From Devosia ginsengisoli (lineage in GTDB: Bacteria > Pseudomonadota > Alphaproteobacteria > Rhizobiales > Devosiaceae), in assembly GCF_007859655.1 (NCBI RefSeq), contig NZ_CP042304.1:2666001-2730000 (forward strand): a DNA stretch of 64,000 bases, written 5' to 3'. Under the pieces are notes generated by a model, which searched no databases, was not told where the DNA came from, and saw only the letters and a list, made by a program, of their open reading frames with translations. Below, piece after piece: positions 1-64,000 of this stretch (positions within the stretch are counted from its first letter, which is position 1; every line of letters begins with the position of its first letter). The translations under genes and the position numbers were made by a program.

Positions 1-337
1 CGACATTATCCACGCTCGGTGCGTCGATGACAAAATCCCACAGCGAGCGGGAGCGTGCGATCTCGCCGGTATCGAGCGCCTCGATCTGCCAATAGCGACC
101 GCCGAACGGGATCGCGTATCTGGGGTCCGGCAACGGCTTGCTGAGGCTCGGCTCCTCTGTCGACGGCACAATGGTCGCCGCGAGCCGCATCAGCGTTGCC
201 TCCATGTCCTCGCGGCTGGAGCGCTCGATATTGACGCTGAACAGGTATTGCAGCGCGACCCCCGCGGCAATCAGCGACACGGCGACCCAGACGACCGCCA
301 GCCCCATCATGCGCAGGCGGAGCGAGGGCAGGGTCAA
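1..337 (-). CDS. Sensor histidine kinase, N-terminal part (cut by window edge)
   Basis: Only the first ~112 codons are in the window. The reading frame begins at a TTG that overlaps the stop codon of the upstream response regulator gene; an ATG nine codons later (308-310) is the alternative start. The N-terminus has one clear membrane segment (about residues 10-34) followed by a periplasmic sensor region ending in VIDAPSVDNV at the edge. No HAMP, H-box or ATPase domain can be seen because the gene continues out of the window. The call rests on position: directly downstream of and translationally coupled to an OmpR-type regulator, the usual order of a two-component pair. It would be the membrane sensor that phosphorylates that regulator. 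Confidence 0.75.
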   Translation of the reverse strand, partial: MTLPSLRLRMMGLAVVWVAVSLIAAGVALQYLFSVNIERSSREDMEATLMRLAATIVPSTEEPSLSKPLPDPRYAIPFGGRYWQIEALDTGEIARSRSLWDFVIDAPSVDNV

Positions 338-996
338 AATCCATCACCCAGCGTATATCCGAACCCTCGCCGGGTCTTGATGACATCCGGCCCGAGCCGC
401 TTGCGCACCCGGGCGACAAGAACCTCCACCGCGTTGGAATCCCGCTCATAATCCTGATTGTAGATATGCTCGGTGATTTCCAGCTGCGAGATGACCTGGC
501 CGCGCCGATGCACCAGGTAGGAGATCAGCTTGAATTCCTGCGGCGTCAGCTCCATCGGCACGCCGTCGGCCGTCACCTCCATGGTCCGCAGGTCCAGCAG
601 GTACTTGCCGAAGGCAATACGCGACGATGCCAGGCCATTGGCCCGGCGGACCAAAGCACGGAGCCGCGCCACGATTTCCTGCACATGAAAGGGTTTGACG
701 ACATAGTCGTCGGCACCCGCCTCGATCCCGTCGACGCGCTCCTCCCACTGGCCTCTGGCCGTCAGGATGAGCACGGGGGTCAGTCGTCCCGCTTTGCGCC
801 AGCGTTTGAGAATGGTAAGGCCGTCGACCTGCGGCAGGCCTAGATCCAGCACAATGGCGTCATAAGGCTCGGTGTCGCCGCGAAACCAGGCGACCTCCCC
901 GTCGCGTTCGCGCTCCACGCCGAAACCCGCCTTGCCGAGCGAGGTCATCAATGTTTCGGCAATCCTGTCGTCGTCCTCAGCGATCAGCACCCGCAT
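334..996 (-). CDS. OmpR/PhoP-family response regulator
   Basis: 220 aa, the usual length for the family. The receiver domain has the acidic pocket EDDD near residues 7-10, the phospho-acceptor Asp51 (VLDLGLP), a Thr in LILTARG and the conserved Lys in VVKPF. The C-terminal winged helix ends with the typical ARVRKRLG and RRGFGYTL motifs. It lies 2 bp downstream of a secreted PepSY-like gene and overlaps the kinase start, so the three genes form an operon. By family it is a DNA-binding transcription factor activated by phosphorylation. The PepSY neighbour resembles arrangements of PhoP/FeuP-type regulators, but the signal is unknown. Confidence 0.92.
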   Translation of the reverse strand: MRVLIAEDDDRIAETLMTSLGKAGFGVERERDGEVAWFRGDTEPYDAIVLDLGLPQVDGLTILKRWRKAGRLTPVLILTARGQWEERVDGIEAGADDYVVKPFHVQEIVARLRALVRRANGLASSRIAFGKYLLDLRTMEVTADGVPMELTPQEFKLISYLVHRRGQVISQLEITEHIYNQDYERDSNAVEVLVARVRKRLGPDVIKTRRGFGYTLGDGF

Positions 997-998
997 CG

Positions 999-1499
999 TT
1001 AATTCTCCACGTGCAGACCCGAACGGGCATAGTAATATTCAGTGGCCACCTTGCCGGCCGGGGTCAGGACCGTGACCGCATAGAGCAGGAAGCTCCCGGC
1101 TTGCTGCAATTGCGCGTTGATCACCTCGCCCCCAGTCCGCGCCCGTATGTCGGGAAGGATCGTCGACAGCGACACCGCCTGTCCAGCATTCACCGCGGCC
1201 AGCACGTCGCTTTCGGAAAGCTCCTCGATAGCTGCGTCACCCTGGTCAGGCGCAACCGGCGCGCCGCTGGCGGACCCGTTAGGGGGATTGCTCGGGGGCT
1301 CAACCTGAATTCCGCCCGTGATCGAGCCTGCGCCGGCATTCGCATGACCATTTGCATTCCCATTGCCATTTGCATTCCCATTGCCATTTGCACTCGCAAT
1401 GGCGTTTGCATTGCCATTGCCATGTCCCTGAGCCGTGCTAGGCGGGGAGATGGCCAATGCGGCGGCCAGTACCAATGCGAAGGCGACATGTGGGTTCAT
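999..1499 (-). CDS. Secreted Gly/Asn-repeat protein with PepSY-like C-terminus
   Basis: The start at MNPHVAFALV gives a clean signal peptide (hydrophobic FALVLAAALAI, cleavage near STAQG); upstream in-frame codons give a poor N-terminus. The mature protein starts with a low-complexity tract of Gly-Asn and Asn-Ala pairs encoded by near-perfect 18-bp DNA repeats. An acidic linker follows, then ~70 residues (LSESDVLAAVNAGQ...ILPDIRARTGGEVINAQL...LLYAVTVL) with the strand/helix pattern of PepSY domains. I infer a periplasmic protein controlled by, or modulating, the adjacent two-component system. The repeat tract is slippage-prone and its length may vary between strains. Confidence 0.7.
   Translation of the reverse strand: MNPHVAFALVLAAALAISPPSTAQGHGNGNANAIASANGNGNANGNGNANGHANAGAGSITGGIQVEPPSNPPNGSASGAPVAPDQGDAAIEELSESDVLAAVNAGQAVSLSTILPDIRARTGGEVINAQLQQAGSFLLYAVTVLTPAGKVATEYYYARSGLHVEN
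1350..1395 (-). repeat. 18-bp tandem repeat inside the PepSY-like gene
   Basis: The plus strand has two perfect copies of an 18-bp unit (ATTTGCATTCCCATTGCC at 1350-1367 and 1368-1385) and a partial third. Related GCATTGCC/GCATTCCC words continue to about 1425. It encodes the Gly-Asn/Ala-Asn tract, and 18 bp keeps the reading frame when units are gained or lost. Confidence 0.8.
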
Positions 1500-1525
1500 A
1501 ATAGCTACTGCAATAGACGCCCAAG

Positions 1526-1544
1526 GCTGACAAAACGCTGACAA
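1526..1544 (-). promoter_or_regulatory. Direct repeat, candidate response-regulator site
   Basis: GCTGACAA occurs at 1526-1533 and again at 1537-1544 with an 11-bp repeat distance (TTGTCAGC on the coding strand). It lies 27-45 bp upstream of the chosen ATG of the PepSY-like gene. OmpR/PhoP-type regulators bind tandem direct repeats with this spacing, so this may be the operon's own regulator site. The link is inference. Confidence 0.4.
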
Positions 1545-1638
1545 CCATCATCACGGCTCCATCAGCGGACGTCTGCTAGCCTCTCCTTATTGGCGCCCGG
1601 AGATCCCATGCTGCTTTCCGCTCGTCAGTACAGGTAGC

Positions 1639-1677
1639 CGGCATCGACAACATACCGCCCCCACGTTGTCGATGCCG
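1639..1677. repeat. Perfect 13-bp inverted repeat
   Basis: CGGCATCGACAAC (1639-1651) pairs perfectly with GTTGTCGATGCCG (1665-1677) across a 13-nt loop. There is no T-run on either side, so it does not look like an ordinary terminator. It could be a protein-binding palindrome or the remnant of a mobile element end. Confidence 0.55.
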
Positions 1678-1926
1678 TCGCCCCTCGATACAAGCACCCG
1701 TTCGGCGCCCATGGCCGTTCCCTGGTGGGCATTGGCACAAAGATCGTCCTGAATGGGCGCGAGGGAACTTGCAATCGCCTGCTGCGTTTATCGGTCGCCA
1801 GGGTTTTGCCCTTGCCGTATTGTTCTTTCCTGATCCCCGGCTGTCCCTGGCCGGGGCCTTTTATGGTCCCGCCCATGAATGCCTTGGGACTTGGTGGCCA
1901 AAGTCTGCCGGCAACCCGTCGGCGAA

Positions 1927-4524
1927 CTAGCGCTGCCTGGCGGGCGGCTCTTCGGCCACGGTGGCGCTCCACATCGCCTTGGTGATCGACTGCGTGGTGG
2001 AGAAATAGTCCTTCCATGGATCGGGCTTTCCTGCCCGCTCGGCTGCGTCAGCCAGGGTGAACTGGTTGGCGGCCTTGATGGTCTCCAGCTCATCCCAGCT
2101 GACCGGCACAGCCACCGGCGCACCCTGGCGTGAGCGGCTGGACCAGGGGGCGATGGCGGTGGCACCGCGCTCGTTGCGCAAATAGTCGATGAAGATTTTG
2201 CCCTTGCGGCTGGCCTTGCGCGAATTGGCGGTGAAGCGATCTGGAAACTTGTCGGCGAGGCGCTGGGCAAAGGTCTTGCAGAAGCTCTTGATCTCCGGCC
2301 ATTCGGTGGTCGGGCGGAGCGGCGCGATGACATGAATGCCCTTGCCACCACTGACCAGCGCATAGCTTTCCAGCCCCCAGGCGCCGAGTTCGCTGCGGAT
2401 ATCGACGGCGGCGGCGCGGACATGCCCGAAGTCCAGTCCCTCATCGGGGTCGATGTCAAAGATGATGCGCTCGGGCTTTTCTAAATCCCTGGTGCGCGAC
2501 CCCCACAGGTGCCATTCGAGCACGTTCATCTGCGTGCCGGCGATCAGGCCGGCCAGTGTGTCGATATAGAAATAGCTTTCCTTCTCACCGTCCTTCTCGG
2601 CGATCATCAGCGATTTCATGGCGTCGGGAAAACCGCCGGTGTCGTGCTTCTGGAAGAAGCAGTATTTCGCCCTGCCCTGCGGGCAGCGCAGCAGGCTCAG
2701 TGGCCGGTTTTCGATATAGGGCAGCATGCGATCGGCCACGGCGGCATAGTAGGCGACGAGGTCGGCCTTGGTGACGCCCTGGCCGGGATAGACCACCCGG
2801 TCGGGACTGCTGAGCTTGATGCCAGCCGCCTCGGCGGCGTTGATGCCCGCCTGCGTGCTGAGCGGCGCGGCAGCGGCTTTACGAGTGTCGGGCTTGTCCA
2901 AGGTCACGTCTCCCGCCGGTTTGTCCTCGCGCAAAGTGAGGAAGGAGGGGTGGCGCATTATGCCATCCGGGGTGAATTCGGTGTAGCCGATTTCGGCCAC
3001 CAGTTCGGGCGACACCCAGCGGGCGGTCCTGGCGACGGCCCTGGGCACATTGGCGAAGGGATTGGTCTTGCGGGCGCGGCTGTTGAGCTGCTGCTGCAGG
3101 GCCTGCGCATCGTCCACGGAAAAACCGGTGCCGACCCGGCCGCGATAGACCAGCTTGCCATCCTCCCAGGTACCGACCAGCAGAGAAGCGAAGGTCTTCT
3201 TCTTGCTCGAGGGCGACCAGCCGGCGATGACGAATTCCTGCCGCTTGCCGCATTTGATCTTGAGCCAGCTTCGAGTGCGCTCGCTGCGATAGGGCGCATC
3301 ACCCCGCTTGGCGATGATGCCTTCGTGGCCTTCGCGGCAGACAGTGTCGAACACCTTCTGGCCATTGCCGGTCACATGCGTCGAGAATTGCACCAGCGAG
3401 GATTTTTCGATCCTGCCGAGCAGCGTTTCGAGCCGTGCTTTGCGTTCTACGAGCGGCAGTTTTGCCAGTTCCTCGCCATCCTGCTCGATGAGATCGAAGG
3501 CAAAATAGGTCAGCGATCCGCCATTCGAGAGGTGATCCTTGAGAGTCGAGAAATCGGTGCGGCCCTTGCTGTCGAAGGCGCAGAGTTCGCCATCGATCAG
3601 CGCCGTGCCGGCAGTTACGCGGGATAGAGGCGGGACGATGGTCTTGAATTGTTCGGTCCAGTCCTTGCCGGTCCGCGTGTAAAGCCGGACCTGCTCGCCG
3701 GAAATGGCGGCAAGGCAGCGATAGCCGTCATATTTCATTTCGAACAGCCAGCCGGACTCTTCCGGGATATCGGTGACCAGGGTGGCCAGTTGCGGCGGGC
3801 GGAAGTCCGGCAAGTCGGCTGCCTTGCCCTTGCGCCTGGCCGAGACGGGGTTGTCGACAGCCTTGTCCTCATCGGAATGCCAGACGGCCTCGTTGGGCGT
3901 ATCGGTATTCTTTTTGGCCTTCAGCCCCTTGGCGATACCATCAAGGTCGCGGCCGGTGGAGACCGACCGGGTGAAGCGCCCGGTCAGCGTCTCTTTATCC
4001 CTGGCATAGTCGTCGCGATGCTTGATGAGCAGCCAGTTTTCCCGTGGCGGACCGGATTTGCGCTTGCTGTCGCGGCCTTTCATGTGGACCAGCACCCATT
4101 CCCCTTTCATGCGGTGACCATGCAGCCGCATCTTGAGGTCGCCATCTTCAAGTGCGTCGCGGGGGTCAGCCAGCGGCTCCCAGGTGCCCTCGTCCCACAG
4201 CATCACCGTGCCCCCGCCATATTCGCCTTCGGGGATGGTGCCCTCGAAGCTGCCATAGTCGAGGGGATGGTCCTCCACGCGCACGGCGAGGCGTTTGTCC
4301 GCAGGGTTGTCGGATGGCCCCTTGGTCACCGCCCAGCTCTTGAGCACACCGTCGAGCTCGATGCGGAAATCGTAATGCAGCTGCCGGGCGTCATGTTTCT
4401 GCACCACGAAGCGACGGGCCTTGCCATTCGTCTTCGCCTTGCCGGCACCAGAAGGCTCCTGCGTCTTGGTGAAGTCGCGTTTGGCCTTGTAGTCCCTGAG
4501 CAGGGCTTCGGCTTTGGTCGCCAT
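1927..4524 (-). CDS. ligD: ATP-dependent DNA ligase LigD (phosphoesterase-ligase-polymerase)
   Basis: 865 aa, full length for a three-domain LigD. Order: 3'-phosphoesterase domain (about residues 35-175; KHDARQLHYDF with His44/His50, then His86 in EDHPLDYGSFEG), ligase domain with the adenylated Lys264 in MKYDGYR, and a C-terminal primase-like polymerase domain with LLRCPQGRAKYCFFQKH and the catalytic DIDPDEG. It trims, fills and seals double-strand break ends recruited by Ku. The ATG lies 3 bp after the ku stop, so ku and ligD form one operon. The domain order PE-LIG-POL is common in Alphaproteobacteria. All catalytic motifs look intact. Confidence 0.97.
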   Translation of the reverse strand: MATKAEALLRDYKAKRDFTKTQEPSGAGKAKTNGKARRFVVQKHDARQLHYDFRIELDGVLKSWAVTKGPSDNPADKRLAVRVEDHPLDYGSFEGTIPEGEYGGGTVMLWDEGTWEPLADPRDALEDGDLKMRLHGHRMKGEWVLVHMKGRDSKRKSGPPRENWLLIKHRDDYARDKETLTGRFTRSVSTGRDLDGIAKGLKAKKNTDTPNEAVWHSDEDKAVDNPVSARRKGKAADLPDFRPPQLATLVTDIPEESGWLFEMKYDGYRCLAAISGEQVRLYTRTGKDWTEQFKTIVPPLSRVTAGTALIDGELCAFDSKGRTDFSTLKDHLSNGGSLTYFAFDLIEQDGEELAKLPLVERKARLETLLGRIEKSSLVQFSTHVTGNGQKVFDTVCREGHEGIIAKRGDAPYRSERTRSWLKIKCGKRQEFVIAGWSPSSKKKTFASLLVGTWEDGKLVYRGRVGTGFSVDDAQALQQQLNSRARKTNPFANVPRAVARTARWVSPELVAEIGYTEFTPDGIMRHPSFLTLREDKPAGDVTLDKPDTRKAAAAPLSTQAGINAAEAAGIKLSSPDRVVYPGQGVTKADLVAYYAAVADRMLPYIENRPLSLLRCPQGRAKYCFFQKHDTGGFPDAMKSLMIAEKDGEKESYFYIDTLAGLIAGTQMNVLEWHLWGSRTRDLEKPERIIFDIDPDEGLDFGHVRAAAVDIRSELGAWGLESYALVSGGKGIHVIAPLRPTTEWPEIKSFCKTFAQRLADKFPDRFTANSRKASRKGKIFIDYLRNERGATAIAPWSSRSRQGAPVAVPVSWDELETIKAANQFTLADAAERAGKPDPWKDYFSTTQSITKAMWSATVAEEPPARQR

Positions 4525-4527
4525 GGC

Positions 4528-5364
4528 CTAGCTCGCCTTCTTGCGCGGGGTGGCCTTGCCCGTGGCCTTCTTGCCTTCAAGGCTCGATTTCAGCGCGTCC
4601 ATCAGGTCCACCACGTTGGATTTGGTGGGCTTGCTCTCGGGCGGTTCGTCCCTGGTGGTAATCTTCTTGCCCTTGCTCTTGAGCTTGCGAGCGATGAGCT
4701 CACGCAACGCAGACTGGTAATGATCCTTGAACACCTTGGCGTCGAACTTGTCGGTTTTCTTGTCGATCAGCGCGGTGGCGACCTCCAGCAGGTCTGCATC
4801 AGCTTTCTTGGCCGGAATGTCCGAAAAATAGGGATCGGCCTTGCGAAGCTCGTCCTGGTAATGGAGCGTTTCGAGCAGCAGCCCCTTGCCGGCCGGCTTG
4901 ATGGCCACAAGATATTCCTTGCCGCGCAACGCCAGCTGACCGAGCCCGATCTTGCTGGATTTACGCAGCGCATCGCGAATAACGATAAAGGCGTCTTCGG
5001 CCAGATCGTCGGAGGGGACGAGGTAATAGGGCTTGTCGAAATAGAGCGGATCGATCTCGTTGCTGCCGACGAACTGCGTCAGTTCGAGCGTCTTTCGCGT
5101 TTCCAGCTTGACCGCGTCGATCTCCTCGTCAGTCAGGAGGACATAGTCGTCCTTTTGGTATTCGAACCCCTTCATGATCTCGTCCTTGTCGACGGGACCG
5201 ATGCCGTCCACCACCTTCTCGTAGTGAATAGGCTTGCCGGAGGGCTCGTGGATTTGCCGGAAGCTGGGTTTGGCATTGGCCTTGGTGGCCGTGTAGAGTT
5301 CTACGGCGATCGATACGAGCGACAGGCGCAACTGGCCTTTCCAGATGGGACGAGATGCGGGCAT
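4528..5364 (-). CDS. ku: Ku, bacterial non-homologous end-joining protein
   Basis: The start at MPASRPIWKG (278 aa) is preceded by GAGGTG at good spacing; a longer frame upstream adds a basic, non-conserved extension. The body matches bacterial Ku: WKGQLRLSLVSIAVELY at the N-terminus, the bridge/core segment with EIDPLYFDKPYYLVP, GLGQLALRGKEYLVAIKP, and a Lys-rich C-terminal tail (KKATGKATPRKKAS). Ku homodimers thread onto broken DNA ends and recruit LigD, which is encoded 3 bp downstream. Upstream (5365-5522) there is no gene; the neighbouring recombinase is separately expressed. Confidence 0.96.
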   Translation of the reverse strand: MPASRPIWKGQLRLSLVSIAVELYTATKANAKPSFRQIHEPSGKPIHYEKVVDGIGPVDKDEIMKGFEYQKDDYVLLTDEEIDAVKLETRKTLELTQFVGSNEIDPLYFDKPYYLVPSDDLAEDAFIVIRDALRKSSKIGLGQLALRGKEYLVAIKPAGKGLLLETLHYQDELRKADPYFSDIPAKKADADLLEVATALIDKKTDKFDAKVFKDHYQSALRELIARKLKSKGKKITTRDEPPESKPTKSNVVDLMDALKSSLEGKKATGKATPRKKAS

Positions 5365-5522
5365 GGAGAGTTTCACCTCTACGTGGTGAGCTAGAAACGA
5401 TCCTGTCCGGCGCTTCGTTCCGACAGCGAAAGAGGGAAGCAAGTCAAGGCCGGGCGGTTGGGCTACCACCGCGTTAGCTCTCCACCGCTAGCCGGCAAAA
5501 CTGGGGTCAATTGCTATAGCCC

Positions 5523-6760
5523 TCAATCGCTCTTTGATGCTGGCCCGTCACGATCGTCGTCGACGCGATGGGCGGCATCCCTGGCTTCGCGCTGGCGTTG
5601 CGCACGCGCAATGTTGGCTGCAATCTCCTTGGGATCCCGGGGATCAATTAAGCCGTCAAGATGGCGGCGCACCTCTTTGGCCGATAGTGCAGGACGGCTC
5701 GTATCACGCTTGAAAACCGGTTCGGGCATGTCCTCAATTACAAAGCCTGGCTCCTGATCTGGTGCCGTCGGGTTGGTAGGGTCCGGGGACAACATTTTCG
5801 GCGCTCTTTCGTACCCAAGCTTGCCTGCAGGCGGAACGGGCTCATTTTGCGGCACGACAACCGCACGGGCTACAGCCTTGCGTTTGTGGCCGACGCCGGC
5901 ACGCGCGTAATGGGTGTGGGCGGTGTGCACCGACAAGTGCCCGCACAGGAGTGCGATTTCCGGGGGAGACAGTCCCGCCGCGGCCCAGGAGGCAATCGCC
6001 ACGTGACGAAAGCTATAGAGCGAGAGGACACGAGCGCCGATACGTTCGCAGGCGCGCTCGAGCTGCCCGGCCAGGCATTTCTGCCATTTGGCGAATTCGC
6101 GCTTGCTCAGATCATGGTCGATCATGCGCAGGAGCAAGTCGACGCCAGCTCGGACGTCCTCGTGCATCTCGGATAGATTCAGCTTGCGGGTCGGCGTCTG
6201 GCCCGGGCGCTTCTTGGCATTGGGAAGGGTGAGCCATGCTCCGTCGAATGTTGCGCCCCGCAATTCGATGGGCCGGAATCCGCTATGCCCCGCCACGAGG
6301 ACAAAGAGCGCGGCAAGTATCGAATTCGGATTTTCGTATTTGAGTCCATGGCGCTTGAGTTCGTAAAATAGCGCCCTTGCTTCGGCGTCTGTGGCATCGA
6401 CCACCTTTTTGGCCGACGTGCGTCGCTTCTCTTTGGGGATTGTTGCCTTTCGCGCCGTAAGTGCGGCACCGACCTTTTCCCAGGCCGTCGGGAAGCTGGC
6501 GCCCCGCCCGGTGGCCTCCATTTCCTCGGCAAGAGCATAGCGGAGATCGGCGCGATAGCGGGGATCGACCGGCGCGCGAGCGGTCCGCTCTGTCGCTGAA
6601 CGGCGGCAAGGGCATCTTCAGGCAGGGCATCAGGAAAGAGCATCATGGCATCGGCAAGCCAGCGACGGCCGATGCGCAGATGATCTTCTATCGTATCGGG
6701 GGCAGCGGGCCCCGAGGGCGGCAAGTGGTGGCGCGGCATGTCGATCTGTGTCAATTGCAT
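5523..6760 (-). pseudogene. Tyrosine recombinase/integrase-like gene with a frame break
   Basis: The 3' 332 codons encode an integrase-like catalytic domain: Arg in SGFRPIEL, then LYSFRHVAIASW...LLCGHLSVHTAHTHYA, giving R, the RH box, the GH box and the nucleophile Tyr. The usual His three residues before the second Arg is Tyr here (YSFRH). The N-terminus (MQLTQIDMPRHH...ALAAVQRQSG) starts at 6760 behind GGAG but is in another frame. The two halves join near 6560-6580 if one base is missing, reading ...GPLAR-PVDPRYRADLRYALAEE. So this is a one-base deletion, a real pseudogene or a sequencing error. The C-terminal 130 residues are a Pro/Arg-rich tail of unknown role. Confidence 0.7.
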
Positions 6761-6807
6761 TACTCCACGAATGTATCATGCAAAGTCGCATTACTCCATG
6801 AATTTAT
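6757..6807. repeat. 20-bp direct repeat duplicating the recombinase RBS/start
   Basis: GCATTACTCCACGAATGTAT (6757-6776) and GCATTACTCCATGAATTTAT (6788-6807) match at 18 of 20 positions, 31 bp apart. On the minus strand each copy contains GGAG-TA-ATG, so the ribosome site and start codon of the recombinase are duplicated. It may be an operator pair for autoregulation or simply a local duplication. Confidence 0.6.
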
Positions 6808-6837
6808 GTTCCATCCAGCCAAGGGCTTTGGCCTCTC

Positions 6838-6978
6838 GGATCACCGTTTGATCACCAGGTGATCAACACCTGATCGACAGATGGTCAACAAGCCAAAGGG
6901 CTCCAGAAGGAGTGAACGCTTGATGATCGACATTTGATCTACATCCGACCAACAACCTGCCACCATCTGATCAACAAG
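6838..6978. repeat. Two arrays of five 11-bp direct repeats (iteron/centromere-like)
   Basis: Array 1 has units starting at 6838, 6849, 6860, 6871 and 6882. Array 2 has units at 6924, 6935, 6946, 6957 and 6968. The consensus is TGATCAACANN; examples are TGATCACCAGG, TGATCAACACC, TGATCGACAGA, TGATCTACATC and TGATCAACAAG. The unit at 6957 is the weakest. A 31-bp spacer separates the arrays. The 11-bp period puts each unit about one helical turn apart, as expected for cooperative protein binding. The arrays lie between the recombinase start and the 3' end of the HTH gene, so they could be a centromere, an origin iteron array or a multi-site operator. Confidence 0.75.
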
Positions 6979-7020
6979 CTCCCGTCAGGTTCCGCGATTT
7001 TTCCAAACTGGTCACCCGGG

Positions 7021-7998
7021 TTAGCCAAGGGATGGTGCCTCGTCGAAGATGTCACCGAGCAGCGAGCGGCGCGTTGAGATCATGATCGCGCGCTCCCCGA
7101 AGCGGGCAATGACCGGTCGGCTGCGGCAGGGGTGGTCCCTGTCGCGGCGCGGAACGGAAGCCTGGGGATGGTTGATCCAATCGGCCCCCGCGATAGGAAT
7201 CCGGGACAACATATGTCGCCGCGCGGCTGACGAGGGCAGCACGAGAACAACGAGGCCGCCAAAATAGACATTTGCCGCAATGGCGCGCGTCCAGATCGGT
7301 CGGGCCTCGGTCCTGTAGCGCTCCAAGGTGACCATCTGGTCGATCTCGATAAACCCGATAACCATCGACTGGTCGCGGACCGTCAAGAGGAGGCTGGCAT
7401 CGCCGTTATCCGCTTTGCTGGCTTTGACAACAACCGCGCAGGTAAGGCCGAGAAATCTCGAAAGGGGATCGCGGGTATCCGCCAGAGCAAACCGGTCATC
7501 GCGGGGACGGTCAATGATTTGGGGAACGGAGCGGATGATTTCGTTTCGCCATGCGAGGCGGGGCGCTTCAACCACGGCTTTGAGCTGGACGGCAACGTTG
7601 GGGGGTGACGGCATCCACCTATGCCGCACCGATGGGACCGGAGTTGGCCTTGCTACACGCGCGGCCCTGAGCAGCGCCCGGTCATCGACGATCCTGGGTG
7701 GATTCCCGGCAAGCCCATTTCGCAGATAGTCATGGACAGCATCGGGGTCGCGGCGAAACCAGCGTGCTGTTGTACTGGCCGCGACGGCGCTTGAGCGAAA
7801 AAGAAGCGTTCTGAGTCCGTGCTCGGGGATGTCGCGAACCAGTTTGACGGCGTCCGCATAATTGCGCAATGCGCCCCGCGACAGTCCGAGCCGCGCCGCC
7901 AGATCGGCTTCGAATGCCAGCCTAGCATCATCCGGTTGGCGTGACCGCACTATGGCGGCCAGACGGCCCAGGACTGCCCATTTTCGAATACGTTCCAT
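7021..7998 (-). CDS. Unknown protein with N-terminal helix-turn-helix
   Basis: 325 aa. I do not recognise the family. Residues about 28-52 (FEADLAARLGLSRGALRNYADAVKLV) look like a helix-turn-helix. The middle is Arg/Pro-rich. A second folded region (LSRFLGLTCAVVVKA...LLLTVRDQSMVIGFIEIDQMVTLERYR...VYFGGLVVLVLPSS) alternates hydrophobic strands and helices without a catalytic motif I can name. It is transcribed divergently from the 8090 gene across an 88-bp region holding a 20-bp perfect palindrome, and its 3' end abuts the 11-bp repeat arrays. It is a candidate DNA-binding protein for either site. That role is inference. Confidence 0.65.
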   Translation of the reverse strand: MERIRKWAVLGRLAAIVRSRQPDDARLAFEADLAARLGLSRGALRNYADAVKLVRDIPEHGLRTLLFRSSAVAASTTARWFRRDPDAVHDYLRNGLAGNPPRIVDDRALLRAARVARPTPVPSVRHRWMPSPPNVAVQLKAVVEAPRLAWRNEIIRSVPQIIDRPRDDRFALADTRDPLSRFLGLTCAVVVKASKADNGDASLLLTVRDQSMVIGFIEIDQMVTLERYRTEARPIWTRAIAANVYFGGLVVLVLPSSAARRHMLSRIPIAGADWINHPQASVPRRDRDHPCRSRPVIARFGERAIMISTRRSLLGDIFDEAPSLG

Positions 7999-8027
7999 GC
8001 CGATTTAGCTGCACGAACTGCACGCTG

Positions 8028-8056
8028 TTGACAAGTCGGGTTGTCCATCACACAAT
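8028..8056 (+). promoter_or_regulatory. Sigma70-like promoter for the 8090 gene
   Basis: TTGACA at 8028-8033, 17 bp, then CACAAT at 8051-8056, immediately upstream of the 20-bp palindrome and 34 bp before the 8090 ATG. The -35 is perfect; the -10 matches only moderately. Confidence 0.45.
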
Positions 8057-8059
8057 GAC

Positions 8060-8079
8060 GCTAATGAAATTTCATTAGC
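8060..8079. promoter_or_regulatory. 20-bp perfect palindrome, likely operator
   Basis: GCTAATGAAATTTCATTAGC is a perfect, spacer-less palindrome of 20 bp in AT-rich sequence between two divergent genes. It lies just after the promoter-like element and overlaps the expected transcription start, the classic place for a repressor site. The HTH protein encoded next door (7021-7998) is the obvious candidate binder. Confidence 0.65.
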
Positions 8080-8089
8080 AATCAAATTG

Positions 8090-8689
8090 ATGACTGACTT
8101 GGACCATCATCGCCGTTTTATCGAGGCGCTTAAGTCGCGCTGGGATGCTGTGGGCGGACCCGTGTCGCTCACGAGCTTTCTCAATGAGTGCCGGTCGGTG
8201 ATTGCGCCGCTTCTGGTGCGCCGGGTTCCCTGGTCATGGATCGCGCCGCGGGTGGTTGCCGTCTACCTGAACCCCAGCGCCAATGTGCCGGTCGATGTTG
8301 CGCCGCTCGGAGTGGCAGAGAAGAAGACGCTGATCCAGCTTTATTCGAGGACGACCCTGCGCAACCAGCGCCTTGGGCTTGACGCCGCACGTGCCATCGC
8401 GCCTGAACCGGCTCCTGCGGTTTCCATCGCGGCTCCGGTGCATGCGGAAACAAAGATTCACCCGCCCAAGCCGCCGCAGATGGGCGATCCCCCGATGAGC
8501 GCCGCGCGCGACGGGCCCGCATTCGCCAGGGTGCCGATATCAGCAAACGACTTGGACAATTTGAGTGAGCATCATGAGTTATCCTTTTCCCACCCTTTCT
8601 ATCCCTGCTGGCATCCGTATCGGCTTTTTTGTGACGGTGAGCCCCAAGAAATCCGCAAAGACAACGGTATCGCGTATTGCGGCAAATGA
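8090..8689 (+). CDS. Unknown island protein, C-terminus possibly frameshifted
   Basis: 199 aa from the ATG at 8090 (a TTG sits one codon earlier). The first ~110 residues look real (LDHHRRFIEALKSRWDAVGGPVSLTSFLNECRSVIAPLLVRRVPWSWIAPRVVA...), followed by an Ala/Pro-rich linker. I do not recognise the family; small plasmid DNA-binding or mobilisation accessory proteins are possible. The last ~38 codons overlap the next gene by 116 bp and have no protein-like character. Both other frames stop at 8553-8561, right before the next start, so an upstream frameshift would restore normal operon spacing. Confidence 0.55.
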   Translation: MTDLDHHRRFIEALKSRWDAVGGPVSLTSFLNECRSVIAPLLVRRVPWSWIAPRVVAVYLNPSANVPVDVAPLGVAEKKTLIQLYSRTTLRNQRLGLDAARAIAPEPAPAVSIAAPVHAETKIHPPKPPQMGDPPMSAARDGPAFARVPISANDLDNLSEHHELSFSHPFYPCWHPYRLFCDGEPQEIRKDNGIAYCGK

Positions 8690-9398
8690 GTTCGCTGATG
8701 GCGGATTTGAGCTGGTCGTTCTCCAGCACGACATCCACCACCTGCTCGAGTGCTTTGCGCCGACGGTACGGATCGATCTCGCCAAGGCCTCGCAGATCAT
8801 GCGCGGCAAGACGTCGATCGATCTCCACAATCACTCGCCGTTGAGCGACGCCCTTTTGTCGCTTCCCGACCACCCCCGCCGCGTTGTCTTGCTCGACGCC
8901 TCGGCTCAGGGCTCGGAGCGCATCGGCTCGATCCTGAACGCCGGCCGGTTCAACAAGTGGCTGGCCAACCGGGGAATTCACGCCATGTTTGCCGTTCCGA
9001 TGCGCCCTATCCACGATTCCGCGCTCGGTGCCGTCACCATGATCGAGGAACTTCATGCGGTGATGCCCGATCATTTCGTCGTGCCAGTGCCGGTCTGCGA
9101 TCCCAGCGATCTCGCATTGTTGCCCAAGGACCATCCGTTCTTCGATGCAATCAAGTTGGCCCGCCATGGCGTTATCCATCTGCCGGCGCTTGGTGAGGAG
9201 ATCGCTGCCGGCCTCGAACGTCTGGAACGCCCGCTCAGCGAGATTGCCGATCCCGACAGCGAGGAGACCCTCAAATATATCGTGGAAGCGTCCGGTCACG
9301 ACCGCCTGGTCTCTGGCCTTATTTCCGAAGGGGCGCAGCAATTGGTTTCGGCTTTTGAAAGCGCCATTGCCCCTTTGGAATTGGCGCCGGGCGGGTAA
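8574..9398 (+). CDS. ParA/TraL-like protein with degenerate Walker A
   Basis: 274 aa from the ATG at 8574 (GTG at 8565 is an alternative). The fold pattern is that of a ParA/MinD-type ATPase: strand GIRIGFFVTV, loop SPKKSAKTTVSRIAANEFA, a second strand ELVVLQHD, and RRVVLLDAS at the usual place of the second acidic strand. The glycines of the canonical KGGVGKTT loop are replaced (PKKSAKTT); only Lys-Thr-Thr remains. Nucleotide binding may therefore be weak, altered or lost. TraL-type conjugation proteins and partition ATPases are the nearest families I can suggest. It follows the 8090 gene and precedes a small basic protein, probably as one operon. Confidence 0.6.
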   Translation: MSYPFPTLSIPAGIRIGFFVTVSPKKSAKTTVSRIAANEFADGGFELVVLQHDIHHLLECFAPTVRIDLAKASQIMRGKTSIDLHNHSPLSDALLSLPDHPRRVVLLDASAQGSERIGSILNAGRFNKWLANRGIHAMFAVPMRPIHDSALGAVTMIEELHAVMPDHFVVPVPVCDPSDLALLPKDHPFFDAIKLARHGVIHLPALGEEIAAGLERLERPLSEIADPDSEETLKYIVEASGHDRLVSGLISEGAQQLVSAFESAIAPLELAPGG

Positions 9399-9460
9399 GG
9401 CTCGGCGCACCGGCCCGACCGCCCATTTCCCGTCGCTGGGTACGCTGGGCGACTTCTCAC

Positions 9461-9943
9461 ATGGAAGCGGGCCACTACAGATGGATGAATGGCCTGGCAT
9501 CCGCTGCCGGATATCTGTCCGAAACGGAACTTGACGACCTTTTCCGGGCAATGCGGCGCAGGCTTGAGCGCAGTGAGGATGCCGCGCTCGCCTGGCTTGC
9601 TGAACAGCAGGGCGGGAAGAAGTTTGCAAGGCGCTATCCCAAGCTGTCCTCGGCCTCGATCAGACAGGTTAATACCCGGTGGCGAGGCGCCACCCGGCGC
9701 GCCATAATGCGTATCAATCGTTCGAGACCGCTGCGGTCAGGCCATGACGTCGAGCTTGAGCGACTTCTGCTCCGGCTATCGCCTTGGCGGTTGATCGCTA
9801 TCCACGTCTGCTTCTGGCGCCATCGGGTGCTGGATACCTACTGGAGGCGGCGCGCCAGACGCTTGTCGAAGCGGATCGCGAGTTCAATCAGAGAGGATGC
9901 CAGGCGCTTCTGGCACTGGATTTCACAGGCAAGACAACGCTGA
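9461..9943 (+). CDS. Small basic unknown protein, 3' part of uncertain frame
   Basis: 160 aa. The first ~100 residues are helical and charged (ETELDDLFRAMRRRLERSEDAALAWLAEQQGGKKFARRYPKLSSASIRQVNTRWRGATRRA). From about 9780 the frame becomes Trp/Arg-rich. A -1 frame from there to 9978 gives a more protein-like tail (LAVDRYPRLLLAPSGAGYLLEAARQ...). Either frame could be the true 3' end, so a frameshift near 9780 is possible. The spacing of 62 bp from the ParA-like gene is consistent with a shared transcript. Family not recognised. Confidence 0.45.
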   Translation: MEAGHYRWMNGLASAAGYLSETELDDLFRAMRRRLERSEDAALAWLAEQQGGKKFARRYPKLSSASIRQVNTRWRGATRRAIMRINRSRPLRSGHDVELERLLLRLSPWRLIAIHVCFWRHRVLDTYWRRRARRLSKRIASSIREDARRFWHWISQARQR

Positions 9944-9972
9944 AACGGCGATCGAACAGACAGCAGATTGAT

Positions 9973-10138
9973 TCATGAACCCGCTGCTATTGCGACTCCC
10001 CCGATAAAAGGCGCTGCGCCGGTATTCGGCCGGTCAGTCAGCGCGGTGAAGCCGAAGGTGGCGTAGAGGTCTGCGGCCTTTCCGTTAATTGCGTCGGCAA
10101 ATATGGCATGTGCGCAGCCTCGGCCACGGTCCTGAGTC
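9973..10138 (-). pseudogene. C-terminal remnant of a GNAT acetyltransferase
   Basis: The minus strand encodes an open stretch ending at a stop at 9973-9975: AHAIFADAINGKAADLYATFGFTALTD, then a Pro/Gly-rich end. The AxxFYxxFGF-type pattern is the C-terminal end of GNAT acetyltransferases, as in toxin-type GNATs. The acetyl-CoA loop and N-terminal two thirds are absent upstream, where the histidine phosphatase gene begins. It is a truncated gene. Confidence 0.55.
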
Positions 10139-10139
10139 A

Positions 10140-10721
10140 TCAGCTCAGGAACGTGACTTTCCCGTCCGCAAGGCAGGCCAGCCCGCCATCGGGCACCGTA
10201 AGCCGCAGCGCCTCGTGACGCGGCACTCCAAGATAAACTCCCATGAGCACGCGACCTGCGACCCCGTGCGATACGGCTATAGTGGAACCGGAAACCGACT
10301 TCAGCCAGGCTCCAAGCCGGGCGCTCGCACCCTCGAAGCTCTCGCCATCGGGAGCTCTGAAGAACCAGTCAAAGGCCCCTGCACCGTCCAGCGCACCTGG
10401 GTATTCAATGCTAATCTCGTATGCTGTCATCCCGTCCCAGGAGCCGAAGCTGACCTCAGCCAGCCGATCGTCGGTCTTGAGGCTCACCTGGGACATGTTC
10501 GCGAGCAGGCGTGATGCCGTAACCTGCGCTCGTTCCAGCGGGCTGACTTGACACTGCAGGGGTTCGTCCCTGCCTTCGAGTGCGTTGAGCAGCACTTGCC
10601 CCATCCGGTCGACCTGCCCCAGCCCATATTCCGTAAGGGGGGAATTCTGCAGGCCCTGCAGTCGCCCCAGTGTGTTCCAGACTGTCTGACCGTGTCGCAC
10701 GAGATAAATTACCTGACCCAT
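10140..10721 (-). CDS. Histidine phosphatase family protein (phosphoglycerate mutase-like)
   Basis: 193 aa from MGQVIYLVRHGQTVWN; the longer upstream frame adds a non-conserved leader. The RHG motif with the catalytic His is at residues 8-12. SPLERAQVTA follows, then EVSFGSWDG, and the second catalytic His is in AVSHGVAGR. This fits the phosphatase branch of the superfamily (GpmB/CobC-like). Substrate cannot be told from sequence. It stands between two decayed genes and seems to be a single transcription unit. Its 5' region (10722-10911) holds a small CGTTAT-GGCG-ATAACG hairpin near 10855-10870. Confidence 0.88.
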   Translation of the reverse strand: MGQVIYLVRHGQTVWNTLGRLQGLQNSPLTEYGLGQVDRMGQVLLNALEGRDEPLQCQVSPLERAQVTASRLLANMSQVSLKTDDRLAEVSFGSWDGMTAYEISIEYPGALDGAGAFDWFFRAPDGESFEGASARLGAWLKSVSGSTIAVSHGVAGRVLMGVYLGVPRHEALRLTVPDGGLACLADGKVTFLS

Positions 10722-10911
10722 GATCAAAATACCTGTTCCGCACCTTGCTCTTGGCCGCCGTGCCGGCAATTGACTATCTACAGCGAAAAATTGAGAAACA
10801 TCTACATTTGGACGCCAGGTACAGAGGGGCAAAATGAAAGTGACTGACGCTCGCCGTTATGGCGATAACGTTTGCTACGGATACACTCCACCACTCCTCC
10901 ATCCGGCATCA

Positions 10912-11405
10912 TCACGCACCGGTGAAAGGCAGGCTGCCAGACAGCGTGTTTAAGCCCTCGGCCATCGTCGGATCGGCGAGAATGGCATCACGTAAGGCAG
11001 TTGTCCGAGCATGGCGGCCTGCACCACTGCCATCACTTCACCCGACCGTCCCCTCACCTGCTTGACATCGGCGGACAACAACACCTCGATGCCGTCCGCC
11101 TCCAGGATGGCCTTCACCGCCTGTGAAACATCGGCGTCTTTGCGCCGCAACAGCCGGACGCCATGATCGATGGCCGTTACGCGGCTGCCGAAGCGCCGAT
11201 AGGCCTGGGCGAGTTCGAGGCCGACATACCCCCGCCAATCACAATCAGATGGCCCGGCAGGCGATCCAGTCGAGTGCCTCGATGGGTAGGCGGTTCAGCC
11301 TCGTCGAGACCCGGAATTGGCGGGATGTTGGGATGCGTGCCCAGATTGAGGAATAGTTTTCGGTGGCAAGTCGCCACGTTCCGCCATCCAGACGGGCCAG
11401 TTGGC
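10912..11405 (-). pseudogene. Decayed pyridine nucleotide-disulfide oxidoreductase (MerA-like)
   Basis: Pieces of one flavoprotein lie in different frames: RLDGGTWRLATEN, LNLGTHPNIPPIPGLDEAE, GHLIVIGGG (NAD-binding strand), LELAQAYRRFGSRVTAIDHG, LLRRKDADVSQAVKAILEADGIEVLLSADVKQV, and a C-terminal DAILADPTMAEGLNTLSGSLPF before a stop at 10912. The N-terminal FAD domain is gone, the frame breaks several times, and sequence between the NAD domain and the dimerisation end is missing. It is a clear pseudogene of the mercuric reductase/dihydrolipoamide dehydrogenase superfamily. Confidence 0.8.
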
Positions 11406-11955
11406 ATCAGAGCAAGTCCTCAGGTTTCAGGCTTATGGGTATGGAAATGTTCGAGCTGGACAGATGCGGGGCTTTTGTCAGTTTTGTCGCTTCCGTCAAT
11501 TCCGGCGCAGCCGGCCACCCGCCCGTTAACCCTTGTTTACTATTTGTTCCGGGCGGGGTTGATTGGATCGGGGATCCAGTGGAGCCTAGCTATGTCGATT
11601 CGCACTGCCGAATCGATGTCGGACCGGGGCCGCCGCAAGGCGGCCGACCCGCTGTTACCAGCAGCAGGCCGGCCTGACCAACGCAACCCTGCTTACACAG
11701 GAGTGTACGATGGCTATGTCCATGTACCGGCGGCGCACCTGCGCCTGCAAGGCCCCGAACACAGTTTCGGGGGGTAATCCCAACTCCGATCGGGTGACCA
11801 CCGTCCAGGCCGCGGCCTGGATCTGCGTCGGCGCTCCGGGCGCGCGGCGGTCCTGACCGACCCCGGCGAGGCGCTGTTCCTCGCCATGTACCCGGCGCCT
11901 CGCCCCTACCCTCATTGGTTTCCCGTCATGTCCGGCCCCGCCGGAGGAGTTTTTC
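11406..11955. other. Intergenic region upstream of the FtsH-like operon
   Basis: 550 bp between a pseudogene and the 11956 gene. It holds one small open frame with a fair ribosome site (11592-11777), a short inverted repeat CGATTCG/CGAATCG in its 5' part, and Pro/Arg-rich noncoding sequence afterwards. Promoter sequences for the operon should be here, but I cannot assign a convincing -35/-10 pair. Confidence 0.4.
11592..11777 (+). CDS. Possible 61-aa small protein
   Basis: An ATG preceded by GTGGAG at suitable spacing opens a frame of 61 codons, MSIRTAESMSDRGRRKAAD... ending in EHSFGG. It is Arg- and Gly/Pro-rich with no domain or membrane segment. It precedes the three-gene FtsH-like operon on the same strand. 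It may be a real short gene, a leader peptide or chance; I have no family support. Confidence 0.22.
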   Translation: MSIRTAESMSDRGRRKAADPLLPAAGRPDQRNPAYTGVYDGYVHVPAAHLRLQGPEHSFGG

Positions 11956-12798
11956 ATGTCCCATGCCCATGCGCCCCTGGCACCATCGGATCTGCCTGCC
12001 CATCCCCTCGCGCATTTGCCGTTCGAACCCGTCGTCGAACGGCTCACTGCCAAATGGCCCCAGCACCGAGCCGCCCTCCTGTCGGCCTCTCCCGGCTTTG
12101 CCCTGATCGCCAGCGTCGATGGCAACTGGCTGCTCGCCCCCTGCGGTCCCGATGCGGATCCTGCCGTGATCGAAGGGCGTATCGAGCGCTATATGATCAA
12201 CCGCTTCATCCTGATCACCGGCGCACCTACGCTCACGATCGCTCAGGCCGCCGCGGCACGCCGCATCGCCCACCAGACGCTGAGTGGTCCTGCCGCCATG
12301 CCGATCCTGGGGCCTTGCCCTGCCGGCGCCGCGGTCGGACCGTCCGACTATGCCGCGCTCCGCATCATGGTGGGCATGGCGCTCCACCGTCTCCATGACG
12401 AAGGCGTCCTGCCTGCCCAGGCCGCGCCGAGACAACTCGAGACCGGTGTGGTCACTGCCGCCGATGCCGCGGCCGCCGCTGCCCTGGCCGCCTTTAACCC
12501 GATCGCAGCATCACCCCTCAGGCTCGAAGGCGACCTGCATGTCCGCGTCGTGGAGGTGGTGGGCGGCTATGTGCTGCTGCCGGGCTCCTGCATCGACCTA
12601 GCGGCTAGCGGGGGCGCCGAGCGCATCAGCCGGCTGCTGGAAGACAGCCATGCCGGCCTGCTGTTGGCCCAGCAGGGCGGCATCTACTGGCTGCAGCAGC
12701 CGATCGGCTTCGCCACGCTCGAGGCCATCGCGATCTATTGCCTGGGGGACCGCGCGGCGTCGGAGGCGCGCTGGCATTGGATGACCGAGGTGCCCTAG
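11956..12798 (+). CDS. Unknown 280-aa protein, first gene of the FtsH-like operon
   Basis: A strong ribosome site (GGAGGAG, 6 bp before ATG) fixes the start. The protein is Ala-rich, soluble and without signal peptide or membrane helices. It has two halves: residues about 30-150 (FALIASVDGNWLLAPCGPDAD...RIERYMINRFILITG) and about 165-275 (LHVRVVEVVGGYVLLPGSCIDLAASGG...GGIYWLQQPIGFATLEAIAIYCLG). The mixed strand/helix pattern has no motif I recognise. It is followed 127 bp later by the FtsH-like protease gene and then a small coupled gene. It may be a substrate adaptor or target of the protease; this is inference from position only. Confidence 0.6.
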   Translation: MSHAHAPLAPSDLPAHPLAHLPFEPVVERLTAKWPQHRAALLSASPGFALIASVDGNWLLAPCGPDADPAVIEGRIERYMINRFILITGAPTLTIAQAAAARRIAHQTLSGPAAMPILGPCPAGAAVGPSDYAALRIMVGMALHRLHDEGVLPAQAAPRQLETGVVTAADAAAAAALAAFNPIAASPLRLEGDLHVRVVEVVGGYVLLPGSCIDLAASGGAERISRLLEDSHAGLLLAQQGGIYWLQQPIGFATLEAIAIYCLGDRAASEARWHWMTEVP

Positions 12799-12925
12799 CA
12801 GGGCTTGCGCGGCGACGCCTTGTTCGTTCGCCTCACCAGCATGCCACTCACCCTATGAACCTGCCGTGCTCGAACCACGGCATGTCACCGAGACCAATCA
12901 ATACCCCTCCTCTTCAGGCAGTCCG

Positions 12926-14791
12926 ATGACTCCTTCCAACTCCACTCCATCCTCCCTGCGACGGCTCGGCATCGCCCTGCTCGAGGCAACCCTTGGACCC
13001 GACCGCCTGATTGATCTCGCCGGCCACAGCCACCGCGTGCTGATCATTCGCGTGCCCGACAAAACCTGGCTCACGCCGCTGCACGAGGCGGCCGAGCAGT
13101 TCCTGCCCGAGGTGCGCCCGCTCAGCATTATCAGGCGCGATCGGGACGATGCCGACCGCCTGGCCAGCCTCTATCTCGAAGCGGGTCCATCATCGCTCTG
13201 GCTCACCCATGATCCTGAGCTGCTGCCCCCGGTGATCCGGCTGGCCGCCGACGAGGTACTGTCCCTGGCGCCCATCACAACTGCCCTGCTGGGCCAGGTC
13301 ATCGCCGGAAGCACCGGCCGCGTCCCTCGCCGGCTGCGTCCCACCGATCATGCCGGACTGGGCCTGTTCGAGATTGCCGCCGCCATCCGGCCCGATACCA
13401 CCGCCGACCAATGCGTCACCCGCCTGCGTCACATGGCGCGCCGCCAGGCCGAGGCCGGCATCCATCATCCCGATCCGGACCTGCTGGCCCTGCCCATTGT
13501 CGGGGCGGCGGCCAGGGACTGGGCAAGCGGGGTCGCCAGCGCCTTTGCCGCCATCCGGGCGGGAACGGCGAACGCTTCCCTGCTGCGCCATACCGTACTG
13601 CACGGCATGCCCGGCACCGGCAAGTCGCTGCTGGCCCGCGCCGCCGCCGCCAAGGCTTGCGTGCCGGTACTCGAGGCCAGCATTCCCGGCTTCTTCAGCG
13701 GCAGCGACGGCCATCTCAACACCGTTCTCTCCGGCGTGAACGGTTTCATCGACCGCCTGATCGCCAGCGCACCGGCCATCGGGGTTCTCGACGAGGTCGA
13801 TGCCATCAGCGCCCGCTCCGCCCAGCGCGAGTACCAGGCCTATTGGACCAATCTCGTGGACGGGCTGCTCCTCGCCATCGATCGCCTCAATGCCTCCGGC
13901 GCAGCCGTGCTACTGGTCGCAACCACCAACCTGCTGTCCCATGTGGACCAGGCCATCGTCCGGCCCGGTCGCCTCGGGCACCACATCCTGATCGAGCCCC
14001 CCACCCGCGCCGACGACATCGGGGCCCTGTTGCGTCATCATCTGGAACGGCAGGCGCCGGCCCTGAAACTCTCCGATGCCACCCTGGCGCCACTGGTCCG
14101 CGCGCTGATCGGCCGCACGCCCGCTCGCATCGCCGATATCGTCAGCGCCGCCTGCGGCGCCGCCACCCTCGCCCGGCATTCACCTGACCTTGCCGATCTG
14201 TGGAAAGCCATGCCGCAGGGTCCCGATACCCGCGATAGCGACGGCGCCGCGCTGGCCGTGACAGCCCGCCACGAGGCCGCCCATGCCGTACTGGCGCTGC
14301 ACCTGGGCCGCCACCTCATCAGCATGAGCCTAATTCGGGACGGCGATCGGATCGGCCACACCCTCATCGCTGCCCTTGACCGGCCCGCCACCTTGGCCGA
14401 CCTCGAAGCCGAGGTGACCATCCTGCTGGGCGGACGCGCGATGGATCGGCTGGCCGGTCCCGGTCTCTGCGCCGGCGCCGCCGACGACCTGGAGCGGGCG
14501 CTCACCCTCATCGGCCTTGGCTACACAAGATGGGGTCTGCACGCCCTGCCCCTCAGCATGCCCGGCGAGACCATCGCCCAGCGCTGCGCCCGCGATCCCA
14601 CCCTGACCGCCGCCATCGATGCCGACCTGACCCGCCTGCAGCAGCGGGCCACCGACCTGGTCTCCACCCTTGCCGAGCCCATTGCCGCCCTTGCCGCAAC
14701 CTTGCTGGCCGAGCGCCATCTGGATGCCGACCGCATCCACGTCATCCTCGAACCTTTTGACGTCACAGACCCAACGGAGCCACAGCCATGA
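12926..14791 (+). CDS. FtsH-like AAA+ zinc metalloprotease without membrane anchor
   Basis: 621 aa from the ATG at 12926 (GTG at 12866 possible). It has a ~200-residue N-terminal domain of unknown type with no transmembrane helix, then an AAA+ module: Walker A GMPGTGKS (227-234), Walker B IGVLDEVD (285-292), sensor-1 VATTN (331-335), and an Arg-finger region RPGRLGHH (~346). A C-terminal M41-like peptidase follows with HEAAH (449-453) and a likely third metal ligand Asp in GAADDLERA (~521). FtsH unfolds and degrades proteins; lack of the two N-terminal membrane helices and the new N-domain set this one apart. It overlaps the next gene by 4 bp. Confidence 0.85.
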   Translation: MTPSNSTPSSLRRLGIALLEATLGPDRLIDLAGHSHRVLIIRVPDKTWLTPLHEAAEQFLPEVRPLSIIRRDRDDADRLASLYLEAGPSSLWLTHDPELLPPVIRLAADEVLSLAPITTALLGQVIAGSTGRVPRRLRPTDHAGLGLFEIAAAIRPDTTADQCVTRLRHMARRQAEAGIHHPDPDLLALPIVGAAARDWASGVASAFAAIRAGTANASLLRHTVLHGMPGTGKSLLARAAAAKACVPVLEASIPGFFSGSDGHLNTVLSGVNGFIDRLIASAPAIGVLDEVDAISARSAQREYQAYWTNLVDGLLLAIDRLNASGAAVLLVATTNLLSHVDQAIVRPGRLGHHILIEPPTRADDIGALLRHHLERQAPALKLSDATLAPLVRALIGRTPARIADIVSAACGAATLARHSPDLADLWKAMPQGPDTRDSDGAALAVTARHEAAHAVLALHLGRHLISMSLIRDGDRIGHTLIAALDRPATLADLEAEVTILLGGRAMDRLAGPGLCAGAADDLERALTLIGLGYTRWGLHALPLSMPGETIAQRCARDPTLTAAIDADLTRLQQRATDLVSTLAEPIAALAATLLAERHLDADRIHVILEPFDVTDPTEPQP

Positions 14792-15198
14792 CCCCCTTGC
14801 CCGAGTTCGACCTTCACTATCCCGACGGCCTCGCTTTGCTCGATCTCGGTGCGCTCATCGACCCCGATGCCATCCCCCGGACCCAACACCACCTCCCCCT
14901 TGTCGAAAAGCTGTCCCGGGCCATCGCCGACATCGAGCGCCTCAAGCAGGGCTGGCGGCCAACGCCCCAGGACCTCGCCCAGGCGCCGCTTCTCTCATCC
15001 TGGTCCTTCGCCGGTAGCCTCACGCCTGGCGGCACCTATCTGTCCGGCATCGTCACCGGACATCCGACAATCCAAAGCGGCGCCTTCTGCACGACATCCG
15101 TCCTCGTCGCCATCGAGGCCAGATCATGGACATGGGCGAGAACCGCATCACGCTTCTATCGCATCGAGCCGGGCGGGCCAGCCGCCCGGAGACGATGA
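14788..15198 (+). CDS. Small unknown protein coupled to the FtsH-like protease
   Basis: 136 aa; its ATG overlaps the protease stop (ATGA), so translation is coupled. Notable parts are LPLVEKLSRAIADIERLKQGWRPTPQDLAQAPLLSSWSF in the middle and a conserved-looking C-terminal WTWARTASRFYRIEPGG. From memory this resembles a small DUF family (possibly DUF6634) often found near such ATPases, but I cannot confirm it. No catalytic motif, signal peptide or membrane segment is seen. Co-transcription suggests an adaptor or regulator of the protease. Confidence 0.6.
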   Translation: MTPLPEFDLHYPDGLALLDLGALIDPDAIPRTQHHLPLVEKLSRAIADIERLKQGWRPTPQDLAQAPLLSSWSFAGSLTPGGTYLSGIVTGHPTIQSGAFCTTSVLVAIEARSWTWARTASRFYRIEPGGPAARRR

Positions 15199-15283
15199 AA
15201 CCGGCCGCACCCTGGATCAACGTGCTCGATTAGGAGCGCTTGGGCGTAGGCGCATACCAACAGGAAAACACGCGCCTTCCCCG

Positions 15284-16456
15284 TTAATGCGAAGACAGTG
15301 AAAAGCCCTTTGAGCTGAACGAGAAGAACCGGTTCAGCAGGCCCGATAGCGGCGGCCAGGTCATGATGTTGACTGAGGTATCGCGGATGGCGGCATGGAA
15401 CGGGGTGGCCGGCACGAACCACTTGGCCATGCGCCGCCCCGCCCGCTGCTTTTCCAGCACCAGCGGCCGCAGGTCCTGTTCGAACCGCGCCAAAGCCGCC
15501 GCGATATCAACAGCACCATCGAGCACCTGCCCCAGCGCGCGACCACCGGCCAGCGCCAGTGACGCGCCCTGCCCGGCCATCAGCGACACCGCATAGGCCG
15601 CATCGCCCACCAGAACCGTGCGCTGGCTCTGCCAATGGGCCATCTCCACCTGCGCCACCACGTCGTAGTAGATATCCTCGGGGCCCGGCGCCCCCGCCAG
15701 TGTTTCCGGCAGCACCCAGCCGAGATCACCAAAGGCGGCCTTGAGCCGCGGCAGCGGATCCTGCGGGCGCTCACGGCTGTCGTCGCGGATGACGAAAAAG
15801 GCCATGATGCGACCCGGATCAACCTCATAGAGGCCCACCATCCGGTCCCTGATCGCCATCATCTTGAAATCGCCGGCCAGCATTTTCGCCACCGCGGCAC
15901 TGTCGAAGAAATAGGCGGCGGTGTGGAAGCCCAGATAGCGCAGGAAGCGCTCTTCCGGCCCGAAGGCCATGTGGCGCACCGCCGAATGAATGCCATCGGC
16001 ACCAACCAGCAGGTCGGCCTCGAGACTGCCGCCATCGGCCAGGGTGACCGCAACGCCCCTGTCGCTGTTGTCGAACGACGCGATCTCGCTGGCATATCGA
16101 ACCACGGCGCTATCGGGCAGTGCATCGTGCAGAACCTGCTCGATATCGCCACGCAGGATGGGGAACAGCTTGCCGCCAGCCGCCGCGCCGATCTGCTCGT
16201 AATCCATCTGCGAGCCGATACGGCCCGTGCCATTGACGAAATCGACCTTGTCGACGCCGCGCGCATGCGCCTTGAGGGCGGCGATGACGCCCAGGTCTTC
16301 GGCCGCCTCATAGCCGGGACCGAAGAAATCCAGCATATAGCCGCCGGCCCGCAGGCTTGGCGCCTTTTCGAGCAGGGTTACGGTCCATCCGGCCCGGCCA
16401 AGGGCGATGGCGGTGGACAGGCCGGCAATGCCGGCGCCGGAGATAATGGCTTTCAT
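15284..16456 (-). CDS. FAD-dependent monooxygenase
   Basis: 390 aa from MKAIISGAGIAGLSTAIALGRAGW, where the GxGxxG FAD-binding fold starts. A DG motif (LLVGADGIHSAVR) lies mid-protein, and the second FAD motif VGDAAYAVSLMAGQGASLALAGGRALG near residue 290. This is the PHBH/TetX-type class A flavin monooxygenase architecture, which hydroxylates aromatic or polycyclic compounds. The ATG overlaps the stop of the TetR gene by 4 bp, and the pair lies behind a palindromic operator, so it is probably induced by a small-molecule substrate of the regulator. Substrate unknown. Confidence 0.9.
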   Translation of the reverse strand: MKAIISGAGIAGLSTAIALGRAGWTVTLLEKAPSLRAGGYMLDFFGPGYEAAEDLGVIAALKAHARGVDKVDFVNGTGRIGSQMDYEQIGAAAGGKLFPILRGDIEQVLHDALPDSAVVRYASEIASFDNSDRGVAVTLADGGSLEADLLVGADGIHSAVRHMAFGPEERFLRYLGFHTAAYFFDSAAVAKMLAGDFKMMAIRDRMVGLYEVDPGRIMAFFVIRDDSRERPQDPLPRLKAAFGDLGWVLPETLAGAPGPEDIYYDVVAQVEMAHWQSQRTVLVGDAAYAVSLMAGQGASLALAGGRALGQVLDGAVDIAAALARFEQDLRPLVLEKQRAGRRMAKWFVPATPFHAAIRDTSVNIMTWPPLSGLLNRFFSFSSKGFSLSSH

Positions 16457-17031
16457 GATGTTTCGCTTTCTTCCGGGGCGATGGAATCGACAAAGGCGGT
16501 CCATGCAGCCAGTTGGCTGTCGCGCCGCTTCGGGAAGAGCTGCCGATGCAGGGCAAGACCATCGCCGGTGATGAGGATGAGCGCGGCAAGCCTGCTCCGC
16601 TCGTGCGGGGTGAAACGCTCCGGCGCCAGCAATTCGAGGGCTTCGACAAAAAGCGCTTCCGCCGCCCCGACCATGCCCGCCAAGCGCTGGCGCAGGTCGG
16701 GATCGGACTGCGCCCGGGCGGCAAAGGCGAAATAGGCGCCGGCCAGCGCCGGATCGTCATCCATCTGCGCCACCGTCTCGGCACCAAGGGCCAAAAGCCA
16801 GTCGCGTAGCCTGGTGCCAGGCTGCGGCCGCATATTGTCCATGCCCAGCAGAAAGACTTCGAAAGCCGCCAGCACCACGGCATTGAGCGTTTCGAAATGG
16901 TGGAACACATTGGCCTTGCTGACCCCGGCCTCCCGCGCCAGGCTGGCCGCCGTCAGCCCCGCCGCCCCCTCGCGCGCCAACAGCCGCATGGCCGCCGTAA
17001 TGATCTCTTCGCGTTTTCCCGCTTTGGGCAT
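16453..17031 (-). CDS. TetR-family transcriptional regulator
   Basis: 192 aa from MPKAGKREE. The N-terminal helix-turn-helix is textbook (IITAAMRLLAREGAAGLTAASLAREAGVSKANVFHHFETLNAVV). The C-terminal ligand domain is variable, with FAFAARAQSDPDLRQRL and SRLAALILITGDGLALHRQLF. It is the first gene of an operon with the FAD monooxygenase and sits 28 bp from an 18-bp palindrome that fits a TetR operator. By family it represses itself and the monooxygenase until a ligand binds. Confidence 0.94.
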   Translation of the reverse strand: MPKAGKREEIITAAMRLLAREGAAGLTAASLAREAGVSKANVFHHFETLNAVVLAAFEVFLLGMDNMRPQPGTRLRDWLLALGAETVAQMDDDPALAGAYFAFAARAQSDPDLRQRLAGMVGAAEALFVEALELLAPERFTPHERSRLAALILITGDGLALHRQLFPKRRDSQLAAWTAFVDSIAPEESETS

Positions 17032-17059
17032 CGATATCGTCTCCACGACAGCATTATAC

Positions 17060-17077
17060 TGACCAACCGATCGGTCA
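17060..17077. promoter_or_regulatory. TetR-type operator
   Basis: TGACCAACCGATCGGTCA is an imperfect palindrome (outer arms TGACC/GGTCA perfect, core ACCGATCGGT) of the form commonly bound by TetR-family repressors. It lies 28 bp upstream of the TetR start, where it would overlap the operon promoter. Confidence 0.65.
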
Positions 17078-17141
17078 GCAACCCTCAGGGGTGATTTTTG
17101 TGGGTGTGGGGCTTAGCCCATACCGACAGCCCCCATCCGAA

Positions 17142-17221
17142 CGTCATTCCCGCGCAGGCGGGAATCCACTCTTCTGCGCTGAACTGAAGCGAGAATGGAT
17201 TCCCGCCTACGCGGGAATGAC
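17142..17221. repeat. Palindromic intergenic repeat, 26-bp arms
   Basis: The left arm (17143-17168) and right arm (17196-17221) are inverted copies of 26 bp with one mismatch. Each contains GTCATTCCCGCG and CGGGAATCCA. This is a widespread intergenic repeat type in Proteobacteria, capable of a long cruciform or hairpin. No gene is inside. Confidence 0.85.
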
Positions 17222-17267
17222 ACGGCGAGTGGGCAGGACGGGCGGGCAACGGCATGTCCGCGCCTTG

Positions 17268-17445
17268 CCTTCTCCCCTCGTGGGAGAAGGTGCCCCTCCG
17301 GGTCGCGTAGCGCCCGAAGGCAGGCTCCGGGCGGATGAGGGGGGCGCGGAGTTTCCCGCCGGCATTGAAGCATGGGAGGACCCAGCCCCCTCACCCGGAA
17401 ATCCGCTGGACGCGGATTTCCACCCTCTCCCACAAGGGGAGAGGG
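17268..17445. repeat. Cluster of three hairpins of a second intergenic repeat family
   Basis: Stems are CCTTCTCCC/GGGAGAAGG (17268-17276/17282-17290), GGAAATCCGC/GCGGATTTCC (17397-17406/17412-17421) and CCCTCTCCC/GGGAGAGGG (17423-17431/17437-17445). The outer stems are related, as if the two ends of one element. Together with the preceding palindrome it fills the 440 bp between the TetR operator and the VOC gene. Such elements can act as terminators or mRNA stabilisers. Confidence 0.7.
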
Positions 17446-17518
17446 TGGGCCCCACCACCATCCGTTGTGAGGCCGAACGACAGCCTGTAGGTTGCAGCGA
17501 CACCCTGGAGATCGGAAC

Positions 17519-17959
17519 ATGGCGCTCAAGCGGATGGATAATATGGGGATCGTCGTCGACGACCTCGACGAGACGATCGATTTCTTTCTCGAACTCGGCC
17601 TCGAGCTCGAAGGGCGGGCCACGGTCGAAGGGGAATGGGCCGGGCGTGTCACGGGCCTGGGCGACCAGCATGTCGAGATCGCCATGATGCGCACGCCCGA
17701 TGGCCACAGCCGGCTCGAACTCTCGCGCTTCATCAGGCCCGCCGTCGTCGCCGATCACCGCACGGCCCCGGTCAACGCCTTGGGCTATCTCCGCGTCATG
17801 TTCACCGTTGATAATATCGACGCGACGCTTGAAAGGCTCCGCAAGCGCGGCGCCGAGCTCGCCGGCGAAGTCGTCGACTATCAGAATGTCTATCGTCTCT
17901 GCTACATCCGCGGGCCTGGCGGCCTGCTGATCGGCCTCGCCCAGGAAATGGGCGGCTAA
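17519..17959 (+). CDS. VOC (glyoxalase/bleomycin-resistance) family protein
   Basis: 146 aa; the ATG at 17519 follows CTGGAG. The two-module vicinal oxygen chelate pattern is seen: MALKRMDNMGIVVDDLDETIDFFLELGLELEG at the start and GYLRVMFTVDNIDATLERLRKRGAEL in the second half, ending GGLLIGLAQEMGG. Possible metal ligands are a Glu in VEIAMM and one near LELSRF. Function within VOC (isomerase, dioxygenase, drug binding) cannot be assigned. It converges with and slightly overlaps ridA-like 17956-18351. Confidence 0.85.
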   Translation: MALKRMDNMGIVVDDLDETIDFFLELGLELEGRATVEGEWAGRVTGLGDQHVEIAMMRTPDGHSRLELSRFIRPAVVADHRTAPVNALGYLRVMFTVDNIDATLERLRKRGAELAGEVVDYQNVYRLCYIRGPGGLLIGLAQEMGG

Positions 17960-18351
17960 GGCCTTTTGGCCACCAGGTCGATCTCGACCAGCGCCCCCAC
18001 GGCCAGCGCGGTGACACCCACCGTGGTCCGCGCCGGCAGTTTTCCTGGCGCGAAGAAACTCGGCCACAGCGCATTGAGCGCGGCATAATCGCGCTCGAAC
18101 TGCGTCAGGTAGATCCGGGCCATGGTGACATGCTCCAGCCCCAGCCCGATGCCATCGAGCACGATCCTGAGATTGTCGACCACCCGCCGCGTCTGCGCCG
18201 CGATACCGTCGGGCAAGGGCGCCTCGGGCGCCGCCGGATCGGTCGGCATCTGCCCGGTAATGAAGACCCAGCCATCGACCTCGACGGCATGGGAAAAGGG
18301 GGCGACCGGGCGCGGGCCGCCCGAGATCATATGATAAACCATGTCACTCAT
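17956..18351 (-). CDS. RidA-family protein (enamine/imine deaminase)
   Basis: 131 aa from MSDMVYHMISGGPRPVAPFSHAVEVDGWVFITGQMP. The Rid fold motifs are present: the PFSHAV segment, GQMP, a central VVDNLRIVLDGIGLGLEHV and the C-terminal LPARTTVGVTALAVGALVEIDLVA with the conserved Arg that binds the carboxylate of the imine. It hydrolyses reactive 2-aminoacrylate-like intermediates in RidA; subfamily unclear. It is notable that a serine dehydratase, a source of 2-aminoacrylate, is encoded 6 kb away. Stop codons of this gene and the VOC gene overlap convergently. Confidence 0.9.
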   Translation of the reverse strand: MSDMVYHMISGGPRPVAPFSHAVEVDGWVFITGQMPTDPAAPEAPLPDGIAAQTRRVVDNLRIVLDGIGLGLEHVTMARIYLTQFERDYAALNALWPSFFAPGKLPARTTVGVTALAVGALVEIDLVAKRP

Positions 18352-18434
18352 AAGACACTCCGGCGTGATAGTGCTTGAGCGTCGCCTTCTTGGCGGCGAT
18401 AAGTCAATCTTCGGTGGGCGTTGCGCACCGCGCA

Positions 18435-19151
18435 ATGACACGGGTGCACATGTTCGACATCTTCCACACCGTCTCCACCTATCTCGAGAGCTTTCTCGAC
18501 GCCATTTCCGGCAATTTCTGGCTGACCTTCTGGTTCATCTTCGCCGTGGCCATTGGTGAGGCGGTGTTCATCCTCGGCCTGTTCGTGCCCTCGACCCCGG
18601 TCCTGCTGATGGCCGGCGGCATCATCGCCGAAGGCCGCCTGCCCTTCTGGGAGGTCTATTTCGCCGCCGTGATCGGCGCCATTATCGGCGACGCCATCTC
18701 CTATACGATCGGCCATTTCCTCAAGGATTCGATCAAGGAGGTGTGGCCCTTCAAGAACCACAAGCCGCTGATCGCGCGGGGCGAGGTATTCTTCGAGCGC
18801 CATGGCGGCAAGGCGGTGTTCATCGGCCGCTTCATCCCCGGCGTGAAAGCCGTGATACCCGGCGTCGCCGGCATCATGGGCATGCGCTACGGCCACTTCA
18901 CCATCATCAACGTCACATCGGCCTTCGTCTGGGCCGCCGCCCATATCCTGCCCGGCATGCTGCTGACCGCCTGGCTCAAGTCGATCGGCCTGTCGCTGGA
19001 GCTGGTGATCGTGGTCGGCACGCTGATCCTGGCCGGCCTGTTTATCCTGGTACACTACCACCGCCGCATCCTGCTGTTCTGCGCGCCCTGGCTGGGTGGC
19101 CTGGGCCGATCGATCCAGGCGCGCTGGGGCGCCCAGGAATCGACCCACTAG
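18435..19151 (+). CDS. DedA-family membrane protein
   Basis: 238 aa from the ATG at 18435 (a second ATG at 18450 is equally plausible). It is hydrophobic with about five membrane segments. Family motifs are FVPSTPVLLMAGGIIAEG near residue 45, GDAISYTIGHFL, and the hallmark FIGRFIPGVKAVIPGVAGIMGMRYGHF with the conserved Arg. DedA proteins act in the inner membrane as putative undecaprenyl-phosphate or phospholipid flippases and influence membrane potential. A polyprenyl-phosphate role would suit the polysaccharide locus, but the gene is 7 kb away and not linked by operon. Confidence 0.93.
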   Translation: MTRVHMFDIFHTVSTYLESFLDAISGNFWLTFWFIFAVAIGEAVFILGLFVPSTPVLLMAGGIIAEGRLPFWEVYFAAVIGAIIGDAISYTIGHFLKDSIKEVWPFKNHKPLIARGEVFFERHGGKAVFIGRFIPGVKAVIPGVAGIMGMRYGHFTIINVTSAFVWAAAHILPGMLLTAWLKSIGLSLELVIVVGTLILAGLFILVHYHRRILLFCAPWLGGLGRSIQARWGAQESTH

Positions 19152-19203
19152 GACGCAAGCGAAATGCCTTGCGGCGGGCTGCAAAGGGCGTAGGCTCACG
19201 CCC

Positions 19204-19770
19204 ATGAAGCCCCGCCGCATTGTCCTCTTCGGAGCCATGCTGGCCGCCCTTGCCGGGCCGGTCACGGCAGGCTTTTGGACCGTGCCAGCCTTGGCCCAGA
19301 GCCAGGCGCAGCAGCTCGATGAACTGTTTGCCACGCTCAAATCGGCCCCCGATCACGCGGCGGCCCAACGCATCACCACGCAAATCTGGACGCTGTGGAC
19401 CCAGCCCGATGATCCGGCTTTGGCCGAGCGCATGTCCCTGGTGCTGCTCCGCCTCGGCATGTCAGACCTTGGCGGCGCAGTTGGCCTGCTCGACGCATTG
19501 GTGATCGACTATCCCGATTATGCCGAAGGCTGGAACCAGCGCGCCACCGTGCATTTCCTGCTCGGCAACTACGACCAGTCGCTGGCCGATATCGAAAAGA
19601 CGCTGCAGCTGGAACCGCGCCATTTCGGCGCCCTTGCCGGCCGGGCGCTGATCTACCTGCAACGCGACCGGCGCGACCTGGCGCTCAAGGCGATCACCGA
19701 GGCACTGGACATTCACCCCTTCCTCGGCGAGCGCGCCCTCTTCCCTGAACTGAACGTCATCCCCATCTAA
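19204..19770 (+). CDS. Secreted TPR-repeat protein
   Basis: 188 aa; the start MKPRRIVLFGAMLAALAGPVTAGF gives a signal peptide. The rest is tetratricopeptide-like: PDYAEGWNQRATVHFLLGNYDQSLADIEKTLQLEPRHFGALAGRALIYLQRDRRDLALKAITEALDIHP contains two to three consecutive TPR motifs. It is likely a periplasmic protein-protein interaction module. It follows the DedA gene on the same strand by 52 bp and may share its transcript. Confidence 0.85.
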   Translation: MKPRRIVLFGAMLAALAGPVTAGFWTVPALAQSQAQQLDELFATLKSAPDHAAAQRITTQIWTLWTQPDDPALAERMSLVLLRLGMSDLGGAVGLLDALVIDYPDYAEGWNQRATVHFLLGNYDQSLADIEKTLQLEPRHFGALAGRALIYLQRDRRDLALKAITEALDIHPFLGERALFPELNVIPI

Positions 19771-19827
19771 CCTTGCAGAGACCTGCCGCAGTCGTCACAC
19801 TGGCAGGGCAATATATCTGGAACCACC

Positions 19828-20130
19828 ATGACCGAAACCGAACTCACCGTGCTGCGCGAAGACGGCGCCACGCGCGGCCGTTATGTCATCCATCTGGCCC
19901 CCGGCTATGAGGCGGAAATGACCTTCCGCAAGGGGGCCGATGGCACCATCACCATCGACCATACCGGCGTACCACCGGAATATGAGGGACGCGGCATTGC
20001 CGCCAAGCTGGTCAACAAGGCCATAGCAGATGCCCGCGAGCAGGGCTTCAAGATCGTGCCCATCTGCTCCTATGTCGTCGCCCAGTTCCGCCGCCACCCC
20101 GAATGGGCCGACCTGCGCGCCGCTCAATAG
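19828..20130 (+). CDS. Small GNAT-like acyltransferase (YjdJ type)
   Basis: 100 aa. The acetyl-CoA loop reads [46 protein letters not shown], the hallmark of the short single-domain GNAT group whose members are about 90-100 residues. The N-terminal half ([23 protein letters not shown]) provides the central strands. Substrate unknown. The gene converges with the LprI-like gene and their ends overlap by 7 bp. Confidence 0.9.
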
Positions 20131-21173
20131 CCGTAGCGCACCTCGTCCTGCGTTTCGGCCTTGATGGCGTCGAGCTTGTCCCACGGAATGGTGATGGTCG
20201 GCGCGCCATAGGCATAGGCCGACACTTCATAGGGCTGGAACTGGATGATCAGCCCATGGTCGTTGGAGAGATCCCAGCGGCTCGGCTCGACCACGATTTC
20301 GGCAATATCGCCCGCCGTCTCCACCTGTAGCCATTCCGCATGCTCGGCCTGCAGCTCGGCCCAGGCGGCATCGACCAGCGTGCTGGCCCAGTCGTCGCCG
20401 GCAAAGATGTCCGAGGCGATGAGGCCACGATCCTGGTCGGCCAGGTAATGCAGGTAGCTGACGCTCCAATTGCCATGCGCCGCGCCGTGGCCGTACCAAT
20501 AGGTGCTCACATCCATGGTGATGCGATTAGTGCCGCCCAACTCCTTGACCTTGATGATGACGCTGGTATCCGAGGACCCGTCGACGTCATCGATATCGCC
20601 GCCACCGGCCAGCGACAGAATATCGGACTTGTTCGCCCCCATTTCGGCAATGAAGCGGTTGAACGCCTCGGCCAGCGGATCATCGCTGTCGAGCTGCGGC
20701 ATGACCACTTCGTGGCTCGCCACCTTCCAGTATGAATCGGGATTGTCCGCCTCATTCGGGTCGGGCAGCACCGCATAAGCCGACTGCAGGAAGAAGCGGT
20801 GCCCGGAAATCATCCGGCTCTGCTCCAGCACCCCGCTGCGCGTATTGAACTTTTCGACCAGGCACGAGGCCCCGTTGTCATCGTATCGGCCGCTGGTCAT
20901 CACCTCGGCATCGTCGGTGCAGGCGCGCTGGGCATAGTCGAGCCAGTTGCGCTGGTCGGCCCGCATCAGCCCCACCGCGCCCTTGGTGAGCCCGCCCGTC
21001 GCCGTGGCGAAGCTCTTGGCCAACAAGTCATCGGCCGCCGACAAGTCGGGCATGTCGCAAATGGCATGTTCGAACGGCGTCGCGGCCTTGGTGCAATCGA
21101 AACTGGCGGCGCTGGCCGGAACGGCGGCAACAGCCAGCAAAATCGCTGGCAGCACAAGGCGGAAAGAGGACAT
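20124..21173 (-). CDS. Secreted protein with LprI-like and RsiV/DUF3298-like domains
   Basis: 349 aa with a signal peptide ([22 protein letters not shown]). Directly after it, [36 protein letters not shown]...[17 protein letters not shown] is an LprI-type Cys-rich domain. The C-terminal half ([51 protein letters not shown]...[23 protein letters not shown]) matches the extracellular DUF3298/RsiV pattern. Both domain types are linked to lysozyme recognition or inhibition in known examples, so envelope defence against lysozyme is a reasonable guess. Confidence 0.75.
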
Positions 21174-21227
21174 GGCACAAACTCGACTGGGAACTGACCC
21201 CGACGCTGGCAGGCGACGAAGGCAGCG

Positions 21228-22997
21228 TCAACCCGTCGGTTGCACGGTGCGGGATGCCTCGGCGGCATCGGACGGATCGAAGATCACGACGCGATTGCGC
21301 CCCTCGCCCTTGGCCATGTAGAGCGCCGCATCGGCCATTTCGGTGACGGTCTCGATACTGTCGCCCGGCTCGACCAGGCTGGCGCCGACGCTGACGGTTA
21401 CCGCGGCCGAACGGCCATCGGGCAGTTCCACCGGCCGGTCGCTGATAGCAGCCATGACCCCGAAGGCATTGGCCCGCAACAGCTGCGGCGCGCTGTCGTG
21501 CAGCAGCACGATGAATTCGTCACCGCCCCAGCGGGCGCAGACATGACCCTCGCCGACACAATCGACAATGCGACGGGAAATTTCCGTGATCACCGCATCG
21601 CCCGCAGCATGACCGAACGTATCGTTGATGGCCTTGAAGCGGTCGATATCGATCAGCAGCAGGCCATGCCGCCGCCCCGTCGCGGCCTCAAAGGCGGTGA
21701 CGAAGCCGCGCCGGTTGGCGATGCCGGTCTGCGCATCGCGCGAGGCCAGGGTTTCGAGCGCCTCGGTTCGCGCCCGCACTCGTGCCTCGAGCAGCCTTGT
21801 ATTGTCGCTCACCGCCACCGCCATTTCGGTAAAGGCCGTCGACAGCCGCCCCACCTCGTCCTGCCTGTCATCGGCCATAGCGCGCGCCGGGCCATATTCG
21901 CCCCGCCGCGCGCTATGAACCACCTCTTCGAGCCGCTTGAGCCGGTCCAGCACAGCCCGCTTGAACACCAGCACCATGATGGCCGCCACCAGCCCCATTA
22001 CACCAGCCAGCAACAGCCCGATGGGCAGGAAGAGCCGCTTGTCGATGATGGCGTCGATATCCATCAGCGTGACATTGAACCAGCCGAGCTTGTCGAGATA
22101 GCCGATGCCGACCAGCGTCTGCTTGCCGCCTATGCTCATGAAGCGCGACAGGGCCACCGCCTCGCCGCCGGCCACCTGATCCATCAATTCGCGCAAGGCC
22201 GCTTCGTCTTCCGGCTTGTCCAGCAGCGAAAACACCGTGCGCTTGGCGCTCATTTCCGCGGTAAGGCTGCGCAGGTCCACCATGTCCTGGTCGCGATGCG
22301 CCTGCACTGCGCCCTGCCGGTCGACGAACATCGAGGTCACCCCGACCTGGGGAATATTGACCACTTCCTGGATGAAGCTGGTGAGATCGATGCCGGTGCC
22401 CAATATGCCCAACACCCGCCGCCCCTCGCGGATGACGCAGTTCATCCATACCTTCGTGACGCGCAGATTGGCGTCGTTATCCACATTGAGGTGGCAGCCC
22501 TCGCCCAGTGCCACGGTAGAATAATACCAGGCATCGCGCGGATTGTCTGATGTGACCGTGTAGCGGAACTGGTCGCCGGCATAGGAATTGGCGGCGTCAT
22601 TGAAATAGTAATTGCCCGAGGCGCCGATGGTGAAAAAATAACTGTGATCAGCAAAGGACTGGCGGAAATGCTCCAGTTCGGCAATGCCGCGGCGCTTGAG
22701 ATCGGGATTGGCTTCGTCATTGGCCCAGTCGCGGATCGACTGCGACCCGGCCAGCGTCTCGGCCAGCGACACCTCGCGCATCAGCGCTTCGAGGCCCCGG
22801 TAGCGATCGTAGAGAATCTGCTTTTCGGCAAACAATGTGCCGAGCTGCACGACGGTGGAGGCCACGATCCAGTTGAACGCCATATAGGCCGGCGCCGCCA
22901 CCGCGGCAAAGCCGAGCAGCACCAAGATCAGCACGCGAATGCGCAGGCTGCTGGCAATGGTGTCTCGAAGCCCGCTGATTTGGCGCCTCGCTTGCAT
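21228..22997 (-). CDS. Membrane diguanylate cyclase with cache sensor and HAMP
   Basis: 589 aa from MQARRQISGL, which has AAGGGA nine bases upstream; a GTG 15 codons earlier is possible. Order: TM1 (~20-45), periplasmic dCache-like sensor (~50-320), TM2 (~325-345), HAMP (~347-400), short coiled coil, GGDEF domain. The active loop RWGGDEF (491-495 for GGDEF) is canonical, and the domain start SRDAQTGIANRRGF and metal site LLIDIDRFKAIND are intact. It makes c-di-GMP. An RxxD inhibitory site five residues before GGDEF is not seen (GEGHVCAR), so product feedback may be absent. c-di-GMP could influence exopolysaccharide output. Confidence 0.93.
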   Translation of the reverse strand: MQARRQISGLRDTIASSLRIRVLILVLLGFAAVAAPAYMAFNWIVASTVVQLGTLFAEKQILYDRYRGLEALMREVSLAETLAGSQSIRDWANDEANPDLKRRGIAELEHFRQSFADHSYFFTIGASGNYYFNDAANSYAGDQFRYTVTSDNPRDAWYYSTVALGEGCHLNVDNDANLRVTKVWMNCVIREGRRVLGILGTGIDLTSFIQEVVNIPQVGVTSMFVDRQGAVQAHRDQDMVDLRSLTAEMSAKRTVFSLLDKPEDEAALRELMDQVAGGEAVALSRFMSIGGKQTLVGIGYLDKLGWFNVTLMDIDAIIDKRLFLPIGLLLAGVMGLVAAIMVLVFKRAVLDRLKRLEEVVHSARRGEYGPARAMADDRQDEVGRLSTAFTEMAVAVSDNTRLLEARVRARTEALETLASRDAQTGIANRRGFVTAFEAATGRRHGLLLIDIDRFKAINDTFGHAAGDAVITEISRRIVDCVGEGHVCARWGGDEFIVLLHDSAPQLLRANAFGVMAAISDRPVELPDGRSAAVTVSVGASLVEPGDSIETVTEMADAALYMAKGEGRNRVVIFDPSDAAEASRTVQPTG

Positions 22998-23128
22998 CAG
23001 GATCAGTCCCTTGGGAGACTGTTCCACACTGTTAGCCCGCACCCCTATAGAGTTCGTTAAGAAAGTGCTGCCACTGCCCGGATGAACCCGGTGGCGGGTC
23101 TATACGTTGGTCGAAAGAGGAGATCGGC

Positions 23129-23575
23129 ATGACCAAGCTCGAAACCAAGATTCGCGCCCTGTTCGACGCCTATGCCAAACGCAGTGACGACGCCCTGCAG
23201 GACCCGCCGCTGGAGGACGTCAATGGCATCGTCAACGCTTTCGCCCCCTTCTTCGTCGAATCCAGCCCAAGGGGCGTCATCGGCGGGGCCAACGACAACA
23301 GCTTCCGCGAAATGATCCCCAAGGGCTTCGCCCGCTACCGCGCCGTGGGTGGCAAGCATATGACGATCAAGGGGCTGAAGGTCATCGAGCTCGACCATTG
23401 CCACGCGGTCGCCGATATCGACTGGGATTTCGCCTATACCAACAAGGCGGGCCAGAGCGGCCACGTGACCTTCACCAATTTCTACTTCGTCACCATAGCC
23501 GACGGCACGCCGAGGATTTTCGGCTATGTCACCCCCGACGAGCAGCAGGCGATGCAGGATCACGGCCTCGTTTAG
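23129..23575 (+). CDS. SnoaL/NTF2-like protein
   Basis: 148 aa, preceded by AGAGGAGATCGGC. The cone-shaped NTF2 fold is suggested by an N-terminal helix (KLETKIRALFDAYAKRSDDAL) and the strands GKHMTIKGLKVIELDHCHAVADIDWDFAYTNKAGQSGHVTFTNFYFVTIADGTPRIFGYVTPDEQ. Such proteins include ketosteroid isomerases, polyketide cyclases and noncatalytic binders; no catalytic assignment is possible. Its 3' end overlaps the convergent esterase gene by 4 bp. Confidence 0.75.
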   Translation: MTKLETKIRALFDAYAKRSDDALQDPPLEDVNGIVNAFAPFFVESSPRGVIGGANDNSFREMIPKGFARYRAVGGKHMTIKGLKVIELDHCHAVADIDWDFAYTNKAGQSGHVTFTNFYFVTIADGTPRIFGYVTPDEQQAMQDHGLV

Positions 23576-24189
23576 GCGCGGATTGTGCCCAGCCCGCTGA
23601 GGAAAGCCTGCGTCTCGCGCAATTCCTCCTGCCGCAGCTCATGCCCGCCCGGATGCCAGAACAGATTCGTCTCGGCCCCCTGCCCGGCAAAATAGTCGCT
23701 CAGCCCCTGCGTCATCGCCGCCGGGGCCATCGGGTCGCGCTGGCCCGCCGTGATCAGCACGCGCTTGCCGGTCAAATCCACCTTGGGCGGGCTGAACGGG
23801 ATCATCGGATGCATCAGCACGCTGGCATCGAACAGGCCGGGCACCTCGAACTGCACCGCAGCCAGGATATTGGCGCCGTTGGAATAACCCAGCCCCACCA
23901 CCTGCGCCGCATTGCCCTCGGCCTTGCGCGCCTCGACAAAGGCCACCATCTGCGCGACACGCAAAGCCAGGTCGTCCATGTCATAGACGCCCTCGCCGGT
24001 GCGCCGGAAATAGCGCAGCGCCCCTCCCTCGCTGACATCGCCCCGTGGTGCAACCACCCGGGCGCCGGGCAGCAATTGTCCCGCTAGGTCGAAAAACTGG
24101 TTCTCATCGCCACCGGTACCGTGGAACACCAGGAATAGCGGCGCCTGCGCCGTGGCGCCCTTGCCTTCGCGATAGTGATAGTCGGCCAT
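23572..24189 (-). CDS. Phospholipase/carboxylesterase-family alpha/beta hydrolase
   Basis: 205 aa. Oxyanion-hole motif FHGTGGDENQF near residue 22, nucleophile elbow GLGYSNGA with Ser103, acid in AGQRDPMAP and the catalytic His in WHPGGHELRQEEL. Length and motifs fit the carboxylesterase 2 / YpfH-like group that cleaves short acyl esters, including quinol or phospholipid esters. It is monocistronic and divergent from sdaA. Confidence 0.9.
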   Translation of the reverse strand: MADYHYREGKGATAQAPLFLVFHGTGGDENQFFDLAGQLLPGARVVAPRGDVSEGGALRYFRRTGEGVYDMDDLALRVAQMVAFVEARKAEGNAAQVVGLGYSNGANILAAVQFEVPGLFDASVLMHPMIPFSPPKVDLTGKRVLITAGQRDPMAPAAMTQGLSDYFAGQGAETNLFWHPGGHELRQEELRETQAFLSGLGTIRA

Positions 24190-24340
24190 GGCCGGAACTC
24201 CTCAAATGCCGTTGGCTCCCATATCGGCCGCCGGCCGACGTGGCGCAACCGCCCAGCCCGCCACGCACTGTTGCCGTTTGCGAAACAATAAGCGCCGGCT
24301 GCCGATTGCTGGCCGGTCGCTTTCATTGCACAATGGCCCT

Positions 24341-25735
24341 ATGTTCCTTTCGATTTTCGACGTCTTCAAGATCGGCATCGGGCCATCCAGCTCCCACACA
24401 ATGGGGCCGATGACCGCCGCAAGGCGCTTCCTTGACGAACTCAAGGACGGGTCCTGGCCCCATGCCGCCAATGCCCGCCCCGCCGCGCTGACCGCGAGCC
24501 TGCATGGCTCGCTGGCGTTTACCGGCATCGGCCATGGCAGCGGCCGCGCCGTCATTCTCGGCCTCTGCGGCGAAGACCCCAAGACCGTCGATCCCGACGC
24601 CATGGACGCCATTATATCAGGCGTCGAAACCCGTGGCATGGTGCATCCATCAGGCCACCGGCCCTACCGTTTCCGCCCGGCGGTCGATCTGGTCTTCGAC
24701 AAGCGCAACGCCTTGCCCGGCCACCCCAACGGGTTGCAATTTGCCGCCTACGATACCGACCGGCAATTGCTGTTGCGCCGCGCCTACTATTCCATCGGCG
24801 GGGGCTTCGTGGTCAGCGCCGAGGAACTTGAAGCCCTCAAGGACGCTTCGCCGCATCAGGCCGACGTGCCCTACCCCTTTGCCGATGCGAAAAGCATGCT
24901 TGATATGGCCGCATCCTCCGGCCTCTCCATAGCAGGCATGAAGCGGGCCAATGAGGAGGCCACGCGCAGCCGCCTGGCGCTCGATCGCGGCATTGACGAA
25001 ATCTGGACCGTGATGAGTGCCTGCATCGACCGCGGCATCAGCCAGGACGGCATCATGCCCGGCGGCCTCAACGTCAAACGCCGCGCCCGCAGCATTTTCC
25101 ACCAGCTCGACGCCCAATGGCAGCGCAATGAACTGACCCCGCTCATGGCCAATGACTGGCTGAGCCTCTATGCCATGGCCGTCAACGAGGAGAATGCCGC
25201 CGGCGGCCGCATCGTCACCGCCCCGACCAATGGCGCCGCCGGCGTCATCCCATCCGTCATGAAATATTTCCTCAAGTTCAACGCCGCCGCCGGCCCGCAG
25301 GCCATCCGCGACTACCTGCTGACCTCGGCCGCCGTGGGCGGCATCATCAAGCACAACGCATCGATCTCGGGCGCCGAAGTGGGCTGCCAGGGCGAAGTCG
25401 GCTCCGCCTCGGCCATGGCCGCCGCCGGCCTCTGCGCCATCATGGGCGGCACGCCGGCCCAAGTGGAAAACGCCGCCGAAATCGCCCTCGAACACCACCT
25501 CGGCATGACCTGCGACCCCGTCGGGGGCCTGGTCCAGATCCCCTGCATCGAACGCAACGCCTTCGGCGCCGTAAAAGCCGTCACCGCCGCCTCCCTCGCC
25601 CTGAAGGGCAACGGCACCCACGCCGTGCCGCTGGACGCGTGCATCGAAACCATGCGGCAGACGGGACTGGACATGAGCGAACGGTATAAGGAAACGAGTT
25701 TGGCGGGGTTGGCGGTTAATGTGGTGGCGTGTTGA
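24341..25735 (+). CDS. sdaA: L-serine ammonia-lyase (serine dehydratase)
   Basis: 464 aa from [24 protein letters not shown], the diagnostic N-terminus of the iron-sulfur L-serine dehydratases. The single chain carries both beta-type N-domain and alpha-type C-domain. Candidate [4Fe-4S] cysteines lie in [33 protein letters not shown] and the C-terminal tail ending VVAC. It converts L-serine to pyruvate and ammonia via 2-aminoacrylate. It is monocistronic. The intergenic DNA to the next gene (25736-25920) holds no gene. Confidence 0.97.
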
Positions 25736-25920
25736 AAGGTTCTGGGGGGCTGGCACCCTTTCGCCCAATGCAGCCTCATCCCCATTTTAGGCCGGTGCTA
25801 AGCTGCAACTAGTTGAGCCCGACGCACGCAAAGGACGCCGATAGGGTTCCACTCGTATCGGTATTGACGGGCGCCCCTATTCATGGGACCTGCACCTCTG
25901 CTGCACCGCAATGAAGTCCC

Positions 25921-27810
25921 ATGATCCAAAAGCTTCGATCTCGCCTCGCCGGGATGCCGCGCAATTCCAAGCGGATCCTTCTAATTGCTTTCGATTTCAC
26001 GACGCTGGCCTTGGCGCTGTGGGCAAGTTTCTGCCTACGCCTCGACAGGTGGATTCCGCCCCAGAGCATTGCTGAAGTCATAACCATTCTTTCGGGCCCA
26101 CTAGTCGCATTACCCGTATTTATTCGTAGTGGCCTCTACCGTGCCGTAATCCGATATCTACCCGAACGCGCATTGCTGACAATGATCCAAGCGGTCACAC
26201 TGTCAGTCCTGCTTTGGGTATTGTTCGCCTTCCTGTCGCAAATGTTTGGCCGGCAGGTTGTACCGCGTACAGTGCCGATCATCTATTGGGCTCTGGCAAC
26301 AATAATTGTGGTGGGAAGTCGCTTTGCCGCAAAGTGGCTGTTCTGGCCCTCGAATCGCAATGCCAAGAACCGCCCCTCAATTGCAATCTATGGTGCCGGG
26401 GAGGCTGGTACCCAACTGGCGCTGTCGCTTCGGGCGAGCCATTTCGTCGTCGGCTTCCTTGATGACAATACTGCGCTCCACCGCCGCGAAGTGGCCGGGC
26501 TACGTGTATATGCCCCCGGACATCTCCCTACGCTCATCAAGAATTATGGGGTAAAGCAGGTCATCCTCTCCATCCCTTCCCTGACCGGCGCCCGCCGCAG
26601 AGAACTTGTGGCTTCGCTCGCGGGACAGGGGGTCAAGGTGCTCTCGCTACCTGGCGCTACTGACCTCGTGACCGGACGATATCTGATCAGCGAAGTGCGA
26701 GAGATCGAGATCGACGACCTGCTCGGTCGCTCTTCTGTCCCCCCTGATCCGGAATTGATCCGTGAAATGATCATCGGGCGAACGATCATGGTCACGGGCG
26801 CCGGCGGGTCCATCGGCTCAGAACTTTGCCGCAAGATCGCCAAATGGGCTCCACAGCGCCTGGTTTTGTTCGAAGCCAACGAATTTGCGCTCTACCAGAT
26901 CGAACGCAGCCTGACCGACAAGGATGTGGCCATAGTGCCGATGCTGGGCTCGGTGACCGATGAACGAACCTTGGCCCGGGCGATGTCCGAGCATAGCGTC
27001 GATGTGGTCTTCCACGCCGCGGCGCACAAGCACGTGCCGCTTGTGGAAGCCAATGCGTTGGAAGGTATTCGCAACAATGTTTTCGGCACGCTCGCTGTCG
27101 CCGACACCGCCTTCCGCCTTGGGGTGAAGAACCTCGTTCTTATCTCGACTGACAAGGCCGTGCGTCCAACCAATGTCATGGGCGCTTCCAAGCGCTGGGC
27201 CGAACTCATCGTGCACCAGAAATCTGAGCAGGCGCGTATTGGTGGAACCGGGCAACGTTTCTGCGCCGTACGTTTCGGCAATGTGCTGGGTTCGAACGGA
27301 TCGGTCGTACCCCTATTTCGACAGCAGATCGCCCAGGGCGGACCGATCACGCTGACTGACCCCAATATGACGCGCTATTTCATGTCCATTCGCGAGGCCG
27401 CCGAGTTGATCGTCCAGGCCGGCGCATTGTCACAGAATGGCGATGTTTTCCTGCTCGACATGGGTCAGCCGATCTTGATTTCTGACCTAGCGCAAAACAT
27501 GGTGCGGCTAGCAGGGCTTACCGTGCGCTCCGAGGATAACCCGGATGGCGATATTGAAATCGTCTCCATCGGCAGGCGCCCAGGCGAGAAGATGTATGAA
27601 GAGCTGTTCTACGACAACGCGTCCGCAGAGCGGACACGCCATTCCAAGATTTTGCGGAGCACCAACACCACCATTGCGGCCCTCGACACGGCCCTGGCAA
27701 AGCTCCGTGCAGCCGTCGACAGCGAAGATGAAGTTGCTGCCCGCCAATTGCTGTTCCATATCGTCGCGCAAAGCGACAAAATGCCTCCCGGCGCTCAACA
27801 GGATCTCTAG
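25921..27810 (+). CDS. Membrane nucleoside-diphosphate-sugar 4,6-dehydratase (WbpM/FlaA1/CapD type)
   Basis: 629 aa. About four membrane segments at 18-135, then a first Rossmann domain (IAIYGAGEAGTQLALSL, 154-170), then the extended SDR domain starting MVTGAGGSIGSELC (290-303). The catalytic triad appears as Ser409, Met420, Lys424 (ISTDKAVRPTNVMGASK), the SMK variant known for the large membrane dehydratases instead of SYK. By family it forms UDP-4-keto-6-deoxy-GlcNAc, the entry to bacillosamine, QuiNAc, FucNAc and nonulosonate sugars. It is translated with the next gene (stop and ATG adjacent) and probably supplies the initiating sugar. Confidence 0.93.
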   Translation: MIQKLRSRLAGMPRNSKRILLIAFDFTTLALALWASFCLRLDRWIPPQSIAEVITILSGPLVALPVFIRSGLYRAVIRYLPERALLTMIQAVTLSVLLWVLFAFLSQMFGRQVVPRTVPIIYWALATIIVVGSRFAAKWLFWPSNRNAKNRPSIAIYGAGEAGTQLALSLRASHFVVGFLDDNTALHRREVAGLRVYAPGHLPTLIKNYGVKQVILSIPSLTGARRRELVASLAGQGVKVLSLPGATDLVTGRYLISEVREIEIDDLLGRSSVPPDPELIREMIIGRTIMVTGAGGSIGSELCRKIAKWAPQRLVLFEANEFALYQIERSLTDKDVAIVPMLGSVTDERTLARAMSEHSVDVVFHAAAHKHVPLVEANALEGIRNNVFGTLAVADTAFRLGVKNLVLISTDKAVRPTNVMGASKRWAELIVHQKSEQARIGGTGQRFCAVRFGNVLGSNGSVVPLFRQQIAQGGPITLTDPNMTRYFMSIREAAELIVQAGALSQNGDVFLLDMGQPILISDLAQNMVRLAGLTVRSEDNPDGDIEIVSIGRRPGEKMYEELFYDNASAERTRHSKILRSTNTTIAALDTALAKLRAAVDSEDEVAARQLLFHIVAQSDKMPPGAQQDL

Positions 27811-28884
27811 ATGCGCGTCGTGATCGCGGGCCGGATCGGGACAACAGGGCAAAAGCTGATTCGGCATCTGCAGGCGCAGGGCCATCATCTTCTGCTTATT
27901 GGAAGCAAGCCTGATGTGACAATCTCAGAATTGGGCGACATTGCCACCGCGGGGAGCTCGACGCTGGCAGCCGCCGGACGCGGGTACGACCTTCTGGTCT
28001 ATCTGGCCGAGACGGATGATGCCGCTATTGGCATTGCCGAGCCCCCTCCTCTGGCCAGCATGCTCTCCGAGCAGGCGCATCTCGCTGGCATTGAGCGCCT
28101 TGTCTATCTTGCTGCGCCGGGCACACCGGCGGCCGACCTGCAGCCGATCGAGGACCTCGGCTTTGAAACGCTGGAACTGCCGCCGCTGGCGGAAAACGAA
28201 GCTGGTGTGGCTTCGCATGACGAATTGGGTCTGAACCGCTTGATCGAAAGCATTGTCTTGCCAGTTCAAGACCTTGATGGCACGCAGGTTGCCGTTATAC
28301 CGCATAACAGCAACGCCAGCTTTCGGATTCTCAAGCGCGTCATCGATCTGGCACTCGCCATCGGTCTCGTGCTCGCCATTTGGTGGGCAATGATCATCAT
28401 ATGGGCTGCGGTGCGGCTACAATCGCCAGGACCGGGTATCTACCGGCAGCCGCGCATCGGCCAGAATGGCCGCCTCTTCACCTGCTTGAAATTCCGGACA
28501 ATGCTGCTGTCCACGCCAGACCGAGGCACGCATGAAATCTCGGATACAGCCGTTACGGGGCTCGGGCGCTTCCTGCGCCGCACCAAGCTGGACGAATTGC
28601 CACAGGTATTCAATGTCATCCGCAATGAAATGACATTTGTCGGCCCTCGCCCCAGCTTGCCCTCCCAGAGCGAGGTTGTCATTGAGAGGGAAAGGCGTGG
28701 AGTGCTGCAGGCCAAGCCGGGAATAACCGGGCTGGCACAGATCAATGGCATCGACATGAGCGATCCGGTCCGCCTCGCCGAATATGACCAGCGCTACCTG
28801 GAACTGCAAAGTCCGCGTCTGGACTTCCAGATCATGCTGGCCACGCTGGTCGGCCGCGGGGGTGGCGACAGGACCAGGAAATAG
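27811..28884 (+). CDS. Phosphoglycosyl transferase (PglC-like) with N-terminal reductase-like extension
   Basis: 357 aa. The C-terminal ~190 residues are a bacterial sugar transferase: membrane re-entrant helix (FRILKRVIDLALAIGLVLAIWWAMIII), GPGIYRQPRIGQNGRLFTCLKFRTM, catalytic Asp261-Glu262 in TKLDELPQV, and FVGPRPSLPSQ. It would load a sugar phosphate onto undecaprenyl phosphate to start polymer assembly. Residues 1-165 form an extra domain beginning VVIAGRIGTTGQKLIRHLQAQGHHLLLIG that resembles a degenerate NAD-binding SDR fold. Such a fusion is unusual for the small PglC class. It starts right after the dehydratase stop. Confidence 0.9.
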   Translation: MRVVIAGRIGTTGQKLIRHLQAQGHHLLLIGSKPDVTISELGDIATAGSSTLAAAGRGYDLLVYLAETDDAAIGIAEPPPLASMLSEQAHLAGIERLVYLAAPGTPAADLQPIEDLGFETLELPPLAENEAGVASHDELGLNRLIESIVLPVQDLDGTQVAVIPHNSNASFRILKRVIDLALAIGLVLAIWWAMIIIWAAVRLQSPGPGIYRQPRIGQNGRLFTCLKFRTMLLSTPDRGTHEISDTAVTGLGRFLRRTKLDELPQVFNVIRNEMTFVGPRPSLPSQSEVVIERERRGVLQAKPGITGLAQINGIDMSDPVRLAEYDQRYLELQSPRLDFQIMLATLVGRGGGDRTRK

Positions 28885-28914
28885 CCCTGGTCCCAGCCGC
28901 CAGCAGCCCGAGTG

Positions 28915-29859
28915 TCAATCACGCCGTTGGAAAATCCGGCTGATCAATTCCATCGTCTTCATACTGTCCGCAATATCCGGCGCCGCCTGACGGTCACCCG
29001 CCATGCTTTTCAGAACCGCTTCGGCTTGCAACTTGAAGCCGGGTTTGAAGGCCCTGTCATCCTCGCTCATCTCCAGCGCATTGAGCCTGCGCTCCCCGGC
29101 ATTCTGATAGCTTGCCACTTCGAGCGGCTGCAGGTTCCAGCGCCGGCTGGGCGTGCTCACAGAGCATGTCCAGGGACCCGGACCACGCCACACCCCCTGG
29201 TAGAGAGCCGCATCGCCGCTGTCGAAGGCGATATGGGCCAGAACCACTTCGGTTTCCTCGCCGTGCCAGGGCATGATCGGCGTTACCGACGCGATCTCCC
29301 CACGGGAAAATGTGCGGATCATGTCGATCACATGTATGGAGTTCGCATACATGAAGTTCTCGACCACCTGCTCGGGATGATTGTATCGGCGCGCTTCGGC
29401 AAAGCTTTGCTGATCCTGGATATGAATGAATCGACGCTCGGCGGAGGCATCGAGGTCGGCCAACGCAGCCCGTGTACTGGAGTAGAAACGGCGATTGAAG
29501 CCAACCATGACTGGTTTTGCGTGGCCCGACGCTGCAGCGGCAATATCCTGCGCATCGGCCAGATTGTAGCCAGCCGGCTTCTCCAGCAGCACCGCCCAGT
29601 CGCGCGCAAAAACAGCCTTGGCCACCGCATTGAGGGCTAGTTCAGGCACAGTCACCACGACCAGATCTGCCCTTGTCGCCTGCCAGAGGGCATCGATATC
29701 ATCACTGACTGTTGCAATACCGAATTCTGCCGCGAGGACTTCGGCACGCGAGCGGGTGCGGCTCTGGATACCGGCGACGCGAACACCAGGCAGCGCTGAA
29801 AACGCCTTGATATGCTCCCGGGCCATATTTCCCGCGCCCACGATTGCCACCGTCGTCAT
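28915..29859 (-). CDS. Gfo/Idh/MocA-family oxidoreductase
   Basis: 314 aa. N-terminal Rossmann motif VAIVGAGNMAREHIKAF, the EKPAGY motif (LLEKPAGYNLADA) with the catalytic Lys, and the C-terminal mixed domain with GFNRRFYSS and SIHVIDMIRTF. It reduces or oxidises a nucleotide or free sugar with NAD(P). It is the last gene of the long minus-strand polysaccharide run and converges with the sugar transferase gene 31 bp away. A role in modifying the sugar made by the adjacent module is likely; the substrate is unknown. Confidence 0.88.
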   Translation of the reverse strand: MTTVAIVGAGNMAREHIKAFSALPGVRVAGIQSRTRSRAEVLAAEFGIATVSDDIDALWQATRADLVVVTVPELALNAVAKAVFARDWAVLLEKPAGYNLADAQDIAAAASGHAKPVMVGFNRRFYSSTRAALADLDASAERRFIHIQDQQSFAEARRYNHPEQVVENFMYANSIHVIDMIRTFSRGEIASVTPIMPWHGEETEVVLAHIAFDSGDAALYQGVWRGPGPWTCSVSTPSRRWNLQPLEVASYQNAGERRLNALEMSEDDRAFKPGFKLQAEAVLKSMAGDRQAAPDIADSMKTMELISRIFQRRD

Positions 29860-29883
29860 ACCAGTCTTCCTTTTGATCGATCG

Positions 29884-31368
29884 TTATTTCGCAGTTCTTG
29901 TCACCACGGGCAACGAGCAGAAGCCGTTGATGAGTTCGGCTATACGGAGCGTGGATCGCCCATCCAGCATGCCCCACCGTGGTGCGGACCCAGCAATTCT
30001 GGATTGGAGGTCGGCCAGTTCGGGCCGCCCTGGGGCCAGCGTCGGCAGGATTGCCGTCAGGTGGGACAGCCTGTTGAGATGGACGACGCCATCCACCCCC
30101 CGGTAGTCGGAATAGTCATAGTGGAAGACATCATAATTTATAGCCGGAATGCCACAGGCAATGGCCCAGCGAATCGTAGCAGAGCCAAATGCCAGATAGA
30201 TGTCGCTCGCCGCCACCAATCCCGCCGTATCAAACAGGGTGCAGGGTACCCCTTCCTCAGCCATAATCCTGCCCATCTCGGTATAGTTCGGATGGGGCCG
30301 CACTACGATGTGATAGCTTTGCTGCAAGGGACGCAGGGTCTGAGCAAGACGTCGACAGAACTCCTCCATATCGGCGAATTCGAAACCAGGCGGCGATGAC
30401 TTGGTCTGATCCGGGCATCCGCCGACCAATAGCAGCGGCTTATCCCCCACCAAGCCGAGTTCCGCATGCAGACTGGCGAGCAGCGCGGTTCGATTGGCGC
30501 GATGATGCGCCAGTTCATCGTCATAGACCGCCCCCACCACCTTCAGCTTGGAAAGCGGGAGCCCCGCATCGCGATAATAGTCGAGCATAGCCTGGTTTTC
30601 GACAGCGACGGCATTGGCAAAGCCGGAGTTCATCATCCAGGGATCGGGGGGACTGGTGCGGGTGAGCACTTGGCCCACGATATAGGGCGCCGGCAACCGC
30701 ACCAGCGCCCGCCCGTCCTGCCGCATCACCCAGCGGGGAAACACCAATCCGATCAGACGATTAGGAAGAAAAGCGAACTGGTAGACAGGGTTGGAACTTA
30801 GGCTCCGGAACGCCTCCTGCTGATTGGCGATCGTATAGGGCAGAATGACCGAAGGCAGGTTACGGTCATGGCCGGCTTTGATGACCAGCGGCAGTACCGG
30901 TCCCACGATATCTTCCGGCAACAGGATCGCATCGGGGCGGAACCGGTCAATGACTGAGCCAATCGCCCGCTGGTTGTGGAAATAGAGCCGGATAACGCGA
31001 ACGGCCGAGCGCATATTGCTGATAAAGCCCATTATTAGGCGATAAACCGTTAGGAATACGCGGCGAGCCCATTCCGGAAGGCGATTGCGCGCTCGTCGCA
31101 CAGGCTTGGCGAGTCTCGTCCCCGACGAGCCCGAACTGCCACCCCCGACAAGCTGATAGTCCTCCAGCGTCCCATTCCGCTTGCGCCCCTCCAATTCTTC
31201 AAACAGACGGGCTTCCTCGGGACTAGGCGGCGCCGGACAGAAATAGATCAGCCCCACCCGCCAGCCGAGACGGTGCAAGGCATCGATCGCCCGACGCATT
31301 TCCGAAAAATCCGAGGGACGCTGGGCCACCACGAGCACTTTGCGCGCCGGAATATCCATAGCACTCAT
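29884..31368 (-). CDS. GT-B-like surface polysaccharide protein (paralog A)
   Basis: 494 aa. Not a family I can name firmly. N-terminal Rossmann-like start KVLVVAQRPSDFSEMRRAIDALHRLGWRVGLIYF, a loosely conserved middle (FRPDAILLPEDIVGPVLPLVIKAG), and a C-terminal nucleotide-sugar-binding half with HIVVRPHPNYTEMGRIM and YLAFGSATIRWAIACGIPAINYD, ending APRWGMLDGRST. This resembles the UDP-GlcNAc 2-epimerase/GT-B superfamily and probable glycosyltransferases. The C-terminal RWG-LDG motif is shared with the protein at 34607-36010, so the two are paralogs. Its start overlaps the upstream gene stop by 4 bp. Confidence 0.7.
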   Translation of the reverse strand: MSAMDIPARKVLVVAQRPSDFSEMRRAIDALHRLGWRVGLIYFCPAPPSPEEARLFEELEGRKRNGTLEDYQLVGGGSSGSSGTRLAKPVRRARNRLPEWARRVFLTVYRLIMGFISNMRSAVRVIRLYFHNQRAIGSVIDRFRPDAILLPEDIVGPVLPLVIKAGHDRNLPSVILPYTIANQQEAFRSLSSNPVYQFAFLPNRLIGLVFPRWVMRQDGRALVRLPAPYIVGQVLTRTSPPDPWMMNSGFANAVAVENQAMLDYYRDAGLPLSKLKVVGAVYDDELAHHRANRTALLASLHAELGLVGDKPLLLVGGCPDQTKSSPPGFEFADMEEFCRRLAQTLRPLQQSYHIVVRPHPNYTEMGRIMAEEGVPCTLFDTAGLVAASDIYLAFGSATIRWAIACGIPAINYDVFHYDYSDYRGVDGVVHLNRLSHLTAILPTLAPGRPELADLQSRIAGSAPRWGMLDGRSTLRIAELINGFCSLPVVTRTAK

Positions 31369-32504
31369 TGTCCAGTCCTCGGCCGAGAACCAACCCCACC
31401 CTGCATCACGATATCAAGTATCCGATTGGAAGCATTGACTGGATTTGCCAGCGACTGCGCTTTGCGCCAATACCACGTTCTGTCCTCCTCGCCCGCTGCG
31501 GCGGCCAAGGCACGCGGCAATTCAGCAGCATCATAAACCGGCTTCACCAAGCCTGCCTTGAGATAGGGGAACTCGGCAAGCTTCACCATTCGCTTGAAAT
31601 AGCCAACGATTTCTTCGTCAAAAAACAGCGAAACCGGTGTCAGGAGGGGATTGGCAGAAAAGTAATTGAGATAGGCGGCATCGTAGCTGCAATTGGAAAA
31701 CGCACTGCAGACCACATCGCAGGCCACCAGCGAGGCCTCAACGGTTTCATCTCCGGCAATGATGCATTCCACACCGAAGTGCCTAAGAAAATCGGTGGTC
31801 CAGGTACGGTCCCTTGCGCTCTCGCGCGGATGCGGGCGGTAAAGCGCCAGAAAACCATCATCAAGGTTGGCCACCGCCTTGATCCAAACATCCAGCGTAC
31901 GCCGATAGCCTTCGAGGTGATGCAGTCCCTGGCCGAAAAGACCAATAACCCGCGCATCGGCGGGAATACCTAGCCGTGCCCGCTCCTGCCTACGCATTGC
32001 GGCGATATCGAGCCCCGCATAGGTGGCATGGCGCGGAGATCCGACCGCCACTGCGGGGAGGCTATGGCGTTCCTTGCTCAATCGGACGCCTTCCTCGTCC
32101 AGCGCCAGATAGATATCAGCCCGCTTGCCCAATGCCAGGTTTGCCTCGCCCCAGAAGTCCTGAAACACGAAGCTCGGCCCATCGAATTCGGCGACGACAG
32201 CTTCATCGAAGCCGCTATCGAAAGGCGTCGAAAGACCGCATAGAACGGCATCGGGCTTAAACTGGTCGATAGCGTTGCGCGCCGCCCCCCTCAACGCTGC
32301 CGCGGCAGCATCATCTGGTGAATGCGCCGAAGGCAAGTCAACCAGTTCGGTCTCGATCCCGGCGGCCTCGAAATAGCCTCGCGCCGGTAACTGGGAATGA
32401 ATGCGAATTTCGAGGCTCTTTCGCAGGCGAGCAACCCTGGCAATTTCCACCAGATGCAATGCGGCGGCGGCATCGCGTGCGCTCATCAGCAGTCTGAAGC
32501 TCAC
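31365..32504 (-). CDS. GT-B-like protein, putative glycosyltransferase
   Basis: 379 aa; GTG start overlapping the stop of the kinase gene (GTGA). Two Rossmann-like halves: FRLLMSARDAAAALHLVEIARVARL at the N-terminus and RVIGLFGQGLHHLEGYRRTLDVWIKAV...FLALYRPHPRESARDRTW...DVVCSAFSNCSYDAAYLN in the C-terminal half. The YRPHPRE segment is like the PHP motif of CDP/CMP-sugar polysaccharide transferases. The gene is locked in the operon between a kinase and GT-B paralog A. I infer a transferase for the sugar made by the second NeuB/NeuA pair. Confidence 0.65.
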   Translation of the reverse strand: MSFRLLMSARDAAAALHLVEIARVARLRKSLEIRIHSQLPARGYFEAAGIETELVDLPSAHSPDDAAAAALRGAARNAIDQFKPDAVLCGLSTPFDSGFDEAVVAEFDGPSFVFQDFWGEANLALGKRADIYLALDEEGVRLSKERHSLPAVAVGSPRHATYAGLDIAAMRRQERARLGIPADARVIGLFGQGLHHLEGYRRTLDVWIKAVANLDDGFLALYRPHPRESARDRTWTTDFLRHFGVECIIAGDETVEASLVACDVVCSAFSNCSYDAAYLNYFSANPLLTPVSLFFDEEIVGYFKRMVKLAEFPYLKAGLVKPVYDAAELPRALAAAAGEEDRTWYWRKAQSLANPVNASNRILDIVMQGGVGSRPRTGQ

Positions 32505-33526
32505 GCCACCCCCTCCTCGAAAATCAAAGCAATGGCATGGGCGCGGCGGCCTGCCAACTGTTCAAGCAGAAAGAACTTGTTCCATTCCTCGTCCGGCATT
32601 GCCGCTCCGTGCTGCTCGGCGCTAGCCAGAACACAAAGCGACCGCAGCGCAAGCGAACGAAATACGCGCACCAGATCAGTGGACCCAGTGACTGTCGCTA
32701 CACCCATGTTGGATTGCCATGCTTTGACGAATGCCCGTCCCGCCGAGACAGCATGCGCATCGTTTTCTACGACGACAAGAACGTAGCGCTCGATCGCCAG
32801 AACCAGTTCCAGAATAGGGGGTAGCACGGAATGGAACACATCCTCCAAGTCGAGCAGAATGGCCTTTCCGTCAACAATGAGCACATTGCCGGGGTTAAGA
32901 TCGCCATGCAATGGCACGCGCTCCATATCCTGGAGGACGAAATCAAGCATGGGATCGCGCGCTAGCGTAGCAAGGCGCTCCGGGTTGGGGCCGCAGGAAA
33001 GCCTGCCCGTTGCCAAGGACGACCGCACCACCATGAGGTCAGCCAGTCTCTCGGCCGTTGCGCGTTCCCAGCGCAGCCGATCGGGATGACTTGCCAGCTT
33101 CTTTTGCACCTGCGCCACGGAGCGCCCAAGCAGAGCCATGTCCTGCTCGCTAGCCTCTACCCGCCGACCATGCAGATAGGGCATCACAACGATGCCATAG
33201 TCGCCATCCCACACGGGATAGCCGGGCAGCGCAGCTACCACCGGAGCATCTCTTGCCGCTAGCCATGTCGCAATGTCTTCGGCCTGCATCATTGATGAGC
33301 GGCGACTTTCCGGGACGAGCTTGACCAGCTTGGCGTCTCCGCCGGCTGGCTGGAACCGGAACATGCCGACCGCGCAACCACCCAACAGCAATTGTGAAAT
33401 CGCGCCATATTCTCCCAACGTCCGGCATATGAAGTCAGTGACAGCTGGCTCCGCGGCTACATATTCGGGTAATGCCGGACGCAGGCCCCTCCAGGAGGGT
33501 TCTCTAAACAGTTCGCTGCTGGACAT
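32501..33526 (-). CDS. APH-fold phosphotransferase (aminoglycoside/choline kinase-like)
   Basis: 341 aa from MSSSELFREPSWRGLRPALPEYV (an upstream codon adds nine residues). The kinase catalytic loop VPLHGDLNPGNVLIVDGKAILLDLEDVFHS contains the Asp-Asn pair and the metal-binding DLED. An upstream Lys in AKLVKLVPES may bind ATP phosphates. The fold phosphorylates small alcohols, choline, sugars or antibiotics. Inside a polysaccharide operon, between a NeuB-like synthase and GT-B proteins, a sugar or amino-alcohol kinase is more likely than antibiotic resistance. It overlaps the NeuB-like gene by 23 bp. Confidence 0.8.
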   Translation of the reverse strand: MSSSELFREPSWRGLRPALPEYVAAEPAVTDFICRTLGEYGAISQLLLGGCAVGMFRFQPAGGDAKLVKLVPESRRSSMMQAEDIATWLAARDAPVVAALPGYPVWDGDYGIVVMPYLHGRRVEASEQDMALLGRSVAQVQKKLASHPDRLRWERATAERLADLMVVRSSLATGRLSCGPNPERLATLARDPMLDFVLQDMERVPLHGDLNPGNVLIVDGKAILLDLEDVFHSVLPPILELVLAIERYVLVVVENDAHAVSAGRAFVKAWQSNMGVATVTGSTDLVRVFRSLALRSLCVLASAEQHGAAMPDEEWNKFFLLEQLAGRRAHAIALIFEEGVA

Positions 33527-34592
33527 CGGACCATTGCAGTGGCTGGTTGGCACGCACCGAGGTTGTCACAACCCAGCCATCGACGAGATCCCACTGCTCC
33601 ACCGGAATGCCGCGGCGCGGAAAAGCAAAGCGTACCGTGTCATAGGAGATGACATCACCGGGGCGAAGATCGGCCTTAGCAACGAGGCATTGTCGCTGCG
33701 ACGTGCCGATGACGCCCTCGATTTTCGTCTCCGGATCGCGGTAAGGACTACCGAGCAGGTGCCAGGTCTCATAGACGGATCGCAGGATGCCTTCTAGTTT
33801 CTCGATGGGCGCAGAATGGGATATATCTTGATCCAGTTCGCTCGCATCGACATGTACGCCCTTTTCAAGCAGCACAGCCCCCAGCGCCATCGAGGCGTAA
33901 AGCGCCTCAAGCCCCATATGATGATCGGACAGCCCCACCGGAAGCTGGAAGGCGTCGCGATAGGTTTGCAGCAAACGCAGATTGTGCGCCTTGGGCAGTG
34001 CTGGATGACCATCCGGGCTGTGCTGGATGACGATGTCGCTGCAGCCGGCAGCCCGTGCGATGGCTACCGCCCGGTGCACCTCGCCCAGCGTCGACCGGCC
34101 GGTATCGATCAGCAGCGGCAGGCCTTGTGCTGCCGCGTAACGGATGAGGGGAATGTGCACGATATTGGAGGACGGAATCTTAATAGACGCGGCGCCATGC
34201 GCCACGGCAAAATCGACCGCGACGAAATCGTAGACCGAAACGATCAGCGGGACCCCAGCATCGGTGGCTAACTTGAACAGTCTCGCATAACCCTCCAGCG
34301 GAACGACCTTGCGCTCGATGAGCTCGCGGTAGTTCTCGACGCGCTTACGGCCATCCTTGGCCATATAGGTTTCCGTCGTATCGCCCGGCAGGCAGATTTC
34401 GGCATCGTTAAGAATTTCGGTTTTGAGGGCGAGCGGCTGTTCCGGCACGGCCTTGGCCGCCTCCAGAATGCGCGAGATCATTCCCGCAGCCAGATCGACG
34501 TCACCGTTGAAGTAACTACCTATCTCCGCGAGGAAGAGCGGCGGTTGACTGTCAGCGAGCTGAAATGGACCGATAGTGAAGGCACGGGTCAT
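33504..34592 (-). CDS. Divergent NeuB-like nonulosonate synthase with SAF domain
   Basis: 362 aa from MTRAFTIGPFQ. TIM-barrel NeuB pattern: FLAEIGSYFNGDVDLA, YDFVAVDFAVAHGAASIKIPSS, GLPLLIDTGRSTLGEV, VGLSDHHMG, then an SAF/antifreeze-like C-domain (RQCLVAKADLRPGDVISYDTVRFAFPRRGIPVEQW). Compared with the canonical NeuB in this window (48954-49982), the NHNG motif is YFNG and the EKHFTLD motif is EKGVHVD, so one expected metal-binding His is replaced. It probably condenses PEP with an unusual aldose, or has a changed activity. It is paired with the cytidylyltransferase at 36057. Confidence 0.8.
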   Translation of the reverse strand: MTRAFTIGPFQLADSQPPLFLAEIGSYFNGDVDLAAGMISRILEAAKAVPEQPLALKTEILNDAEICLPGDTTETYMAKDGRKRVENYRELIERKVVPLEGYARLFKLATDAGVPLIVSVYDFVAVDFAVAHGAASIKIPSSNIVHIPLIRYAAAQGLPLLIDTGRSTLGEVHRAVAIARAAGCSDIVIQHSPDGHPALPKAHNLRLLQTYRDAFQLPVGLSDHHMGLEALYASMALGAVLLEKGVHVDASELDQDISHSAPIEKLEGILRSVYETWHLLGSPYRDPETKIEGVIGTSQRQCLVAKADLRPGDVISYDTVRFAFPRRGIPVEQWDLVDGWVVTTSVRANQPLQWSDVQQRTV

Positions 34593-34606
34593 CGGGTCGT
34601 TCTTTC

Positions 34607-36010
34607 CTATAGGGAGGAGGTCTGCTGGCGCATCGATATAGCACGATAGCTCTCCGCCAGGGCCCGTGCCGTACATTCGCCGTCAAGTATTCCCCAGCGA
34701 TGCGCATCGCTGGCCTGCCGGGCCGCAATTTTCGCATATTCTTCAGGATCCGACAGGTGCCCAAGGAGTTGCTTGAGCGTTTCGAACGAGTTCGTATTCA
34801 GAAAACCGGGAGCCGAATCAAACTGGGTCAGTCCCAGCTTGTACGCATCGTAATTTGCCACAACCTTGCCGGCGGCGAGCGCCCAGTGGGTCGTTGTTGA
34901 GTAATACGGAATAATGACATCATGCCGGGCCAGCAGACGAACCACATGCTCGCTTGTCGGCTCTATTCCCAACTCGTCCAGAACCGACAATATGCCCGGG
35001 CCTGCCGCTGGATGGACCGACAGCGTCAGCTCAACCCCGGGCAACGCGTTGAGATAACCGAGCACCTCCCGCGTCATACCCTCATAGGTCGCAAACTCGC
35101 TCGTTTCGGGCATGCCCTCGTGATAGCTAGGGGGCCACGAGACCAACAGCTTCAGTCGGCCCGGCTGAATATGGCGCGCTTTCAGCAAGGCCTCCGAGGC
35201 TTGCTTGTCAGCCCGTAGCCCGTCGATCATATCGTCGCAATAGGGTGTTCCGGTCAGAACCAGCTTGTCTGCGGCAATCCCTTCGGCGGCATATTGGGCC
35301 CGCAGTTTCTCGCTCTGCGCACAAACCCGAACGCTGTTGCCTCCGTGGACGATCCATGCATTGCGCAGTTCGATCCCTGCAGCGGCGGAAGCGAGCGTGA
35401 ATTCCGGGCTGAACATAAGTGCCCCGGCCCGCTTGCCCGTTTTGATCCATTCCGGACACAGTAGACGGATCAAAGTGCCATTGGAGCCACTCGCAACCTT
35501 CAGGTCATCAGCGGCTGCCTTGCGATCAAGATCCTTCTCGAAATCCTCCCGGTCCGCACAACCATAGGGAATATCGATGACGGGGATACGCTGTAATCGT
35601 GCTGCGGCCAGCAATGCCATCGGGCCGGAAATGCCGTCCTCACTGACCAGTATGGCGTCGGGTTTCAGATGCCGAAGCAGACGACCGGCTGCCAGCACCG
35701 CCGCCTGCTGGATATCGAACAGAACCGAAGCGCGCCTCTTTGCGACGAGCTTGAGCAGCATGCGCCGTGGCGACAGTGATCTGGGCGGCATCCATTCTGT
35801 TCCGGCCGCTTCAATGACGGCCTCTTCCATGGCGCGGACTGCCAGGCCACGACTGCCGGCCTCTGCCTCAATAACCGAGAAAGTGGCATCGCGGCTGCCG
35901 GTATAGAGCAGGACCGCACGATTGCCATCCTGTTGGCTCCGCAGCGCAATGGTCGCATGAAGACGAAACGACCCGATATTGGAGAAAGCGAACAGGATAT
36001 TCGAAGCCAA
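34607..36010 (-). CDS. GT-B-like surface polysaccharide protein (paralog B)
   Basis: 467 aa if started at TTG 36010, which has GGAGGAG six bases upstream and gives a first strand ASNILFAFSNIGSFRLHATIAL. ATG codons at 36124 and 36094 would overlap the upstream cytidylyltransferase by up to 68 bp and read through its shadow. Middle: RLLRHLKPDAILVSEDGISGPMALLAAARLQRIPVIDIPYGCADREDF. C-terminal half: LKLLVSWPPSYHEGMPE, SVHPAAG, IPYYSTTTHWALAAGKVVANYDAYK, ending AHRWGILDGECTAR. It shares the C-terminal RWG-LDG signature and YD-containing loop with paralog A. Probable glycosyltransferase; unproven. Confidence 0.65.
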   Translation of the reverse strand: MASNILFAFSNIGSFRLHATIALRSQQDGNRAVLLYTGSRDATFSVIEAEAGSRGLAVRAMEEAVIEAAGTEWMPPRSLSPRRMLLKLVAKRRASVLFDIQQAAVLAAGRLLRHLKPDAILVSEDGISGPMALLAAARLQRIPVIDIPYGCADREDFEKDLDRKAAADDLKVASGSNGTLIRLLCPEWIKTGKRAGALMFSPEFTLASAAAGIELRNAWIVHGGNSVRVCAQSEKLRAQYAAEGIAADKLVLTGTPYCDDMIDGLRADKQASEALLKARHIQPGRLKLLVSWPPSYHEGMPETSEFATYEGMTREVLGYLNALPGVELTLSVHPAAGPGILSVLDELGIEPTSEHVVRLLARHDVIIPYYSTTTHWALAAGKVVANYDAYKLGLTQFDSAPGFLNTNSFETLKQLLGHLSDPEEYAKIAARQASDAHRWGILDGECTARALAESYRAISMRQQTSSL

Positions 36011-36056
36011 GAGCAACTCCTCCACTACTGACCGATCCAACAGCTCTGACCGCGTG

Positions 36057-36785
36057 TCAGCCCCCTGCCCTGCTCCGGGCCTGGAATACCGCATCAGCAA
36101 GGCCGAGATCGAATTCATCATCAATATCGATACTGTCGCGGCGCTCCATGGCGTAGCCTAGGCAGGGTCGAGCGTAGAACCGGCCATTGCTGAGAAAGTC
36201 ATCCACGCCAACAACATAGATTGCGCCATTCTGCCGGAAAACCTCAGGAAGATCCTGGCGCCTGGCCTCCATGTCATGATCATTGGTGAAGGGCTCTAGC
36301 AGCCCATCTCTTATCGTTACTGCCTTGCCTGGATGATGATCGACCGGGCAGACGCTCACCACGGTACGCGGCTTTTTATCGAGGAAGAGCGCAACGCAAT
36401 TGTCGATATCAGACGGTCGGCGCAGGGGTGAGGTCGGTTGCAGCAGCACCGCAACCTCAGGATTACTGCCGGAAGCCCTGATGACTTCGAGCACATGGCG
36501 CACGACGGCGTCGTTCTGCGCCGTATCGCTGGCCAGTTCGGCTGGGCGGCGAATGACGATCGCCCCGCAAGCCTCCCCCACAGCGGCGATCTCGTCGTCT
36601 TCCGTCGAAAGATAGGTCGCTGAAACACTGCTAGCCCGGCGGCCTGCGAGAAGCGAGTGCGCCACCAGCGGCTGTCCCCCGATCACACGCAGGTTCTTGC
36701 GCGGCAGCCCCTTGGAGCCGCCGCGTGCCGGAATAATGGCAACCACCCCTTTGGCCGCTGGCTTTCCCATCATACCGCGCAGCAT
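36057..36785 (-). CDS. neuA: CMP-sugar cytidylyltransferase (NeuA-like, copy 1)
   Basis: 242 aa. The nucleotide-binding signature VVAIIPARGGSKGLPRKNLRVIGGQPLVAHSL opens the protein, with LLQPTSPLRRPSDIDNC and FRQNGAIYVVGVDDFL later, as in CMP-NeuAc and CMP-legionaminate synthetases. It activates a nonulosonic acid with CTP. It lies 4 bp after the ABC transporter stop and upstream of paralog B and the divergent NeuB, suggesting that this pair handles its own sugar, separate from the NeuB/NeuA set further upstream. Confidence 0.9.
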   Translation of the reverse strand: MLRGMMGKPAAKGVVAIIPARGGSKGLPRKNLRVIGGQPLVAHSLLAGRRASSVSATYLSTEDDEIAAVGEACGAIVIRRPAELASDTAQNDAVVRHVLEVIRASGSNPEVAVLLQPTSPLRRPSDIDNCVALFLDKKPRTVVSVCPVDHHPGKAVTIRDGLLEPFTNDHDMEARRQDLPEVFRQNGAIYVVGVDDFLSNGRFYARPCLGYAMERRDSIDIDDEFDLGLADAVFQARSRAGG

Positions 36786-36788
36786 CTG

Positions 36789-38645
36789 TTAGGGAGCATC
36801 GCCCTGCTCCTTGAGTTTCAGCTGTGTCAGCTCGACAAGTCGGCGGAAGGGTGCGCAACGCTCATGCAGTTCATCAAAGGGCGCGGAATCCAGCACCTTT
36901 CCATCGTCCAGCATGATGATGCGATCGCAATCGCGCAGCGTGGTCAGCCGATGCGCGATGATAATGAGTGTCCGCCCACGCCGTAGCCGCATTAGTTCAT
37001 CACTGAACGCCCGCTCAACTGCATTGTCCAGCGCCGAGGTAGCTTCATCGAAAACCAGCACGTCGGGATCCTGGTACAGCACGCGGGCAATACCTATGCG
37101 CTGACGCTGACCACCCGAGAGCCGCGAACCCTGCTCGCCCAGGAAATGGTTCAGTCGGTCAGGTTGACTCTCGACAAAATCGCGCAACTGGACAACCTCC
37201 AGCGCGTCCCACATGCGCGCCTCGTCCCTGGTTTCATGGGTCTCGCCAAAAGCGATATTGGCTGCAATCGTGTCTTCGATGAGAAACACCCCCTGCGGCA
37301 CAAAACCAAGATGGCGCTGCCAGGCACGAATGCTGGACTGCGTATCAAGCGGATGATCATCGATGAGAATCTGCCCCATCTGGGGCGGCACCAAGCCCAT
37401 GAGCAGAGCCGCGAGCGTGCTTTTCCCCGCGCCGGACGTGCCCGTAATGCCGATAACCTCACCCTTTTCTATGGATAATGACATGCCGCGCACTGCCGGC
37501 TTGCTACCGCCGGGATAGGTGTATTCGACATTTTCAATCGCGATGTCACGATTGAAGCTGAGCGCTTCTGGCTCGACATCGGGCTGGAAGACTTGCTGCT
37601 CGAGTAGGGAGAATTCCTTGCCAAGGATATCCACCGAGTTACGGCTGCGATTGATGAGCTGCAACGAGGACATGAGCCGGTTGATTACCGGCGTGAGGCG
37701 GAACAGGGTAGCCGCCAGCAGCCCGAGAATGGCCACGCCGGTATTCTGATGGGCGCTGAAGAACAGAATATAGCTGATGATGCACAAAATGGCGACGATG
37801 ATCGCCCCTTCAACGACCAGCGGCGGGATAATGGCAAGAAAGTTGAAGCGGGCCTGCCGCGAGAAGCTGAAGCGCTCGATTTCCACAAACGCGTCGAGAA
37901 AGAAATTCTCTTTGGCGCGGAGCTTGGTTTCCTTGATCATGCCGATGGCCTGTAGCAGGACCGACTGACGCCGCTGATAGATCTCGTTCTCCTGCCGCCC
38001 AATGCGCTCGAACGCCCCGCGCATGATCGAATAGAGACCGTAGGCGGCGGCCCCAATAATGACTAGGCTGACAAGTGTTTCGGGTGGCAGAACGAAGGTG
38101 AGCACGACGACCAGCCCCACCATCAGTAGGCCATTGGCGAAGACAGCCAGCAGACCCGCGACAAACTGATCATATACCGCCGCCGACAGCGAGACGTTGC
38201 GGATGATCTCCGATGTGCTCTTGGCCAAGTGGACGCTGTAGTCGGAGAAGAGATAGAGCCGCATCATGCGCCGGCTGAGGTCGGTCTTCCAGCGGGCCAG
38301 CGTCCGCATCTGCAGCCAATTGAAGAACAGCATGTAGGCATTTTTGCTGACCATGATCACGCCGATCAGGCCGATCAGCAGCAGGGACAGCGTCCGACCC
38401 CGGCCCACTCCCAGCGCGTCGATAAAAGTCCCTAGCATAGGAACACGGTCGATATTGGCCGGATCGACCACTATCAGCAGCAGCGGAAACACCAGGCCAA
38501 GACCCATCATTTCCAAGCTGGCAGCCACCAAGCTCAGCAGGAAAAAGCCGGCAAGCGGCAGACGGCGATCGGCGATTTCTCGCCGAATGAACGCTCCGCC
38601 TTCCGGCGACAGGTCGGAGCCCAGGATCCGCTTTAGGAGACCCAT
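36789..38645 (-). CDS. ABC transporter/flippase, fused TMD-NBD (PglK/MsbA-like)
   Basis: 618 aa. Six membrane helices in residues ~25-330 (LAGFFLLSLVAASLEMMGLGLVFPLLLIV at the first, typical for PglK-like flippases), then an ATPase domain with Walker A GTSGAGKST, Q-loop FVPQGVFLIED, signature LSGGQRQRIGIAR, Walker B DVLVFDEATSALD and His-loop IAHRLTT. It likely flips a lipid-linked oligosaccharide across the inner membrane. A Wzx-type flippase is also encoded at 58719, so the locus has two export candidates. Confidence 0.92.
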   Translation of the reverse strand: MGLLKRILGSDLSPEGGAFIRREIADRRLPLAGFFLLSLVAASLEMMGLGLVFPLLLIVVDPANIDRVPMLGTFIDALGVGRGRTLSLLLIGLIGVIMVSKNAYMLFFNWLQMRTLARWKTDLSRRMMRLYLFSDYSVHLAKSTSEIIRNVSLSAAVYDQFVAGLLAVFANGLLMVGLVVVLTFVLPPETLVSLVIIGAAAYGLYSIMRGAFERIGRQENEIYQRRQSVLLQAIGMIKETKLRAKENFFLDAFVEIERFSFSRQARFNFLAIIPPLVVEGAIIVAILCIISYILFFSAHQNTGVAILGLLAATLFRLTPVINRLMSSLQLINRSRNSVDILGKEFSLLEQQVFQPDVEPEALSFNRDIAIENVEYTYPGGSKPAVRGMSLSIEKGEVIGITGTSGAGKSTLAALLMGLVPPQMGQILIDDHPLDTQSSIRAWQRHLGFVPQGVFLIEDTIAANIAFGETHETRDEARMWDALEVVQLRDFVESQPDRLNHFLGEQGSRLSGGQRQRIGIARVLYQDPDVLVFDEATSALDNAVERAFSDELMRLRRGRTLIIIAHRLTTLRDCDRIIMLDDGKVLDSAPFDELHERCAPFRRLVELTQLKLKEQGDAP

Positions 38646-38672
38646 GGAATATCCCGGGTCGTGAAGGATACG

Positions 38673-39992
38673 TCAGACCGCATCAGCAAACACGGTCTTG
38701 CGCAGTTTCCAGGTGCCGTCATCGAACTTCCAGATATGCGGCGAGCGGAACTGGTCGGTCAGGCGCTCGAAATAGGCCCGGTCTACGATCGGCTGCTCGA
38801 ACATTTTAGACGCCACCGGAAAGTGCTCGGGCGACAGCGAAATATAGCCAAGGTTTTCCTTCTCGAAGCGCTCGGAATATTCTCCATCGAACTTGCGAAC
38901 GAGACGCAGTGCTTCCTCGCGGTCGATTTCCTCGTTGCGGATTTCCTGTGAGGAGTCATAGCTGGCCCGGCCGATGCCGAACTTGATGAAAGTCGTATAG
39001 TAATGCAGGTCGTCGATCTTGTCGTCGATCGAGCTGTACTTGCTGTAGGTGCCTGCCGTCCGCTCCGGAGCAGCCTGGAACCCGCCGTGTTCGACGGAAT
39101 AGTAGTAGCATTCCTGCGGATGCCAAGGCATGTAGTAGCCTAGGTACTGCACGTTCAGCTTGGCATCTGCCAGCAATTGCGGATCGGTTGGCATATAAGG
39201 CGCCAGATCATGGTTGGTCAGCCCGAAATTGCCCTTTAGAGCGGCAATCGACGTACCGGCCAGGAATATCTGCGACTGGTCAGGGCTGGTGAAATATTTC
39301 CAGTCCTTTGTCGCCTTGTTGTCCGCTCCAGCAGCATTGCCATATTCGGTAGGGTTCTCACCATAGAAGACCAGCGGAATCTTTAACTCTGCGGCAATGC
39401 GCGGCGGAAAATACATCTGCCCCATGATGAAAGGCTGGAAGGGATGGAACATCTGCTCCAGCGCCAGGCGCGTGAGCAGGCGATGGACGCGACCATTGGG
39501 CGTGAAAAGGTAATTGTCGAAACCAGCATGCATCCAGGCCTGAAAGTTCTTCCAACCCCAATCGGTATAAATATGGGGAGCCCAGGTCACGGTCAGCGGG
39601 TTCATGCCGTATTCGTGCTTCAGCTTGTGCGCGGCATAGAAACTATCCTTGCCGCCCGAGCCTGGCACGATGCAGTCATAGGCACCGTCATGCCGGCGAT
39701 ACTGGTCGCATAGCGCGCGCAATTCCCGGTCGCGCTCCGCCCAGTCGATCGCCTTTTTCTTTTCGGCCACGCGACAGGCTGAGCAGATGCCCTCCTCATC
39801 GAAATGCACGGTAGGCTTGTTGGTCGCGCGCGTATGTTTGTATTCGAGATCCGAATTCGGCTTCTGATTACTGTAGGTGCAGCGCCGGCAGAACACAACC
39901 TCTTCAGGCAGGCCATAAAACCGCTCAGGATTCTTTGCGTCCGGTGCATAGCGCGACAGATCAACGGCCTGCGGATAGGGAATCTTGTCCAT
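38673..39992 (-). CDS. N-acetyl sugar amidotransferase (WbpG/PseA family)
   Basis: 439 aa. Two Cys pairs near the N-terminus (Cys35/Cys38 in CRRC, Cys70/Cys73 in CSAC) look like a zinc site. The PP-loop SGGKDS at 112-117 binds ATP. FGLTNHDLAPYMP and YYMPWHPQECYYYSVEHGGF are typical of the family. The enzyme converts an N-acetyl group on a sugar to an acetamidino group using ammonia from HisH/HisF paralogs, which are encoded at 44286-45685. So this is the synthetase part of a three-protein acetamidino-sugar system, as in Pseudomonas O-antigens and some nonulosonic acids. Confidence 0.92.
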   Translation of the reverse strand: MDKIPYPQAVDLSRYAPDAKNPERFYGLPEEVVFCRRCTYSNQKPNSDLEYKHTRATNKPTVHFDEEGICSACRVAEKKKAIDWAERDRELRALCDQYRRHDGAYDCIVPGSGGKDSFYAAHKLKHEYGMNPLTVTWAPHIYTDWGWKNFQAWMHAGFDNYLFTPNGRVHRLLTRLALEQMFHPFQPFIMGQMYFPPRIAAELKIPLVFYGENPTEYGNAAGADNKATKDWKYFTSPDQSQIFLAGTSIAALKGNFGLTNHDLAPYMPTDPQLLADAKLNVQYLGYYMPWHPQECYYYSVEHGGFQAAPERTAGTYSKYSSIDDKIDDLHYYTTFIKFGIGRASYDSSQEIRNEEIDREEALRLVRKFDGEYSERFEKENLGYISLSPEHFPVASKMFEQPIVDRAYFERLTDQFRSPHIWKFDDGTWKLRKTVFADAV

Positions 39993-40043
39993 GTAAAGAA
40001 TCCTGGAGGATAAAGTTGGAAGGATTGGCGCGCGCGGGCAGTC

Positions 40044-40859
40044 TTACCACGCGCTGAGGCCGCCATCGACGATTAGATTCTGTCCGGTCACATAGCTGGA
40101 GGCATCCGAGGCCAGATAGATCAGCGCGCCGTGCAATTCGCTATCGGCCCCCATGCGCCCTAAGGGAACCCGATTGGCATAGCGGGTGCGGAACACGTCG
40201 TTCTGGCCGCTCTCGATACCACCCGGCGTCAGCACATTGACCCGGATACCGGCCTCGGCCCAATAAGTCGCCAGATAGCGTGCCAGCCCAATCACAGCTG
40301 CTTTTGAGGCACTGTAGACGGCAGGTGTGTTGATCGCCCGGCCCATATAATTTGAGCCTTCATAGATACGTTGATCAGGGGCGACGACGCCATAGATCGA
40401 CGCCGTCTTGATCATGCTACCGCCGCGTCCCTGCGCCAGCATCTGCCGGCCTACAGCCTGTGCGACAAGAAACATGCCATCGATATTGACGCCCATGATC
40501 TCGCGCCAGATGCTCGGGTCGAAGGTCTCGAAGGGCTCGAAAAAGGCATTGAGGTCGCCCGACTTGGTCGCCGCATTGTTATGCAGGATGTCAATGCCGC
40601 CCAATTGTCCAACGATTGTGTCGACAGCGGCCGCTACGCTTGCGCTATCGGCCACGTCGCATTCCACCGGCAATATCGTGGCGCCGGGCACGGCATCACG
40701 AATCTGCCTAGCGGCATTGTCCGCTGCATCGCGGCTGAGATCCACCAGCGCCACGGCGGCCCCGTGCTCCGCGAGAACCTGACAGAAACCGTGCCCGAGA
40801 ATTCCGGCACCTCCAGTCACCATCGCGATTTTGCCGGAGAGATTGAATAGATCAGGCAT
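40044..40859 (-). CDS. Short-chain dehydrogenase/reductase (SDR, PtmA-like position)
   Basis: 271 aa from MPDLFNLSGKIAMVTGGAGILGHGF. Cofactor motif TGGAGILG, NNAAT, catalytic Ser in KTASIYG and YSASK for Tyr-Lys, C-terminal DGGLSAW. An insert around YEGSNYMGRAINTPAVY precedes the Tyr. It is related to the SDR at 41760-42581, with similar ASIYG/ASMYG and Asp-Gly-Gly ends. SDRs of this type occur in nonulosonate loci (PtmA in Campylobacter). Its stop lies downstream of an oxidoreductase gene with which it overlaps by 8 bp. Confidence 0.88.
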   Translation of the reverse strand: MPDLFNLSGKIAMVTGGAGILGHGFCQVLAEHGAAVALVDLSRDAADNAARQIRDAVPGATILPVECDVADSASVAAAVDTIVGQLGGIDILHNNAATKSGDLNAFFEPFETFDPSIWREIMGVNIDGMFLVAQAVGRQMLAQGRGGSMIKTASIYGVVAPDQRIYEGSNYMGRAINTPAVYSASKAAVIGLARYLATYWAEAGIRVNVLTPGGIESGQNDVFRTRYANRVPLGRMGADSELHGALIYLASDASSYVTGQNLIVDGGLSAW

Positions 40860-41760
40860 CGGACACATCTCTGGTCTGGCCCGGCTCCATGGCAAGGGCT
40901 AGCCGGATGAGGTCCATGGTTTCGACTAGGCGCGCTGGCGCTATGGGCGGGCGGCGGGTGCGAACCATTTCGACAAATGCGCCCATAGTTCGGCGAAAGG
41001 CGGAGAAATTATCGTGCAGATCGACATGCACGTGCCCGCCCTTGCCAAAAACACTCAGGTGAAACGTTTTTGCGACGGAACCAAGGCAGTTGAGATTGAC
41101 GGTGACGCCGCTGTCGAGCAGCAGAGCAAATGCCTGATGACCCGCAGCAAGGCGGGTGATTTGCCTCGGCTTGCCCAAGCCGAACGTATCGATGGCATCC
41201 AGCATGTGGATGCCATATTTATCGAGACCATTGAGCACCGTAGCTGAGATCAGGCTGATCGGGCCTAGATCAGGCAGCTTTTCGACAATGGCGTCAAGCT
41301 CCTGCGCGAACCGCAGACCTGATGTCGACATCAGCATGCCTTGCTCGACATACGGCCGGAGCGCCACGAGTTCGCCGGGATCGAGCGTCAGCGGCTTGTC
41401 GATAAAGACCGGAATGCCCGCCTGCAGGAAAGGCGTGGCAAGAGCGGCATGGGTCTCCCAGTCGTCACGTGCGATGATCAGCGCATCGATATCGCCAAGC
41501 ATGTCTTCCGGGCGGTCTACCGCATTGGCAATGCTGCATGCGGCGCAAAGCTTCTGCGTCAGGTCCGGAAACTGCGTCCAGGCATGTGTGACACGGGCAT
41601 CGCCGAATCCGAAATTTTCGGCCGGCTGCTTGTCGAGATAGGCCAGGATGACGGGCCAGTCGGCAGCCTCGAAGCCCTTCCGCTCATAGCCATTGATAAT
41701 GGCCGAGAAGGAGAAGGGGTGGCCATTGCCCTCACTGAAGCCGATGATCCCCAGGCGCAT
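40852..41760 (-). CDS. Gfo/Idh/MocA-like oxidoreductase, atypical
   Basis: 302 aa. Starts MRLGIIGFSEGNGHPFSFSAIINGY, with GFSEGNG instead of the usual GxGxxG spacing. It has the DKP motif (VFIDKPLTLDPGELVAL) and a GLRFAQELDAI stretch, and the C-domain has LISATVLNGLDKYGIHMLDAIDTFG. The substrate is unknown. Its ATG shares a base with the stop of the 41760-42581 SDR gene (TAATG), so both belong to one translational unit in the nonulosonate block. Confidence 0.8.
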   Translation of the reverse strand: MRLGIIGFSEGNGHPFSFSAIINGYERKGFEAADWPVILAYLDKQPAENFGFGDARVTHAWTQFPDLTQKLCAACSIANAVDRPEDMLGDIDALIIARDDWETHAALATPFLQAGIPVFIDKPLTLDPGELVALRPYVEQGMLMSTSGLRFAQELDAIVEKLPDLGPISLISATVLNGLDKYGIHMLDAIDTFGLGKPRQITRLAAGHQAFALLLDSGVTVNLNCLGSVAKTFHLSVFGKGGHVHVDLHDNFSAFRRTMGAFVEMVRTRRPPIAPARLVETMDLIRLALAMEPGQTRDVSDA

Positions 41761-42581
41761 TACCAGACCGCCCAGCCACCGTCGACGCAGATATTCTGTC
41801 CGGTGATGTAAGAGCCCGCATCCGTGCAGAGCAGCGCCGCCGCGCCCTTCAGGTCAGGCGGGCTGCCAATGCGATTGAGCGGATTCTTGGCTTCCAGGCG
41901 CGCGATGAAGTCGGGATTCGCCTGCTGCGTGCTTTCAAACGGGAAAGGTCCGGGACTGATGCAGTTGGCGCGGATGCCCTGCGGCGCCAGGAAGCTGGCG
42001 AGATATTTCGTCAACTGGATCACGCCGGCCTTGGCCGCGCCATAGCTCGGCGGATTGGCAAATCGGTCGCTGTCATAGAGGCGGTAATCTGGTGCCACGT
42101 GACCATACATGGAAGCGATGGAAAGGATGGTACCACGACGCGTGGCCAACAGGGGGGTGGCCGCCTTGATGGTGCGGAACACGCCATTGAGGCACACTTC
42201 GATATCGAGGTTCCAATCCTCGTCCGAGATGGACTCGAACGTATTCTTGCGACCCGACCAACCGGAATTGACCAGAACATCGAGTTCCCCGCCGGTCAGC
42301 GCGGCCGTATCTGCCAGTACGCTGCGGATCGAGGCACTGTCGGTAATGTCGATCGCCAGTGCCTCATGCTTGCCTGGATGGATCGATCCCAAGGTCTCGA
42401 CGAATGTGCGGCATTTTTCGACATCGCGGCTGGCCACGATGATGCGGGCGCCGAGTTCAGCGAGAGCATAGGAGATTTCGCCCCCTAGCAGCCCAGCCCC
42501 GCCAATGATGAGAGCGACACGCCCCTCCATTGACATAAGCTGGGAAAGGCTAGGCGCCTGTGCGGGATCTGAGTATGGCAT
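41760..42581 (-). CDS. Short-chain dehydrogenase/reductase (SDR)
   Basis: 273 aa. Cofactor motif IIGGAGLLGGEISYALAELGARIIVASRD, LVNSGWSGR in place of the usual NNAG, catalytic Ser in SIASMYGHV, YGAAK with Tyr and Lys, and the end ICVDGGWAVW. A start at codon 16 (MSMEGRV) would avoid a 32-bp overlap with the upstream cytidylyltransferase gene. It is a paralog of the SDR at 40044. Two SDRs flanking a Gfo/Idh/MocA enzyme suggest keto-sugar reduction or epimerisation steps specific to this glycan. Confidence 0.88.
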   Translation of the reverse strand: MPYSDPAQAPSLSQLMSMEGRVALIIGGAGLLGGEISYALAELGARIIVASRDVEKCRTFVETLGSIHPGKHEALAIDITDSASIRSVLADTAALTGGELDVLVNSGWSGRKNTFESISDEDWNLDIEVCLNGVFRTIKAATPLLATRRGTILSIASMYGHVAPDYRLYDSDRFANPPSYGAAKAGVIQLTKYLASFLAPQGIRANCISPGPFPFESTQQANPDFIARLEAKNPLNRIGSPPDLKGAAALLCTDAGSYITGQNICVDGGWAVW

Positions 42582-43242
42582 CGGCTATTATGAAGTCCTT
42601 CTGATGATCAATGTCGACCAGCTCATCTGCAGGGATCACCTCTGCCCCCATCCGGCCGAACAGGATGCTCGGGCTATCGCTTGGCAGGAGATGTGGTCGA
42701 AAGGCGTATACAGCACCGTTGAGCTGATAGGCGGGAGTCAGCAATTGGCGGGGTTTCCACGGCACTGCCCCCTCTATAAACGGTACCGGCATGTCGTCAA
42801 CAAGGCGCCATGTCCGTTCAGGATTGACCGACGCCTCATTGAAAGTAGCGATAGAATCCAAGTTTTCGGCGACCATGCGGTCAATGCAGCGGCCCACCAG
42901 TTCTGGCGTGCGGAATGGCGCAGTCGCCTCCAAAAGGACCATGATGTCATCGGCCGTGCCCCTTTCGGTCAACTGACGATACAGGTGGCGGATCGTATCG
43001 ATGACCAGGGCTGTGTCGGTGGCTAGTTCTGGCGGACGCCAATGAATTTCGGCGCCGTGGGATTGAGCCGCCGCGGCAATCTTTTCATCATCGGTGGAGA
43101 CGATAACCCTGTCGATGGAATCGGTAGCCAGAGCCGTCTCGATGGGCCAGGCCAGCAGTGGCTTTCCGCCCAGCGGATGCAAATTTTTGTAAGGAACGGA
43201 TTTGCTGCCACCTCGGGCAGGGATAACAGCAACTACGCCCAT
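42550..43242 (-). CDS. neuA: CMP-nonulosonate cytidylyltransferase (LegF/NeuA-like, copy 2)
   Basis: 230 aa. VVAVIPARGGSKSVPYKNLHPLGGKPLLAWPIETAL, VIVSTDDEKIA, LLEATAPFRTPELVGRC, and YQLNGAVYAFRPHLLPS are the family motifs. It would activate the product of the NeuB at 48954 as a CMP-sugar. It differs clearly from copy 1 at 36057, so the two probably act on different nonulosonic acids. It overlaps the upstream oxidoreductase gene by 10 bp. Confidence 0.9.
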   Translation of the reverse strand: MGVVAVIPARGGSKSVPYKNLHPLGGKPLLAWPIETALATDSIDRVIVSTDDEKIAAAAQSHGAEIHWRPPELATDTALVIDTIRHLYRQLTERGTADDIMVLLEATAPFRTPELVGRCIDRMVAENLDSIATFNEASVNPERTWRLVDDMPVPFIEGAVPWKPRQLLTPAYQLNGAVYAFRPHLLPSDSPSILFGRMGAEVIPADELVDIDHQKDFIIADAILRSRTGA

Positions 43243-44261
43243 GGGAAAACCCGTCCCGTATTGGCGTCGGCCGTTTCAATCGCGATCTTACGACTATTCT
43301 GCTCGGCAGAGTCATAGCATCGCGCTACCGCACGGACGATCTGCAAACCAGTGCGACCATCGGGGAAGTTTTCCCCTTTTAATAGAGCCTCGAGCACGCG
43401 TTTGGTTGGCTGCACATTGTCAGCAGGAGCAAACCGGTGCGTAATGCGCTCCCATGGCATGCCATAGCGGGTCATTGGCGCACCGCGATGAGCCCGCTCG
43501 CGCGCCGTGACGATGGCCTCGCCCTGGAGTTCATCGATAATGATATGCCCATATTCGCCGGCATAGGTCACCGTCATCCCGTGTCCCTGATCATGCCCGA
43601 TAATCAGGTTGAGGCGCTGCCCGCTATCGGCAATGAAACGGAACTCTCCGCCCTGATCGAAAAATTCCACGCCGCGCGGATTGTTGATTGGCTCGCCGGT
43701 GAAATGCGCCGAAACCCAGCCTGGCCATGCACCCGTCAGGAAATTGAAGGCCTCAATATAGTGAGACCCGTTCATGGCCAGCCCGAGCGAGCCGGCAACC
43801 ACATTCATGCTGCCCAGCCGGCCCAGCAGCCCCTCGTCGAGAATAGTTTTGACTAGTTCATATTGCGGCATGAAGCGCATCTGGTGGTTGATACCCAGCC
43901 GGGTGCCTGCCTGCGCGCAGCACTCCACCATGCCGATGCATTGATCGACGGAGGCAGCCATGGGCTTTTCGCACAGAATGGCCTGTGCACCCGCCGCAAC
44001 GGCAGCACGCACGAGATCAAAATGCGTATTGGCCGTCGTAGCGATGACCACGAGGCGTGGGTCAGGAAAGGCCGCCAGCATCGCTGCCGCCTCGGCGAAA
44101 CGGGCCGATGGGGCAATGGAAAACTCTTCGCCCATTGCGTCGCGGGCCTCGGTCCGCAAATCGCAAACGGCGGCCAGCGACAGGCCCAGTTCACGCACGG
44201 CCATGGCATGCGAGCGCCCCATCCGGCCGGCACCAATCAACAAAACGTCTTTTGAACTCAT
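43233..44261 (-). CDS. Gfo/Idh/MocA-family oxidoreductase
   Basis: 342 aa. VLLIGAGRMGRSHAMAVRELG at the N-terminus, IATTANTHFDLVRAA, CEKPMAASVDQC with the catalytic Lys, and NHQMRFMPQYELVK leading into the C-terminal sheet domain. The position between HisH and NeuA resembles Campylobacter PtmF in the legionaminate cluster, but orthology is not shown by sequence alone. It is co-transcribed with both neighbours. Confidence 0.88.
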   Translation of the reverse strand: MSSKDVLLIGAGRMGRSHAMAVRELGLSLAAVCDLRTEARDAMGEEFSIAPSARFAEAAAMLAAFPDPRLVVIATTANTHFDLVRAAVAAGAQAILCEKPMAASVDQCIGMVECCAQAGTRLGINHQMRFMPQYELVKTILDEGLLGRLGSMNVVAGSLGLAMNGSHYIEAFNFLTGAWPGWVSAHFTGEPINNPRGVEFFDQGGEFRFIADSGQRLNLIIGHDQGHGMTVTYAGEYGHIIIDELQGEAIVTARERAHRGAPMTRYGMPWERITHRFAPADNVQPTKRVLEALLKGENFPDGRTGLQIVRAVARCYDSAEQNSRKIAIETADANTGRVFPWA

Positions 44262-44285
44262 CGTGTCTCTTCCGGGGCAGCCGGT

Positions 44286-44927
44286 CTAGCGGGCGTTTAC
44301 AAATCTGGAGAGGATACGCAGACCCACTTTGCCGCTCTTTTCAGGGTGGAACTGCACTCCGACAAGGTTGTCCTTTTGCACCGCAGCGCAAATCACGCGA
44401 CCATCATAGTCGCAAGTCGCCAGTACTTCTGAAGGGTTAATGGGATTGGCCGCGAAAGAATGCACAAAATAACAGGCGTCACCCGGCTCGGTATCCTCAA
44501 AAATAGTGCCCTGCCAGTCGACTTGGTTTGGCTGCAGTCCACTCCACCCGATATGCGGAATCTTGTGCGGCTCACCATCCGCCCCCGTCGACGGGATGGA
44601 CCGCACTTTGCCTGCGATGAGCCCCAGCCCGGCATGAGTACCGAACTCTTCGCTTTCGTCCAGCAACATCTGCATACCGACACATATACCCAGAGTTGGG
44701 CGGCCAGAAGCGATGACAGCGAGAACAGCCTCGCGCAAGCCGTGGCTATGCAATGCGGCGGTGCAGCTGCCGAAGGCGCCCACACCCGGCACGACCATGA
44801 TGCTGGCGACCTCGACCTGTTCGGGGGTCGTTGCAAAGATCGGCTCCGCGCCCACGCCGACAATGGCGCGGGCAACGCTCTGCAGATTGCCGACACCATA
44901 ATCGACAATGACAACTTGCCGGGTCAT
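44286..44927 (-). CDS. hisH: HisH-like glutamine amidotransferase subunit (sugar amidotransferase)
   Basis: 213 aa class I glutaminase: VDYGVGNLQSVARAIVGVG, oxyanion PGVGAFG, nucleophile Cys82 in LGICVGMQMLL, and VQFHPEKSGKVG with the His/Glu of the triad. The ATG overlaps the hisF stop (ATGA). No other histidine genes are near, and a WbpG-family enzyme is encoded in the same operon, so it most likely supplies ammonia for acetamidino-sugar synthesis rather than for histidine. Confidence 0.92.
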   Translation of the reverse strand: MTRQVVIVDYGVGNLQSVARAIVGVGAEPIFATTPEQVEVASIMVVPGVGAFGSCTAALHSHGLREAVLAVIASGRPTLGICVGMQMLLDESEEFGTHAGLGLIAGKVRSIPSTGADGEPHKIPHIGWSGLQPNQVDWQGTIFEDTEPGDACYFVHSFAANPINPSEVLATCDYDGRVICAAVQKDNLVGVQFHPEKSGKVGLRILSRFVNAR

Positions 44928-45685
44928 AGCTTCCTCAGCGGAACGCCGGCCGCCTGCACGCGGGCACGAATATCTTGGAATGGAATGCGGTCATAATGGA
45001 GCACATCAGCCATAGCCACAGCATCGGCATGCCCCTCGTACACCGCCTCGATCAGGTGCTCGACCGTACCCATGCCTCCGCTCGCGATGACCGGGATCGG
45101 CACGGCATCAGAAACCGCGCGGATGAGTTCGAGGTCGAAGCCCTTGCGAGTTCCTTCCCGGTCGACCGATGTCAATAGGATTTCCCCCGCCCCGCGCTCA
45201 ACTACCTGCCTGGCCCAGGCGACAACATCCAGCCCAGTCTTCTCGCGACCGTTATCGACATAGGCCTGCCAACGCCCCGTCGCCTCCTGCTTGGCTTCAA
45301 TGGAAACAACCATACACTGCGCACCAAAGGTATTGGCAATATCGGAGATCAATTCGGGCCGTCTGATGGCAGCCGTATTGATGGCAACCTTATCCGCACC
45401 CGATCGCATCATGGCCTGCACGTCCGCCAAGGAGCGGATGCCGCCGCCCACGGTTATGGGAATGAATACGGCGTCTGAGGTCCGACTCACGATATCGCCG
45501 AGGCTGTTCTGATCGTAGAGACTGGCAACAATGTCCATGTAGATGATTTCATCGATGCCGGCGGCATAGTATTTCTGCGCGAACTGGCCTGGTTCACCCA
45601 GCTTGCGCAGGCCCTCAAGATTGATCCCCTTGATCAGATTGGGCGCCTTCACATCAAGGCGAGCAATGAGCCTTTTGGCCGTCAC
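44924..45685 (-). CDS. hisF: HisF-like cyclase subunit (sugar amidotransferase)
   Basis: 253 aa from the GTG at 45685, behind CGGGAGA, giving the expected VTAKRLIARLDVKAPNLIKGINLEGLR start. Beta/alpha barrel with VGGGIRSLADVQAMMRSGADKVAIN, VVSIEAKQE and ASGGMGTVEHLIEAV. The HisH/HisF pair channels ammonia; with WbpG/PseA (38673-39992) it forms the acetamidino transferase. Compared with true HisF, the strand-1 segment is RLDVKAPNLIKG (true HisF has CLDVxxGRVVKG), as in the polysaccharide paralogs. Confidence 0.93.
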   Translation of the reverse strand: MTAKRLIARLDVKAPNLIKGINLEGLRKLGEPGQFAQKYYAAGIDEIIYMDIVASLYDQNSLGDIVSRTSDAVFIPITVGGGIRSLADVQAMMRSGADKVAINTAAIRRPELISDIANTFGAQCMVVSIEAKQEATGRWQAYVDNGREKTGLDVVAWARQVVERGAGEILLTSVDREGTRKGFDLELIRAVSDAVPIPVIASGGMGTVEHLIEAVYEGHADAVAMADVLHYDRIPFQDIRARVQAAGVPLRKL

Positions 45686-45737
45686 GAACCAGTTCTCCCG
45701 AGCACCGACAGATGCCAAAACCTCGACAGCGCAAGCA

Positions 45738-47195
45738 TCAGATCGACCTGAGTGTTTTCACCACTCGTTCCAGATCTGCATCCGACATATTGGAGCCGGA
45801 CGGAAGGCATATGCCACGCTCGAACAGCCCATCCGAAACCGAGTGGTTGGAGTGCTGCACGTATTTGAAATTCTCAAATACAGGTTGCAGGTGCATAGGC
45901 TTCCATACCGGCCTAGCTTCGATGAACTCATCGGCGAGTCGCCGGATCACGTCAACGGTAGTGGTCGGCGCATCCGGCAGAATCTCGCACACTGAGAGCC
46001 AGTGGGTGGAATAGCTCCAGTCGGGCTCTGGCATCCATGACAGCCACTCCACCGATGCGAGTTCGGTGCGATAGGTCTCGAACACGCGCCGCCTCGCGGC
46101 GACGCGCTCCTCCAGTACCTTGAGTTGACCGCGCCCGACGCCCGCCAGTATGTTGCTCATCCGGTAATTGTAGCCGACAGTGGAATGCTGGTAGTGAGGC
46201 GCCGGGTCTCGGGCTTGCGTGGCCAGAAAACGGGCCCGCTTGGCAAGGTCTTCCTCCTGTGTGAGCAGCATGCCCCCGCCCGAAGTAGTGATGATCTTGT
46301 TGCCATTGAAAGAATAGATGCCGAGCCGGCCAAATGTGCCCGACGCCTTGGATTTGTACTTGGCGCCAAGCGATTCAGCCGCATCTTCGATAACATCGAC
46401 GCCGTAGCGCTTGCATATATCCATGATCGGATCCATGTCGGCGCTCTGCCCGTAAAGACAGACCACGATCACCGCCTTGGGCAACCGCCCCTCGCGCCGC
46501 GCCTCCTCCAGCGCGCGCTCAAGCGCCAGCGGGGACATGTTCCAGCTTTCAGGCTCGGAATCGATGAGGACGGGCTCTGCTCCCTGATACATGATCGGAT
46601 TGACGCTAGCGGCAAAGGTCAGTGTCGAGCAGAACACCGTGTCGCCCTGCTTCACATCAAGCATGCGCAGAGCGAGATGGATTGCAGCAGTGCCGGAACT
46701 GAGGGCGACGGCATGCGGTGAGGATACCCTTTCGGCCACTTCGCATTCGAAGGCATCGACGTTGGGGCCAAGGGGCGCGATCCAGTTCGTGCGAAAGGCG
46801 TCTTCGACAAATTCGCGCTCGGCATCTCCCATATGAGGCGTGGATAGCAGCACCTGCTCATCCAGTTCGGATCGCATGAGAACGTCGACGACCTTGCCGT
46901 CTTCATCGACTACAGGCAGATGATTGATCACATGCGCCTGCATGATTTCAAGCGCATCGCGTCGCGAGTGCCTCTTCGTAATGACAACGGATTCTGCAAC
47001 GGGGATGCCCGCCAGGCTGTCGGTCAACTCGCCCCCCGCCAGCATCAACCGCCGAATATCGCCATCGGTCACGGTTCTCTCGAAGCGACCGGCGGCATCC
47101 ACCAAAAGCAGCACACCCATTCGTCGCTTCTCTAAGAGAGCCAGAGCATCTCTCACGGTAAACGAACGCTCAACACAAAGCTCTAAAATATCCAA
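45738..47195 (-). CDS. CBS-domain pair fused to a DegT/DnrJ/EryC1 aminotransferase
   Basis: 485 aa. Residues 1-115 are two CBS repeats (FTVRDALALLEKRRMGVLLLVDAAGRFERTVTDGDIRR, then HSRRDALEIMQAHVINHLPVVDEDGKVVDVL). Residues ~120-485 are a complete PLP sugar aminotransferase with SSGTAAIH (168-173), CLYGQSADMDPI, VIEDAAESLGA (Asp271) and the Schiff-base Lys300 in SFNGNK. It fits the LegC step (UDP-4-keto sugar to 4-amino). In Campylobacter PtmE the CBS pair is fused to a nucleotidyltransferase, so here it seems to have moved to the aminotransferase. CBS pairs bind adenylates, suggesting allosteric control. Confidence 0.9.
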   Translation of the reverse strand: MDILELCVERSFTVRDALALLEKRRMGVLLLVDAAGRFERTVTDGDIRRLMLAGGELTDSLAGIPVAESVVITKRHSRRDALEIMQAHVINHLPVVDEDGKVVDVLMRSELDEQVLLSTPHMGDAEREFVEDAFRTNWIAPLGPNVDAFECEVAERVSSPHAVALSSGTAAIHLALRMLDVKQGDTVFCSTLTFAASVNPIMYQGAEPVLIDSEPESWNMSPLALERALEEARREGRLPKAVIVVCLYGQSADMDPIMDICKRYGVDVIEDAAESLGAKYKSKASGTFGRLGIYSFNGNKIITTSGGGMLLTQEEDLAKRARFLATQARDPAPHYQHSTVGYNYRMSNILAGVGRGQLKVLEERVAARRRVFETYRTELASVEWLSWMPEPDWSYSTHWLSVCEILPDAPTTTVDVIRRLADEFIEARPVWKPMHLQPVFENFKYVQHSNHSVSDGLFERGICLPSGSNMSDADLERVVKTLRSI

Positions 47196-47206
47196 GATGC
47201 TACCTA

Positions 47207-47834
47207 CTATGTCCGTCGCCCCGCAGGCACGCCCACGACCGTCTCGCCGCCTAGTACGTCCTTGACCACCACGGCACCGGCACCCACCACCGCATTGCGA
47301 TTAACGATTACCCTCGGCAGGACATTAGCCCCTGCCCCCACCAAAACGCCATCCCCAAGGATAACCCCACCCGCCAAAGACGACTGGGGGGCAACATGGC
47401 AAAATACCCCAACCCGGCAATCGTGGTCTACCACCGCCCCATGATTGACAATAGTGCCCTCTCCGAGGCGGGCGCGAGGTGCAATGACGGCTTGCGCCGC
47501 AACAAAGACGCCGCCGCCAAGGTCTGCCTCACCGCCAATGCTAGCTTGCGGGTGCACAATCGTAAAAAGGCTTGCCCCAACCTTGCGAGCATCCTCCCAC
47601 AGACGACGGCGGATTGCATTGTCGCCGATGCAGACATGCACCGCCCGCCCCATAAGGCTCGGCCACTCGAGCATACCGATCTCGATGCCCAGTATCTGTT
47701 GCCCGGTCCGCATAGCATTTTGGTCAACGACAGCTATCTGATCCCGCCTATGCCCCCCCCTTGAGCAGCGCATCGACCACCACTGTCGCGTGGCCGCCAG
47801 CACCGATCAGGGTCACGTCGAGATCAATAGACAT
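47207..47834 (-). CDS. PglD/LegH-like sugar O/N-acetyltransferase, frame broken by a C8 tract
   Basis: The start ATG at 47832-47834 encodes MSIDLDVTLIGAGGHATVVVDALLKGG, the PglD N-terminal UDP-sugar-binding motif. After the G8 run (C8 at 47753-47760) the frame shifts; with seven G it continues as HRRDQIAVVDQNAMRTGQQILGIEIG and through the left-handed beta-helix to VVGVPAGRRT. The hexapeptide domain is intact, with the catalytic His region VNHGAVVDHDCRVG. So the gene is off by one base here. It may be phase-variable, a fixed mutation, or a homopolymer sequencing error. It would acetylate the 4-amino group made by the aminotransferase next door. Confidence 0.8.
47753..47760. repeat. C8 homopolymer at the frame break
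   Basis: Eight C on the plus strand (G8 in the coding strand) inside codons for Lys-Gly-Gly of the PglD-like gene. Seven would restore the frame. Tracts of this length in surface-glycan genes are known slipped-strand phase-variation sites in other bacteria. Confidence 0.85.
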
Positions 47835-48957
47835 TCACCTTGCCCAGGATTTGATCCAAGGGGGTCTCCCGCAGATAACGAACGATACGCGGCGCCGCCT
47901 GACCATCGCCGAAAACATTGCTCGTCCTGCGCGACTGCGACCTGGCCTCTGTGATGGCCACGCGAATGGCCGCCGGGAATGGTAGCACATCGATAACATT
48001 ACTGTTGCGCTGACGCAGCATCTGACGACTGCCAACATTGACGACCGACGTACCGAATGTCGCCGCTTCGATAATCCCGCTGCTGGAATTGCCCAACAGC
48101 ATGCGGGCATGGCGCAACAGAGCCAGATAGTCGTTGCGTGGAGCATGGGTCACCAGCTTGACCCGCCCCGCCTTTTCGGCGGCGTCCAACGCCGCAAGAA
48201 TAGGTGCGCTGCCGGCATCGGAATTTGGCCGAAAGGCGAGCACCTGCGTATCCTGCTCCGAGAGTTCGGCGATCAGGACATCAACCACGCCAGCCCCTGC
48301 CTCAGCCTCTTGCAGCACAGGATGATAGAGCAGAAGTGCTAGTTCCCTTTGCGGATCGAGTCCATAGCGCGGCAGAAGCGATTCGGCGGGTTCGCTGGCC
48401 AACTCGACAATACCGTCGAGTCCAGGGGCGCCCACAACATGGACGCGATCGGCCCGTTCTCCCATGCGAACCAGACGGTCGGCGCTTTCTTCGGTCGCCA
48501 CAAGATGAACATCGGACAGTTTGGAAATGGCATGGCGTACGGGTTCGTCGACAGTGCCGGAGCGCTCGCCGCCATGAATGTGGAAAATTGGAATATTGAG
48601 ATGGATGGCCGCCAGCGCCGCCGCGATCATTTCGCCACGGTCACCCAGCAGGAGCACCGCATCGGGCTTGAAAACCTGTAGTGCCGCAACGATGCCGGTC
48701 ATCATCACAGCAATATTACCCGCCATCCCGGCGCCGTCGAGCTTGCCATCCGCCACAGGAATTCTGGCAACGATAGGCAGGCCTGCGCGTTCGATGTCGC
48801 CCACGGTCATTCCAAACATCGGCGAAAGGTGCATGCCCGTCGCAATGATGCCCAGCTCAAGATCAGGGCAGGCATCGATCTGCTGCAGGCAAGCCTGCAT
48901 AAGGCCGTAATCGGCTCGCGTACCGCTTATATAGCATATGCGGCGGCACTGATTCAT
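47824..48957 (-). CDS. neuC: Hydrolysing UDP-sugar 2-epimerase (NeuC/LegG type)
   Basis: 377 aa from MNQCRRICYISGTRADYGLMQACLQQI, the N-terminal motif of NeuC/LegG/PseG-related hydrolysing epimerases. DAVLLLGDRGEMIAAALAAIHLNIPIFHIHGGERSGTVDEPVRHAISKLSDVHLVATEESADRLVRMGE and LLGNSSSGIIEAATFGTSVVNVGSRQ carry the family active-site residues. It releases UDP and forms the 2-epimerised hexose used by NeuB. The order neuB-neuC-acetyltransferase-aminotransferase in one operon matches a legionaminate-type pathway. It overlaps both neighbours. Confidence 0.93.
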   Translation of the reverse strand: MNQCRRICYISGTRADYGLMQACLQQIDACPDLELGIIATGMHLSPMFGMTVGDIERAGLPIVARIPVADGKLDGAGMAGNIAVMMTGIVAALQVFKPDAVLLLGDRGEMIAAALAAIHLNIPIFHIHGGERSGTVDEPVRHAISKLSDVHLVATEESADRLVRMGERADRVHVVGAPGLDGIVELASEPAESLLPRYGLDPQRELALLLYHPVLQEAEAGAGVVDVLIAELSEQDTQVLAFRPNSDAGSAPILAALDAAEKAGRVKLVTHAPRNDYLALLRHARMLLGNSSSGIIEAATFGTSVVNVGSRQMLRQRNSNVIDVLPFPAAIRVAITEARSQSRRTSNVFGDGQAAPRIVRYLRETPLDQILGKVNVY

Positions 48958-49982
48958 TGCAGATCCGACCAAACCACGGTTTCGCCAGCTGCAATCCGGC
49001 GGGCGGTACGCCGGCCATAGACTTTGTCGAGATCGGCGGGGGGGATGCCAGTGCCGGGGCGTAGCAGAGTAATATCCTCCGCGCGGACGGTGGCGTCCGC
49101 CTCGATGTCACGTACTGCCGTCACGCTGCGGCGCACAAGCGCCCGGATCGGCACTTCGGATGCCGTAGGTTGCTTCACGCCATCCCCAAGAGCCTTTTCG
49201 ATATCGCGTATGGCGCGAACCAGCGCCTTCAGTTCCTCCGGATCCAGCGACGCGCCGTGGTCGGGGCCGGGAAGCGATTTGTCGAGCGTAAAATGCTTCT
49301 CAATGGTCTTCGCGCCCATCGCCACGGCGGCGGTCGAAACGGCTATGCCCAGCGTATGATCCGAATAGCCCATGACAGCGCCGGTAGCATCGGCAATGGT
49401 CTGCATAGCCCGCAGATTCACGTGCTCGGGCATAGCCGGATAGTTCGAGGTGCAGTGCAGAATAGCCAAATCGTTGGGCACCGGGACGATCCCTGCGGCT
49501 TCCCGCGTCGCCTTGATTACGCTCACGGCGTCCACCACCTCTTCCAGCGTCGCCATGCCGGTGGAGACGATCAGTGGCAAGCCAGACCGCGCCATGTGAC
49601 GCAAGAACGGGGTATTGGTCAGCTCGCCCGAGGGCACCTTAACCCGCTTCAGGCCCAGAGCGACGAGAAAATCGAAGGACCCCTCATCGAAAGCCGTCGA
49701 CATGAATTCGATGCCCCGCGCGTGTGCGCGCTCGAACAGAGCATGATGCAGTTCCTCGGAAATTTCCAGCGCCTTCAGCATGTTGTACTGGTCGCTGTGC
49801 CCCGTGGCCGCCCTCTGGTATTCAGCAGTATCGGCGCCAAGTCGGGTCAGCTTGTCGGCCGAAAAGCTCTGGAACTTGATCGCATCGGCGCCAGCATCAG
49901 CCGCGACATCGACGAGCCGCAGGGCCATGTCGGCATTGCCATTGTGGTTCACGCCGGCCTCAGCAATGATGAACGTATTCAT
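48954..49982 (-). CDS. neuB: Nonulosonate synthase (NeuB/LegI type)
   Basis: 342 aa from MNTFIIAEAGVNHNGNADMALRLVDVA (a GTG two codons earlier has better spacing from GGAG). Canonical motifs are all present: NHNG, AIKFQSF, STAFDEGSFDFL, KVPSGELTNTPFL, GYSDHTLG, EKHFTLDKSLPGPDHGASL, and an SAF domain with RALVRRSVTAVRDIEADATV and LRPGTGIPP. It condenses PEP with an N-acyl hexosamine to a nine-carbon sugar. With NeuC, LegF-like and the CBS-aminotransferase it suggests legionaminic or a related diamino nonulosonic acid. Confidence 0.94.
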   Translation of the reverse strand: MNTFIIAEAGVNHNGNADMALRLVDVAADAGADAIKFQSFSADKLTRLGADTAEYQRAATGHSDQYNMLKALEISEELHHALFERAHARGIEFMSTAFDEGSFDFLVALGLKRVKVPSGELTNTPFLRHMARSGLPLIVSTGMATLEEVVDAVSVIKATREAAGIVPVPNDLAILHCTSNYPAMPEHVNLRAMQTIADATGAVMGYSDHTLGIAVSTAAVAMGAKTIEKHFTLDKSLPGPDHGASLDPEELKALVRAIRDIEKALGDGVKQPTASEVPIRALVRRSVTAVRDIEADATVRAEDITLLRPGTGIPPADLDKVYGRRTARRIAAGETVVWSDLQ

Positions 49983-50003
49983 GGGCACAAATTCTCCGAA
50001 GCG

Positions 50004-51245
50004 CTAGGCCGTATGGGCAGGAGGAATGCGGCCTGCCGAGATATCATTCAAAATGACTTCAATACGATCAAAGAGCGCATCCCGGTCAAACTCGCGGCTC
50101 GCATAACGACGCCCATTTTCGCCCATTTCCTGACGCACAGCCGCAGGCGTGGCAATCATGGCAAGGACGGCTTCGGCCAGATCGTCGGAATGGCCAGCCG
50201 CAACCGCTAGACCAGCCCCCGCTTCGCCTACCACTGCCGCTCCCTCCCCATTTAACATGGCGATGATGGGCAAGCCGGCCTGAAGATAGCTCTGTATTTT
50301 CCCCGGTATAGTCATGGCAAATATCGGTTCGTCCCGCAAGGAAACGAGCAGGGCGTCGGCATGACGCTGGAACGACGGCATCCTTTCGAGCGGGAAGCGC
50401 CCGGGCATCAACACCTGCTCGGTCAACCCAAGCCGCGCAACCTCATCACGCAGCCACAGCGCCTTGCGTCCGTCGCCGACAATAACCCAACGAACCGGTC
50501 GATCACGCAGCCTGTCTGCAGCATCGAGAATGGCCGGAAAATCTTGGGCCTCGCCGACATTGCCGGTAAAGACGATCGTGAAGAGATCAGGCGCTGGCGG
50601 TATTTCCGGAGCGGCATCGGCAGTTTCGGCGCTGCCGGCTTCGTCCGGCCAGCTCGGAAAATAGATCGCGCGGCGTTGATCTTGAAGGTAGCGGCGGATT
50701 TCGGTCACGAAGCTGCGCGATTGCCCCAGAACCACGGCGGATTGCCGATAGATGAACCGAACTAGGAGGGCAATGGCGCCCAGGATCGGACGTGAGCGCA
50801 CGGCACCGACGGCGATCAGGGATTCCGGCCACAGATCGAGAACCCAAAAGGCGACCGGGGCCTGCTTCAGCCAACCCAGAGTAATGGCGGGTAGACCGAC
50901 CGTTACCGGCGAGGGCTGGAAGACGAAGATGGCGTCGAACTTCCGGCCCCGCAACACCAGCGGTCCTAGGAATATGCCCGAAAGCGCAAAGATGAGATAA
51001 TTGAGCGCGAGCCGCAGACCACCCCTGCCCCGCGCAAGCATTGGGACGCGAACCACATCCGCGTCAGCGAAGCGCGAAAAAGCTTCCGGCTCCGCGGCAA
51101 ACTCCGCAAACACCTGGCCATCGGGATAATTCGGCCGCCCGGTCAGCACGGTAACCTCGTGACCGCGCGCGGTCAGTCCAGCGACCAAGTCGTTGATACG
51201 GAAAGTCTCCGGCCAAAAATACTGGCTTATTACGAGTAAGCGCAC
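50004..51245 (-). CDS. GT4-family glycosyltransferase (WbuB-like)
   Basis: 413 aa. RLLVISQYFWPETFRINDLVAGLTARGHEVTVLTGRPNYPDG is the typical GT-B start of L-fucosamine transferases such as WbuB. The acceptor part has VPMLARGRGGLRLALNYLIFALS, and the donor half has FTIVFTGNVGEAQDFPAIL, VGDGRKA and FAMTIPGKIQSYLQAGLPIIAMLNGEGA. It sits directly downstream of capG/fnlC (1 bp), so it most likely transfers the L-FucNAc made by that module to the lipid-linked chain. Predicted cytoplasmic, membrane associated. Confidence 0.9.
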   Translation of the reverse strand: MRLLVISQYFWPETFRINDLVAGLTARGHEVTVLTGRPNYPDGQVFAEFAAEPEAFSRFADADVVRVPMLARGRGGLRLALNYLIFALSGIFLGPLVLRGRKFDAIFVFQPSPVTVGLPAITLGWLKQAPVAFWVLDLWPESLIAVGAVRSRPILGAIALLVRFIYRQSAVVLGQSRSFVTEIRRYLQDQRRAIYFPSWPDEAGSAETADAAPEIPPAPDLFTIVFTGNVGEAQDFPAILDAADRLRDRPVRWVIVGDGRKALWLRDEVARLGLTEQVLMPGRFPLERMPSFQRHADALLVSLRDEPIFAMTIPGKIQSYLQAGLPIIAMLNGEGAAVVGEAGAGLAVAAGHSDDLAEAVLAMIATPAAVRQEMGENGRRYASREFDRDALFDRIEVILNDISAGRIPPAHTA

Positions 51246-52376
51246 CTAAATAATCTCTCGCCACACGGTGCGCTTCACATAGTCCCGGTAGCTCAGCACG
51301 ATCCGGACAACCTTTTCCGAAACATTGGGCACCATATAGTCGGCCACCGGCAGCAGGGTGCGGGTCTGGCCGCTTTGCTGCGATGCAAGGATGGACAGGC
51401 CCTGCCTGACCCGAGACAAGTCGAGGCCCGTCATCATGACCGATGCCTGTTCCATCCCTTCGGGCCGTTCGTGGGCCTCCCGAATATTGAGTGCCGGAAA
51501 ATTGAGTATAGAGGATTCCTCGGTGATTGTGCCGCTATCAGACAGAACCGCCTTGGCCCCTGTCTGCAACCGCGCATAGTCGAGAAAGCCGAGCGGCTTC
51601 AGCAATTGGATCGGACGCTCGAACCGGACGCCCGCTTCGTCGAACCGCTTGCGCGTACGCGGATGGGTGGAAACAATGATCGGCAGATCGTAGTCGGATG
51701 CCAGGCCGTCGAGCATGCTCACGAACTTCCGAAGGTTGATCTCGGAATCGACATTCTCCTCCCGATGCGCACTGACGACAAGATAACGTCCTTCTGTCAG
51801 CCCGAGGGTTTGACAGATGGTCGAGGCGTCAATACCTGCCCGGTAATGGGTGAGCACTTCATACATCGGGCTGCCAGTCTTGATGACACGGTCCGGCGGG
51901 ATACCCTCCCGCAGCAGGTATTCGCGTGCAATGTCGGAATAGGGCATGTTAATGTCGGCGGTATGGTCGACGATGCGGCGATTTGTTTCCTCCGGCACGC
52001 GCTGGTCGAAACACCTGTTGCCGGCTTCCATGTGAAAAATAGGAACATGCCTGCGCTTCGCGGGGATAACCGACAGGCACGAATTGGTATCGCCCAATAC
52101 CAGCACGGCATCGGGTTGGCGCTCGGCCAGCACCTTGTCGAAGGCAGCAATGATCTTGCCGATCGTCTCCGCAGCACTTTCTCCGGCAGCCTCGAGAAAG
52201 ACGTCGGGCGGACGGATCCCCAGTTCGGCAAAAAAAATGCCGTTCAGTTCATAGTCGTAATTCTGCCCCGTATGGACGAGGATGTGTTCGAAATGCTGGT
52301 CCAACGCCGCCAACGTTCGGGACAGCCGGATAATTTCAGGCCGGGTACCAACCACGGTTATGACACGCAATTTCAT
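51246..52376 (-). CDS. capG: UDP-2-epimerase of L-FucNAc synthesis (CapG/FnlC/WbjD)
   Basis: 376 aa, nonhydrolysing UDP-GlcNAc 2-epimerase family: VITVVGTRPEIIRLSRTLAALDQHFEHILVHTGQNYDYELNGIFF, LVLGDTNSCLSVIPAKRRHVPIFHMEAGNRCFDQRVPEETNRRIVDH, SAHREENVDS and LSDSGTITEESSILNFPALNIREAHERPEGME. The FHMEAGNRCFDQRVPEE block is typical of the CapG branch. It converts UDP-N-acetyl-L-pneumosamine to UDP-L-FucNAc. It overlaps capF by 4 bp and is the last step of the CapE-CapF-CapG route. Confidence 0.93.
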   Translation of the reverse strand: MKLRVITVVGTRPEIIRLSRTLAALDQHFEHILVHTGQNYDYELNGIFFAELGIRPPDVFLEAAGESAAETIGKIIAAFDKVLAERQPDAVLVLGDTNSCLSVIPAKRRHVPIFHMEAGNRCFDQRVPEETNRRIVDHTADINMPYSDIAREYLLREGIPPDRVIKTGSPMYEVLTHYRAGIDASTICQTLGLTEGRYLVVSAHREENVDSEINLRKFVSMLDGLASDYDLPIIVSTHPRTRKRFDEAGVRFERPIQLLKPLGFLDYARLQTGAKAVLSDSGTITEESSILNFPALNIREAHERPEGMEQASVMMTGLDLSRVRQGLSILASQQSGQTRTLLPVADYMVPNVSEKVVRIVLSYRDYVKRTVWREII

Positions 52377-53479
52377 GGCACCTTTGCGGAAAAAGTGTCG
52401 GGGCGTTCGGGATCGAACAATTCATTCGCCCAGAGCATGCAGATCAGCGTATCGCCGCCCGTATTAGTAACGTCATGCGACCAGCCGGGCACGGTTTCAA
52501 CGACCTTTGTGTCCTCGGCGCGCACCTGAATTTCGGCATACTCGCCCGTCACGATATTGCGAAATCGGAACAGAGCCTGGCCTGATACGACCAAGAATTT
52601 TTCCGTCTTGCTGTGATGGTAATGCCCGCCACGCGTTATGCCGGGATTGGCGGTGAAGAAGGAGACCTGTCCCGATTGCGGCGTGCGCAACATCTCAACG
52701 AAGGTTCCGCGTGGATCGGTATGCTTCGGCAAATCATAGGCGAAATGTGTTGCATCGAGGAAACTGAGATAGGTCGCGTGCAGAGCGCGCGCGAGCCCGG
52801 TGCCAACCGGACCCACCAACAGCGACCGGCGACTATCTCGAAACGCCTTGATTTGCTCGGCCAACGCACCCACCGTCGTGCTGTAAGTAGGCCGCAGCAT
52901 ATCGTCCGAGCGGCGGGCCGGCTGGGCGATCAGCGCGACGATGATTTCGACCACATCGTCCACATAGATGAGTTCCAAGGGAGCAGAGGGGTCAGAAATG
53001 GCGATTGGCAAATCCCGCGCAATATTGTGGCAGAATGTCGCCACCACGGAATTGTAGTTTGGTCTTGACCACTTGCCGAAGACATTGGGTAACCGCAGAG
53101 CGTGTATCGGGGCGCCGCTGCGTCGCCCATAATCGACCAGGATATCTTCCGCGGCGCGCTTGCTGAGGCCGTAAGGCGTATCGTTGCCTGCCTGGGTAGA
53201 CGACGCATAGATCACCGGCGCCGCTTTGCCCAGGGATCTCAGAGCGCCCGCCATCGCTTGGGTCATCCCGGCATTGCCTGCAGCGAATTCCTCCTCCTCC
53301 TTCGGCCGGTTGACGCCGGCCAGATGTACGACGACATCCGCGCCGGTCAGCGCCTGCTCCAAGGTTGTACCGCGCAGGTCATGCCCTATCACCACAACCG
53401 GGATTTTCAACTCATCCAGCCGGAAGCGGACATTCTTGCCGATGAAACCACTGGCTCCCGTTAGGGCTATTCTGGTCAT
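52373..53479 (-). CDS. capF: Bifunctional SDR-cupin reductase (CapF/FnlB/WbjC)
   Basis: 368 aa. N-terminal SDR domain (RIALTGASGFIGKNVRFRL, VVHLAGVNRP, YASSTQ, YGLSKRAAE) fused to a C-terminal cupin (DPRGTFVEML, GGHYHHSKTEKFLVVSGQALFRF, VPGWSHDVTNTG) with metal-binding His residues. This exact two-domain architecture is diagnostic of CapF: the cupin epimerises C3 and the SDR reduces C4 of the CapE product. It abuts capE (53480) and overlaps capG. Confidence 0.95.
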   Translation of the reverse strand: MTRIALTGASGFIGKNVRFRLDELKIPVVVIGHDLRGTTLEQALTGADVVVHLAGVNRPKEEEEFAAGNAGMTQAMAGALRSLGKAAPVIYASSTQAGNDTPYGLSKRAAEDILVDYGRRSGAPIHALRLPNVFGKWSRPNYNSVVATFCHNIARDLPIAISDPSAPLELIYVDDVVEIIVALIAQPARRSDDMLRPTYSTTVGALAEQIKAFRDSRRSLLVGPVGTGLARALHATYLSFLDATHFAYDLPKHTDPRGTFVEMLRTPQSGQVSFFTANPGITRGGHYHHSKTEKFLVVSGQALFRFRNIVTGEYAEIQVRAEDTKVVETVPGWSHDVTNTGGDTLICMLWANELFDPERPDTFSAKVP

Positions 53480-54532
53480 CTAGACGCCCAATCCGGGCGA
53501 GCGCCCTTCACGCAAATCACGAATGAAATCGAGACTTTCCAGCAGACTCCGCATCCCCGCGACATCCAACCGCCGCGTATTCTCCGAATTATAGTCATGC
53601 GCCGTCGAAATGTCGGATCGGCCGTCCTCGACATAAGGGGCATAGTTGAGGTCGCGCTGATCGGCCGCGATGCGATAATAATCGCCCAGGTCTTCTGCCC
53701 GCGCCATCTCCTCGCGGCTTAGCAGCGTTTCGTAGAGCTTTTCGCCATGCCGTGTGCCGATCACTTGGATGGGGTGATCGGGGATTTCAAGCACGCCACC
53801 CATGGCCAGCGCCAAATCTCCGATCGTGGCCGCCGGCGACTTCTGCACGAAAATGTCGCCGTTATTGCCGCGATGAAAGGCGAACAGCACCAGTTCCACC
53901 GCATCCTCCAGACTCATCATGAAACGGGTCATATTCGGATCCGTCACCGTCATCGGTTTGCCGTTCAAGATCTGTTCGGCAAATAGCGGGATGACCGAGC
54001 CGCGCGATGCCATGACATTGCCGTAACGAGTGCCGCACAGCACCGTCCCACCGCCCCCCAGCTCTCGGGACTTCGCCACCATGACCTTTTCCATCAGGGC
54101 CTTGGACATACCCATGGCATTAACTGGCAACACCGCCTTGTCGGTGCTGAGGCAGATGACCTTTTTCACACGGTTGGCATTGGCTGCCTCAAGCACATTA
54201 TCGGTACCGATGACATTGGTCTTGACGGCCTCCATCGGATGGAATTCGCACGATGGCACCTGCTTGAGTGCAGCGGCGTGAAAAATGAAGTCCACGCCAC
54301 GCGTCGCCGTCAGCACGCTGGCATAGTCGCGCACATCGCCAATATAGAACTTCAGCTTGGAACCGCCAAAACGCTTGCGCAAATCGTCTTGCTTCTTCTC
54401 ATCCCGGCTGAAAATACGAATTTCGCGCAAGTCGGAATCGAGGAATCGCTCAAGGACGGCGCTACCGAACGATCCCGTTCCGCCGGTGATAAGAAGGCAG
54501 GACTCTGCAAACATCGAAGACATAGTACTCAT
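53480..54532 (-). CDS. capE: UDP-GlcNAc 4,6-dehydratase/5-epimerase (CapE/FnlA/WbjB)
   Basis: 350 aa; shorter starts at internal Met 4 or 7 are possible. SDR motif LLITGGTGSFGSAVLERFLDSDLREIRIFSRDEKKQDDLRK, FHAAALKQVPSCEFHPMEAVKTNVIGTDN, CLSTDKAVLPVNAMGMSKALMEKVM with the catalytic Met/Lys arrangement, and IQVIGTRHGEKLYETLLSREEM. It is soluble, unlike the WbpM-like enzyme at 25921. It starts the route to UDP-L-FucNAc. Its start lies 2 bp after the GT4 gene stop, so transcription continues from upstream. Confidence 0.95.
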   Translation of the reverse strand: MSTMSSMFAESCLLITGGTGSFGSAVLERFLDSDLREIRIFSRDEKKQDDLRKRFGGSKLKFYIGDVRDYASVLTATRGVDFIFHAAALKQVPSCEFHPMEAVKTNVIGTDNVLEAANANRVKKVICLSTDKAVLPVNAMGMSKALMEKVMVAKSRELGGGGTVLCGTRYGNVMASRGSVIPLFAEQILNGKPMTVTDPNMTRFMMSLEDAVELVLFAFHRGNNGDIFVQKSPAATIGDLALAMGGVLEIPDHPIQVIGTRHGEKLYETLLSREEMARAEDLGDYYRIAADQRDLNYAPYVEDGRSDISTAHDYNSENTRRLDVAGMRSLLESLDFIRDLREGRSPGLGV

Positions 54533-54534
54533 TG

Positions 54535-55797
54535 TTACCGCCCGCGTTTTGGCAGGGATTGCGCGAACTCGCTACCCTTTTTCCTTGACCCACCGGTCTG
54601 GTCCGACGACAGGACGCGGCGGTAGATCGCCAAAAGATGCTGCGCATTGGCGGAAATATCGAAATTCGACCGCGCCAGCTCGCCAGCCGCAATGCCAAGG
54701 CGCGCACTGTAGGCCCGGTCCTCGGCCAGCAGAGCAATGGCATTGGCCAACTGGCCCGCATCGCGCGGATGAATGGCGATCCCGGTAACCCCGTCGACCA
54801 GCGTATCGGCCAGCGGAGCAGTAAGCGCTACGATGGAGGGCACCTCCGAAAAGGCGGCTTCGAAGATTGGCCGACCTGGCGCGTCATAATGGGAAGGGAA
54901 GCAAAGCACATCGAAACTGCGATAGACGCTGGCGATATCGGACTGGAAGCCCACCAGATGCACATTCTTTCCTAGGTCATGCGCCGCAATTTCGGCTTCG
55001 ATTTCCGCCCGCATGTCCTGTGCCAGTCCCAGCCGTTTGAGGATGCGCGCCTTGAGTCCCTTGGAAGGGCGCGCATCGTCGCCGACGAGGATGAATTCGA
55101 CATCCACCGCCCGCGCCTGCAGTTGCCTGGCGGCTTCGATTAGTTCAGCCACGCCCTTGACGCGCAACAGGTTGCCCACAAAGCCAACCTTGAATGAACT
55201 GCCCCTTAGCGGCAAAGCAGCAATGGCCGCATTGGTTTGCTCAGCCACTTTGGGCAGAAAACCATTGTGCACCACATCGACGTCCAGCACGGCAGGTAGG
55301 CTCGCTCGCACCGTCTCGTCGATGGCGACGACAGCCGCCGCGCTATCGAGAAGCCTACGCAGCAGGGCGCTACGAAGTCCCCTGCCGTCCTTCTGCATGA
55401 CAGAGCGGACATGAACTATGACCGGTGCTCGAAACAGCCAACGGGCGAGCAGCAGTGGTACAATGGCCGTGACCTCATTTGCGTGGATCAAATCAACGTC
55501 ACCCCAAGCCTTGCGGGCGCGCAGTAGGGCTAGGACGGTCGCGGGCAGAAAAGCGATCTCCCGCAGCAGGACCAGCCAGCGCAATCGCCGGTAGCGTCCA
55601 TACCTTGTGTGGTCGAACTGGCTGATCCCCCTGGCGGCGATCACCGGCCCGATTTGCGAGAAAAAGGGAACGACAGTGCCCTTCTGGGTGACGAAATGAG
55701 ACTGTACAATTCCCAACGGCAAGGCGCGCAGAGCCTCGAACAGGCTGCGCGATGCGCCACCAAACGCCCCTATCGTATGCAAGTGGAGTATTCTCAA
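54535..55797 (-). CDS. GT4-family glycosyltransferase
   Basis: 420 aa from TTG at 55797 (AAAGGG six bases upstream), giving MRILHLHTIGAFGGASRSLFEALRAL; a TTG at 55803 is the alternative, and frames further upstream are noncoding. GT-B fold: HANEVTAIVPLLLARWLFRAPVIVHVRS in the acceptor domain, SFKVGFVGNLLRVKGVAELIEAARQL and VLCFPSHYDAPGRPIFEAAFSEVPSIVALTAPLADTLVDGVTG in the donor domain with the EX7E-like Glu. It is a retaining transferase of unknown sugar. 101 bp separate it from the polymerase gene upstream. Confidence 0.9.
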   Translation of the reverse strand: MRILHLHTIGAFGGASRSLFEALRALPLGIVQSHFVTQKGTVVPFFSQIGPVIAARGISQFDHTRYGRYRRLRWLVLLREIAFLPATVLALLRARKAWGDVDLIHANEVTAIVPLLLARWLFRAPVIVHVRSVMQKDGRGLRSALLRRLLDSAAAVVAIDETVRASLPAVLDVDVVHNGFLPKVAEQTNAAIAALPLRGSSFKVGFVGNLLRVKGVAELIEAARQLQARAVDVEFILVGDDARPSKGLKARILKRLGLAQDMRAEIEAEIAAHDLGKNVHLVGFQSDIASVYRSFDVLCFPSHYDAPGRPIFEAAFSEVPSIVALTAPLADTLVDGVTGIAIHPRDAGQLANAIALLAEDRAYSARLGIAAGELARSNFDISANAQHLLAIYRRVLSSDQTGGSRKKGSEFAQSLPKRGR

Positions 55798-55898
55798 GAT
55801 CAACCCTTTGGGGTTCGTGAAACGATGGCAAAAGCCCGGACGCCAGGACAGTGTGCTGCCTTCCAGGGAGATGTTAGGCCCCTTCTCGTCGCGCAGCC

Positions 55899-57158
55899 CT
55901 AGCCGACTTCTCGCCGGTAAGGAAATCTCCGGTTCGCCAGCGCTCCAAAAATGATCCATTCGCCAGACACCCAGATCAACATGAGCCACAGGGTTATCAG
56001 GCCTGTGATTGCGGAAATGTGGAGCAGTTCCGCCAGACCGCCGCCAATAATCCATGCCATCACGCCGACAATGGCATACGCGGCGGCTGTCGTCGCCATA
56101 ACATAATTTCTCGCCCCGATCTTGTTGTCCAGAAAGGCGTGAATGGCCACCATGACTGCCCCGCAAAGGACGGCAAACATCCCGAGACCGACAATTCCGC
56201 CGGCCAGCAAGCCCTCTGAGAACACATGGGCGGAGCCGTTATGGCCCTGACGGATAATTTCCTCGGCCGGGAAACCGGCCAGATGCGTCGCCAGAAGGCT
56301 GAAGTGAGCCTGCACCCATTCCAGTGGCTGCGCCCGTGAAATTCCAGTGACCATTGTGAAAAAACGATCACCCGGTATGGTCAGAAGCGTATCGACATAA
56401 GGCGGGAAATCGACTCCCAGCCGGTACTGCCCCCATAGACTCCACGCAATATCACCCTGCAGGACGAACAGCCTGTTAACCATGGCCTCGACCAGATTGC
56501 CGCGCTGCCAGCCGAATTGCAGATAACCTATTGCGATCAGAGCCGCGCCGCCGACAACGACCGGCACCAGTGTCAACCAGCGCGCGGACCAGAAAAAGAT
56601 AATTACCACGGGCAGAAAGGCTATCACTATGCCGGCCTTGTAGCCAAAAGACAGCGCGATCAGGGCGACGCATACGGCCACGACCAGCACATCGACCGAC
56701 CAAAGCCTTTGCCCGGCGGCGTGTCGCACCGCGATAAGATAGGCCATCAGGCCCGGTGCGTAATATTTGATGACCAGATAGCCAACGGGCCCTAGCCCGC
56801 CCATCGATATCCTGAACTCGCCCGACCCCACGGAACCGGCAATCGTATGAATACCCCCCATCACAAAGAGGGCGAAGAGCGTCATCGGAACCAATAGCAC
56901 CAGCACGCGCCGGCCAACCTGGCGCGTGTCGGGCGGCATGTTGAAAAAACTCTGCTGTCCCAACCGGCCGAGCGGCGTGAAACGCGCCAGCAGGAAGGCC
57001 GCGAGAAAAGCCAGTGCACCGAAGCAGGCAAAAGCCGGCGCGGCGCCATTGGCATAGCCGCTCGTCCAAGTAGAGCCGGAAAAAGCACCCTGCTCCACCA
57101 TGATAATGCCCACGAGCGGGCAGAAGAAGGTCGCCGCGAGAATGAACCTCAGAACCAT
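55899..57158 (-). CDS. O-antigen polymerase-like membrane protein (Wzy type)
   Basis: 419 aa with about ten hydrophobic segments and large periplasmic loops, the normal architecture of Wzy polymerases, which have little sequence conservation. Notable is the loop DFPPYVDTLLTIPGDRFFTMVTGISRAQPLEWVQAHFSLLATHLAGFPAEEIIRQGHNGSAHVFSEGLLAGG, and AFSGSTWTSGYANGAAPAFACFGALAF near the start. Position among glycosyltransferases and next to Wzx supports polymerase function; a ligase cannot be excluded. Confidence 0.75.
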   Translation of the reverse strand: MVLRFILAATFFCPLVGIIMVEQGAFSGSTWTSGYANGAAPAFACFGALAFLAAFLLARFTPLGRLGQQSFFNMPPDTRQVGRRVLVLLVPMTLFALFVMGGIHTIAGSVGSGEFRISMGGLGPVGYLVIKYYAPGLMAYLIAVRHAAGQRLWSVDVLVVAVCVALIALSFGYKAGIVIAFLPVVIIFFWSARWLTLVPVVVGGAALIAIGYLQFGWQRGNLVEAMVNRLFVLQGDIAWSLWGQYRLGVDFPPYVDTLLTIPGDRFFTMVTGISRAQPLEWVQAHFSLLATHLAGFPAEEIIRQGHNGSAHVFSEGLLAGGIVGLGMFAVLCGAVMVAIHAFLDNKIGARNYVMATTAAAYAIVGVMAWIIGGGLAELLHISAITGLITLWLMLIWVSGEWIIFGALANRRFPYRREVG

Positions 57159-57257
57159 ATGTAAAATCCCGACTCGTCACCCCCTCCCCGACCTAACTTC
57201 TTCTCTTCCTCATTGCTAGCCCCAGACGGACGCCTTTCCTTGCGCGTCTGACAGCGA

Positions 57258-58718
57258 TCAGATACCTACGCCTTGCGCCTGAAGAAAGCGGGCATAGTTG
57301 TCCTGCCAGTTGTCGGCCCATATGGCTTTGGTCAGGCTGGTCGCTGTCTGTTCGGTTGCCGCGTCAAGCAGCCTCAGCAGGTCATCGATGGTCCGAAACA
57401 GCGCGAACGAGCCATCGGGATAGTTGAAGCGGGTCTTGGCGGTATCACGCACCAGAATATGAGGAACGAGACCGAGGGCCTCGAAGGCGCCCGTCGTGAC
57501 TTCACTCACCACGGCCAGCGCGGAATCGAAGGAATCGTAAAGATCAATATTTTCATCAAGCACCACCCCGGTGGGCAGTTGACCCCGCCAATCCCGACTG
57601 TCACGCTCTACAGGATGGGGGCGGAACACTACGCGCATCCTCCTTGTGGTCAAGGCCTCGGCTATTTGGGCGGCTAAGTCGATAAAAATGTCGGCGTCCA
57701 CGCCATCGCTGAGCACGAGGACATCCCGGCGCGCAGACGCGTCTAAGCCAATCCCCGACCTCTTGGTCATGACGGCAGATCGATGCGGGCTGCCTATGGC
57801 AACTGGCACCACCGGCAATCGAAACTTGTCGTTCCACCAGGGCCCGAAGGTCAGCAGGTAATCCGGCAGGCAGGATTTGTAGGCCTCACTACCCGCCAAT
57901 TCGGAACCGATATTATAGGCATCCATGCCCTTAGAAATAAGCCCATGCTGGTGCTCCGCCGTGACGATGCCCATTCTTCGAGCGGCCACGATGGGCGCTA
58001 CCGATGCCCCTCCATAGCAACCACCGCCCTTGAGCAGCAAGCGCGTGCCCAGCCTGCCGAACAATCGGCCATACATGGCTAGGGTGGCCGGCAGTGCGGC
58101 CGAAACTTCCGCCAGTTTTCCGATAAGCATATGGCGCTCTCTGACCGCCATCTCCCATCCAATGCTGTCCCTGGCCCGGCTATTTACCAAGTCCACCAGT
58201 GCGGTGGCCGCAGAGTAATCCGCCTTTCGCACGAGCGTCTTGCCCAGCATTACGCTCCACGCCATGGAAGGAGCATTGTAGCGGATGCGCTCGAAATGGC
58301 GCGGCCCCGGATAATGCCAGTGCAGATCATCTTCCACGACGCAGCTGATATCGGGATAGGCCATGGCGAAATGGTCGGTCAATCGGTTGAACCATCGCCC
58401 GTCACGCGCCCCACCGCCCAAAGCAGTCGACATAAGCGTGATCCGGCCTTGGGGTGAAGGCGAGAAGGTATTGTGAAGTACGTAGCGCCCCATTGCGGCA
58501 AAAGCCTTGCCCGGCTGGCCTAGTGTTACCCGCTGACCAGCCAGATCGCCGGAAAAGAGCAGGTCACCCAAAATTTGGCGCAGAAACCGTATACGCACCA
58601 GCGGCCACATCGGAACGCCCGTATCCCTGGCTTCGAAGGCCATAAGCTCTCGGGTGTCTTCGAGAACCAGGATGTCGTCCAGCGTGAGTTCGGGTACTTT
58701 AGCGGCCAGAAAAGGCAT
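57258..58718 (-). CDS. Large unknown polysaccharide-locus protein, GT-B-like C-half
   Basis: 486 aa. N-terminal VPELTLDDILVLEDTRELMAFEARDTGVPMWPLVRIRFLRQILGDLLF, a middle with RITLMSTALGGGARDGRWFNRLTDHFAMAYPDISCVVEDDLHWHYPG, and a C-terminal Rossmann-like half with EHQHGLISKGMDAYN, VVFRPHPVERDSRDW and SALAVVSEVTTGAFEALGLVPHILV. The EHQHG and RPHP motifs recall CDP-glycerol/CMP-sugar type polysaccharide transferases. It could be the transferase for one of the CMP-nonulosonates. It directly abuts the flippase gene (1 bp). Confidence 0.6.
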   Translation of the reverse strand: MPFLAAKVPELTLDDILVLEDTRELMAFEARDTGVPMWPLVRIRFLRQILGDLLFSGDLAGQRVTLGQPGKAFAAMGRYVLHNTFSPSPQGRITLMSTALGGGARDGRWFNRLTDHFAMAYPDISCVVEDDLHWHYPGPRHFERIRYNAPSMAWSVMLGKTLVRKADYSAATALVDLVNSRARDSIGWEMAVRERHMLIGKLAEVSAALPATLAMYGRLFGRLGTRLLLKGGGCYGGASVAPIVAARRMGIVTAEHQHGLISKGMDAYNIGSELAGSEAYKSCLPDYLLTFGPWWNDKFRLPVVPVAIGSPHRSAVMTKRSGIGLDASARRDVLVLSDGVDADIFIDLAAQIAEALTTRRMRVVFRPHPVERDSRDWRGQLPTGVVLDENIDLYDSFDSALAVVSEVTTGAFEALGLVPHILVRDTAKTRFNYPDGSFALFRTIDDLLRLLDAATEQTATSLTKAIWADNWQDNYARFLQAQGVGI

Positions 58719-59987
58719 TCACCCTTGCCCCGTCAGGGCCCGCAGCCAGGGCATGGGGCGAGCCCGTTGCGCTGCAAACCAAGTCAATAGGAACAGGGCA
58801 AGTTGTGATGCGGCAAAGGCCTGTGCAGCGCCAATGGCGCCATTGAGCGGCAGAAGCACATAAGACAGTCCGACATTGAGTGCGCCGCACGATATCGTTA
58901 TGAGGGCCAGCCGCCCTGTCTGCCCTGCATAGAACAGATAATTCGTGACCATCAGATACATTCCTCCGAAGGCGAAGCCCAAAGCCGTGACGCCGACGAT
59001 CGGAGCGGCGGCCTGGAAAGCCTCACCCACCAGCAAGGGTAGGATAAAAGGAGCGAGCCAGCCAACCAAGATCGCCCCTGCAAGCAGGGCGGTAGAATAA
59101 GCATATGTCATACGGACCGCAGCGATATCGCGTGGATAGTCATTGATACGCAAGGCCTCGATGAGCCAGGGAGCGTAGGCGCGATTGACGGATTCGGTAA
59201 TCAGCCTGATAGCCAGCCCGATTTGCACCGAGACGAAATATATGCCGGTTTCGGCGACACCAAGCATACTGCTGATCATGAAACGATCCGCCATGGCTAG
59301 CAACATGCCGCCCAGCACATGCGGTATTAGCGGTACCCCGTAGCGCAGTGCGTTGAGCACATAATCCTTCTTAACTTGGCGCCCGATCAACCCACTGCGG
59401 AACAGGCTGATCACTGCCAACGCCCCCACGCCGCCGGCCGCTATTGCCATTCCTGCCGCCCGCCCCTGCCAGGCAAGCCCCAATCCAACGACCAATGCCA
59501 GCGTCAGCGCGGCATCTCCAACAGATTGCGAAATTCTGAGCGCACCGAAGTGCCAGGGTTGCTTTGCTGACTGCCATATGCCCAATCGCACTTGGAGAAC
59601 GAACTGCACCATTGCAACCAAGGTCGCGATCACAAGCCAGGATGTGGGCAGATGCGTGACCTGCTCCAGCCGGTCCGAGAACAGCAGCACAACGAGCATC
59701 AGCACAGCAGAACTCGCACCCAGAATCGCAAAACAAGACGTCACATAGTTGGGGAAATTCAGTTCGTTGCGTTCGAAATACCGGATACCGGTCGCTCCGT
59801 AGACGCTGAGGCCAGCCAACGCGCTGAGCGCCACGATGGTCACGGAAAACATACCTACGCGACCATAGTCCTCTTGACTGAGGATCCGCGTAAGAAGGGG
59901 CATAAGCAAGAGCGGCACCCCCGCCGCAACGGCGTTGGCGCTCATGTAAATCGCAACCGATCCCAGCAGGGAACGTGTGCCAGTCAT
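58719..59987 (-). CDS. Wzx-like polysaccharide flippase (MOP superfamily)
   Basis: 422 aa with 12 or so membrane helices. LLGSVAIYMSANAVAAGVPLLLMPLLTRILSQEDYGRVGMF at the N-terminus is the hallmark of oligosaccharide flippases, with YGVPLIPHVLGGMLLAMADRFMISSMLGVAETGIYFVSVQIG in the middle. It moves undecaprenyl-linked repeat units to the periplasmic side. The start overlaps the stop of the aminotransferase gene by 4 bp. Along with the Wzy-like protein it indicates a Wzx/Wzy route. Confidence 0.92.
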   Translation of the reverse strand: MTGTRSLLGSVAIYMSANAVAAGVPLLLMPLLTRILSQEDYGRVGMFSVTIVALSALAGLSVYGATGIRYFERNELNFPNYVTSCFAILGASSAVLMLVVLLFSDRLEQVTHLPTSWLVIATLVAMVQFVLQVRLGIWQSAKQPWHFGALRISQSVGDAALTLALVVGLGLAWQGRAAGMAIAAGGVGALAVISLFRSGLIGRQVKKDYVLNALRYGVPLIPHVLGGMLLAMADRFMISSMLGVAETGIYFVSVQIGLAIRLITESVNRAYAPWLIEALRINDYPRDIAAVRMTYAYSTALLAGAILVGWLAPFILPLLVGEAFQAAAPIVGVTALGFAFGGMYLMVTNYLFYAGQTGRLALITISCGALNVGLSYVLLPLNGAIGAAQAFAASQLALFLLTWFAAQRARPMPWLRALTGQG

Positions 59988-61087
59988 GCGGTGAAGAAGT
60001 CGCGAACAGCTTCGCTGACAGCAGTCACATCCGACAAGCTCATATGTTCGCCGATCGGCAGACTAAGAAGTTGACTGTCCATGGCGCAGACATTGAGCGC
60101 CTCCCCGTGCTGTGGATGGTTGCGATAGGCTTTCAGCCTTGGCAACGCGGTGGGGTAATGCACGCCCGTTTCAATGCCACGCGCCTTGAGGTATTCCGCC
60201 AGCTCCAACCTTCGCCCTGTGCGGATGACGAAGAGATGATAGACCTGACGCGCCCAGTTCCGGCGGACAGGCAAGGTCACTTCTGCAATATCGGCCAGCC
60301 CGACGAGATAGCTGTCGGCCAGCGCAATCCGCTTGTCGATCCAGCCTTCCAGATGCGGCAACTTGGCACTGAGAATGGCAGCCTGCAGCCCGTCGAGGCG
60401 GGAGTTTCGCCCCTCAAACTCATGGTCATACTTCCCGACCCGGCCGTGATTGGCAATCATCTGCGCGCGCCGGGCGAGCCCAGCGTCCTGAGTGGTCAAC
60501 GCCCCCGCATCGCCGAAAGCACCCAGATTCTTGCCCGGATAAAAGCTCCAGGTCGCCAGGTCACCGCATGTCCCGACATTCTGACCGTTGAACTTGGCGC
60601 CATGCGCCTGGGCGCAATCCTCGATCACCCGCAGGTCATGCTCGCGCGCTATAGCCATCAGCGATTTCATGTCGCACGGATGGCCATAGAGATGCACCGC
60701 CATCAGCGCTCTGGTCCGCGGCGTAATCTTGGCCCGAACGCTTTCCGGATCAAGCGTGTAGCTTCCCGCATCGGCGTCGGCAAACACAACGGCGTGCCCG
60801 GACCGGGATACCGCTTCCGATGAGGCGATGAAGCTGTTGCCCGGAACGATGATCTCCGAACCCGGCGGCAGGTCGAGCGCTTCGATGGCGATTTCCAGCG
60901 CGTCGGTGCCGTTGGCAACACCCACGCAATGCGCCACGCCAATCCAGTCTGCAAAGGCCTGCTCGAACCTGGCGACATGGGGGCCGCGGATGAACGCACT
61001 ATTGGCGATCACATCCGCGATGGCCGCGTCCACATCGCTCTTGATGGACATGTACTGAGCATGCAGGTCCAGAAACTTTATCATCAT
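59984..61087 (-). CDS. wbpE: UDP-3-keto-sugar aminotransferase (WbpE/WlbC, DegT family)
   Basis: 367 aa. IKFLDLHAQYMSIKSDVDAAIADVIANSAFIRGPHVARFEQAFADWIGVAHCVGVANGTDAL is a classic WbpE-like start. The PLP site has HLYGHPCDM, VIEDCAQAHGA (Asp157) and the Schiff-base Lys186 in SFYPGKNLGAFGDAGA. It transfers an amino group from glutamate to C3 of the UDP-3-keto-GlcNAcA made by WbpB. Genes order wbpB-wbpD-wbpE with 4-bp overlaps is the standard module for UDP-2,3-diacetamido-uronic acid. Confidence 0.92.
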   Translation of the reverse strand: MMIKFLDLHAQYMSIKSDVDAAIADVIANSAFIRGPHVARFEQAFADWIGVAHCVGVANGTDALEIAIEALDLPPGSEIIVPGNSFIASSEAVSRSGHAVVFADADAGSYTLDPESVRAKITPRTRALMAVHLYGHPCDMKSLMAIAREHDLRVIEDCAQAHGAKFNGQNVGTCGDLATWSFYPGKNLGAFGDAGALTTQDAGLARRAQMIANHGRVGKYDHEFEGRNSRLDGLQAAILSAKLPHLEGWIDKRIALADSYLVGLADIAEVTLPVRRNWARQVYHLFVIRTGRRLELAEYLKARGIETGVHYPTALPRLKAYRNHPQHGEALNVCAMDSQLLSLPIGEHMSLSDVTAVSEAVRDFFTA

Positions 61088-61545
61088 GCTTTCCTGAGCA
61101 GGCGGGCTGGGTTTCCGGCGTAAACGCCGGCCACTTCGATTGCCCTGGTGACGACAGCACCTGCGCCGATTACCGTATTATTACAGATTGAAACCGGCAG
61201 AATTGTCGCATTGCTGCCTATGGAAACATTATCACCCACGATCGTGCTTCGCCATTTTGCACGATCTCCCCGCGCGGGCCCGCCATCCTCGAAAAGGTCA
61301 TTGATGAAGGTGACACCATGGCCGATGAAACAGTCGCGGCCGATCGTCACCAGTTCGCAGATAAAGGTGTGGGACTGTACTCGTGTTCCCGCCCCGATGG
61401 TGACGCCTCTCTGCACCTCGACGAAGGGGCCGATGAACACACCGTCGCCCAGCACGCAGCCATAAAGATTGCTGGGCGCGGTAATGGTGACGCCCACCCC
61501 GCATTCAACATCGACGACGCCGATGTCACGTATCGCCGGGGTCAT
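61084..61545 (-). CDS. wbpD: UDP-3-amino-sugar N-acetyltransferase (WbpD/WlbB)
   Basis: 153 aa hexapeptide-repeat protein: IGVVDVECGVGVTITAPSNLYGCVLGDGVFIGPFVEVQRGVTIGAGTRVQSHTFICELVTIGRDCFIGHGVTFINDLF is the parallel beta-helix with the insert and FINDLF typical of WbpD/WlbB, ending GVYAGNPARLLRK. It uses acetyl-CoA to acetylate the 3-amino group. It overlaps both wbpB and wbpE by 4 bp. A WbpA-type 6-dehydrogenase needed to make UDP-GlcNAcA is not in the window. Confidence 0.92.
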   Translation of the reverse strand: MTPAIRDIGVVDVECGVGVTITAPSNLYGCVLGDGVFIGPFVEVQRGVTIGAGTRVQSHTFICELVTIGRDCFIGHGVTFINDLFEDGGPARGDRAKWRSTIVGDNVSIGSNATILPVSICNNTVIGAGAVVTRAIEVAGVYAGNPARLLRKA

Positions 61546-62603
61546 GTTCTGGCCAGCCCCAATCTGGTCTCATGACGCCCCCCAAGCTTGATCTCACGCC
61601 CGGTTTCGATCGACTCATAGATCGCATTTATGAGTTCCACGCTGCGACGGCCGGCCCGCCCGTCGACCAGATGCGGCGTGCCATCAGTGAGGCTGGCGAC
61701 GACGTCCTCGTAATAGGCCTGATGCCCGAAGCCATAGACATTGGGCGGGTTGACCGAGAATTTCTCCATCACGGCATCGTCACCGTCCTGCGCGGTCACA
61801 AAATCCCAGACCTTGAGCTTGTTGACGGCAAAGCCGCCAATCTCGACCGAGCCGGTTTCTCCTAGAATGGAGATAGACCCTTCTAGATTATTGGGTCGCA
61901 CGGCTGTAGTGGCTTCAATAATACCAAGCGCGCCGCTCGTAAATTTGAGCACCACCGCAGCCGTGTCTTCTGCCTCGATCCTCACGAGCGCCGTCGCACT
62001 CCGCGCGAATACGCTTTCCACCGGCCCCATCATCCATTCCAGCAGATCGACATGGTGGCTGGCCTGGTTGGCCAACACCCCGCCATCAAGCGCCCATGTT
62101 CCGCGCCATGAGTCCTGATCGTAATAAGCCTGGTCCCGTGTCCAGCGAACACGAACCGTCCCCAGTACCAGCCGACCGAAACGTCCCCGCTCGAGTGCCT
62201 CGCGCAGCTTTGCTACCGGCACATTGAACCGATTCTGCTTGACCACGAACAGCTTAATGCCAGCATCGGCGCATGCCTTGATCATGGCATCGGCGCTTTC
62301 CAGCGTCAACGCCATGGGCTTTTCCACAACGATGTGTTTCCCATAAGGAGCCAGCGCCAGAACGTGGTTCGCATGGTTGCCACTTTCAGTCAGCACGACC
62401 ACAACATCAGGGGCAGTTGCCTGCATCATCTCGTGCATATCGGCGAAATGAGGCACCTTGAAGCGCTCGCCATGGCGACGAGCCTTCTCCACAACCACAT
62501 CACTGACCGCCACAAGCTTAGCGCCTTTGATCGCACCCAAGCCCAGCAGTTCGGCATGCCTATTCGAAATGCGTCCACAGCCAACCAAGGCAAACCTGAT
62601 CAT
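61542..62603 (-). CDS. wbpB: UDP-GlcNAcA 3-dehydrogenase (WbpB/WlbA)
   Basis: 353 aa from MIRFALVGCGRISNRHAELL (ATG 62603; seven extra residues possible). Gfo/Idh/MocA fold with GCGRISNRH at the cofactor loop, VEKPMALTLESADAMI with the catalytic Lys, FVVKQNRFNVPVAKLREAL and GGVLANQASHHVDLLEWMMGPV carrying the His pair typical of WbpB/WlbA. It oxidises C3 of UDP-GlcNAcA. It is the first gene of the long minus-strand run, so the operon promoter should lie in 62604-62706, where I cannot identify it. Confidence 0.93.
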   Translation of the reverse strand: MIRFALVGCGRISNRHAELLGLGAIKGAKLVAVSDVVVEKARRHGERFKVPHFADMHEMMQATAPDVVVVLTESGNHANHVLALAPYGKHIVVEKPMALTLESADAMIKACADAGIKLFVVKQNRFNVPVAKLREALERGRFGRLVLGTVRVRWTRDQAYYDQDSWRGTWALDGGVLANQASHHVDLLEWMMGPVESVFARSATALVRIEAEDTAAVVLKFTSGALGIIEATTAVRPNNLEGSISILGETGSVEIGGFAVNKLKVWDFVTAQDGDDAVMEKFSVNPPNVYGFGHQAYYEDVVASLTDGTPHLVDGRAGRRSVELINAIYESIETGREIKLGGRHETRLGLART

Positions 62604-62706
62604 TGGGTCTTCAAACTCCGACACTGGCTAACCACCCCGCAAAACCGCATGGTGGCAAACGACGCCGTTGATGCGCCTTGCCGCTCATAAAAACAAGAAT
62701 GGATTG

Positions 62707-63444
62707 CTAGTTCGCTCGACGGACAACCATGAAGTAGTGATTGATCAGCAACTTTAGGCCATTGGTCAGTTGCCGCGGATTGTCGCCGGTCGCTACTGTC
62801 CAGGTACGAACTGGATCATCGGCCTGCTCCAGATCCAACCCAATCTGGAAGGGCACGAACGTTACCTTCCAGCCGAGCTCTTCTACAATTTCACGGATAG
62901 TCTCGAACGAATAGACGCTCCAGCCCTGCTCCCAATGCCCTGCAACACGATCACGCCGCTTCCTGTGTGTGACTTCGATATCGCAGCCAAACTCGTTCAA
63001 AGGCGACAGAACCACCAGCATTCCGCCATCCTCCACCATCGCTGTCAGATTGCGCCAGAAGCGCTCCAACTGCGCAAAGCTGAAGATCGACATGACCCCC
63101 ATCGCGGTCACGAGATCATATTTACCCTCGGGAACGGCGTCATCGACCACTGAAACCCGCGCGAAATCGGCCGTCGGAAACAGGCGTCGACCCGTTTCCA
63201 GCAATTCCTCGAAAACGTCCCATCCCACCGATTTGTCGATCGGGAAACGGGAGCGAGCATAGGACAGCAGCTCGCCGGTGGCACAACCAACATCAAGGTG
63301 ACTGCGCGGTTCGCTCCGCATCTCGATAATTTCAGCCAGGGCTTTAAAGGTTTCCTTCGGCTCCTTGGCCCAACCCTCCCGGATGTAGTGATGGTGATTC
63401 TGGTATCGGGCATCTTGGCCGGGCATTAGCGTGTGGAACTCCAT
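62707..63444 (-). CDS. SAM-dependent methyltransferase
   Basis: 245 aa. Class I fold: SHLDVGCATGELLSYARSRFP is motif I with the SAM glycine loop, KYDLVTAMGVMSIFSF is motif II-like, and GGMLVVLSPLN motif III. The second half (HRKRRDRVAGHWEQGWSVYSFETIREIVEELGWKVTFVPFQIGLDLEQ) is like sugar or lipid methyltransferases in glycan loci. It lies 100 bp upstream of wbpB on the same strand and may be the true first gene of the operon, perhaps adding a terminal methyl cap. Confidence 0.88.
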   Translation of the reverse strand: MEFHTLMPGQDARYQNHHHYIREGWAKEPKETFKALAEIIEMRSEPRSHLDVGCATGELLSYARSRFPIDKSVGWDVFEELLETGRRLFPTADFARVSVVDDAVPEGKYDLVTAMGVMSIFSFAQLERFWRNLTAMVEDGGMLVVLSPLNEFGCDIEVTHRKRRDRVAGHWEQGWSVYSFETIREIVEELGWKVTFVPFQIGLDLEQADDPVRTWTVATGDNPRQLTNGLKLLINHYFMVVRRAN

Positions 63445-63570
63445 TCACACATGGCTTTTTGCACGACTATATGTTGCGGGGCCTGCTTCGTCATGTGGAA
63501 AGCACGCAAGATAGGTCTACATAGACGTTGACCTTGGCATGCTGAACCCGAGCAACTATGACCATTTCTC

Positions 63571-64000
63571 ATGGATAGCTTTCAAAAATTCTGCCTTACC
63601 ATGGCCGCGGTTTTCGTAGTGACGGGCGGCTACATGACATTTTCGCCTGGAACCCCAGGTACACCGACCGCGACACAAGCCAGGGAGGTCCCTGCTAGCG
63701 GCAACATATCCGAGCCAGGGCAGTACACATTGCGCAGCAATCGGAACAATGGCCACGGTTCAAATACCATCATTTCAATTACGGCTTCAGGCGTAGAGCT
63801 CGATCTTGACGGCAACATTCTTCAGTGCGCGCCTCCCGCTAGTCCAGATACGGTCACTACCGGGATCAACATAGCTGGAAATGATGTGATCGTTCGGAAT
63901 GGACAATTGCTGGGCTGTTTTCAGGCAATCAGCATTGCTGGATCGATGGTTACTCTTGAGGACCTCATAATTCACGCACGCTATATGGGTGTTACGGCCA
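63571..64000 (+). CDS. Secreted right-handed beta-helix-like protein, N-terminal part (cut by edge)
   Basis: An ATG at 63571 opens a frame that stays open to the window end (143 codons). MDSFQKFCLTMAAVFVVTGGYMTF is a membrane/signal segment. After it, GNISEPGQYTLRSNRNNGHGSNTIISITASGVELDLDGNILQCA...GINIAGNDVIVRNGQLLGCFQAISIAGSMVTLEDLIIHA shows the periodic IxxxxVxLxG / VIVRNGxL pattern of parallel beta-helix (pectate-lyase-like, NosD-like) proteins. It is divergent from the methyltransferase. Codon use is less GC-rich than most of the window. It may modify or cleave the polymer. Confidence 0.65.
   Translation, partial: MDSFQKFCLTMAAVFVVTGGYMTFSPGTPGTPTATQAREVPASGNISEPGQYTLRSNRNNGHGSNTIISITASGVELDLDGNILQCAPPASPDTVTTGINIAGNDVIVRNGQLLGCFQAISIAGSMVTLEDLIIHARYMGVTA

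What the first reader, a model, noticed from the sequence alone, without database searches (positions are those of the whole stretch)
6838..6978. Two sets of five 11-bp repeats, resembling a plasmid centromere layout
Ten units of a TGATCAACANN repeat occur as five (6838-6892) plus five (6924-6978) with a 31-bp spacer, each unit one helical turn apart. Plasmid R1 parC has the same architecture (two groups of five 11-bp repeats around a promoter), though here the sequence and neighbouring genes differ. A ParA-like gene and an HTH protein lie within 3 kb. It could be a new partition site, an iteron origin or a multi-site operator of the recombinase gene.
Basis: partly seen in the sequence, partly recalled or inferred. 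Interest (0 to 1): 0.75.

Follow-up and report, generated by a model that had tools for sequence, protein, structure and literature searches.

The report
Five-plus-five repeat site in integrative element
A short stretch of bacterial DNA carries two groups of five similar 9-letter words laid out like the segregation sites of some plasmids, and the same layout recurs beside the same set of unnamed genes in related bacteria, so it is probably a real protein-assembly site of a mobile element, although what binds it has not been shown.

Summary
The array is real: ten phase-locked 11-bp units, 5+5, with a 31-bp spacer, on the chromosome of a Devosia-type bacterium. It is conserved. Recombinase, ParB/KorB-like HTH protein, small protein and ParA-fold ATPase keep their order in 6 of 6 homologous loci. 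The recombinase-HTH gap holds a clear 5+5 array in 4 of 6 (two nearly identical), a weak one in 1 and none convincing in 1. Window and Pelagibacterium flavum share 67 of 90 bases of the 9-bp units but 1 of 20 linker and 12 of 31 spacer bases; both have sets starting 86 bp apart. A two-unit pattern occurs in 3 of 136 Devosiaceae genomes, each time in this gap. The closest known layout is R388 stbDRs (two sets of five 9-bp repeats, 2-bp linkers) rather than R1 parC; but StbA/StbB homology was not detectable and the array does not flank the operon's promoter. Best reading: a centromere/stbDR-like assembly site of an integrative element, binder unknown (0.45). Main rival: recombinase accessory sites (0.25), supported by 11-bp repeats beside two sister solo recombinases. 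New variant of a known kind.

The parts
6838..6892 (+). Set 1: five 9-bp units with 2-nt linkers (period 11)
6893..6923 (.). 31-bp spacer; length same but sequence different in P. flavum (12 of 31 identical, ungapped)
6924..6978 (+). Set 2: five 9-bp units with 2-nt linkers (period 11)
6758..6800 (-). Two copies (6758, 6789) of a recombinase-proximal motif, CATTAsTCyACG-like, 31 bp apart; probable recombinase promoter region
5523..6760 (-). Tyrosine recombinase gene, found in two frames in this copy
   Evidence: (PHROG integrase E 1.3e-8)
7021..7998 (-). HTH protein; N-terminal part fits KorB/ParB-type DNA-binding domains
8028..8079 (+). Promoter-like TTGACA-N17-CACAAT (8028-8056) and perfect 20-bp palindrome (8060-8079) between the divergent genes
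8090..8689 (+). Small protein gene in the position of stbA/traK; C-terminal part out of step with homologues
8565..9398 (+). ParA-fold ATPase gene (start codon perhaps 8574)
9461..9943 (+). Third operon gene, basic small protein in the position of stbC/traM
5458..5458 (.). Left junction: sequence shared with G014 starts here and the left flanks differ

Best explanation
The array is a centromere/stbDR-like nucleoprotein assembly site of an integrative element. Shown: ten 9-bp sites in a 5+5 layout with unconserved 2-nt linkers, a conserved distance between the sets, and a fixed place between the recombinase and HTH genes of a conserved cassette that encodes a ParA-fold ATPase and a ParB/KorB-like HTH protein. 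Inferred: an element-encoded DNA-binding protein fills the sites cooperatively on one face of the DNA (11 bp is about one turn), and that complex, with the ATPase, holds or distributes the element when it is excised and could be lost. The small StbA-position protein is my slightly preferred binder, because the HTH protein more likely binds the palindrome at 8060-8079.
Against: No binding shown. UBA3584 has the cassette but no convincing array (0.407 against a shuffle maximum of 0.398), and G024's array is weak (0.447 against 0.385). No detectable homology of the ATPase or small protein to StbB or StbA (hhalign probability at most 1.8% and 1.4%). The array is about 1 kb from the ATPase operon's promoter, not around it. 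Two sister solo recombinase loci of 12 checked carry 11-bp repeats without the cassette. An element resident in the chromosome needs no partition unless it excises, and excision was not shown.
Confidence: 0.45

Rival explanations
1. The repeats are accessory (arm-type) binding sites of the tyrosine recombinase or of a helper protein, building an intasome-like complex beside the recombinase gene.
For: The array is upstream of the recombinase gene in all loci that have it. Two sister solo recombinase loci (G022 L118, G054 L119; about 35% identical to the window's recombinase) carry 11-bp repeats TGCCRATGACC near the 3' side of the gene, three-unit scores 0.93 and 1.0 against shuffle maxima of 0.70, with no cassette gene found.
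Against: Only 2 of 12 recombinase loci without the cassette show such repeats; G019 and G052, among the closest of these, show none. Those repeats lie on the 3' side, the array on the 5' side. Ten sites in a 5+5 layout is many for arm sites (from recall).
Confidence: 0.25
2. The array is a multi-site regulatory element (silencer or activator) for the recombinase or HTH gene, without a segregation role.
For: It lies upstream of the recombinase and just downstream of the HTH gene; stbDRs and parC double as operators (PMC3098194 and PMC5016525, passages).
Against: It overlaps no promoter-like site in the consensus scan. The recombinase has its own motif pair nearer the start, also present at recombinases without the array, and the operon promoter has its own palindrome. 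Conserved distance between sets with unconserved spacer is more than a simple operator needs.
Confidence: 0.18
3. The repeats are iterons of a replication origin used by the excised element.
For: Tandem direct repeats one turn apart are iteron-like; an unrelated viral contig (L085) has TGATCAACA-type 11-bp repeats inside an ORF that looks, from recall, like a phage replication protein.
Against: No replication-initiator family matched the cassette proteins in Pfam, NCBIfam or PHROGs.
Confidence: 0.07

Closest known systems
stbDRs and stbABC operon of conjugative plasmid R388 (IncW)
   Same: Two sets of five 9-bp direct repeats with 2-bp linkers (same script: pair identity 0.704, set distance 96; ours 0.711, 86); operon of three genes, small - ParA-superfamily ATPase - small.
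   Different: Repeat sequence differs (TTGCATCAT). stbDRs flank the promoter of their operon; ours lie in the recombinase-HTH gap. No detectable homology to StbA or StbB; P-loop motif differs. Extra HTH protein and recombinase. No relaxase found among the proteins scanned in 5.5-15.2 kb.
parC of plasmid R1 (type II, ParMRC)
   Different: R1 has its par promoter between the sets (PMC5016525 passage) and an actin-like ParM; here the ATPase fold is ParA-like and no promoter-like site lies between the sets.
ParABS-type partition (KorB, ParB, Noc, Spo0J; ParF, MipZ, MinD)
   Same: HTH domain of the 7021-7998 protein resembles KorB/ParB/Noc DNA-binding domains; the ATPase resembles ParF/MipZ/MinD.
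   Different: The HTH lies at the very N-terminus, so no CTP-binding domain precedes it; the P-loop reads PKKxxK[ST][ST]; the array is of direct repeats rather than a palindromic parS.
srpMRC of SXT/R391 ICEs
   Same: A partition locus beside int in an integrative element, needed in its excised state (PMC4489591 passages).
   Different: SrpM is actin-like (ParM type); [quoted passage not shown] R391 is conjugative.
Arm-type sites of tyrosine recombinases (for example phage lambda Int; from recall)
   Same: Short direct repeats near the recombinase gene.
   Different: Ten sites in a 5+5 layout; absent beside most recombinase relatives without the cassette (10 of 12).

Membership tests
R388-type stb system | Two sets of five 9-bp direct repeats with 2-bp linkers | tested here: met
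   De novo 5+5 search; 9-mers conserved and linkers not
R388-type stb system | Repeats lie around the promoter of the stbABC operon | tested here: not met
   Array is in the recombinase-HTH gap; operon promoter-like site at 8028-8056
R388-type stb system | StbA homologue | tested here: inconclusive
   hhalign of 5-row against 2- and 7-row alignments: probability 1.4% and 0.5%; alignments shallow
R388-type stb system | StbB homologue with KGGxxK[TS] or SGxxGK[TS] motif | tested here: not met
   hhalign probability 0.3% and 1.8%; motif reads KKxxK[ST][ST] in 13 of 13 rows
Type II ParMRC (R1) | Actin-like ParM | tested here: not met
   ATPase model has ParA/MinD/Get3-type fold; no other ATPase in the cassette by Pfam
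Type II ParMRC (R1) | Promoter between the two sets of repeats | tested here: not met
   No promoter-like site in 6893-6923 (consensus scan only)
ParABS (type I) | ParA-superfamily ATPase fold | tested here: met
ParABS (type I) | ParB with CTP-binding domain before the HTH | tested here: not met
   HTH match spans residues 1-123 of the protein, leaving no room before it
ParABS (type I) | ParB-type HTH DNA-binding domain | tested here: inconclusive
Type Ib (ParF/ParG) | Ribbon-helix-helix adaptor protein | not tested
Recombinase arm-type sites | Repeats accompany the recombinase whether or not the cassette is present | tested here: inconclusive
   Repeats in 2 of 12 recombinase loci without the cassette, 10 of 12 without
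Iteron origin | Cognate replication initiator gene | tested here: inconclusive
   No initiator family matched in Pfam, NCBIfam or PHROGs, but most cassette proteins match nothing at all
Any partition system | Site stabilises a replicon in cis when bound by its adaptor | not testable with these tools
   Needs binding and stability assays

The most novel reading that the evidence does not exclude
An undescribed segregation or positioning cassette of integrative elements: a 5+5 array of 9-bp sites served by an orphan ParA-fold ATPase family with an unusual P-loop and by a ParB-type HTH protein that lacks the CTPase domain and may carry an endonuclease-like C-terminal fold, found here only in Devosiaceae genomes and unnamed metagenome proteins, and converging on the R388 stbDR geometry without detectable sequence kinship.
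Probability: 0.33. Interest if true: 0.75.

Novelty: new variant of a known kind. Interest (0 to 1): 0.55.

Why it matters
Few systems are known that keep integrative elements from being lost while they are excised. A compact, conserved cassette with its own repeat array would be a new and easily testable case. It would also show that the 5+5, 9+2 geometry of R388 stbDRs recurs with proteins that share no detectable sequence, pointing to a physical rather than an ancestral reason for that layout.

Tried and rejected
Plasmid residence: tblastn of the ATPase and of the HTH protein against 72,556 plasmid records found nothing at E 1e-5, and the window lies in one 4.48-Mb contig. Viral contigs: a pattern scan found no relative of the ATPase. 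Ten viral stretches match a two-unit repeat; their repeats were printed for all ten, and genes were looked at in only two, L085 and L082, neither showing this cassette. StbA/StbB homology: profile comparisons negative. Families: apart from the recombinase (PHROG integrase), the five cassette proteins matched no family convincingly in Pfam, NCBIfam or PHROGs, nor did the members of the ATPase and HTH alignments in Pfam. Element ends: similarity with G014 starts at window 5458 and G024's backbone ends at L011:5691, but no clean empty site or flanking duplication of this cassette was found. Defence: only a short mad1 match to the HTH protein (E 0.0011 over residues 31-57) and IetA/TRIP13-type matches to the AAA protein outside the cassette. 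Literature: one search with Devosia, integrative, tyrosine recombinase, partition and direct repeats gave 36 papers holding at least 4 of 5 terms; 10 were listed and none of those 10 holds the word Devosia; this is a thin search. Seven further Devosiaceae genomes have weaker ATPase-profile matches; four of these regions were checked by tblastn, three giving an ATPase match only and one nothing.

Filing under R388 stb, R1 parMRC or ParABS was rejected because at least one defining feature was tested and not met for each.

Full report
OBSERVATION. The array is present as described. Ten units of 9 bp plus a 2-nt linker start at 6838, 6849, 6860, 6871, 6882 and at 6924, 6935, 6946, 6957, 6968, with 31 bp (6893-6923) between the sets. 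Two units are exact TGATCAACA, seven are within one mismatch and two are poor. Period-11 self-similarity exceeds the maximum of 60 dinucleotide shuffles of the whole window (0.76 and 0.66 against 0.61).

SETTING. The window is part of a single 4.48-Mb contig, G000. The two copies align at 97.5% from window 5458 to 15878, and in the next stretches at 93-94% to about 25.7 kb, but to the left of 5458 they differ. In G008 the chromosomal backbone matches the window again only from about 15289 rightwards, so the island may span roughly 5.5-15.3 kb. To the left lie genes that I take, from recall and without a scan, for Ku and LigD. Gene content outside the cassette differs between loci, except for an AAA-M41 ATPase and a second recombinase that recur near it in several. 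That is what a mobile cassette would show; its exact ends were not found, and excision was not shown.

CONSERVED CASSETTE. The third operon gene is found by tblastn in 5 of 6, weakly in G024 (E 9e-4); in UBA3584 an open frame at the same place aligns at 27% identity. The loci came from a search of 136 family genomes (13 with an ATPase-profile match, 6 of them full-length and strong) and one scan of GTDB contigs (3 loci). Of 397 genomes drawn from the order 4 match, all in Devosiaceae. The HTH profile matches 1 of 385 genomes drawn from the class, the window's own. Protein searches returned 11 ATPase, 12 HTH and 14 small-protein relatives, none with a Pfam domain or a functional name.

CONSERVED ARRAY. 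A de novo search for two sets of five phase-locked 9-mers in the recombinase-HTH gap (set distance 76-107) gave pair identity 0.711 in the window, 0.706 in G014, 0.711 in P. flavum, 0.548 in P. sediminicola, 0.447 in G024 and 0.407 in UBA3584; the best of 40 mononucleotide shuffles was 0.368-0.398 in each case. I read this as clear in 4 of 6 (3 independent), weak in 1 and not convincing in 1. The set distance is 86 in window, G014 and P. flavum and 96 in P. sediminicola (74 is nearly as good there); in G024 it is not well determined (65 or 76). Between window and P. flavum the 9-bp units keep 67 of 90 bases, the linkers 1 of 20 and the spacer 12 of 31, so selection appears to act on the 9-mers and on the distances. 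An exact two-unit pattern occurs in 3 of 136 Devosiaceae genomes (G000, G014, G159), once each and always in this gap, and its backwards control in none; the other three loci are too diverged to match it. The weight-matrix scan is descriptive only, because its matrix was built from window and P. flavum units.

OTHER SITES. Between the divergent HTH and small genes, all six loci show TTGACA followed by a palindrome, perfect in 4 of 6 and imperfect by eye in P. sediminicola and P. flavum. Its sequence class seems to follow the HTH recognition-helix class (window, P. flavum and P. sediminicola against G024 and UBA3584; by eye). I therefore propose that the HTH protein binds this palindrome, and the array would need another binder or a second mode of binding. 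Upstream of the recombinase lies a motif CATTAsTCyACG, present under a strict pattern in 8 of 18 recombinase loci and in two copies 31 bp apart in window, G014 and UBA3584; P. flavum has a variant. In P. flavum and UBA3584 a TATAAT lies between the copies (by eye), so this is probably the recombinase promoter with its own operator. The array lies further upstream and overlaps no promoter-like site in the consensus scan, a weak test that also missed that presumed recombinase promoter.

MECHANISM. I rank a centromere/stbDR-like assembly site first (0.45). Shown: geometry, conservation, fixed neighbourhood, ParA-type predicted fold. Inferred: binding, ATPase action, benefit in the excised state. 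A precedent for a partition locus beside int in an integrative element is SXT/R391 srpMRC (PMC4489591, passages). In R388 the repeat-binding StbA, not the ATPase StbB, is what plasmid stability needs (PMC3098194, abstract start and passages), so the binder is the part to test first. Against the reading: UBA3584 lacks a convincing array; StbA/StbB kinship is not detectable; and two sister solo recombinase loci (L118, L119) carry 11-bp repeats without any cassette gene found. That last fact is the best support for recombinase accessory sites (0.25). Yet only 2 of 12 recombinase loci without the cassette show such repeats, and G019 and G052, whose recombinases are about as close to the window's as G024's (53.9%, 45.3% and 49.7% over their best aligned parts), show neither cassette nor array.

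COMPARISON. The same script applied to R388 (NC_028464) finds pair identity 0.704 at set distance 96, against a shuffle maximum of 0.390; the paper states two sets of five 9-bp repeats spaced by two nucleotides around the stbABC promoter (PMC3098194, passages and section 6). R1 parC has two sets of five repeats with the promoter in the middle (PMC4949242 and PMC5016525, passages). The layout is that of R388; the proteins, and the place relative to the operon, are not. It works like, if anything, stbDRs; I do not file it as a member of either family.

STATE OF THIS COPY. In the window the recombinase is found in two frames, and in G014 it is split at a different place. The small protein's last 66 residues in the window lie in another frame in G014. 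Either this lineage is decaying or there are sequencing indels. P. flavum, P. sediminicola, UBA3584 and G024 have open recombinase frames without internal stops.

Noticed in passing
window 5523-6760 and 8090-8689; L015: Recombinase found in two frames in the window and split elsewhere in G014; the small protein's C-terminus is out of step between the two. Decay or sequencing indels.
   Followed up: partly
window 8060-8079: Perfect 20-bp palindrome after a TTGACA promoter-like site; an equivalent lies between the same divergent genes in all six loci (perfect in 4 of 6).
   Followed up: partly
window 12866-15198; L034 900-3997; L036 4995-7699; L045 443-12525; L120 514-2716: An FtsH-like AAA-M41 ATPase gene recurs near the cassette, in L034, L036, L045 and L120 next to a second tyrosine recombinase; in the window it is followed by a DUF6634 gene.
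   Followed up: partly
window 15283-15354; L075 15361-15432: The 3' end of a putative FAD monooxygenase gene is repeated (95% over 66 bp) about 23 kb to the left in G014, as after site-specific integration of an element.
   Followed up: partly
L011 5795-5944: G024 has a further 11-bp repeat array and a second copy of the recombinase-proximal motif about 100-250 bp inside the far end of the element.
   Followed up: partly
L118 13166-13220; L119 3840-3890: Two sister solo recombinase loci carry 2-3 full copies of an 11-bp repeat TGCCRATGACC on the 3' side of the gene.
   Followed up: partly
L085 near 3215: A viral contig has at least five TGATCAACA-type 11-bp repeats inside an ORF that looks, from recall, like a phage replication protein; possibly a phage origin.
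   Followed up: partly
P0009: One ATPase relative is listed under a eukaryotic protein source (Tetstr1); it is the UBA3584-type protein, so probably bacterial contamination of that assembly (inference).
   Followed up: no
window 1336-1423: 18-bp tandem repeat (4.9 copies) inside the Gly/Asn/Ala-rich ORF 999-1544.
   Followed up: no
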